DNA of 33,525 nucleotides, from NCBI GenBank assembly GCA_903916735.1, contig CAIWXX010000156.1, forward strand, positions 1 through 33,525, read 5' to 3'. A program made the translations under genes and the position numbers. The stretch comes from an uncultured Acidobacteriota bacterium (GTDB lineage: Bacteria > Acidobacteriota > CAIWXX01). Of the stretch, positions 1 through 33,525 are shown in pieces (the stretch's first letter is position 1; every line of letters begins with the position of its first letter). The notes below the pieces were generated by a model. The model did no database searches. It had not been told where the DNA came from and worked only from the letters and a program-made list of their open reading frames with translations.

Positions 1-67
1 CATCACATGGACGATCGCCCGTCGTGTTAATCGGCGGTCTCCCTCAACATCTAAAAAGGATGGCATC

Positions 68-1192
68 ATGACAAAAGCTCGGTACTTCCTTTTCCTCGTC
101 ATTACAACCATGGCGGGGCTGACGCCGCTTGCGGCTGAACATGAATTCAAGATCGACCCTCAGACAAGCCTCAACCTAAACCTCGCCTTTCGCGGCTACT
201 TCATGGACGACCAACGCATCCAGTGGAGCGGGCTGGAAGTAACTTTCGGTTCTGAGGCCGCGGTGGGAACCGGGCTCGAAAGAGACTTGGGCTGGGGGAA
301 AGTGGGTGCCGAGGGCCTGTTCTTCCTGAACCAGCCATGGGGGAAAAATGTTCTGCGAGATGCCTTCCGGCAGCGATATGCGGCCAACTTCGATGTTGAT
401 ACATTCGAGATTTCAGAGCTCAATGTGCACTTTCAGAAAGGCCCCTTCACCTTGGCCATGGGCAAAAAGGAAACCCCCTTCGGGCGTATGTATTTCCCGC
501 ATTCCCTCAATAATCTTGGATTCGATGCGCCGTTTATTCGCAGCGAAGCCATCCTGTGGCGCGAAACCGGCTTGTTTGTCACATTCCAGAAGGAGTTTCT
601 GACGATCGACATTGCAATGACCACCGGCGAGGAGGACAAGGACACTAATTCCAGTGTCGCTCCAGTGGGGCGGATCGGAGTCGGCGGGAAGAACTGGGCG
701 GCCGGATTCTCAGCCAAGAAACACGATGGTTTCGGTTCCGAAAATCAAAAAACGTTCAAGAATCATTATGGAGTCGATTTCATGGTTCGTGTCGGCAAGC
801 TGCAACTCTCCGGAGAAGCCATCCATGATGAATATGGTCTGAAGCACGATTACAATCCCGATGATATCTTCTGGCCTCGCAGCCTCTATCATCGGGATAT
901 TTTCTTCAAAGTAGAAGAGCCGATCACAGGCGTTGGTGGATACCTGAACCTGAATTACGCCGCTTCCCATTGGTCCGTCAATGCCAATTACGGTGAGTAC
1001 AAACCCGAGAAAATCGGCAATCCGCTGCATGACACGCGGATCCGCCGCGGCATCTTTTCGCTCACCAGCGAGCCTATCCCCGACGTGCGCGTGACCGTGC
1101 TCGGCCTCTTTGAAAATGACCGGCCACAGGAATCATGGATGGAGGGCTCAAAAGGAAAGGCCGTGTTGCTGGTCGTCCAGTATTCTCTCTAG
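68..1192 (+). CDS. Putative outer-membrane beta-barrel (porin-like) protein
   Basis: The 374-residue product starts with a clear Sec signal peptide: a basic Met-Thr-Lys-Ala-Arg, a hydrophobic core, and likely cleavage after the Ala-Ala near residue 23. The rest has no hydrophobic helices. It shows alternating amphipathic segments, many aromatic residues and repeated Gly/Asn turns, as expected for a barrel. A segment with Lys-Lys-Glu-Thr-Pro-Phe-Gly near residue 135 resembles the inner-wall region of phosphate-selective or DcaP-type porins, but I cannot assign the family firmly. The C-terminus ends Gln-Tyr-Ser-Leu rather than in Phe. The start is supported by an AAAAAGGA stretch about 8 bases upstream. 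It is followed by a 244-bp gap and looks monocistronic. A solute channel is the most likely role, but the substrate cannot be read from the sequence. Confidence 0.7.
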   Translation: MTKARYFLFLVITTMAGLTPLAAEHEFKIDPQTSLNLNLAFRGYFMDDQRIQWSGLEVTFGSEAAVGTGLERDLGWGKVGAEGLFFLNQPWGKNVLRDAFRQRYAANFDVDTFEISELNVHFQKGPFTLAMGKKETPFGRMYFPHSLNNLGFDAPFIRSEAILWRETGLFVTFQKEFLTIDIAMTTGEEDKDTNSSVAPVGRIGVGGKNWAAGFSAKKHDGFGSENQKTFKNHYGVDFMVRVGKLQLSGEAIHDEYGLKHDYNPDDIFWPRSLYHRDIFFKVEEPITGVGGYLNLNYAASHWSVNANYGEYKPEKIGNPLHDTRIRRGIFSLTSEPIPDVRVTVLGLFENDRPQESWMEGSKGKAVLLVVQYSL

Positions 1193-1436
1193 TGCCGACT
1201 CATTGAGCGGTTAAGCTCGCACCGTGCAGCCCATCATCCGGATCTCCACAATGGCACGATATTTCTCTGAATGTGACACAGCAGATGCGAATCGAACAGC
1301 CACGATAGGTCGTTGCTTTTGCATCCACTCTGCCGGATCACTATTATCTCGGACGATCGCGAGATGAACTCTGATGTTTCTTTATGACCGAAGCAAACGC
1401 ACTCTGTAGATATGTTCAGCATATGAGGGAATAATC
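1193..1436. other. Intergenic region upstream of the aminotransferase cassette
   Basis: No convincing gene is seen in these 244 bases. A small GAGC/GCTC hairpin lies just after the porin stop but lacks a T-run, so it is not called a terminator. The end carries the GAGGGA ribosome binding site (1425-1430) for the next gene. Confidence 0.5.
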
Positions 1437-2555
1437 GTGAAAGAGCCCGATGACAAAGCGATGCTCAATGTGTTCGGCGCATGGACCGGGCAGGAAGAAC
1501 TCGATGAGATATCACCAAGCGTCCACTCCAGCTGGCTCGGCCTTGGCCCGAAAGTCGCTCAATTTGAAGCTGCTTTCTCGGCGCGACTCGATCTGCCCGG
1601 GCTCTGCCTTCTGGACAGCGGTTCCAACGCCTTGTTCCTGGCGATCAAGCTGCTGGATCTTCCACCACATTCGGAAGTCATCGTCCCATCATTGACCTGG
1701 GTCGCATGCGCTCACGCCGTACTCCTCGCCGGGCACCGACCGGTTTTCGCCGATGTCGATCTGGCGACTCAAAATATTACGGCGGAGATCGCGGCGAGAG
1801 CCTTCAACAGGAACACGAAGGCCATCATGGTCGTACACTACGCAGGCAAACCCGTCGATATGAAATCATTTCCCGATTTTCATGTTCCTCTGATTGAAGA
1901 CGCCGCTCACGCCGTCGATTCCAAAATCGACGGGTCATTCTGCGGCTCTTTCGGAGACGTCGCTATCTATAGCTTCGATGCGATCAAGAATATCGCAATG
2001 CCCGAAGGCGGAGGCTTGACGGCGAAGGACCCGGCTTTGATCGAAAGAGCCCGATCTTTACGCTATTGCGGGATTTCCAAATCCGGCCATCGAGCCGATG
2101 CCGGTCAACGCTGGTGGGAACACAGCATTCAGGCGGTGATGCCGAAAATGCTGCCGAATGATATTAACGCAGGCATCGGGTTGGCTCAACTCCGGAAACT
2201 CGATGCTCACCAGACCCGGCGCCGAGTAATCTGGCGGATTTACCAGGAAGAATTCTCCCGGCTCGCATGGCTGACAACCCCACAGGAAGCCGGCCCGAAC
2301 GAGCAACACTCCTACTTCACATATTTAATCCGTCTGGAACGCCGTGATGCACTCGCCGGATTTCTACGGGACAAAGGTATCTACACGACTTTTCGCTACT
2401 ACCCGCTTCATATGAATCCAATCTACCAATCGCAACATCTCACTCTCCCCAATTGCGAGCAACTCAACCGCGAAGGACTGAACCTGCCTCTGCATCCTCG
2501 TCTGTCGGACAGCGATATTGATCGGGTCATCCAGGGCATTCGGGATTTCCAATGA
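1437..2555 (+). CDS. DegT/DnrJ/EryC1/StrS-family PLP-dependent aminotransferase
   Basis: The 372-residue protein is a fold-type I sugar aminotransferase of the DegT/AHBA-synthase group, of normal family length. The substrate-pocket Gly-Pro-x-Val-x-x-Phe-Glu motif lies near residues 37-44 and the Ser-Gly-Ser-Asn-Ala phosphate-binding stretch at 61-65. Asp155 in Ile-Glu-Asp-Ala-Ala-His contacts the cofactor ring, and the Schiff-base lysine is Lys184 in Ser-Phe-Asp-Ala-Ile-Lys, followed by Pro-Glu-Gly-Gly. Members usually transaminate keto-sugar nucleotides or related carbonyl intermediates in the cytoplasm. The start is GTG, set by GAGGGA 6 bases upstream. The stop overlaps the next start as ATGA, indicating translational coupling with the ATP-grasp gene. 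The usual His in the Ser-Phe-His motif is Asp here. The exact substrate is unknown. Confidence 0.88.
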   Translation: MKEPDDKAMLNVFGAWTGQEELDEISPSVHSSWLGLGPKVAQFEAAFSARLDLPGLCLLDSGSNALFLAIKLLDLPPHSEVIVPSLTWVACAHAVLLAGHRPVFADVDLATQNITAEIAARAFNRNTKAIMVVHYAGKPVDMKSFPDFHVPLIEDAAHAVDSKIDGSFCGSFGDVAIYSFDAIKNIAMPEGGGLTAKDPALIERARSLRYCGISKSGHRADAGQRWWEHSIQAVMPKMLPNDINAGIGLAQLRKLDAHQTRRRVIWRIYQEEFSRLAWLTTPQEAGPNEQHSYFTYLIRLERRDALAGFLRDKGIYTTFRYYPLHMNPIYQSQHLTLPNCEQLNREGLNLPLHPRLSDSDIDRVIQGIRDFQ

Positions 2556-3730
2556 ACGTCATTCTGATCGCAGGCGGTCCATGGCAGGCGTTCTTGTTGA
2601 GGTATCTCAAAACGCGAGGCTATTGTGTTCATGTTGTCAACCCGGTCCGATCTGATACGACGGCCGCCGCCGACGGCTTCATTCAGGAAGACGTGCGGGA
2701 CATTGAAAAAATTCAGCCCCTGATTGAGAAGCTCCATCCGCTGTTCGTGACATCCGATCAGTCCGATACGGCTATTTTTTCGGTTGCGCTTCTTTCCCAA
2801 AAATTGGGCTTGCCGGGAAACCCCCCTGATGCCATCCGTCGATTCGTGGACAAAGGTTGTATGTACGACTACGCCGCTTCAATCGGCCTGCCTCTTCCGC
2901 CGTATGCAATAGGGACGGGGCTGGAAGATGTGCGAGCCTTTGCCGGCAAGGTCGGACTGCCGATTATTGTCAAGCCGGTGGATGCGACCGGAACACGGGG
3001 CTTTGCCATCATTGATGACATCGATGCAGCAGAACCAGCTCTTCGGACATCCCTCGCCTATACAAGATCCGGCCGCTTCATCACGCAGAAATATGTACGC
3101 GCCAATGTGGAAATCACGCTGGAAGGGTTCTGTTCGGGCAGCGAGCACCGAACACTGACGGGTTCCAGCAAGACTCACTTCAGCCCGGGCATTGCATCGT
3201 CTCTGCTCTACCCCTTTTCACGGGAAGAGATGTTGGATCAGATCATTTCCTGGAATGACACCTTCGTGAATAACTCGGGGATGAAATTTGGACTGACCCA
3301 CGCCGAATATATGATTGATACAAAATCCGGCACGTTCTGGCTCACCGAGATTGCCGCTCGTGGAGCCGGTTGCGCCATCTCATCCGAAATCGTGCCGTGG
3401 GTGTCAGGCGTCGATGTCTACGATCTTCTCTGCAGGAGCTTGACCGGAGATTCCATCGACCTCAACTCCTTGTGTGTCAGAAATGATCGCTGTGCAATAG
3501 CACAGTTCTATGACCGCACAACAATGGCTGGCATCACTAAAGGAAAAATCGAAATGATCAGGGCTGTCGATGGCGTTCACGACTTTTTTCTCGATTTCCG
3601 TCGACACGATTACCTCCCCTCTGAGCCGGGCAACAGAAACAGCCGCCATTCGCTCGCCATCGTGCGGACAAAGACACTTCAAGAACTGGAAGAGGCTTTG
3701 CGGAATATCAAAAGCATCTTGAGTCGTTGA
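2552..3730 (+). CDS. ATP-grasp domain ligase (carbamoyl-phosphate-synthase-like fold)
   Basis: The 392-residue protein has an N-terminal Rossmann-like pre-ATP-grasp domain (Met-Asn-Val-Ile-Leu-Ile-Ala-Gly-Gly, residues 1-9) and an ATP-grasp core from about residue 100. Visible core features are the ATP-contacting Lys141 in Ile-Val-Lys-Pro, a Gly-Thr-Arg-Gly loop at 147-150, and metal-binding acidic positions Glu252 (His-Ala-Glu-Tyr) and Glu266 (Leu-Thr-Glu-Ile-Ala-Ala-Arg). Such enzymes activate a carboxylate as an acyl-phosphate and join it to an amine or similar nucleophile. Genes of this type next to sugar aminotransferases and glycosyltransferases often build amide- or amino-acid-decorated glycans, but that role is inferred here. 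The start overlaps the aminotransferase stop (ATGA), and the stop overlaps the TTG start of the glycosyltransferase. Confidence 0.85.
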   Translation: MNVILIAGGPWQAFLLRYLKTRGYCVHVVNPVRSDTTAAADGFIQEDVRDIEKIQPLIEKLHPLFVTSDQSDTAIFSVALLSQKLGLPGNPPDAIRRFVDKGCMYDYAASIGLPLPPYAIGTGLEDVRAFAGKVGLPIIVKPVDATGTRGFAIIDDIDAAEPALRTSLAYTRSGRFITQKYVRANVEITLEGFCSGSEHRTLTGSSKTHFSPGIASSLLYPFSREEMLDQIISWNDTFVNNSGMKFGLTHAEYMIDTKSGTFWLTEIAARGAGCAISSEIVPWVSGVDVYDLLCRSLTGDSIDLNSLCVRNDRCAIAQFYDRTTMAGITKGKIEMIRAVDGVHDFFLDFRRHDYLPSEPGNRNSRHSLAIVRTKTLQELEEALRNIKSILSR

Positions 3731-4794
3731 CGGTGACGCAAGCAATTTCCCCGGATGAGGGCGGACTTCCGAAAGTTTGTATTGTGATGCTTGCGTACAA
3801 CCAGGAGCGATATATCCCGGAGGCGGTCGACAGCATCCTCATGCAGCAGACGAACTTTCAGTTTGACATTGTCATCAGCGATGATCACTCAACCGACAAG
3901 ACCTATGAAATAGCGGCGAATTATGCCGAGAGACATCCGGAAAAAATTCGACTTGTGAGAACCGACCACAACATCGGTATGATGAAAAATTTGCGGCAGG
4001 CTGTTCGAGTGTGTACGAGCGAGTACATTGCGTTCCTCGAAGCCGACGATTTCTGGACGAATCCTCAAAAATTGCAAAAGCTGGCAGATGCTCTGGATTT
4101 TCACATCACATGGAGTGCGTGCTTTCATTCAGTCACACGGCGGCATGAGGATGGAGAGAGCGAGGAGGACGTGATACCACACATCAACCCCGCTGAACCT
4201 CTTTCCGTATGCGACATGATCAGATCCAATTCGATAGCTACTTGCGGCCTGATGTACCGACGCGCTCTGCTGCCTGACCTGCCTGAGTGGTTTGAACATA
4301 TCGCCATTGCTGATTGGCCCATGCTGATTCTTTTGGCCGAGCGAGGTGCAATCGGCTTTGTGAATGAGCTCATGGCCGTCATGCGAGTTCACAAGGGTAG
4401 CTCGTGGTCGCTCAAGAGTCTGTGGTATCGCAGCCTTCACACCGTCATGATGCTCCAGGCAGTGGATCAACATCTGGATTACAGGCGCCATTCGCTCATC
4501 GTCGGCAGCATCGCCCGGTTGATCCAATCTGCTGCTGTGAATGGTGAGCGCCATGGAAAATCGTATCGTGAGGCCAGGAAATTCTTCATGCAAATTCTTC
4601 GGCTTTCACCCTCAAAAGGCGGCATGCCTTTTTTACGGCGAACGTTATTGGTTGGCCTTATGTATGTCCCGAGATTTTTTTCTGTTCTGTGCTCCAAGGT
4701 TTTTCGCGCACTCTGTGAATTGCATCCGCCTGCTCACGACCGCTTTATTGCGGCGCTGACAAATCTATGCACAAAATGGCAAAAGTTGGGATAG
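3727..4794 (+). CDS. Family 2 glycosyltransferase
   Basis: The 355-residue protein has a GT-A fold N-terminal domain: the opening beta strand Val-Cys-Ile-Val-Met-Leu-Ala-Tyr-Asn, the nucleotide-binding Ser-Asp-Asp-His-Ser-Thr-Asp at 51-57 (Asp52, Asp53), and the metal-binding Glu-Ala-Asp-Asp at 105-108. This is the classic GT2 arrangement. The C-terminal hydrophobic/basic stretch near residues 300-335 may be a membrane-associating segment. The TTG start at 3727 overlaps the preceding stop. A GTG at 3733 is an alternative, and I prefer TTG only because of the coupling. It probably transfers a sugar onto a lipid or glycan acceptor at the inner face of the membrane. It is the last gene of the cassette and converges on the MoeB-like gene. 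Confidence 0.85.
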   Translation: MTVTQAISPDEGGLPKVCIVMLAYNQERYIPEAVDSILMQQTNFQFDIVISDDHSTDKTYEIAANYAERHPEKIRLVRTDHNIGMMKNLRQAVRVCTSEYIAFLEADDFWTNPQKLQKLADALDFHITWSACFHSVTRRHEDGESEEDVIPHINPAEPLSVCDMIRSNSIATCGLMYRRALLPDLPEWFEHIAIADWPMLILLAERGAIGFVNELMAVMRVHKGSSWSLKSLWYRSLHTVMMLQAVDQHLDYRRHSLIVGSIARLIQSAAVNGERHGKSYREARKFFMQILRLSPSKGGMPFLRRTLLVGLMYVPRFFSVLCSKVFRALCELHPPAHDRFIAALTNLCTKWQKLG

Positions 4795-4992
4795 GGCAGA
4801 ATCGTGAATTTCTCTCAAGAAGCCAGGAATAAAGGAATTCAGGAATGACTTATGAACCCACCGCCGGTTGAAATAAAAATCCTTTCCTGCTTTCTTCTCT
4901 TCCTGTATTCCTGAGAGGTTCGGGAGAGATGGTTGTCGAAGCCGGCTTGTTTGGATGCACCGATGCCGCTTTAGGAGCTAAAGTAGTAAATT
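4795..4992. other. Convergent intergenic region with imperfect long dyad
   Basis: This region separates two convergent genes. It has a purine-rich stretch (CTCTCAAGAAGCCAGGAA near 4811) and a partially complementary pyrimidine-rich stretch ending in TTCCTGAGAGG (about 4905-4920). Together they could form a long imperfect hairpin serving as a shared terminator. There is no clean T-run, so it is not called as a terminator. Confidence 0.3.
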
Positions 4993-5730
4993 CTATTTCG
5001 CCCGAGCCTTTGCGCCACAAACTTGGCACGTCGGATTCTTTTCGAAACAAAGGACATCAAAACTCATAGTGTCCGACTGGAAAATCAGGAGCTGCCCGGC
5101 GAGGGGTGTCTCGCCAGTCATGAGATACCTGATGGTCATCGCCGCTTCCAGCGATCCGATGACACCCGGCACAGCACCGAAAACCGGGATCTTGCGCGTC
5201 GTGGGGGTTGTTTCCCGCACAAGGCAAGCAAGGCACGGTGTTGCAGGCGGGTAAAAAAAACTCGCTTGGCCATGCCATTCATCGACGGCCCCATATATGT
5301 AAGGAATATGCATTCTTGAAGCGATGCTGTTCAGAAGGAATCGCCCCGGCTGATTATCGAATCCATCGACAATCACATCGCAACCAGCGGCGATCCGTGA
5401 TGCTGAACCCTCAGTCAGCCGCTCCACCAACGCCTCGATTTTTATTTCTGGATTCAATGCCGCCAGTCGTTCACATGCAAGTATCGACTTTGGCTTCCCG
5501 ATGTCATCAGTGCGAAAAAGGATCTGGCGATTCAGGTTCGATAGATCGACAGAGTCATCATCGAGGAGGCGCAGCGTTCCGACGCCGGCTGCGGCAAGAT
5601 ACTGCGCAATCACTCCACCTAATCCGCCTGTGCCGGCAACCAAAACTGTCGAACATTTCAGCTTTTCCTGATCCCAATCCGTCACGATGAGCTGGCGCTG
5701 GTATCTGAATCGCTCGGATTCTGAAAGCAT
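4993..5730 (-). CDS. MoeB/ThiF/HesA-family sulfur-carrier adenylyltransferase
   Basis: The 245-residue E1-like enzyme adenylates the C-terminal Gly-Gly of a ubiquitin-like sulfur carrier. Visible motifs are the nucleotide loop Gly-Thr-Gly-Gly-Leu-Gly (33-38), the acidic Asp57-Asp59 at the end of strand 2, Asn-Leu-Asn-Arg-Gln (65-69) with the catalytic Arg68, Lys81, and Asp-Gly-Phe-Asp-Asn (122-126). Two CxxC pairs, Cys166/Cys169 and Cys235/Cys238, form the structural zinc site as in MoeB. There is no C-terminal rhodanese domain, so this is the short bacterial form. It starts 9 bases after the MoaD-like stop and is surely co-transcribed with it, which makes that carrier the likely substrate. 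Molybdopterin synthesis fits best because MobB is adjacent, but thiamine or another thiolation pathway cannot be excluded. Confidence 0.88.
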   Translation of the reverse strand: MLSESERFRYQRQLIVTDWDQEKLKCSTVLVAGTGGLGGVIAQYLAAAGVGTLRLLDDDSVDLSNLNRQILFRTDDIGKPKSILACERLAALNPEIKIEALVERLTEGSASRIAAGCDVIVDGFDNQPGRFLLNSIASRMHIPYIYGAVDEWHGQASFFYPPATPCLACLVRETTPTTRKIPVFGAVPGVIGSLEAAMTIRYLMTGETPLAGQLLIFQSDTMSFDVLCFEKNPTCQVCGAKARAK

Positions 5731-5739
5731 GATCGTGCC

Positions 5740-5979
5740 TCAACCACCAATGGCCGGCGGTTGGAGAGTCAACATCTGTCCAGCCGTCGGCTTGTACGAC
5801 AAGTTCTTAATTTGATCATCCACGAAGATAAAAGCCACTTCAGAGGGATCGATGTCGAGTGTCCTGAGTATCTCTTTGACGGTCTCCCCTTCTGCAACCT
5901 CAACGCGCCGGGTGTCATAATCGACATCCGGCTGGAGCAGACGACGGAGCTTCCATCCCGCTTTTATATAAATTTCCAT
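5740..5979 (-). CDS. MoaD/ThiS-family ubiquitin-like sulfur carrier
   Basis: This small beta-grasp protein has 79 residues from the chosen start. It ends Pro-Pro-Ala-Ile-Gly-Gly, the diglycine that MoeB adenylates and that becomes a thiocarboxylate. The Val-Glu-Val-Ala-Glu-Gly-Glu-Thr-Val segment is the typical strand-turn before the first helix of this fold. A longer frame begins at 6000. I chose the internal ATG at 5979 because a GAGAGGCGGG ribosome site lies just upstream and a good promoter (-10 at 6003-6008) would start transcription too close to 6000 for the longer form. As the sulfur donor for the dithiolene of molybdopterin it would act with a MoaE, which is not in this window. Confidence 0.8.
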   Translation of the reverse strand: MEIYIKAGWKLRRLLQPDVDYDTRRVEVAEGETVKEILRTLDIDPSEVAFIFVDDQIKNLSYKPTAGQMLTLQPPAIGG

Positions 5980-6002
5980 TGTCCCGCCTCTCGGCGCCAT
6001 TC

Positions 6003-6032
6003 AAAATATGCCCTGAATCCACCGGATGTCAA
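6003..6032 (-). promoter_or_regulatory. Sigma-70-type promoter for the MoaD-MoeB pair
   Basis: On the minus strand a perfect TTGACA (plus 6027-6032) is followed after 18 bases by TATTTT (plus 6003-6008). Predicted transcription would start near 5996 and give a short leader of roughly 17 bases before the chosen MoaD-like ATG. Confidence 0.55.
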
Positions 6033-6255
6033 ACATCAAGGTTCTTGCAAAGCTGAAGGTGGTCGTGGACGAATCAAGCCGAGTTTGTCGACGTCCACAT
6101 TGACGTCTGCGATCGCACCGCAATTTAATCGCTTCCGGAAATTGTCGGCTATGAGTTTTTCACATTGTGCTTCGTAAAATCAGCGCATTATTGTCGGCTT
6201 TGACGCGGCCTTGGATGCGCGGCATGAAGCTCCTGAGAATTCTTCGACCTCGTTA

Positions 6256-6264
6256 TGCTATAAA
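6256..6264 (+). promoter_or_regulatory. Possible extended -10 promoter for mobB
   Basis: TGC-TATAAA fits an extended -10 element about 50 bases upstream of the MobB start. The -35 region is poor. The 6033-6255 stretch between the divergent promoters shows nothing else that I can support. Confidence 0.35.
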
Positions 6265-6313
6265 AGAGCTGCGAGGGTAAGACCATGAACGCGCGCATGA
6301 AGGAGCATCTCAT

Positions 6314-6979
6314 ATGATTCCCATTGTTTCCATTGTCGGAAAGTCAGACAGCGGCAAAACCACGCTCATCGAGAAACTGGTTCCGGAGCTAGCAGGCCGC
6401 GGATACAAAATAGCCACGGTGAAGCACGATGTCCATGGATTCGACGTGGATCATAAAGGGAAAGACAGCTGGCGGCACAAGCAGTCGGGTGCACATACGG
6501 TGATCATCTCATCGCCGAAGAAACTGGCTTTGATACGCGATGTGGATAAAGATCATAATTTGGAACAGGTACGCGACAAATTCATCCAAGATGTGGACAT
6601 CATCATTTCGGAAGGTTACAAGAGTGATATTCAGCCAAAGATCGAAATTTTTCGCAAGGAGAAGCACACGGATCTCCTCTGCACCAAAGAAGACAACCTT
6701 GTCGCCATCATCTCCAATCAGGCGTTTGACATCGGCGTTCCCTGCATCGACCTGGAAGATATCAAAAGCTTGGCCGATTTTATCGAGACCAGGTTTCTAA
6801 AATCCAGGCAGGAACGACTCGTGACCCTCAAAGTCGACGGGCAGAATATCTCGCTGACTCCGTTCATCACGGGGCTCATCTACAATACCATCAAAGGCAT
6901 GATCAATTCTCTCCGGGGTACTCAATCGGCGACTCGTATCGACATCCGCCTCGAAAAAGGAAATGATCCTGTCCGCTGA
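6314..6979 (+). CDS. mobB: Molybdopterin-guanine dinucleotide biosynthesis adaptor MobB
   Basis: The 221-residue P-loop GTPase has Walker A Gly-Lys-Ser-Asp-Ser-Gly-Lys-Thr at residues 9-16. The diagnostic MobB segment Thr-Val-Lys-His-Asp follows near residue 36, and Ser-Glu-Gly-Tyr-Lys lies near residue 97. MobB assists MobA in attaching GMP to molybdopterin in the cytoplasm. The last 55 or so residues form an extra small domain (Val-Thr-Leu-Lys-Val-Asp-Gly onward) that I associate with MobB proteins of anaerobes. The start is supported by AAGGAG about 8 bases upstream. It is divergent from the MoaD-MoeB pair, which makes a compact molybdenum-cofactor locus, although moaA, moaC, moaE and mobA are absent here. 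Confidence 0.9.
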   Translation: MIPIVSIVGKSDSGKTTLIEKLVPELAGRGYKIATVKHDVHGFDVDHKGKDSWRHKQSGAHTVIISSPKKLALIRDVDKDHNLEQVRDKFIQDVDIIISEGYKSDIQPKIEIFRKEKHTDLLCTKEDNLVAIISNQAFDIGVPCIDLEDIKSLADFIETRFLKSRQERLVTLKVDGQNISLTPFITGLIYNTIKGMINSLRGTQSATRIDIRLEKGNDPVR

Positions 6980-7050
6980 AACAAGATCTGGTTTGCCAAT
7001 TTACTACAGTAGTAGTAAAAAATGTATTCTAAAAAACTCGGCTCCGCATG

Positions 7051-7464
7051 TCATGCATTAGGCCAGAGGAACTCGATGGGAACCTCCACCTGTTCGCTGA
7101 GACTCTTGACCACCGGGCAGCTGGCCGCCGTGAGCTCCAGTTTATGCTGTTGTTCCTTCGTCAGACCGGCCGGCATCATCAATCGGATGGTGACCCGGCC
7201 GAGACGCCGCAAAGGTTGCGCGGCCATCTCCTTTTCCACATGAATGCACATTCCCGTCAAGTCGATTCCGTCTCGCTCCGCCACAATTCCCATGACTGTG
7301 GCCACGCACGAACCCAGTGCTGCGGCGACTAGATCGGTCGGCGAAAAGAATTCACCCTTTCCGTGATTATCAGTGGGCGCGTCGGTGATGATGCTCTGAC
7401 CGCTTGGTCCATGGACGGCTTTGCACCGCAATCCACCCAGGTACGAGATGTCGATTGGTACCAT
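7051..7464 (-). CDS. OsmC/Ohr-family protein
   Basis: The 137-residue protein has the two family cysteines: Cys53 in Ala-Leu-Gly-Ser-Cys and Cys116 in Ala-Ala-Ser-Cys-Pro-Val. In characterised OsmC/Ohr proteins these reduce organic hydroperoxides through a disulfide cycle. Length and the order of strands and helices fit the YhfA-like OsmC branch. A longer frame runs to 7557, but a GGAGAGG ribosome site lies 3-5 bases before the ATG at 7464, and the extra residues are basic and unlike the family. A 210-bp MITE-like element begins 87 bases upstream, so the promoter may be in or altered by that element. The gene converges on mobB. The substrate is not known; peroxide detoxification is inferred. 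Confidence 0.85.
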   Translation of the reverse strand: MVPIDISYLGGLRCKAVHGPSGQSIITDAPTDNHGKGEFFSPTDLVAAALGSCVATVMGIVAERDGIDLTGMCIHVEKEMAAQPLRRLGRVTIRLMMPAGLTKEQQHKLELTAASCPVVKSLSEQVEVPIEFLWPNA

Positions 7465-7550
7465 ATTCCTCTCCATCCGTATGAATCGCCGGCCTCTCTT
7501 TCGCCGCCGGCACACTTGTATTGTATCGATGAATTCCACAACCGGCAACT

Positions 7551-7774
7551 TCCTCACCCTTATCCGCGAGTAAGCAAACGCCTATTGCGACAAAATGGCT
7601 TCGGAGCTTCTACGGCACGGCTCGCGAGGATGCCGAGCCCCACCCTCCGCATATCAAGCATTCCCCTGATCGATGGTTTGGGAGGGCGATGCTCCTGCCG
7701 AGCCGTCATGCCGGGTCTATCGAGACTATCTGATGGCTTGCCGCCATTCCTTATTCGCGGATTTCGGTCCTCAC
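7551..7774 (+). mobile_element. MITE-like element, copy A, with 7-bp target duplication
   Basis: The element spans about 7558-7767 (210 bp). It is flanked on both sides by TCCTCAC (7551-7557 and 7768-7774), which looks like a target-site duplication. Its ends are imperfect inverted repeats: the left end CCTTATCCGCGAGTAAG and the right end read in reverse, CCGAAATCCGCGAATAAG, share the core ATCCGCGA-N-TAAG. It has no transposase frame and would need one supplied in trans. A second copy lies at 32467-32670 in the same orientation. It sits between the DUF202 gene and the OsmC gene, both on the minus strand. Confidence 0.7.
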
Positions 7775-7864
7775 ATCTCGCCGGCTCTCTCTCATATCCA
7801 GCAGTCCAGAGAAACTCATTTATCGGCCGGAATCCGACGGCGGTGTGCGAGGGGCGCCGACCTG

Positions 7865-8179
7865 TTATTCGACCGCTGATTTTTCCTCGGAAACCGGAGG
7901 CTGATCCCGTTTGGCCGATGCGATCCATCGCTTCATGATTCTGTATCGCCGTTGCCCGATGAGAATGATGAGTGATGCCCCCACAATAAAAGCCCACCCG
8001 ATAACGATGAAGACGCCAGTATTGAACAATTTAATCAACGCGACGCCGCTAATAAAGAGAGTCAAACCAGTGCGAATATAGGACAACAATGTTCTCTCGT
8101 TCGCGAGGACGGTGCGTTCAATTGCCAGGTGATCCCGACGGATGAGACTCTGTACATCGAAATTCTCGGCTGCCGGCAT
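7865..8179 (-). CDS. DUF202 family small membrane protein
   Basis: The 104-residue protein carries the DUF202 signature: Ala-Asn-Glu-Arg-Thr-Leu-Leu-Ser-Tyr-Ile-Arg-Thr at residues 26-37, followed by two transmembrane helices (about 38-52 and 56-74) and a basic, then acidic, cytoplasmic tail. Proteins of this family (for example YidH-like) are inner-membrane proteins of unknown function. A GAGGAG ribosome site lies about 8 bases before the ATG. It reads toward the OsmC gene and may once have been closer to it, because copy A of the repeat now separates them. Confidence 0.8.
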   Translation of the reverse strand: MPAAENFDVQSLIRRDHLAIERTVLANERTLLSYIRTGLTLFISGVALIKLFNTGVFIVIGWAFIVGASLIILIGQRRYRIMKRWIASAKRDQPPVSEEKSAVE

Positions 8180-8539
8180 AATGCTTCTCCTCTTCGTGGT
8201 TTATCAGTATAAATGAAACATCTCCTGAAAAGGATCCCCGAATTGGCATGTGTCAAGCCCACGTCCAAGTCGATCATCATGCGTGGATTTTGCGAAGTAA
8301 AAAATTCCAGTAACATTTTAATAGAGGGTTTCCTTTTAGGTCTGGAATCTGCCGACATGGATTATCGGCCGGCCATTGGGGATCTCTTCCATGGAGGCGC
8401 CATCTGATATTTTGAAGATTTGGCCGGAGCGAGGATCTATGCAGCGGCAATCACCATCGCAATTCAATCCGCTTCTCGATCAGCTGCGCACAGAACATTG
8501 CTGCGAGTCTGCCAATGGCCAGTCAGCAATCAACGCAGG
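8180..8539. other. Low-information intergenic stretch
   Basis: I see no supportable gene here. A 42-codon frame starting at 8439 behind GGAGCGAGG has plausible composition but ends at 8567 and overlaps the next hypothetical gene. It may be a frameshifted 5' part of that gene. Confidence 0.35.
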
Positions 8540-8827
8540 GTGCGAGTCCGAACATCCATCTTTCTGACCGCAGAACAGTTGCAGATCGCCGCCAAGATCG
8601 ATGCCAAGATGCAAGGACTCATTCGGGATGGCCTCGACGACATGAGCATTCTCGGCGAGATGGCCGATTTCATGCCGGACTTCAAGAGGCTTATAGACAC
8701 ATCGAAGTATGGCGAGCTCGATGTCCTTTGTTGTCGTTTTGCCGGGCTTTACCATTATGCGAAGATCCTCGAAACGCGGGCAAAGGGGCTTCACTCCGGC
8801 GAAATCAAAGTCCCGAACTTGAGATGA
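8540..8827 (+). CDS. Small hypothetical helical protein
   Basis: The 95-residue frame is counted from a GTG at 8540. From Leu-Thr-Ala-Glu-Gln-Leu onward it has a convincing protein-like composition: charged amphipathic helices, Asp-Asp-Met-Ser-Ile-Leu, and two adjacent cysteines in Val-Leu-Cys-Cys-Arg. The same frame is open to 8420, but the upstream residues are low-complexity and unlikely to be translated. The true start may be an ATG in another frame (8439 or 8515) if there is a frameshift. I do not recognise the family. No neighbour suggests a function: DUF202 is upstream on the other strand and a transposase remnant is downstream. Confidence 0.4.
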   Translation: MRVRTSIFLTAEQLQIAAKIDAKMQGLIRDGLDDMSILGEMADFMPDFKRLIDTSKYGELDVLCCRFAGLYHYAKILETRAKGLHSGEIKVPNLR

Positions 8828-9075
8828 TTACCGCGCTGATCGCAGGCAGGAATCAACCCGCGGCAATATTTTTAAATAATGTGAGCAGAAACAGAAGTCG
8901 GTTTTAAGGCCTATTCCCCGTGAATTTTGACAAACAAGCTTCACAGCGCTATCTTCCGGTCATGCAATGGGGCCAACTGATCGAGCGCGACATCTCCGAC
9001 ACCGACGGAAAAATCACGCCGAGCTTTCTTGAGACGCCCATCAGGAAAGAGGCCCTCAAGTTCACCTTCACGGGC

Positions 9076-9595
9076 TTAGATCACGGAGGTGATTTTCATC
9101 GTGCCACCGCAATTGCAGAGCAAGGGGTCCGATTCGTATACATGCTTAAGAAGGCGAGCCCACGTCTTCCTTCTACTTATAATCCATTCCTCTTCGGGCT
9201 CGGTTGGGGCCTTTCCTGGTAAGGCATCGGCGTGCGAAGTGGATCCACTCTTGGCTTCCTTGCCTCGATGAGCATTGGCGTAGGCTCCAAAATAGTGAGT
9301 GAGCTGCATCCCCTTATCCGGCACGTGCGAGGTGAGACGGGCAATCCAATCGAGATAGTCAAAAGACCGTGAAAAAGGTTCGAAGAGGCCGCCGATGTCG
9401 AGGTCAGGTTGGGTGCCTTTCGCGAAGTATTTCAACTGAGCTCCGTAGCCCATGACGAGCCGGCCCGAGGCTGCCGGCGCACGGATCGTCTACATGCCGA
9501 TCTCGACAATCTCCTTCGCCTCCATCACGGGAGGGCCGATCCACGCATCGAAGCCCGTGTGCTTCCACGAATATCCCTTCTTACTGTTGAATCAA
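9076..9595 (-). pseudogene. Decayed IS91-type (Y2) transposase, C-terminal part
   Basis: The frame 9453-9076 encodes the typical C-terminus of IS91-family rolling-circle transposases: Phe-Asp-Tyr-Leu-Asp-Trp-Ile-Ala-Arg, then His-Val-Pro-Asp-Lys-Gly, Tyr-Ala-Asn-Ala-His-Arg-Gly, and Trp-Ala-Arg-Leu-Leu-Lys with a residual zinc-knuckle Leu-Leu-Cys-Asn-Cys-Gly-Gly. Upstream in the same frame, to about 9595, are Trp-Lys-His-Thr-Gly-Phe and Thr-Ile-Arg-Ala-Pro, interrupted by an in-frame TAG at about 9490. The zinc-knuckle CxxC is reduced to Cys-x-Cys. The N-terminal catalytic part is missing, so the element is dead. No clear IS91 termini were found. Confidence 0.75.
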
Positions 9596-9890
9596 GTTAC
9601 TAAGGATAAAGTTACTTGGGGTGATATTGACATAACGGTCCATCCTCGACGAGTTTTTTTCTGTTCAAGCCATCTGCGGCGCCGACGGGTACTAATTCAT
9701 GGCCGTCCTCAGGCATTCCTGCGGAAATCGAGGCATCCTTCTCTGTGAACTGCCACTCTGATCTTCCAAACTCAACACCCACGCCGAACGTGCACAACGA
9801 AACCGTCCCGAGGAGTTGTCACCGACGTAGTGAACCAGTACAATCGATCGGTTCATCAAGAACCAGAAATGAATTTCCAAAAAGCAATCT
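9596..9890. other. Intergenic region upstream of the MFS transporter
   Basis: No convincing gene is seen. A TTGACA at 9627-9632 has no acceptable -10 at the right distance. The short frames here have unnatural composition and are likely shadows or debris around the transposase remnant. Confidence 0.4.
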
Positions 9891-11126
9891 ATGGCTGGAT
9901 TCCGGCGATGGTTGATCATGACCTGCCTATGCCTCTCGGGAGGCATCATCTTCATGCTGCCCTTCTTGCGGGAGATTTATTATATCCCCCTGCAGAAAGC
10001 CCTCGGCTTGTCGAACACACGGCTCGGAGTTCTGATGAGCGTCTTCGGAGCTGTTGCGCTGTTGACCTATTTTCCGGGAGGCTGGCTGGCTGACCGCGTC
10101 TCCTCCAGAAAATTAATCACATTCTCCATGCTGGCAACGGGGTTGGCCGGCTTCTATTTTGCCACGTTTCCCTCCTACGCGATCTCCGTCGCCATCCACG
10201 CCTTCTGGGGAGTCACCTGCTCGTTGACGTTCTGGGGGGCCATGATCAAGGCGACTCGTGATTGGGCACCCGGCTCGGAACAGGGTCGAGCTTTCGGCAT
10301 CCTGGAAAGCGGAAGAGGCATCGCGGAACTCGCCAGCTCCACCGCCTTGCTGGCTGTCTTTGCCAGACTGGGCAGCGCCAGGATCGGGCTCGCGCGGGTG
10401 ATCATCCTTTATTCGATCATGGACGTCCTTCTCGGCCTGATCGCCTGGTTCACCATTGTCGATACGGCAAAAGAAGCGCAGTCGGCGGAGGGCAGATTCA
10501 GATTCGGGCAGATCTTTGTCGTCTTAAAAATGCCTGTGGTCTGGCTGATGTCGGTCGTCATCCTGGCCGCCTATAGCGCCTACTGGGGATCCTACTACTT
10601 CACCCCGTACGCCACGGACGTGTTTCTCATGAGTGTCGTGTTCGGAGGCGCGATTGGAGTGGGCAAGATGTGGGTAAAGCCTTTGGGCGCTCTGGGCGCC
10701 GGTTTTCTGGCGGATAAGGTCGGAGTGTCGAGGACCGTGGCCTGGTCCTTTGGGATCCTGATTCCGAGTTTTGGTGTTTTTGTGGTCACACCTGGAAATC
10801 CGAAATTGGTCATGATTCTGATTGTCAATACTGCCATCGCCTCTCTGGCAATATTCGCTCTGAGAGGCATCTATTTTGCACTGCTTGAAGAAGGCAGAAT
10901 ACCCCTTGCGATCACCGGCACAGCGGTCGGCTTCATGTCAGCGGTCGGTTTCACTCCCGACGTTTTCATGCCGGTGCTGGGAGGCGTTCTGTTGGACCGC
11001 TATCCACACGGCCTGGGATACAAGTTCTATTTCGCAATCATTGTGGGGCTCTGCCTCGTGGGTCTCCTGTCAAGCCTTGTGATTTACAAGGAATGTCGGC
11101 GACAACTGGGCGGCCCATCCATCTGA
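9891..11126 (+). CDS. MFS transporter (NarK/sugar-phosphate-permease-like)
   Basis: The 411-residue protein is a 12-helix major facilitator. The loop 2-3 signature Gly-Trp-Leu-Ala-Asp-Arg-Val-Ser-Ser-Arg-Lys lies near residues 64-74, and its C-terminal-half counterpart Gly-Phe-Leu-Ala-Asp-Lys-Val-Gly lies near 271-278. Hydrophobic helices fill the rest, with a charged central loop around residues 185-200. It is an inner-membrane secondary transporter. The start is uncertain because no strong ribosome site precedes the ATG. Only 30 bases separate it from the methyltransferase gene downstream, so the pair is probably one operon and the substrate may be a methylated amine or betaine. That substrate is an inference from context; the sequence alone only says MFS. 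Confidence 0.88.
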   Translation: MAGFRRWLIMTCLCLSGGIIFMLPFLREIYYIPLQKALGLSNTRLGVLMSVFGAVALLTYFPGGWLADRVSSRKLITFSMLATGLAGFYFATFPSYAISVAIHAFWGVTCSLTFWGAMIKATRDWAPGSEQGRAFGILESGRGIAELASSTALLAVFARLGSARIGLARVIILYSIMDVLLGLIAWFTIVDTAKEAQSAEGRFRFGQIFVVLKMPVVWLMSVVILAAYSAYWGSYYFTPYATDVFLMSVVFGGAIGVGKMWVKPLGALGAGFLADKVGVSRTVAWSFGILIPSFGVFVVTPGNPKLVMILIVNTAIASLAIFALRGIYFALLEEGRIPLAITGTAVGFMSAVGFTPDVFMPVLGGVLLDRYPHGLGYKFYFAIIVGLCLVGLLSSLVIYKECRRQLGGPSI

Positions 11127-11156
11127 AATGCCGGTTCAAGGATAAGGAGGCTAAGG

Positions 11157-12593
11157 ATGTTGGATTCCGAGAACAGATCAAAGCACACGGGAGGTTTCCC
11201 CAAACTGTCAGAGGAACAGAGCCGCAGGATGCACGAGGCGAGCCTGGAAATATTGGAACGTATCGGCATCCGACTGTATCTTGATGAGGCCGTCGAACTG
11301 CTCAAGAAAGCCGGGGCCAGGGTGACTGACGGCAATCTCGTCCACGTTCCTTCGAATCTCGTGGAGAAGGCACTCAAGACCGTCCCCAAAGAAGTCACCC
11401 TCTATGATCGTCACGGGAAGCCCGTCATGCCCATGGCGGGATACCGTTGTTTCTACGGGCCGGGCTCCGATTGCCTGAATATCATCGACCATCGGACGGG
11501 TCAGCGCCGCAAACCTGTTGTCAAGGACATCGAGCAAGGAGCGACTCTTTGCGATTTTCTTCCCAATATCGACTACGTCATGTCGATGGTTTTGCCTTCG
11601 GATGTCGACGGAACTATTGCTGACCGCTACCAGATGGAAGCAATGCTGTCGTCCACAACAAAACCTGTGGTCTATGTCACCTACAATGCGGAAGGCTGCC
11701 GAGACGCTGTCCAAATGGCCGAGGCTGTCATGGGTGGGGCTGATGCTCTGCAGAAAACTCCGCTCATCGCCTGCTATATCAATGCCATCTCAGGGCTTCG
11801 CCATAACGAGGAGGCACTGGAGAAGCTCCTCTTCCTCGCCTCCAAGAATCTCCCGTCGCTATACATCCCGTCATCCACGGCAGGCGCCACGAGCCCCGTG
11901 ACGCCGGCCGGCTCCGTTGCGCTGGATTTTGCCGGGGTCCTGGCGGGCATCGTGATCTCTCAGTTGAAACGCGAAGGAGCTCCCGTCCTCATCCCAGGGA
12001 TGCCATCGGGCGGAACCCTTGACATGCGCACATTGGTGCTCTCCTACGCTGAGCCCGAGCGCACGCTGATGACCGCTCTGGCCCATTACTATGGCATCCC
12101 AATGTTCGCTCTCGGGGGAGCTTCAGAATCCAAATCCGTCGATCAGCAAGCCGCCGCTGAGGCCGCACTCAGCCTGACTGTCGAAACACTGGCCGGAGGC
12201 AATATCATTCACGACCTTGGCTACCTGGAGTCCGGTCTCACATTCTCTTTCGTCCAGCTCGTCTTGTGCGATGAGATGGTGAGCTGGCTCAAAACATACA
12301 CATCGGGATTCGATGTGAGCGACGAAGCCCTGGCCCTGGACGTGATCGACGAGGTCGGCCCCGATGGAGATTTCCTGAAAACCAAACACACGTTGCGGAA
12401 TTATCGGAAACGCTGGTATCCGACCTATTTCGAGCGGGGGACTCATGAGACATGGCTGAGCAAAGGCGGGCAAAACTTCACAGCGCGGGCAACGGAAGCC
12501 ATCGACCGAATCCTCGCCGAACAGCACCCGGAGCCTTTGCCCGCAGCAGTCTCCGAAAAGCTCCGCGAAATTGTACTGAGAGCCAAGACCTGA
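11157..12593 (+). CDS. MttB-superfamily methyltransferase without pyrrolysine
   Basis: The 478-residue protein belongs to the trimethylamine methyltransferase (MttB) family. It has the typical N-terminal helix Arg-Met-His-Glu-Ala-Ser-Leu-Glu-Ile-Leu, then Ile-Gly-Ile-Arg, a Gly-Pro-Gly-Ser-Asp stretch near residue 102, and Gly-Gly-Ala-Ser-Glu-Ser-Lys near residue 322 in the barrel. There is no in-frame TAG, so it is not a pyrrolysine enzyme. Characterised non-Pyl members such as glycine betaine methyltransferase MtgB demethylate quaternary amines and pass the methyl group to a corrinoid protein. The cognate corrinoid protein and its activator are not in the window. AAGGAGG lies 6 bases before the ATG. 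The gene follows an MFS transporter that may import the substrate. Confidence 0.88.
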   Translation: MLDSENRSKHTGGFPKLSEEQSRRMHEASLEILERIGIRLYLDEAVELLKKAGARVTDGNLVHVPSNLVEKALKTVPKEVTLYDRHGKPVMPMAGYRCFYGPGSDCLNIIDHRTGQRRKPVVKDIEQGATLCDFLPNIDYVMSMVLPSDVDGTIADRYQMEAMLSSTTKPVVYVTYNAEGCRDAVQMAEAVMGGADALQKTPLIACYINAISGLRHNEEALEKLLFLASKNLPSLYIPSSTAGATSPVTPAGSVALDFAGVLAGIVISQLKREGAPVLIPGMPSGGTLDMRTLVLSYAEPERTLMTALAHYYGIPMFALGGASESKSVDQQAAAEAALSLTVETLAGGNIIHDLGYLESGLTFSFVQLVLCDEMVSWLKTYTSGFDVSDEALALDVIDEVGPDGDFLKTKHTLRNYRKRWYPTYFERGTHETWLSKGGQNFTARATEAIDRILAEQHPEPLPAAVSEKLREIVLRAKT

Positions 12594-12733
12594 TGGATAG
12601 GACACTTCCTGCTCGTATATACGCGAGATAGAAAGAATATCACCACGAACTATCGTCCATCGGCCCTCTCAAGAGGCTTCGCGGCGCCAGAGTCATGCAT
12701 AGACGCGGCGGACGAGAGCATGAGCAATAGCTA

Positions 12734-13012
12734 TCACAATGCGTTCATGATGCCAGCCGGCTCGGGCTTCCGGAGACCTTTGAAGAGAATGCTATTTGCC
12801 GCGATAAGAATATACGTGATGTTAAAGACATATAAGAAAAGGATAGGAGTTTTAGTTGTGTAAGAGATGATTGAATTCGCAAAAGCCGTCAGCCAGACCA
12901 GATAATAGCCAAGAACCAGGCCCCGCAGCCAGAACAGCGTGATTGCGTGGACAGAAGAAAAGATGTTCTTGAGCTCTGCCCGATATGTTCTCAAGAGCTG
13001 CAAGGAGGCCAA
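12734..13012 (-). CDS. Possible small membrane protein or fragment
   Basis: The 92-residue frame has two likely transmembrane helices (about residues 24-44 and 56-76) and a short polar tail ending Ile-Met-Asn-Ala-Leu. The composition looks natural, and there is a plausible positive-inside arrangement. No family is recognised. Its 5' end overlaps the 5' junction of the truncated permease on the plus strand by about 65 bases, so it may be the end of a rearranged gene rather than a complete one. No clear ribosome site precedes the first ATG. Confidence 0.3.
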   Translation of the reverse strand: MASLQLLRTYRAELKNIFSSVHAITLFWLRGLVLGYYLVWLTAFANSIISYTTKTPILFLYVFNITYILIAANSILFKGLRKPEPAGIMNAL

Positions 13013-13564
13013 GACTATCAGTCTATCGGGCTGCGTCTGACGGATTCAGGGTCGCTACGGGAGCTGACAAGCGCGCTCGAATCCAATCCACGGTGGCAAG
13101 TCGAGGTGAAGCAGGAGCGGCGATACTATGAGGATCAGGCCGGTTCAGTGGCGGCCTCCCTCATGGGCCTCACGCTTTTCGTTTCTATCATCATGAGTGT
13201 GGGGGCTGTCTTCGCTGCGATGAATACGATGTATGCCATCGTCTCAGCTCTCACACGCGAAATTGGGACGTTGCAAGCCATGGGCTTTCCCAGAAGTGCG
13301 GCCCTCATCTCGTTCGTCACGGAGTCAATCCTGCTCTCCGGCGTCGGCGGGCTCTTGGGATGTCTGCTCGCCTTGCCAATCAACACCATCACAAGCGCCA
13401 CGAATAGCGTGAATTTCGCGGAACTGGCCTTCGCCTTTCATACAACACCACTCGCATTGAGCATTGGTCTCATGTTCGCGATGATCATGGGCGTCTTCGG
13501 AGGTTTTTTGCCGGCGGTGCACGCAGCGCGCCTCCCGATCACATCCGCGCTCAGGGAGATATAA
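13003..13564 (+). pseudogene. 5'-truncated ABC transporter permease (FtsX/MacB C-terminal half)
   Basis: From about 13003 the frame encodes the C-terminal half of an FtsX-type permease. It begins at Asp-Tyr-Gln-Ser-Ile-Gly-Leu-Arg-Leu, continues through Glu-Val-Lys-Gln-Glu-Arg-Arg-Tyr-Tyr and a transmembrane helix with Gly-Ala-Val-Phe-Ala-Ala-Met-Asn-Thr-Met-Tyr, then Thr-Arg-Glu-Ile-Gly-Thr-Leu, and ends with Leu-Pro-Ala-Val-His-Ala-Ala-Arg-Leu-Pro-Ile. A full family member is about 390 residues; about 187 remain, with three of four helices. The open frame extends back to 12947, but those 20 or so residues do not belong to the family. No ATPase partner is present. It is most simply a remnant left by a deletion or rearrangement. 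Confidence 0.75.
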
Positions 13565-13836
13565 AGAGACAGGGTTCGTAGGATACAATTACATGAGATC
13601 ACGATCATCACAAGGTTCTGCATTTTTTATGTGCCATTCAAGATATCAACTGCAGGGCCCGACGACTTTCAATCCTGTTGCGAGAACGAGAAGAGATCTG
13701 CTTGATAAGATGATAGTGGGGTATTCAATTTCAGCAGAATTAGCAACGGAATTTCCTGATAACGATGTCCGCCGACGTTTCCTTGAATCGAGGCGCACCA
13801 TGCTTCAAACGATGGAGAACTGCACAACCGCTCCGG

Positions 13837-15393
13837 CTACGGCTCGACAGATATCGTGAGCGTTTCAGTCCGAATCACAGCGCCCGCTTCGAGATATTCA
13901 AATGTGAGAATGGCGGTGCCATATTTCGGGATTGTGCCGCCGCGCAGCGAGATCGTTTTTATGGTTCTCGCCATCACAGCCAGTGGTGTGATCGTGATAT
14001 TCCCGCCCCCGGTGATTGTGATTCGGCTATCCGAGCTGGAGACCCGCACGGCCAGGGCGTGTGTCTTCTGCCCAACGCCGAGATTGGCGAAGATGACACG
14101 AAGCGTTCCATCCTCCTTGGGGCTCAGCGATCCGTTGCCTGACGAATCGGTTAAGGTATTCGACTCGATGGTCGCATAGGCACCTGCGGCCCATGCGGTC
14201 GCCAGGTTCATTGGGAGGACCAGTTGAGCGAGCGGCTCAATGTGCGAATGCGGTGGCCAGAAACCATCGATATGGGTTCCAATCTCCGGCGACATCGCAT
14301 AGGTGTGACGAGCGCCGTACATCCAATCATCCGAATCACCGTTCGATGGGTATCCGATGGTCAACATGGAATTGCCGGCGACAAAGTAATTCGTCGCGGT
14401 CAGTTTCGTCGTCAGGCGGGTCCAGTGCGAGCGCTCCGGGACGGCATCGATGTATCCCCATGGGTTGATGAGGTCGTTGCCGTAGGCATGATAGTTCATG
14501 GCCACAGTGAGCTTCTGCTTCCGGCAGAATGCCTGCACGGTCGCAGTCTCCGGCTCGGAAGCCGGTCCCATCCCGCGATAGGTTTCGTCGGAAGGAATGG
14601 GTGATGAGCCTTCATCGTCATAGCCCCACCGAAAGGAAAAATTCCGATTCAAGTCGACCCCGCTGCTTGAGTTGGTGTTTTCGCGGCGATTCTTCCTCCA
14701 CATCCCGCCGCCGGCTGGTCTCTGGGTCTCGTTGTACACATATCCATCGGGATTCACGACAGGAATGAACCACAGTTCACGGTTGTTAACGAGCCAGGTA
14801 ACTTCGGGATCTTCCCCGTAACGATCCATTATGTATCGTACGAAGTACATCAATGCCATCATTCCTTCCGGCTCCCGTGAGTGGGTCAGTGCTGTATACA
14901 GGATCTTCGGTTCATTTTCCGCTTTGGAAGGGTTATCGCTGATCTTCAAGGCCCAGATGCTTCGCCCCTCGATCGATGTTCCGATGCTCATGCGTTCGCT
15001 CATGATCGACGGCCTCTTTTTGCGATACTCATCGATCCTCGATGCAACTTCGGCGTACGTGAAGTACCCGTTCATCGATCCCGTCGCGAACCCGCCGCCA
15101 AGAGGCACCTCTTCCGCTGAAAGCCGGGCCTGATTGGACGCCTCGACATCTCTATCTTCAATGGTAAGTTCAATGCCTGCCCTTCCCCACCGCTCAACCT
15201 GGTCGGCCTCGGCGAAGAACACATATCGACCTCCCAGACAGAGGAGGCCTTCGAGGTCGGCACCGTGTTGCGCGAGTGCCCAAAGAGCCGTTTGGCTGGC
15301 CGGCACACTCACGCGTTGCCAGAGTTCCCCGGCCACCGCTGCGCTGCTGAACAAGGTCGTGACACACCAGACTGCAAGAAAAGCACTTCTCAC
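13837..15393 (-). CDS. Secreted M14 zinc carboxypeptidase
   Basis: The 518-residue precursor has a signal peptide (cleavage near Ala-Val-Ala-Gly, residues 19-22), an N-terminal prodomain-like stretch to about residue 105, and an M14 catalytic domain. Zinc ligands are His171 and Glu174 in His-Ser-Arg-Glu-Pro-Glu and His302 in Asn-Tyr-His-Ala-Tyr. Asn249-Arg250 bind the substrate carboxylate, and Glu370 in Met-Ser-Pro-Glu-Ile-Gly is the catalytic base. After about residue 400 comes a beta-rich Ig-like tail that may anchor the enzyme or mediate secretion. It cleaves C-terminal residues from peptides in the periplasm or outside. It is the last of three exported hydrolases on this strand, with 190 bases separating it from the amidohydrolase. 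Confidence 0.92.
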   Translation of the reverse strand: MRSAFLAVWCVTTLFSSAAVAGELWQRVSVPASQTALWALAQHGADLEGLLCLGGRYVFFAEADQVERWGRAGIELTIEDRDVEASNQARLSAEEVPLGGGFATGSMNGYFTYAEVASRIDEYRKKRPSIMSERMSIGTSIEGRSIWALKISDNPSKAENEPKILYTALTHSREPEGMMALMYFVRYIMDRYGEDPEVTWLVNNRELWFIPVVNPDGYVYNETQRPAGGGMWRKNRRENTNSSSGVDLNRNFSFRWGYDDEGSSPIPSDETYRGMGPASEPETATVQAFCRKQKLTVAMNYHAYGNDLINPWGYIDAVPERSHWTRLTTKLTATNYFVAGNSMLTIGYPSNGDSDDWMYGARHTYAMSPEIGTHIDGFWPPHSHIEPLAQLVLPMNLATAWAAGAYATIESNTLTDSSGNGSLSPKEDGTLRVIFANLGVGQKTHALAVRVSSSDSRITITGGGNITITPLAVMARTIKTISLRGGTIPKYGTAILTFEYLEAGAVIRTETLTISVEP

Positions 15394-15583
15394 GTTTCCT
15401 CCCTCTCCTCGATGCCCACTATCGTTGCCATGATATCAGTCGGCACTCCTGTTTTCAGGTTTCGCTGGATTTAAATTGCCGGTGCCGAAGCATGTGAATT
15501 CACCTTTCCTGCTAATCTCGCCCAGGCACACTAATTCCTGCCGCTCGCTTTTCCTTCCGCTCCAGCTACTACTGTCTATCGCC

Positions 15584-17380
15584 TTAGAACCCCACAGTCC
15601 CGAACACGCGTTTGCCGTGGAAGAGCGTCAGCAGAACTTTTGACTGGCCGATCAGTTTGGGGTTGCAGGTTGTGATGTCCCTGTTGAGGACGATCATGTC
15701 GGCGAATTTGCCGACCTCGATCGAACCAATCTTGCCGGCCAGGTAGTAGGCTGTGGCGCCGTTGATCGTGAAGCTGCGGATCATTTGGTCGACTGTCACG
15801 CGTTCTTCGGGCCAGAGCACTCCCTTGAGGCTGGGCGGCGGCGGATACTCATGGACGAGACCGGGGAACCAACGCATGACCCCTGTCTGGATGGCATCGA
15901 GCGGATCAGGCGGATACGTCACGGGGAAATCACTCGCCGAAGCCACCAGCACGTCGATATCGAAGAAGCTCTTCATCGGATACTCGAGATCGGCCCGTGG
16001 CAGACCAAGGTAGGGTACCTGCAGGTACGTGTAGTAATCATCTTTCTCGAACCAATAGGGCTGCGGAACCGCGGTGACGCCAAAACCGGCGAAGCGCGCA
16101 TAGTCGGCAGGATCGACAAGCTGCAGATGTGTGATCCCCGGTCGCCAGTCGTGTTTTCCGTTCGTGCGGCGAGCATACTCCAACGCGTCCAGTGTGGCAT
16201 GTGTTGCCGCATCGCCGATGGAATGAACGTGGATCTGGAATCCCGCCTTGTCGACGGCCGCGAAGGCCTTGTTCAGGGCCTCTTGCTTCCACAACGGGAA
16301 GCCGCGATAGTTCGGATCATGGTAATACGCTTTGGCGTCGGCATACGGTTCTTCGAGATAAGCGGTATGGCCCTCGACAACACCATCCTCAAAAAATTTC
16401 ACGGCGATGATTCTGTAAAGCGGCGTTTGATGCTTCGTTCGTTCCGCCACGAATGACGCGAGCGTCTTTACGAGCGGGCTGCGTGGATCGAGTGTCAGCG
16501 CCTGGCGTGCGGTGAAGGTGAGCCGGCCGCTGGAGGCCATGTTTTCGAACGCCTTGACCTTATTGCTGTTGGGCGCGCCCGATGGGTCAAAGACCGTCGT
16601 CATACCATATTGGCCGGCATACTCGGTCTGGTACGTCAGCAGGCCGTCCTCATACTGCTGGACTGTATAATCGGGAACGTACTTCCACACCAGGTCTGTG
16701 GCATTTTCGCGCAGTGTTCCCGCTGGCACGCCGTACGGCGCAGAAGGGCTCACGCTGTTCGGCAGGCGCTCGATCACCCCGCCATCGGGATCAGGAGTCT
16801 TGCCCGTGATGCCCGCCACTTTGAGTGCTTTGCTGTTCGCCCACACCGAATGCCCATCTTCCGAGCTGATCACCGCAGGGCGGTCTGACACGGCCTTATC
16901 GAGTTTGGTCGCCAACGGGCCGATGCCGGGAGCGACGGTGTTGCTCCATCCAGCGCCTTGAATCCACTCAATGTCCGGATGGCCGTCGGCGAATTCGACC
17001 ACTGCCTTGAGATAGGCATCCATCGATCCAAGACCATAAAGCTGAACCGAATAGAGCTCATCAACAGTCGCACTCGCATGCGCGTGAGAGTCAATGAAAC
17101 CGGGTAGCAGCAGCTTGCCATGCAGATCGATGACTTCTGTGCCTATCCCGATCAGCTTTCGTGCCTTCTCGGTGGTTCCGACAAAACTGATCAACCTGCC
17201 CTTCACGGCCACAGCCTGCGCGACCGTGCCATAGGAGTCGACAGTGTAGATCTTGCCGTTGAGGAAGACTGCATCGGCAGTCTCGCCGGCCAAAACGGCG
17301 ATCGGCATCGAGAGCGCGAGTGCAATGATGAGAATCCATCCAACCCATAGCGGATCATGATGCCTTTTTTGAAGAAGCAT
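15584..17380 (-). CDS. Exported YtcJ-like amidohydrolase (amidohydrolase family 3)
   Basis: The 598-residue protein starts at the ATG at 17380, which has AGGAGGT about 5 bases upstream. The frame is open further upstream, but those residues are not family-like. A signal peptide or N-terminal anchor spans about residues 11-31. The mature part opens with Ala-Asp-Ala-Val-Phe-Leu-Asn-Gly-Lys-Ile and carries the metal site Gly-Phe-Ile-Asp-Ser-His-Ala-His (His99, His101). Later come His-Val-His-Ser-Ile-Gly-Asp and a terminal metal-binding Asp in Ala-Ser-Ala-Ser-Asp-Phe-Pro. Such TIM-barrel enzymes hydrolyse amides, carbamates or formamides; this one would act in the periplasm. The substrate is unknown. 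It lies between the M28 and M14 peptidase genes on the same strand. Confidence 0.9.
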   Translation of the reverse strand: MLLQKRHHDPLWVGWILIIALALSMPIAVLAGETADAVFLNGKIYTVDSYGTVAQAVAVKGRLISFVGTTEKARKLIGIGTEVIDLHGKLLLPGFIDSHAHASATVDELYSVQLYGLGSMDAYLKAVVEFADGHPDIEWIQGAGWSNTVAPGIGPLATKLDKAVSDRPAVISSEDGHSVWANSKALKVAGITGKTPDPDGGVIERLPNSVSPSAPYGVPAGTLRENATDLVWKYVPDYTVQQYEDGLLTYQTEYAGQYGMTTVFDPSGAPNSNKVKAFENMASSGRLTFTARQALTLDPRSPLVKTLASFVAERTKHQTPLYRIIAVKFFEDGVVEGHTAYLEEPYADAKAYYHDPNYRGFPLWKQEALNKAFAAVDKAGFQIHVHSIGDAATHATLDALEYARRTNGKHDWRPGITHLQLVDPADYARFAGFGVTAVPQPYWFEKDDYYTYLQVPYLGLPRADLEYPMKSFFDIDVLVASASDFPVTYPPDPLDAIQTGVMRWFPGLVHEYPPPPSLKGVLWPEERVTVDQMIRSFTINGATAYYLAGKIGSIEVGKFADMIVLNRDITTCNPKLIGQSKVLLTLFHGKRVFGTVGF

Positions 17381-17472
17381 GGAAGTACCTCCTGGATAAT
17401 GAAAGAATGGCCTTCGATCGCCGCTTTCTGTTCTCATGACAGAGAAGTGATATTTTCGATGACAAGCATGTG

Positions 17473-17491
17473 ATGATCTTTGGTAGATCAT
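17473..17491. promoter_or_regulatory. Inverted repeat upstream of the amidohydrolase
   Basis: ATGATCT-TTGGT-AGATCAT is a perfect 7-bp inverted repeat with a 5-base spacer, 93 bases upstream of the amidohydrolase start. On the minus strand it directly follows a TTGACT -35-like hexamer (plus 17492-17497), so it could be an operator. Binding is only inferred. The rest of 17381-17898 shows nothing that I can support. Confidence 0.4.
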
Positions 17492-17898
17492 AGTCAAAAT
17501 GTAGGACTGTCATGGGCATGTGTCAACAACAAATTCACAAACAGGGAGCCCAATCCTGAGAATATGTGCGACATCGACAGCGGCAGCAACTTTTGCCGGG
17601 AGTTGTGTTTGAATCGGCGCCCGCGACCCCAAGGAGTATCCCTGCTCTGATGAGCAACAAGCAGGATGCAAAAAGGCGACGATCGTCATGATTAAATATC
17701 CCAAACACAATTCCATGGTTTTCGACGAATCTCAATTCAAGATATCCTTGAATGAGTGGTAACAGATGCTTCTTTAATGGCGTCTGCGACCATCAGTGGC
17801 GGTCCACCCCGCGATCGAAGCTTCAGAGTGAATCGTTGCGAAAATCTCAACCAGCATGCTTTCTGCTGACAGCGAGCATGGATGAGCCGGGATCTCCA

Positions 17899-19560
17899 TT
17901 AGCGATCCGCCAGTTGATACGCTGTGGCAAAGCAGAGTCGAGCCATCTTCTGCACCTGGGCGGGATCGAGCTTGTCCAGGGTGTCGGTCGGTTCGTGATA
18001 TCCGGGAAAGAAGTTGCCGAAGAAACGAATCCAAGGGATGCCGGCGCGGGCGAATTCGCGATAATCGCTGCCCCCATGTTTGCCGTCGATTCGATCGAAG
18101 TGCATGGTGAGCCCGATTCCGAGACCGGCGCGGCGCAGGACATCAGCCAGCTCCGGTGCCCAATTGGCCACTCCGGGCTCGACGAAGTCGGCCGGTTGAA
18201 CGTGCGCCAGGAAGTCCTCGCCGTTAGCAAGGCCCGAGTCGACAACGAGCTTGCGGATTTCGTCCATAGACCAGGCATGCCCGATCATGTCCAGATTGAG
18301 ATAGACGGATGTGCGTGCGAGCGGCCAGAGAGGATGCCGCACATAATAGCCGGAACCCAGATGACCCTCCTCTTCGCCCGTCCAGAAGGCTAAGATCAGA
18401 GTGCGTTTTGGTTTGTGCGTACCTGTGGCAAATGCTTTGGCGATTTCCAGGAGCGCAGCGACACCGGACGCGTTATCATCGGCGCCGGGATAAAAGACAC
18501 CGCCGGTTTGCCCGAGGTGGTCGATGTGAGCGCCGATGATCACGGCCTCATCGCGCAGATGCGGATCGCTCCCGCTGATGCACCCCAGCACATTTCGGCT
18601 CGCCGCCAATCTCTCCTGCCCTCCAACCTGGATCTCCACCGTCACGCCTGGCAGAGAGTGTGGTTTGTCGCCTGAGGCGGCGCTATCAGCAGAATCGGTG
18701 GCAAGAAAAAAACTGGATACTGCCGGGGACACTCGCACTAGCGGCGGCTCGTGGTCAAGATCCGCTTCATCAAACGGCAGAAAAAAATGCTGCTCGGCCG
18801 GCTCGACCGCAGCGACGAGTTTTGCCCAATCTTCACCATCGATGGCCAGCACCGCGACCGCGCCTTGCGCTTTGGCGACCTCGAGCTTAGTTTCATACCG
18901 ATCGTCAACATCTTCGGCCGCGTACCGTGCCTGCATTTCGGGCGTCTGCCAGGAATCACCAGGCGGCGTGCCACCTCGTATGATGACGGTTTTGCCGTGC
19001 ACATCAAGCCCCGCGTAGTCATCTCGCCCCAACGCCGGCTCGCGGATGCCATAGCCGGCGAAGACGACAGGAGCAGAGATGCTTTGGTTTGAAGTCTCTG
19101 AGAATAGACAATCAACGCAAGAGGAGAAAGTGCGTCGAATAATTTCTCCACCCCTGCGACGCTCGATCGTGATCTGGCCTGTGAAATCGCCGATTTCGCG
19201 AAGCGGCACTTCCTGAAAGTAGGCAATGCCCGGCGCGCTCGCTTGACCAGATTGATCGAGCGGAGCGATTCCAGCCAGGGCCAACCCAGCGGCTGCATAT
19301 TCGATAGCGGCACCGAGCCCGCGGCCCCCAAGTCCTCGCCCCTCCATGCTGGGCGCTGCCAGGAACGCGATATGAGCAGCCAGCGCGGGCGCTCGAATGG
19401 CCTCGATGCCTGCAGGAATCGGATCAGGCAGCGGTTCAACCGGGGCGGCGCCGACAAAGTCAGCAGCAACCTTGGCAGCCTGCATCGCATCCTGAGCCGC
19501 AATGCCGCCCGGCAATCCCAAAGCCAGAATAATGAGGAAGGGGGCGATTAGTCTTGGCAT
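17899..19560 (-). CDS. Secreted M28 family zinc aminopeptidase with PA domain
   Basis: The 553-residue precursor has a signal peptide ending near Gly-Ile-Ala-Ala-Gln (residues 19-23). A protease-associated (PA) insert spans roughly residues 150-310. The M28 catalytic core has two-zinc ligands His345 and Asp347 (Ala-His-Ile-Asp-His), bridging Asp361 (Gly-Ala-Asp-Asp-Asn), the catalytic Glu-Glu-Glu cluster at 396-398, Asp424 (Leu-Asn-Leu-Asp-Met-Ile-Gly) and His522 (Gly-Tyr-His-Glu-Pro-Thr-Asp). The enzyme would release N-terminal amino acids from peptides in the periplasm or outside. It is divergent from the Rrf2-cyd operon and first in the run of three exported hydrolases, although a 518-bp gap before the amidohydrolase suggests a separate promoter. 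Confidence 0.92.
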   Translation of the reverse strand: MPRLIAPFLIILALGLPGGIAAQDAMQAAKVAADFVGAAPVEPLPDPIPAGIEAIRAPALAAHIAFLAAPSMEGRGLGGRGLGAAIEYAAAGLALAGIAPLDQSGQASAPGIAYFQEVPLREIGDFTGQITIERRRGGEIIRRTFSSCVDCLFSETSNQSISAPVVFAGYGIREPALGRDDYAGLDVHGKTVIIRGGTPPGDSWQTPEMQARYAAEDVDDRYETKLEVAKAQGAVAVLAIDGEDWAKLVAAVEPAEQHFFLPFDEADLDHEPPLVRVSPAVSSFFLATDSADSAASGDKPHSLPGVTVEIQVGGQERLAASRNVLGCISGSDPHLRDEAVIIGAHIDHLGQTGGVFYPGADDNASGVAALLEIAKAFATGTHKPKRTLILAFWTGEEEGHLGSGYYVRHPLWPLARTSVYLNLDMIGHAWSMDEIRKLVVDSGLANGEDFLAHVQPADFVEPGVANWAPELADVLRRAGLGIGLTMHFDRIDGKHGGSDYREFARAGIPWIRFFGNFFPGYHEPTDTLDKLDPAQVQKMARLCFATAYQLADR

Positions 19561-19902
19561 GTTTCAATCTCCCATTCGACGAGGTAGAGAATCATAAGGA
19601 TTCTCGATGAAGCTGTGCAACCAACCACCACTAAAATGTAGGCGCAACACTCCCTGATGTCAATGAACGGCGGGTGCTCCAACAAGACTGCAGCAAAGTT
19701 GATCACGACACATGACGGGGAAAAGAGCTTCCAGCATTAAGCAAATTGTATGATGTACGATACTTGCTTCAGAGGAAACCCTGGCAGATGACGAACACAT
19801 CCCATTCCTCATGCAGCTGTTTGAGCATCGGCGAGATTTCGGCTGCATAGCACGAGGTCCTTGCCGTGCCGCACTTCGCTGATATCAGCGGCAGCTTTTC
19901 AG
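19561..19902. other. Divergent intergenic region
   Basis: No gene is supported between the M28 start and the Rrf2 promoter. Short frames on the minus strand have no ribosome sites and no recognisable content. Confidence 0.4.
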
Positions 19903-19950
19903 TTGACAAATGAGACCAATTTTGTAATATTACCAGAATTGTAATAATAA
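19903..19950 (+). promoter_or_regulatory. Promoter and candidate Rrf2 operator for the Rrf2-cydAB operon
   Basis: A perfect -35 TTGACA (19903-19908) is followed after 16 bases by TAATAT (19925-19930). The -10 sits inside the perfect palindrome GTAATATTAC (19924-19933), and a second TTGTAAT half-site lies about 18 bases downstream (19939-19945). AT-rich dyads overlapping the -10 are typical autoregulatory sites of Rrf2 proteins. The binding is inferred. Confidence 0.55.
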
Positions 19951-19960
19951 GGGAGTTTCG

Positions 19961-20452
19961 ATGCTGGGAATAGGACGTCACACGGATTATGCATCGCGCG
20001 TCCTCCTGCACCTGGCGACACGTGGCAACAACACCCTGACGACGGTCAAAGAGATCGCCGATCAGCGGGTCCTGCCGGCGCCGTTCGTCCGTCGCGTCGT
20101 CGGGCGCCTGGCTCGCACAGGGTTGCTTGAAACCGTGCGCGGCGCTGGAGGCGGCGTGCGCCTGGCCCGGCCGTCCCGGGAAATCTTCTTACTCGATGTC
20201 GTCAATGCCATGGAAAATCATATCGTCCTCAACCGCTGTGTCTGCACCCCGGCCGCCTGTCCCTTGTCCGATGATTGCCCGGTGCGACACGCCTGGACCA
20301 GGGCAACACGCACGCTGGAAAGCCACATGGCTGAGGTGAGTTTTGCCGATCTGGCCCGCCGCTTGAAGAAGACCGCAGGACAGGGCCGGAATCGAGCAAA
20401 AACGAAGAATCGCCTGGGCGGCCGCCAGGCCTCCCGTTCATCATCAAAGTAA
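19961..20452 (+). CDS. Rrf2-family transcriptional regulator with cysteine cluster
   Basis: The 163-residue protein has the N-terminal winged helix-turn-helix of the Rrf2 family: Thr-Asp-Tyr-Ala-Ser-Arg-Val-Leu near residue 8, Glu-Ile-Ala-Asp at 31-34, and Gly-Ala-Gly-Gly-Gly-Val-Arg-Leu-Ala wing residues at 61-69. Cysteines at 93, 95, 100 and 106 match the iron-sulfur ligand region of NsrR and IscR. The tail after residue 140 is rich in Arg, Lys and Ser and is probably disordered. GGGAG lies a few bases before the ATG. It is only 14 bases upstream of cydA, so it most likely senses oxygen, NO or Fe-S status and controls cytochrome bd and itself. Confidence 0.9.
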   Translation: MLGIGRHTDYASRVLLHLATRGNNTLTTVKEIADQRVLPAPFVRRVVGRLARTGLLETVRGAGGGVRLARPSREIFLLDVVNAMENHIVLNRCVCTPAACPLSDDCPVRHAWTRATRTLESHMAEVSFADLARRLKKTAGQGRNRAKTKNRLGGRQASRSSSK

Positions 20453-20466
20453 AGGAGGGCCCGCAC

Positions 20467-21792
20467 GTGGATGTGCTGCACTTATCCCGGCTGCAGTTTG
20501 CGGTTTCAACGTACTTTCACTTTCTTTTCGTTCCACTGACCCTGGGGCTGTCAATCCTGGTCGCCGTCATGGAGACAATTTATGTTCGCCGCGGCGACGA
20601 AGAATACAAGCGTATGACAAAGTTCTGGGGCAAGCTGTTCCTCATTAACTTCGCCATCGGTGTCGTCACGGGCATCACTCTGGAATTTCAATTCGGCACA
20701 AATTGGTCGCGCTACTCGGCTTTCGTCGGCGACATCTTCGGATCGCTGCTAGCCATCGAGGCCACAGCCACCTTCTTTCTCGAGTCGACATTTATCGCCG
20801 TCTGGGTCTTCGGTTGGGAGCGCCTCTCCAAGCGAGCACACCTGACGGCCATCTGGCTGGTGGCGATCGCATCCAACATGTCGGCCTTCTGGATCATTGT
20901 CGCCAACGCCTGGATGCAAAGCCCGGTCGGCTACGTGATCCGCAACGGCCGCGCCGAGTTGACCGACTTCATGGCCGTGATCACGCAGCGCTTTGCCATT
21001 CTGGAATTCCTCCATACGGTGGGCGGCGCTTACATCCTGGCCGGATTCTTCGTTCTCGGAATCTCGTCCTGGCATCTGCTCCGCCGACAGAATGTCAGCT
21101 TCTTCTCAAAGTCGTTCCGGGTGGCGGCCGCTTTTACCCTCATTTTTTCCATTTTTGAACTGCTCCAGGGTCACATGAATGCCGAGATCCTCGGGACCAA
21201 GCAACCGGCCAAGCTGGCTGCCATGGAGTCTCAGTGGGAGACTCAAAATGGCGCATCGATCAATCTCATTCAATGGCCGGATGCGGCCAACGAGCGCAAT
21301 TCCATACAGACTCTTTCGATTCCAAAGATGCTGAGTTTACTGGCGCACTACAATCCTGACGCTGAAGTGAAGGGGCTCAAGGCCTATCCACGCGACCAGC
21401 GGCCGCCGGTGCTTGTTTCCTTTCTTTCATTTCGCATCATGGTCGGGCTTGTTTTCGTTTTCATCGCTCTTTCGGGCTGGGCTTGGCTCAAGCATTCTGC
21501 GCCGGAGAAGCAATCGTTCCTCCTGCGCTTACTCGTCTGGACCATTCCGTTGCCGTACCTGGCATGCGAGCTGGGGTGGACGTTGGCCGAGGTTGGTCGC
21601 CAGCCATGGATTGTGTATCGCATCATGCGCACATCCGATGCGGTCTCGCCGATTGCCACCAGCCAGGTGGCTATCTCAGTAGCGGCATTCATCGTCGTTT
21701 ACACACTCCTGGGCGTGGTCGACTTCTATCTGCTCTTCAAGTACGCTCGCCGCGGACCGGCCGACATGCCGGCACCGGCGGGGGGGAGGTGA
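20467..21792 (+). CDS. cydA: Cytochrome bd ubiquinol oxidase subunit I
   Basis: The 441-residue inner-membrane protein oxidises quinol and reduces oxygen to water. Visible heme ligands and conserved positions are His18 (Thr-Tyr-Phe-His-Phe; E. coli His19), Glu98 and Glu106 in the Ile-Glu-Ala-Thr-Ala-Thr-Phe-Phe-Leu-Glu helix, and His183 (Phe-Leu-His-Thr-Val; E. coli His186). The Gly-Arg-Gln-Pro-Trp signature is near residue 378. It is about 80 residues shorter than E. coli CydA and has a short Q-loop, as in the non-enterobacterial class. The GTG start is set by AAAGGAGGG 7 bases upstream. It is co-transcribed with the Rrf2 gene and cydB. No small CydX-like subunit was found. Confidence 0.96.
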   Translation: MDVLHLSRLQFAVSTYFHFLFVPLTLGLSILVAVMETIYVRRGDEEYKRMTKFWGKLFLINFAIGVVTGITLEFQFGTNWSRYSAFVGDIFGSLLAIEATATFFLESTFIAVWVFGWERLSKRAHLTAIWLVAIASNMSAFWIIVANAWMQSPVGYVIRNGRAELTDFMAVITQRFAILEFLHTVGGAYILAGFFVLGISSWHLLRRQNVSFFSKSFRVAAAFTLIFSIFELLQGHMNAEILGTKQPAKLAAMESQWETQNGASINLIQWPDAANERNSIQTLSIPKMLSLLAHYNPDAEVKGLKAYPRDQRPPVLVSFLSFRIMVGLVFVFIALSGWAWLKHSAPEKQSFLLRLLVWTIPLPYLACELGWTLAEVGRQPWIVYRIMRTSDAVSPIATSQVAISVAAFIVVYTLLGVVDFYLLFKYARRGPADMPAPAGGR

Positions 21793-21795
21793 GCC

Positions 21796-22821
21796 ATGTT
21801 GGAAACAATCTGGTTTGTGCTCTGGGGTGTACTCTGGACTGTTTACTTTGTCCTTGATGGGTTTGACCTTGGCCTCGGCACGCTGATGCCCTTTCTGGCA
21901 AAGACCGATGACGAGAGGCGGATCATCTTCAACGCTCAGGGGCCTTTCTGGGATGGGAACGAAGTGTGGTTGTTGACCGCCGGTGGAGCGACATTCGCCG
22001 CCTTCCCGCGAACCTATGCGACGATGTTCTCGGCTCTCTACACGCCGCTCATGTTACTCCTCTTTGCTCTCATCCTGCGGGGAATCGCCATCGAGTTCCG
22101 CTCCAAGGAGGATGCGACGTGGTGGAGGACAACATGGGACACATGCATGATCGTCGGCAGCTTCCTGCCGGCGCTGTTGCTCGGTGTCGCCTTCGCCAAT
22201 ATCTTTCAGGGCCTGCCTCTCGATGCCGACGGCATCATGCACGGCAATCTCCTCACGCTGCTCAATCCATACGGTTTGTTGGGCGGCCTCCTTTTCGTTC
22301 TGCTCTTCCTTGTCCATGGAGGTCTCTGGTTGGCCATCAAGGGCGACGAAGTCATGCGCCCACGCGGAGCCCGCGCCGCCCGGATCTTGTGGCTGCCGCT
22401 CCTTCTGGTCGCCGTGGTCTTCCTGATTGCCACAGCATTCGCAACCGACCTTTATTCAAACCTATTGCGCTGGCCGCTGCTGTGGGTCTTCCCGATCCTT
22501 GCCGTGCTGGGCTTACTCGGAAGTCGTTTCTTCATGGCCAAGCAATCCTACTGGAAAGCCTGGGGCGCATCAGCGGCAACCATTGCGGGCGCCACGGCCT
22601 TTGGTGTCGCCGGCCTTTATCCTCGACTGCTTCCATCGCGTCTGGATCCGGCCTTCAGCCTGACGGCTTTCAACAGCGCCTCCAGCACGCTCACTTTGAA
22701 GATCATGTTGGGGGTGGCTCTGTTCTTTGTCCCGGTTGTGCTCATCTATCAGTTCTGGGTCTACCGCACATTTGCGCAGCCATTGAGACTTGAAGATCTT
22801 GAACGGCCGGAAGCATACTAA
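21796..22821 (+). CDS. cydB: Cytochrome bd ubiquinol oxidase subunit II
   Basis: The 341-residue integral membrane protein has the CydB hallmarks Leu-Asp-Gly-Phe-Asp-Leu-Gly near residue 20 and Trp-Asp-Gly-Asn-Glu-Val-Trp-Leu near residue 52. Eight or so hydrophobic helices follow, with Gly-Ile-Ala-Ile-Glu-Phe-Arg near residue 95. It pairs with CydA to form the oxidase and carries no heme of its own. It starts 3 bases after the cydA stop, with GGGGGAGG just upstream. It is followed after 26 bases by a frameshifted nuoA remnant. Confidence 0.96.
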   Translation: MLETIWFVLWGVLWTVYFVLDGFDLGLGTLMPFLAKTDDERRIIFNAQGPFWDGNEVWLLTAGGATFAAFPRTYATMFSALYTPLMLLLFALILRGIAIEFRSKEDATWWRTTWDTCMIVGSFLPALLLGVAFANIFQGLPLDADGIMHGNLLTLLNPYGLLGGLLFVLLFLVHGGLWLAIKGDEVMRPRGARAARILWLPLLLVAVVFLIATAFATDLYSNLLRWPLLWVFPILAVLGLLGSRFFMAKQSYWKAWGASAATIAGATAFGVAGLYPRLLPSRLDPAFSLTAFNSASSTLTLKIMLGVALFFVPVVLIYQFWVYRTFAQPLRLEDLERPEAY

Positions 22822-22847
22822 GAAAGGTATTCAATAAAGAAGCCATC

Positions 22848-23263
22848 ATTGAGTATTTCCTCAGTCTGCTCCGTATCGCCCTGGCAGGGCTGATGGTGTT
22901 TGGTGGAATCATCATCTCCAAACTGATCGCTCCTCAAAAGCCCGGCCGGGTCAAAAACCAGCCTACGAATGCGGCGAGGAGACCATTGGCAAGACATGTA
23001 TCCAGTTTAGTGTCGGCTACTATCTGTTCGGGCTCCTCTTTTTGGTCTTCGACGTCGAAGCAGCATTTCCCTTTCCATGGGCCACAGTCCTCCGTGAAGT
23101 CGGCGTCAAGGGATTGATCAAAGCAGGCATTTTAACTCTGATTCTCGTCGTCATCCATCTCACCATATTCATTCCTCCGACAAGCGGATTATTAAAAAAA
23201 GGTCCATCGATAGCCGTTGCATCTGATGCTCTTAAGTCGATTCCGAAGCGGCGTTGTCATTGA
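22848..23263 (+). pseudogene. nuoA: Frameshifted nuoA (NADH-quinone oxidoreductase subunit A) remnant
   Basis: A NuoA-like protein can be read across two frames. Frame 1 gives the first membrane helix (Glu-Tyr-Phe-Leu-Ser-Leu-Leu through Ile-Ser-Lys-Leu-Ile-Ala-Pro-Gln-Lys-Pro). One base appears to be missing at about 22962-22964. The next frame then continues with the NuoA signature Tyr-Glu-Cys-Gly-Glu-Glu, Tyr-Tyr-Leu-Phe-Gly-Leu-Leu-Phe-Leu-Val-Phe-Asp-Val-Glu-Ala and two more helices, ending at 23263. No ATG, GTG or TTG lies at the expected start (ATC-ATT instead). No nuoB or other complex I genes follow. It is broken in the sequence as given; an assembly error at the shift remains possible. 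Confidence 0.8.
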
Positions 23264-23748
23264 TGGCATCGTGGCATAAATTCCTCTTTCTTGGATTCGT
23301 GCAATCAAGGGATCGTCGCCGATAGGATCCTGGTGTCTCAGCTCTCGAATGAATGGCTGCTTGTCCGAATTGTCGTGACATTATCGGATCGCTTGCTCGA
23401 AGGGATTGGATGTGTATAATGAGTGCATTCGATATCGAATTGGTCCACGTATTTTGCATTTTATGACAATAAGTTCTCTTTCATCTTTTCCGTTCATGAA
23501 AGCACTCAGTGGTTTTCAACCACACTCCTGTAAAGTCATCAGGGTCTCGCCATCAGGGTGCCTGTGCGCCGGGCCGACCGATTTCCAGGTACATGATAAG
23601 GGCGGCCGGAATTTTTCCAAAAGTATGTGGCGTGGATATTTTTTATGATGTTTCAAAAGAGGCAGGAGGTGACTTACTGACGAGGAGGACACGAGTCATG
23701 GTAATTAATATGGCCGAAGCCTGATTTGAAATTGAGGAGGTTAACCAG
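23264..23748. other. Long leader or intergenic region before the first TonB receptor
   Basis: No gene is supported in this 485-bp stretch. A perfect TATAAT at 23415-23420, preceded after 16 bases by TTGCTC (23393-23398), is a possible promoter about 320 bases upstream of the receptor start. It implies either a long 5' leader or a separate small RNA. A GAGGAGG ribosome site is at 23734-23740. Confidence 0.35.
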
Positions 23749-26640
23749 ATGAAATCACGTCGTCTTGTCGCGCTCCTGATTATTTCCATGTTGGTGCCGG
23801 TTCTGGCTTATGCACAACTGAGCACAGGTGATATTTATGGATTGATTGCCGATCAGACAGGCGCTGTGCTACCGGGCGTTTTGGTCACGCTGAGCAGCAA
23901 CCTGATAAGCACAACGACGCAGACTACTGGCACTGGCGGCGATTTCCACTTCATCCGCCTCTCGCCTGGCGAATACAATCTTCTGTGTGAATTGGAGGGA
24001 TTTTCCACATTTGTGCAGAAACAGATCACGGTTGAAGTCGGTGGAGCCGTCAACTTGAAGATCACACTGAAACCAACGTCCGTCGCCGAAACTGTGACGG
24101 TCACCGCCGAACAGCCGATTCTCGATGTGAAGAAAACTGGCGTCGGGCAGAACGTGACCAACGAAATGCTGGCCAACATACCGACAGCTCGTGATCCATG
24201 GGTGATCATGTCGATGATTTCGGGCGTCATCGTCGACCGTGTCAACATCGGCGGTGCTGAAGGCGGCCAACAGTCCACTTTCACGAGCCGTGGTGATGTC
24301 GCCGGCAACAACTCCATGTGGAACATGGACGGCATCACGATCACCGACATGGGTGCGGCCGGCAGTTCGCCAACCTATTATGACTTCGATGCATTCGAGG
24401 AAATCCAAGTGACCACAGGCGGCAACGACCCGTCGCAAGCAACCGGCGGCATGGGGATCAACTTCGTGACCAAAAGAGGTGGAGATGTGCCGAAAGGATC
24501 CGCCCGATTCATCACGACGAGCGAAGGGCTGCAGAGTGACAACACGAAAGATCTGCACACCCCGGATCATGACGGGGCCGAATCGCTTGATGGTTATATC
24601 TGGAACTCCGAGTTCAAAAGGGTATCGCTCATCAAACTGCGCGACTACGGAATTGAAATCGGCGGTCCGATCGTGAAAGGGAAAGCCTGGTACTGGGGCG
24701 CCGTCGGCCTCCAGGATATACAGACCATTGCCGTGAACGGTTCCCCGGATAACACGCAACTGGAAAACATCAGCTTCAAGCTGAATAGTCAACTGAGTGA
24801 GAAGAACAGCATCACGTACATGTACTATCGCGGCAACAAGGTGAAGAAAGGCCGAGACGCCGGTGCCACTCGACCGGTTGAAACTACTTACAATCAAAGC
24901 GGCCCGACCAATATTCATAAAATTGAGATCAGTGACATTGTCAATCAGAATTTCTATGTCAACGGCAAGTTCAGCTACATGACCAGCAATTTCCACCTCG
25001 CCCCACAAGGCGGGATGACAGCGGAGGCGACGAGAGATCAGGACGGCATATGGCACCACTCCTATCAAGACTACTTTACAGATCGTCCTGCGTGGTTCGG
25101 CAGCGCCGATGTCAACTACTTCCTGAATGCTCTCGGCGGCACGCATGAATTCAAATTCGGGTTCTCTTACCGCAAGACCCCCGTCGAATCCATTTCCAAG
25201 TGGTCGGGTGACCGTGTCGTCGCCGATGCCTACTACGGAATTGCTTGGATCACACGCGATTCGCACCTCGATACTGAAACCAAGTACCTTGGCCTCTACG
25301 CAGGAGACACCTTCACCAAGGGCCGCCTGACTCTCAACCTTGGAGTTCGCTTCGACCGACAAACCGGCAGCCTGATCGGTGTGAGCACTCCGGCGAGCCC
25401 GGCTTATCCGGATCTCCTGCCCGCCATTACCATCCCCGCAACAGATGCGCCGTTCAAATGGAACGATGTCTCACCTCGATTCGGCATGACCTACGATCTC
25501 ACCGGCGATGGGAAGACAATTCTAAGAGCCAGCTTCGCTCGCTATGCCGATCAGCTCAACGCCGGCGACATCGGCTACACGTCCCCACTCTACGCATGCG
25601 GCGAGCTTGACTATCTCTGGACCGACCTCAACAATGACGGTTATGCTCAACCCAACGAAATCGATTTTGGCTACGGCCCGGTTGGCATTTATTACGTCGA
25701 TCCGCTTGATCCGAGTTCAAATCGCAGCACTATCGCGATGGATGCCAATCTCAAATCCCCAAAGAGACTCGAATTCATCGCCGGCGGCGAACGCGAGATC
25801 ATGAAGGACTTTTCCGTCGGTGCGAACTTCGTATGGCGCAGAGCGTCCGATCTCACGTGGCGAGTCTATACCGACTACAAGAACCCCAATTCGCCCTACA
25901 CCTATAACGACTACGAATTGGCTGGTTACATCACAGGGACTCTTCCGAATGGAACGGCCTATGATATGCCGTACTACAGACTGAAATCAGGCCGTGCCGA
26001 TATGACCGGCGCGGGGATCGATCGTCTCTATACGAACCGGAAAGACTACACCCAGAAATACCAGGGGCTCGAAATTTTCGCCACCAAGCGTTTGAGCAAC
26101 CGGTGGATGCTCAACACATCCTTCAACTGGCAGCGAGATCGCGAGTACTTCAATGGCACGGGCGGTATTTCCGATCCGACGAACATCTACGACGGCGAAG
26201 ATAGCGCCTTCCAATCCTCAAGCAGCGGAAAATCCGACTATTGGATCGGAACACCCAAGTGGCAATTCCTCCTGAACGGCATGTACCAACTTCCCTATCA
26301 GGTCAGCCTTTCAGCGAACCTCATCACGCGGCAGGGATTCCCGATCGTTTATTATGAATCCGAATCCGCCGTGGATCCTGGTATCAGCGAGAAGAAGGTT
26401 CATGCGGTCAAAATCGGCGATGTCAAATTGCCCAACATGATCAATCTGGATTTCCGCATTTCCAAAGCACTGAGTCTTGGCGATAAGGGCAATGTCAGCC
26501 TGGATTTGGATGTGTTCAATATCTTCAATAAGAACACGCCGCTACATATCAGCGAGCGCCTTCAAACCGATGTGACGAACCAGGTCCAGGATCTACTGTA
26601 TCCTCGGGTTGTCAGATTGGGCCTTCGATACTCGTTCTAA
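23749..26640 (+). CDS. TonB-dependent receptor, Oar-like, copy 1
   Basis: The 963-residue outer-membrane protein has a signal peptide (cleavage after Ala22), a carboxypeptidase-regulatory beta-sandwich (about residues 24-108), a TonB-box-like Glu-Thr-Val-Thr-Val-Thr-Ala (114-120), a plug domain (about 135-245) and a long barrel ending Leu-Arg-Tyr-Ser-Phe. The plug contains Met-Asp-Gly-Ile and Gly-Gly-Met-Gly-Ile-Asn-Phe-Val-Thr-Lys-Arg-Gly-Gly. An extracellular-loop segment, Asp626 to Glu637 (Asp-Leu-Asn-Asn-Asp-Gly), matches an EF-hand calcium loop. GAGGAGG lies 8 bases before the ATG. It probably imports peptides, glycans or a chelate across the outer membrane using TonB energy. The next gene is a same-length paralog. 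Confidence 0.93.
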   Translation: MKSRRLVALLIISMLVPVLAYAQLSTGDIYGLIADQTGAVLPGVLVTLSSNLISTTTQTTGTGGDFHFIRLSPGEYNLLCELEGFSTFVQKQITVEVGGAVNLKITLKPTSVAETVTVTAEQPILDVKKTGVGQNVTNEMLANIPTARDPWVIMSMISGVIVDRVNIGGAEGGQQSTFTSRGDVAGNNSMWNMDGITITDMGAAGSSPTYYDFDAFEEIQVTTGGNDPSQATGGMGINFVTKRGGDVPKGSARFITTSEGLQSDNTKDLHTPDHDGAESLDGYIWNSEFKRVSLIKLRDYGIEIGGPIVKGKAWYWGAVGLQDIQTIAVNGSPDNTQLENISFKLNSQLSEKNSITYMYYRGNKVKKGRDAGATRPVETTYNQSGPTNIHKIEISDIVNQNFYVNGKFSYMTSNFHLAPQGGMTAEATRDQDGIWHHSYQDYFTDRPAWFGSADVNYFLNALGGTHEFKFGFSYRKTPVESISKWSGDRVVADAYYGIAWITRDSHLDTETKYLGLYAGDTFTKGRLTLNLGVRFDRQTGSLIGVSTPASPAYPDLLPAITIPATDAPFKWNDVSPRFGMTYDLTGDGKTILRASFARYADQLNAGDIGYTSPLYACGELDYLWTDLNNDGYAQPNEIDFGYGPVGIYYVDPLDPSSNRSTIAMDANLKSPKRLEFIAGGEREIMKDFSVGANFVWRRASDLTWRVYTDYKNPNSPYTYNDYELAGYITGTLPNGTAYDMPYYRLKSGRADMTGAGIDRLYTNRKDYTQKYQGLEIFATKRLSNRWMLNTSFNWQRDREYFNGTGGISDPTNIYDGEDSAFQSSSSGKSDYWIGTPKWQFLLNGMYQLPYQVSLSANLITRQGFPIVYYESESAVDPGISEKKVHAVKIGDVKLPNMINLDFRISKALSLGDKGNVSLDLDVFNIFNKNTPLHISERLQTDVTNQVQDLLYPRVVRLGLRYSF

Positions 26641-26663
26641 TCGAGTCGAAATCGATCTTAAGA

Positions 26664-26693
26664 GCCTCGGGCCGAGTGCCCGGGGCTTTTTTT
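26664..26693 (+). terminator. Rho-independent terminator after receptor copy 1
   Basis: GCCTCGGGC and GCCCGGGGC pair across a 5-base loop to give a 9-bp stem with one G-T pair. Seven T residues follow directly (26687-26693). Confidence 0.9.
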
Positions 26694-26764
26694 ATGGCCT
26701 CCTGCACTCGCCGATAAAAATCGCCTGTTCAATGCATTCAGTTGTGTCGTACACCAGAGGCTCT

Positions 26765-26793
26765 TTTACTCTTTGGGACTCTGGATATATAAT
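26765..26793 (+). promoter_or_regulatory. Promoter for receptor copy 2
   Basis: TTTACT (26765-26770), a 17-base spacer and a perfect TATAAT (26788-26793) lie about 100 bases upstream of the second receptor start. With the terminator before it, this suggests the paralog is transcribed independently. Confidence 0.6.
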
Positions 26794-26891
26794 GGCCGCA
26801 TCGAGCTCCTGTGCTGTTCAAGCGTGGTGATCATCCGGCCTCTCATGACGAGCGATGTATGCAACGTTCTTATAATTAGGAGGCAAGCTCA

Positions 26892-29783
26892 ATGAAATCA
26901 CGATGGCTCATCGGACTCCCGGCACTCATCCTGCTCGTGCCGGTTCTCGCTCATGCCCAGCTGAATACGGGTGATATTTATGGCACGATCCAGGACCAGA
27001 CGAGCGGTGTCCTGCCTGGTGTCACTGTCACTCTGACGGGCAACCTGATCGGCAAAATGAATCAAACCACAGGAACCGGCGGCGACTTCCACTTCATCCG
27101 CCTTTCGCCCGGCGAATACGATCTTCTCTGCGAATTGCCGGGATTCACGACCTATGTGCAGAAGAGAATCAGCGTCGAGGTCGGCGGGGCCGTCAACCTG
27201 AAGATCACATTGAAGCCGACGACGGTCGCTGAGACGGTCACGGTCACCGCCGAGCAGCCGATTCTGGATGTGAAGAAGACCGGCGTCGGACAAAACGTGA
27301 CCAATGAAATGCTTGCCAACATCCCCACGGCGCGTGATCCATGGGTTATCATGTCGATGATTTCAGGTGTCATTGTCGACCGTGTGAACATTGGCGGAGC
27401 CGAAGGTGGACAGCAGTCCAATTTCACGAGCCGCGGCGATGTCGCCGGCAACAACTCCATGTGGAACATGGACGGTATCACGGTCACAGACATGGGGGCT
27501 GTCGGAGGTTCTCCCTTGTACTACGACTTCGATGCATTTGAAGAAATTCAGATCACGACGGGCGGCAACGATCCATCGCAGGCGACTGGAGGTATGGGCA
27601 TCAACTTCGTGACAAAGCGAGGTGGAGATGCGCCGAAGGGATCAGCCCGGTTCATCACGACCAGTGAAGGTCTTCAGAGCGACAACACCCGAAATCTGCA
27701 TACGCCGGACCATGGCGGCGCCGAGACTCTCGACGGCTTTGCCTGGAATCCCGATTTCAAAATGGTTTCTCTCCTGAAGCTGCGCGATTACGGAATCGAG
27801 ATCGGCGGCCCAATCATCAAGGAGAAAGCCTGGTACTGGGGCGCCGTCGGCCTCCAGGATATCCAGACTCTGACCGTGAATGGCACACCGGATAACACTC
27901 AGCTCGAAAACATCAGCTTCAAGCTGAACACTCAGCTCAATCAGAACGACAGCATCACTTATATGTTCTATCGAGGCAACAAGGTCAAGAGAGGCCGTGA
28001 TGCCGGTGTAACTCGACCAGTGGAAACAACCTATAATCAGACCGGCCCCACCAACATTCACAAGATTGAGCTGAGCCACATCGTCAACTCGAATTTCTAC
28101 CTTAACGGCAAGTTCAGCTATCTCTATGGCACTTTCTTCCTTGCTCCTCAAGGAGGACTGAACGCCGAGGCGACCAGGGATGCCAATGGTGTCTGGCATC
28201 ATTCCTACCAGGATTATATGTCCGACCGTCCAAACTGGTTCGCCAGCGCCGATATGAACTATTTTCTAAGCGCACTCGGCGCTTCTCACGAGTTCAAATT
28301 CGGTTTCTCTTATCGGAAGTGCCCTGTTGAATCAGTCTCCAAATGGCCCGGCGATCGGGTCGTGGCTGATGCCTATAATGGCATCGCGTGGATCACACGT
28401 GATTCACATGTCCATACCGAAACGAAATACCTGGGAGTTTACGCAGGGGACACAATCACAAGAGGCCGCCTGACGCTGAACATCGGTGTTCGCTTCGACA
28501 GGCAGACCGGGAGCCTGCTTGATGCAAGCAGTCCTGCCAGCCCGGCGTATCCACAGCTCCTGCCGGCCATCAGCATCGCCGCAACCGATGCGCCGTTCAA
28601 ATGGAATGACTTCTCACCTCGCCTCGGCATGACCTACGACATCTTAGGTGACGGGAAAACGCTTCTGCGTGCGAGTTTCGCACGCTACGCCGATCAGCTC
28701 AGCGCCGGGGACGTGGGCCTTGTGTCGCCAATTTACGGATGCGGCGAGCTCGATTACTACTGGACCGATCTCAATAGCGATGGCTATGCCCAGCCGAATG
28801 AAATTGATTTTGCCTACGGCCCGGTAGGCATCTACTATGTTGATCCTTTGTCTCCATCCTCCAGCCGAAGCACCATCGCCATGGATCCCAACCTCAAATC
28901 ACCAAAACGACTCGAATTCATCGGCGGCGGCGAACGAGAAATCATGAAGGATTTCTCGGTTGGCGCCAACTTCGTATGGCGCAAAGCCACAGGAATTACC
29001 TGGAAAGTTTATACCGACTACCAGAATTCAAATCAGCCATATGGTTACAACGATTATGAGCTGGCCGGTTACATAACGGGCGTTCTCCCCGATGGCGCTG
29101 CCTACAATATGCCGTATTACAGGCTGAAATCATCGCGTGCCGAAATGATCGGTGCAGGAATCGATCGTTTGTATACGAACCGGAAGGATTACGACCAGAA
29201 GTATCGGGGGATCGAAATATTTGCTACAAAGCGCCTGAGCAACAAGTGGATGCTCAATTCATCTCTCAACTGGCAGAGTGATCGAGAATACTTCCACGGC
29301 ACCGGCGGGATTTCCGATCCGACGAATGTGCATATCGGCGAAGATCTGGCTTTCCTGTCCTCGAGCAGCGGCAAATCCGATTTCTGGGTCGGAACTCCGA
29401 AGTGGCAATTCCTGCTAAACGGAATGTATCAACTTCCCTATCTGGTCAGCATCTCAGCAAATTTGATCTCCCGCGAAGGATTCCCGATCGTCTACTACGA
29501 ACCCCAATACGCCGTGGATCCTGGAGTCAGTGAAAAGCAGGTCCGGGTGGTTACCATCGGGGATCGCAAGCTGCCGAACATGTTTAGCCTTGATTTTCGT
29601 ATCTCGAAGGCCATCAGCCTCGGCGACAAAGGCAATGTCAGCCTCGATTTGGATGTGTTCAATATCTTCAATAAGAACACGCCGCTCCATGTCAGCGAGC
29701 GCCTTCAAACCGATGTGACGAATCAGGTTCAGGATTTGATGTATCCGCGGGTTGTCAGGTTGGGCCTGCGATACTCGTTTTAA
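26892..29783 (+). CDS. TonB-dependent receptor, Oar-like, copy 2
   Basis: This is a 963-residue paralog of the preceding gene with the same domain order: signal peptide (cleavage after Ala-His-Ala), carboxypeptidase-regulatory domain, TonB-box-like Glu-Thr-Val-Thr-Val-Thr-Ala, plug, and barrel ending Leu-Arg-Tyr-Ser-Phe. Residues 111-245 are nearly identical between the two, while differences cluster in barrel loops (for example around 395-425 and 715-735). The EF-hand-like loop is conserved at Asp626-Glu637 with Ser for Asn at the fourth position. AGGAGG lies 8 bases before the ATG. The different loops suggest related but not identical ligands, or phase-like antigenic diversity. The substrate is unknown. 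Confidence 0.93.
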   Translation: MKSRWLIGLPALILLVPVLAHAQLNTGDIYGTIQDQTSGVLPGVTVTLTGNLIGKMNQTTGTGGDFHFIRLSPGEYDLLCELPGFTTYVQKRISVEVGGAVNLKITLKPTTVAETVTVTAEQPILDVKKTGVGQNVTNEMLANIPTARDPWVIMSMISGVIVDRVNIGGAEGGQQSNFTSRGDVAGNNSMWNMDGITVTDMGAVGGSPLYYDFDAFEEIQITTGGNDPSQATGGMGINFVTKRGGDAPKGSARFITTSEGLQSDNTRNLHTPDHGGAETLDGFAWNPDFKMVSLLKLRDYGIEIGGPIIKEKAWYWGAVGLQDIQTLTVNGTPDNTQLENISFKLNTQLNQNDSITYMFYRGNKVKRGRDAGVTRPVETTYNQTGPTNIHKIELSHIVNSNFYLNGKFSYLYGTFFLAPQGGLNAEATRDANGVWHHSYQDYMSDRPNWFASADMNYFLSALGASHEFKFGFSYRKCPVESVSKWPGDRVVADAYNGIAWITRDSHVHTETKYLGVYAGDTITRGRLTLNIGVRFDRQTGSLLDASSPASPAYPQLLPAISIAATDAPFKWNDFSPRLGMTYDILGDGKTLLRASFARYADQLSAGDVGLVSPIYGCGELDYYWTDLNSDGYAQPNEIDFAYGPVGIYYVDPLSPSSSRSTIAMDPNLKSPKRLEFIGGGEREIMKDFSVGANFVWRKATGITWKVYTDYQNSNQPYGYNDYELAGYITGVLPDGAAYNMPYYRLKSSRAEMIGAGIDRLYTNRKDYDQKYRGIEIFATKRLSNKWMLNSSLNWQSDREYFHGTGGISDPTNVHIGEDLAFLSSSSGKSDFWVGTPKWQFLLNGMYQLPYLVSISANLISREGFPIVYYEPQYAVDPGVSEKQVRVVTIGDRKLPNMFSLDFRISKAISLGDKGNVSLDLDVFNIFNKNTPLHVSERLQTDVTNQVQDLMYPRVVRLGLRYSF

Positions 29784-29805
29784 GCGCCAGGGCGATTGTC
29801 ACAAA

Positions 29806-29830
29806 AACCCCGGGCCGCAAGCCCGGGGTT
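29806..29830. terminator. Bidirectional terminator between receptor 2 and the isochorismatase-like gene
   Basis: AACCCCGGGC and GCCCGGGGTT form a perfect 10-bp stem around a 5-base loop. On the plus strand only a short T tract follows. On the minus strand the stem is followed by five T residues, so it serves the convergent gene at 29869 best and probably both. Confidence 0.85.
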
Positions 29831-29868
29831 TCGAGTTTCAAGATGCCCTTGGGAAAACGAGCGCCTGT

Positions 29869-30465
29869 TTACTTCTGAGCGTTTTCCAGCATCACCTTCA
29901 ATGCGGTGTAGCCGACTGAGGGGCAGATTTCCAGAACGGCTTTGGTGAGTGCGGTGTCATGGCTGATGACGGCATCCTTGATCATGAACACACTGTAATC
30001 ATGATCCATGGCGCCGTGATACGTGGCCAGTACACAGCCGACGGCGCTAAGGCCGCAGAGGAAAAGAGTGTTGCAGTCTTTTTCCTTGAGTACCTTCTCG
30101 AGATCGGTTTTCTTGAAAGCATTCGGGTAATTCTTGATGATCTTCGGATCATCAGGCTTGATGGTCACTGAACTTGGGAACTGGAAAGCTTCGGAATCGG
30201 GCTTGGGACCACCTTCCAAATCCGTGTGGTACACCCGAATCACCGGGTAGCCATTCTCTCGAAAGAGTGCAATGGCGTAGTTGATCATTTCCATGCCCAT
30301 CTTTTTGTCCTGCTCCGACATGTATGGCAGATACGCATTCTGAATGTCGATCACCAGCAATGCCGGTTTCATTCTGGGGGCCGGCGCTTTTGGGGTATCG
30401 GCAGAATGTATCATGGTCGATGAAACCATCAGAAAGACAAGCAACCCACCAAACAGGATTTTCAT
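29869..30465 (-). CDS. Exported isochorismatase-like cysteine hydrolase
   Basis: The 198-residue protein has the catalytic triad of the isochorismatase/nicotinamidase superfamily: Asp40 in Leu-Leu-Val-Ile-Asp-Ile-Gln-Asn, Lys111 in Ile-Ile-Lys-Asn-Tyr, and Cys144 in Gly-Leu-Ser-Ala-Val-Gly-Cys-Val. Members hydrolyse amides, carbamates or isochorismate. Unusually, it starts with a hydrophobic signal peptide (residues 1-22, Leu-Val-Phe-Leu-Met-Val then Ser-Ala-Asp), so it is probably periplasmic. GAGGAGG is 5 bases before the ATG. The gene converges on the receptor, and the membrane dipeptidase gene lies upstream on the same strand. An amide or peptide-derived substrate in the periplasm is the inferred job. 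Confidence 0.88.
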   Translation of the reverse strand: MKILFGGLLVFLMVSSTMIHSADTPKAPAPRMKPALLVIDIQNAYLPYMSEQDKKMGMEMINYAIALFRENGYPVIRVYHTDLEGGPKPDSEAFQFPSSVTIKPDDPKIIKNYPNAFKKTDLEKVLKEKDCNTLFLCGLSAVGCVLATYHGAMDHDYSVFMIKDAVISHDTALTKAVLEICPSVGYTALKVMLENAQK

Positions 30466-30844
30466 GTTTCCTCCTCTTTTATTGCGGAAAGTCCATCGCC
30501 TTCATTCATGAGCTTCATGAAGACTCCCATGAAGAAGGGGGTTTCAACAAAACCCAAACCGTGGGATCGTATCACCACGATCATGTTCTCATTTAATGCC
30601 AAACCATTACAAGGATAAAAGGGATCTCCCAATTTCCGAATGAGCATCTGAACATGCTGAAGCTTACATCAAGAAATCCATGCAAATGTTTTCGGAAACG
30701 GTGACGGTTATCCAAAGATGTCTTCGTCGACGAAACGTGCCGTGTATCAATGATGTTGATTTGCGTCTTGAGCATCACACGTATCAACTCCGCTCGCGTC
30801 CCGACACCAGGAGGCAATTCTTGTCCGTGGGATAAGGCTGGGGC
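30466..30844. other. Intergenic region between dipeptidase and isochorismatase-like genes
   Basis: No gene is supported. CTTCATGAAG at 30510-30519 is a perfect 10-base palindrome about 45 bases upstream of the isochorismatase-like start and might be a regulatory site, but no clear promoter accompanies it. Confidence 0.35.
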
Positions 30845-32101
30845 CTATTGAGTGGGCTTCTTGTCGCAGACGGCTTTGATGACGCGAAGAAAATTGCCAC
30901 CCAGAATTTTTCGGATGTCTTGTTCGGAATACCCGCGAGCGGCGAGTTCCTGGGTGATCGCTTCGAGTTTCCCGGCATTCTCCAAACCGACCGGACCCGA
31001 TTCGATGCCATCAAAGTCGGAGCCGAGTCCGACATGATCGGCATTGCCTGTCACCTTGACCACATGGTCAATGTGATCAACCAGTGTTTTGACGGTCGCT
31101 GGAGGGTCCGTCTTCCAGAGCTCCTGAACACGCTCCTTGAATTCCTTGTCGAACGCGGCTCTCTTTTCAGGATCGATTTTAGAGAACTCCCGATGACTGG
31201 TCGGAAGCCCGAGTTTCTTGACGATTTCAGTTCCAATCTCTTCTTCTTTTGCCCCCTCCTCAGCGTTCAGGAAAAACGGGGCAAAGTTGATGCCAACGAC
31301 TCCACCGTTTTTCGCCAGGGCCACCAGCATCTCATCCGTCAAATTGCGGTGATGCTTGGAAAGGGCGCGGCAGCATGAGTGCGACGCGACGACAGGAGAA
31401 TCAGTGATACGAAGAACATCCCAGAAGGTCTCATCATGGGCATGTGATATGTCGACGATCATTCCGATTCGATTCATCTCACGCAGGACCTTTTCGCCGA
31501 ATTCAGTCAAGCCGCAAAATTCGGCCTTCTCATCCCCTGAAGCATCCGCCCAATCGGTGTGGAGCCAGTGAGTGAGTGTCATGAGTCGCACTCCCTGGTT
31601 ATAGAACTGGTCCAATTTCCCAAGATCATCTTCGATGGCATACCCACCTTCGATGCTGATCAGAACGGCGATCTTCCCGGCTTTTTGTGCCACAGAATAT
31701 TCCGAATAGGAATGAACGAGTGCGAGATCGTTCGGATTCTGTTCAACCAGCCGGTGAACGCCATCGATCTGTTCCTGCGCTCGTTTGGCGGCCGTCGCCT
31801 TTTCCTGGTCGTTCTCGGGAGCGCCGATGAAACAGGCGAAAACCTGGAGGTCCACGCCTCCTCGCTTCAGTTTCGGTATATCGATATGCCCCTTCTCCAA
31901 GTCGAGCCTGAGGTCCTCACCCTTCAAGAATCTATCGATTGTGTCGCAATGAAAATCCACCACCTCCGCGCTCTTATGGAGAGCCACCACCTTGTCCGGG
32001 GGGATTGGATTGGCGCTGGTGGCAAGTGTGAGTCCAGGAAGCAGCAAAAGCCCGACCATTAGATTGAATTTGATGAAATCCCATAATCGATTCGATGTCA
32101 T
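30845..32101 (-). CDS. Membrane dipeptidase, M19 family, exported
   Basis: The 418-residue protein is a renal-dipeptidase-like zinc enzyme. His51 and Asp53 in Phe-His-Cys-Asp begin the site. A bridging Glu lies in Ser-Ile-Glu-Gly-Gly. The zinc histidines Val-Asp-Ile-Ser-His and Val-Ala-Ser-His-Ser follow, as does Gly-Leu-Gly-Ser-Asp-Phe-Asp-Gly near the C-terminus. A signal peptide spans about residues 9-28. I start at the ATG at 32101 because AAAGGGGA lies about 10 bases upstream; a longer frame to 32152 begins at TTG without a site. The enzyme cleaves dipeptides, including D-amino-acid-containing ones, at the membrane or periplasm. It fits with the other exported peptidases in this window. 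Confidence 0.92.
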   Translation of the reverse strand: MTSNRLWDFIKFNLMVGLLLLPGLTLATSANPIPPDKVVALHKSAEVVDFHCDTIDRFLKGEDLRLDLEKGHIDIPKLKRGGVDLQVFACFIGAPENDQEKATAAKRAQEQIDGVHRLVEQNPNDLALVHSYSEYSVAQKAGKIAVLISIEGGYAIEDDLGKLDQFYNQGVRLMTLTHWLHTDWADASGDEKAEFCGLTEFGEKVLREMNRIGMIVDISHAHDETFWDVLRITDSPVVASHSCCRALSKHHRNLTDEMLVALAKNGGVVGINFAPFFLNAEEGAKEEEIGTEIVKKLGLPTSHREFSKIDPEKRAAFDKEFKERVQELWKTDPPATVKTLVDHIDHVVKVTGNADHVGLGSDFDGIESGPVGLENAGKLEAITQELAARGYSEQDIRKILGGNFLRVIKAVCDKKPTQ

Positions 32102-32411
32102 GGAGTGTCCCCTTTGTCCTTTTTTTCGAAAACCCCCGAGCTTGCTTTTCAACTGAGAAACATGAACAGATCTCTCTGTCCTTCCCTTAATACGATAGAA
32201 AGAGAAACAGGTTGCAGCATGTCGGAATTCCGGCGGCCTGGATCACGCTGAATTCAGCCCCGGTATCTGACATCATAAACCCCGGCCCCTATGGTCGCCT
32301 GGCGATTGCAAGATGCTTGCTTGCATCAGTTCCATTATCTACCAATCATCATCTCTGTTGGAAGAATCGAAGAAAAGTACAGTTCAATTTACCAAGGAGG
32401 CTAATTTGTTC
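32102..32411. other. Divergent intergenic region
   Basis: No gene is seen between the M19 start and the truncated secretory gene. An AAGGAGG ribosome site at 32394-32400 belongs to the truncated gene. Confidence 0.4.
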
Positions 32412-32466
32412 ATGAAGGAAATTCTCGTCGACCGTTTGATCCCCCTCCTGGCACTCATTGTCTTAC
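32412..32466 (+). pseudogene. 5' end of a secreted-protein gene cut by MITE-like copy B
   Basis: An ATG with AAGGAGG 11 bases upstream opens a frame for about 18 codons with a typical signal-peptide core (Lys-Glu-Ile-Leu-Val-Asp-Arg then Leu-Ile-Pro-Leu-Leu-Ala-Leu-Ile-Val-Leu). The repeat element begins directly after. The DNA beyond the element does not continue it recognisably, so the gene is lost. The identity of the product is unknown. Confidence 0.5.
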
Positions 32467-32670
32467 CCCTATCCGCGAGTAAGCAGACGCCTATTGAGAC
32501 AAAATGGCTTCGGAGCCTCTGCGGCTCGCGAGGATGCTCACCCTCCCCTCCGTATATCAAGCATTCCCCTGATCGATGGTTTGGGAGGGCGAGGCTCCTG
32601 CCGAGCCGTCATGCCGGGTCTATCGAGACTATCTGATGGCTTGCCGCCATTCCTTATCCGCGGATTTCGG
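32467..32670 (+). mobile_element. MITE-like element, copy B
   Basis: This is a 204-bp near-copy of the element at 7558-7767, in the same orientation. Long identical stretches include the 69 bases from 32584 to 32652 save one change. A six-base net deletion lies in the first half. The ends again form imperfect inverted repeats with the ATCCGCG core. The flanks GTCTTAC and ACTTGGG do not match, so no target duplication is visible here. It interrupts a signal-peptide gene on its left. Confidence 0.7.
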
Positions 32671-32797
32671 ACTTGGGTATCCCGTTGACAAACTGGACGT
32701 GCCCCGGCTCGAAAATGAGGGGCATCCCAAAGGCTCCACCAACCGAGTCGTACGGGGTCACTTCCCACCGAAAACCATACCGCCGGACGCTCCTCAT
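32654..32797 (-). pseudogene. Unknown gene fragment ending in MITE-like copy B
   Basis: A 47-codon minus-strand frame, open further upstream, reads with natural composition (for example Tyr-Gly-Phe-Arg-Trp-Glu-Val and Phe-Gly-Met-Pro-Leu-Ile-Phe-Glu-Pro-Gly). It stops at a TAA supplied by the terminal repeat of the element. I do not recognise the family. It is probably the remains of a gene cut by the insertion or by later rearrangement, but chance cannot be excluded. Confidence 0.3.
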
Positions 32798-32897
32798 AAC
32801 CAGCTCAACCAACGTCCCATTGATACTGTGGGAAATCCTGTGGAAAAAATGTGCAAAAATGACGACGAAAAGGATTGAAAATTCGCCTTGAGGATAC

Positions 32898-33165
32898 TTA
32901 GGAGATATTCCTATGTCCTACCCACATCAGGCCGGTGTTCAGATCGGACACCGTGCCGTTGCCGTTGTCAATGTAGCGCGGCGTGTTTGCCGGTGTGTGA
33001 AGCATCCTGCCCAAAGAAAGCCCCGTCTGAAGACGGGCACGTGATGCTGGTCGAGTTGTTGTAGCACTGCGTTTGCCCGGTGTCGACGACGACTTATGAT
33101 GCGGCGGACGCTGTCAGACTCCAGCCGAGCACCACTGCCCCGATCACCGAAACGACCAGGAAGCG
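32898..33165 (-). pseudogene. Broken DUF1566 (Lcl C-terminal-like) secreted protein gene
   Basis: On the minus strand a signal-peptide-like segment (Arg-Phe-Leu-Val-Val-Ser then Ser-Leu-Thr-Ala-Ser-Ala-Ala) is followed by TAA at 33096-33094. The frame then continues as Val-Asp-Thr-Gly-Gln-Thr-Gln-Cys-Tyr and Ile-Thr-Cys-Pro. A one-base shift near 32984-32990 moves to the next frame, Pro-Arg-Tyr-Ile-Asp-Asn-Gly-Asn-Gly-Thr-Val, and Thr-Gly-Leu-Met-Trp. This is the N-terminal and linker pattern of DUF1566 proteins. The stop at 32898 cuts it before the domain core. Nonsense, frameshift and truncation together show decay. Confidence 0.65.
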
Positions 33166-33402
33166 ACCGACTTCCAGCTGTTGCCATACGAACGAACGTA
33201 ATAGAAGTGCAGTGGCGGAGGGCAGCACGAACAAGAGACCGGTGAGAAGCCCCGGCGTGCAGGTCCGCGTTACAATGGTTGCGACAACATGTGGAAAGAA
33301 CACGGTCAGGGCCGGTACGAGGGCGTAGCGTGCATGGAGGTAGTGGCCCAGCGAACCGCTGCCACGAATGTGCACCCAGGCTGCGACGAGAAACGCAATC
33401 AA
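33094..33402 (-). CDS. Hypothetical membrane protein, possibly fused to the DUF1566 remnant
   Basis: The 102-residue frame begins at TTG and is open to about 33473. It encodes three or four hydrophobic segments with natural composition, including Leu-Val-Ala-Ala-Trp-Val-His-Ile-Arg and Val-Val-Ala-Thr-Ile-Val-Thr-Arg. The last 23 residues look like the signal peptide of the DUF1566 gene next door, so the frame may be a chance read-in or a fusion across a junction. No family is recognised and the start is not supported by a good ribosome site. Confidence 0.3.
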   Translation of the reverse strand: MIAFLVAAWVHIRGSGSLGHYLHARYALVPALTVFFPHVVATIVTRTCTPGLLTGLLFVLPSATALLLRSFVWQQLEVGRFLVVSVIGAVVLGWSLTASAAS

Positions 33403-33525
33403 AGTCAGAACCGATACAGCGAATCGGAAGGGCCATGATCCTACTGGCCGGTGCCAGCGACCCGCATTTTGTTGTGATCAACCAGGTAGCCAGACCGCTT
33501 CCTCCGCGTTGTGAAGCGCAATCGA
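33403..33525. other. Window end, no assigned feature
   Basis: The frame of the hypothetical membrane protein continues to a TGA near 33474. Nothing else is recognised in the remaining bases. Confidence 0.3.

Follow-up and report, generated by a model that had tools for sequence, protein, structure and literature searches.

Two near-identical blocks in the genome of an uncultured Acidobacteriota bacterium raise the question of what kind of repeat they represent and what determined the places at which it came to rest. Both lie on the + strand of the window, by which we mean the whole 33,525-nucleotide stretch analysed here, and a first-pass annotation had interpreted them as a non-autonomous transposon. 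The element itself proved to be of a known kind. What appears to be new is its landing at a fixed distance from promoter-like sequence, a spacing of 14–15 bp that the first-pass annotation had missed and that is the most striking feature of the family.

A BLAST search of the entire source genome (G000; 5.37 Mb, 183 contigs) returned 46 matches (best E 1.5e-113). The 19-mer end pattern was found 53 times at up to 3 mismatches versus 0 times for a reversed control pattern, and when each end was searched separately about 50 places per end were recovered, the reversed control again giving none; chance would come nowhere near such counts. Pairing of the ends yielded 40 two-ended copies of 112–215 bp; this set excludes a 41st candidate, which measures 259 bp. 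Most copies are either about 146–152 bp long with a single inner palindrome or about 197–215 bp long with two inverted REP-like palindromes; truncated one-ended copies are present as well. We conclude that the repeat is a genuine non-coding element that was once mobile, and that the genome contains about 40 complete copies of it. Frames across it matched no Pfam family, indicating a short element without a transposase gene of its own, and an Rfam search gave no match. It folds better than shuffled sequences (z −3.1 on the + strand, −1.9 on the − strand), which is expected from its inverted repeats and was not counted as evidence of RNA function. Four one-ended copies (L044, L048, L050 and L053) stop about 60–66 bp in, near the same internal point, where the inner palindrome begins. 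At L060:3598-3628 (G000:C111) a lone 31-bp palindrome, CCGAAATCCGTGCCTAAGCCGCGGATTTCGA, is essentially a single end, i.e. a solo end, and lies 14 bp from a TGGACA promoter-like sequence.

One end type reads CCCCTATCCGCGAGTAAGC and the other CCGAAATCCGCGGATAAGG, with the common core CC-N3-ATCCGCG-N2-TAAG, in keeping with the inverted core already noticed at the ends of both window copies. Terminal inverted repeats, a defining property of MITEs, are common to many copies; those of copy A are imperfect, as had been described, and pair over 20 nt with 5 mismatches. Exact target duplications flank 22 of the 40 two-ended copies; 16 of these duplications are 5 bp long and the other 6 are 6 bp long. 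Copy A had been delimited as 7558–7767 (210 bp) within a 7-bp duplication. The block is there and TCCTCA(C) does stand on both flanks, but the ends of all copies place the start at 7557 (211 bp). Since the element begins with CC(C), the C in seventh place belongs to the element end as well, and the duplication of copy A is the 6-bp TCCTCA (Table 1). Across the family, too, tabulated flanks gave duplications of 5–6 bp, not 7. Such duplications point to staggered strand transfer 5 bp apart, as is established behaviour of DDE transposases. Consistent ends in 40 copies, duplications in 22 of them and the paralogous empty sites described below bear out the reading as a non-autonomous transposon, and the evidence supports classification as a transposon-like MITE; the genome-wide search did not return a family without consistent ends or duplications.

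Table 1. Coordinates of the two MITE copies and associated features in the window.
Feature	Position	Strand	Remarks
MITE copy A	7557..7767	+	211 bp, long form
Left target duplication, copy A	7551..7556		TCCTCA
Right target duplication, copy A	7768..7773		TCCTCA
B-type terminal inverted repeat, copy A	7557..7575	+	CCCTTATCCGCGAGTAAGC; 1 mismatch in end-pattern search
Inner REP-like palindrome 1, copy A	7619..7639		GGCTCGCGAGGATGCCGAGCC; read directly; conserved among copies
Inner REP-like palindrome 2, copy A	7680..7704		GGGAGGGCGATGCTCCTGCCGAGCC
A-type terminal inverted repeat, copy A	7749..7767	-	CCGAAATCCGCGAATAAGG
MITE copy B	32466..32670	+	205 bp; without exact target duplication
B-type end, copy B	32466..32484	+	CCCCTATCCGCGAGTAAGC, exact
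A-type end, copy B	32652..32670	-	CCGAAATCCGCGGATAAGG, exact
TTGACA, putative -35 box	32685..32690	+	exactly 14 bp outside right end of copy B

The first-pass annotation had set the element apart from REP repeats. This holds for the transposon-type ends and duplications but not for the interior, which contains two inverted REP-like palindromes. The peptide EGEAPAEP, noted in a spurious translation of copy B, is indeed encoded there in one frame by the stretch of palindrome 2 and hence reflects the REP-like part, not the transposon. Sequence related to palindrome 2 is also found outside the element, in a second genome (G001). Two further repeats were seen in the window. A member of a different dispersed repeat family, F1/F2 (CCTAACGCGGCATAGCCGC ... 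GATCAGATACTAA; about 235 bp), occupies positions 4760–4976; the 1.17 Mb surveyed contains about 13 such copies, and no target duplication is obvious. Positions 9076–9453 on the − strand resemble the C-terminal region of a transposase of the Y2 (IS91-like) type (E 0.0075, below the Pfam cut-off) and lie within a repeat that recurs in the genome.

Outside the ends, the flanking sequences revealed a second regularity. Read outward from the element end, TTGAC occurs at an offset of 14 bp in 12 and of 15 bp in 6 of 80 flanks (18/80), compared with a mean of 0.10 and a maximum of 2 at the other 108 offsets examined. Some flanks are akin to one another; after removal of such kin, 15 occurrences at 14–15 bp were observed versus 0.17 expected (Poisson p ~1e-24). 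A two-box promoter score (TTGACA-N16-18-TATAAT, threshold ≥8/12) identified 22 flanks at offsets 14–15 versus about 0.5 at other offsets. In 25 flanks with an exact TTGAC, the columns at the distance of a −10 box read TA.TAT, and 12 of these flanks have a −10-like hexamer (≤2 mismatches to TATAAT), versus 22% for TTGAC in intergenic DNA and 10% for TTGAC overall. Several downstream open reading frames begin 6–9 nt past the −10 or behind GGAGG. At 24 of the 40 copies, the element lands with near base-pair precision 14–15 bp upstream of a putative −35 box, the promoter-like sequence lying just downstream on at least one side and pointing away from the element. The remaining 16, copy A among them, have no clear promoter at 14–15 bp. 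The −10 boxes of the putative promoters are often weak; beside copy B, for instance, the outward-pointing promoter has the −10 TCGAAA at spacing 18. The peak does not recur one helical turn farther from the element, where offsets 24–25 gave 0 copies, and 28 flanks of the unrelated F2 family from the same genome, used as a control, gave no peak at 14–15.

Insertion at such sites can be compared with their empty state. Three further loci, C53:147519, C53:135478-135762 and C53:141694-141976, share the flanking sequence of the copy at C45:49679. The last two of them are empty paralogues that align straight across the joined flanks. Read base by base, the empty site at C53:135478 contains the target TTGAC once, not twice, whereas occupied sites have it on both sides; this comparison, run on paralogues within the source genome, thus came out as the transposon reading had predicted. 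The copies at C45:49679 and C53:147519 occupy the identical base pair of paralogous promoters; since they differ in subtype and point in opposite directions, they most plausibly arose by separate insertions. Next to the copy at C90:26458 lies the remnant of an older end, and copy and remnant are equally far, at 15 bp, from one shared −35 box. Two MITE copies (L024 and L035) were also seen inserted at the same spot, 15 bp from TTGAC, within a further repeat family, F4 (GTCAAGCCGGTGCCTCATCAGGAAATTTTGAA; G000:C82:64893, C164:120097, C24:65401, C35:24284 and others).

Among 247 genomes of the phylum, the end pattern occurs in numbers in only two, the source genome (66 exact matches) and G001 (68 exact), the only genome of the same family and a second genus; two further genomes have one match each, which is the level of control patterns. 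The G001 element, present in at least 40 copies of 285–300 bp, has homologous ends and a wholly unrelated interior. Its two ends read CCTGAATCCGCGCGTAAG and CCCAAATCCGCGGCTAAG, and each leads into a near-perfect palindrome of 31–33 nt. An exact 5-bp duplication flanks nine of 14 two-ended copies, TTGAC peaks at offset 14 (8 flanks) and 15 (3 flanks), and 16 flanks reach a promoter score of at least 8 at offsets 14–15. Ends, 5-bp duplication and promoter spacing are common to both genera and the cargo differs, which points to common machinery acting in trans on the elements of both. Among GTDB genomes, the exact 19-mer end had a single match, in Pacificimonas, at chance level, and the palindromic end pattern had no match in viral contigs. 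End palindromes such as those of G001 (L168-L197; CCCAAATCCGCGGCTAAGCCGCGGATTTGGG) are unusual for DDE-type ends.

Profile and end searches of the source genome and G001 did not find a transposase with matching terminal repeats. No gene with the element's ends was seen among the 10 PF01609 and 16 PF01797 loci of the source genome. PF13701, the IS1380-type transposase, had 0 matches in either genome, which speaks against derivation from IS1380. The IS1634 transposase (NF033559) gave 8 matches in the source genome and 3 in G001, partly decayed, and would fit the 5–6 bp duplication. However, at none of these 11 loci was a plausibly placed element end seen with 3 or fewer mismatches, and the largest match in the source genome has the different terminal repeat CTAGCGCATGTTTGCAAA, which speaks against an IS1634 origin. 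A Y1 transposase beside the copy at C182:20230 had looked like a partner but was dismissed, as it lies after a truncated copy and no pair of ends encloses it. End pairs 0.33–8 kb apart and enclosing a gene were absent from about 1.2 Mb plus the fetched loci of these fragmented assemblies, in which breaks at repeats could hide an autonomous copy. One complete insertion sequence was seen at L087 (G000:C127), with an 8-bp target duplication (GTGTGGAC) and a 595-aa transposase paired with a second long frame (287 aa).

We favour, with a probability of roughly three in four, the explanation that a DDE-type transposase moves the MITE in trans and that the target is chosen by the sigma70 promoter. 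The transposase, probably of the DDE class, would recognise the CC-N3-ATCCGCG-N2-TAAG ends of a short non-coding cut-and-paste element and make staggered cuts 5 bp, sometimes 6 bp, apart. These cuts would fall about 9–10 and 14–15 bp upstream of the −35 hexamer, i.e. at about −46 to −50 from the transcription start, the upstream limit of the RNA polymerase footprint, so that the promoter would stay intact and fire away from the element. The spacing was presumably set at insertion, by recognition of the promoter, bound RNA polymerase or sigma region 4, and not by later selection. Even odds seem appropriate for the more specific proposal that target selection is coupled to the promoter through the RNA polymerase holoenzyme or a sigma-region-4-like transposase domain and directs insertion, almost to the base pair, to about −46 to −50, as a bacterial counterpart to the targeting of promoters by yeast Ty elements.

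The transposase might instead respond to TTGAC, or to a somewhat longer motif, irrespective of promoters, −35 boxes being hit as its commonest intergenic occurrence. In favour of this, the signal is strongest in TTGAC itself, and the element is found equally in either orientation. We nevertheless consider this unlikely, because the enrichment of −10-like hexamers at the right spacing moderately favours promoters over bare TTGAC, and some sites combine a good −10 with an imperfect −35 (e.g. TTGATA-16-TATAAG and TTGATT-17-TATATC). Random landing followed by selection, in which copies would be kept as portable regulatory sites with the terminal ATCCGCGGAT palindrome near −60, appears more doubtful still. 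The 14–15 bp gap does centre the end palindrome near −60, where class I activators classically bind and contact with RNA polymerase would be possible. However, a single sharp peak without excess at neighbouring offsets or one helical turn further out, together with reuse of one base pair by two independent insertions, favours targeting over selection, and G001 keeps the spacing although its end sequences differ. Spread as a REP/REPIN-type repeat by a Y1 (RAYT) transposase is highly improbable. It is suggested by the inverted palindromes of the interior, by 16 Y1_Tnp matches in the source genome and by related REP-like stretches that stand alone in G001, yet defined CC...GG ends lie outside the palindromes, the 146-bp form moves without the second palindrome, and G001 elements have the same ends without the REP part. 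The target duplications largely refute such an origin for the whole element.

Several known systems share individual features with the element. Yeast Ty3 and Ty1, retrotransposons guided by Pol III factors, resemble it in their workings only, integrating at fixed positions beside promoters and leaving the host gene unharmed; they have no sequence relation to it. Members of the IS1634 family likewise make 5–6 bp target duplications and have ends beginning with C (ISfinder table), and their transposases are present in both genomes, but no IS1634 copy found bears the element's ends. Tn3 ends begin with GGGG and span 38 bp, unlike the CC-initial ends of about 19 bp seen here. REPINs, to our knowledge, are without the DDE-style ends and target duplications that the whole element has. 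The inverted pair of REP-like palindromes inside it nonetheless recalls REP/REPIN sequences with RAYT (PMC2817692, PMC3116915), and Tn3-derived TIMEs (PMC4133298) share the 5-bp target duplication and the TAAG on the inner edge of the end. Closest in general form are bacterial MITEs such as Chunjie, Correia and MITEAba12, which in the available text of a review (PMC10969869) are described as non-coding elements below 500 bp with terminal inverted repeats and target duplications, in tens of mostly intergenic copies with size variants and truncated copies. That text reports an intergenic and AT-rich preference and promoters inside elements; unlike here, a fixed distance to host promoters is not described in it. 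The open literature offered no precedent for the landing rule in any bacterial element, which is weak evidence given its open-access scope.

Target choice is loose in most bacterial transposons; those that are specific rely on attachment sites, terminators or features of replication. Fixed landing upstream of sigma70 promoters, in two genera and with unrelated cargo, would represent a bacterial safe-harbour strategy. The element would then serve as a natural promoter marker in uncultured genomes, and its transposase, once known, may become a tool for placing DNA beside promoters without disrupting them.
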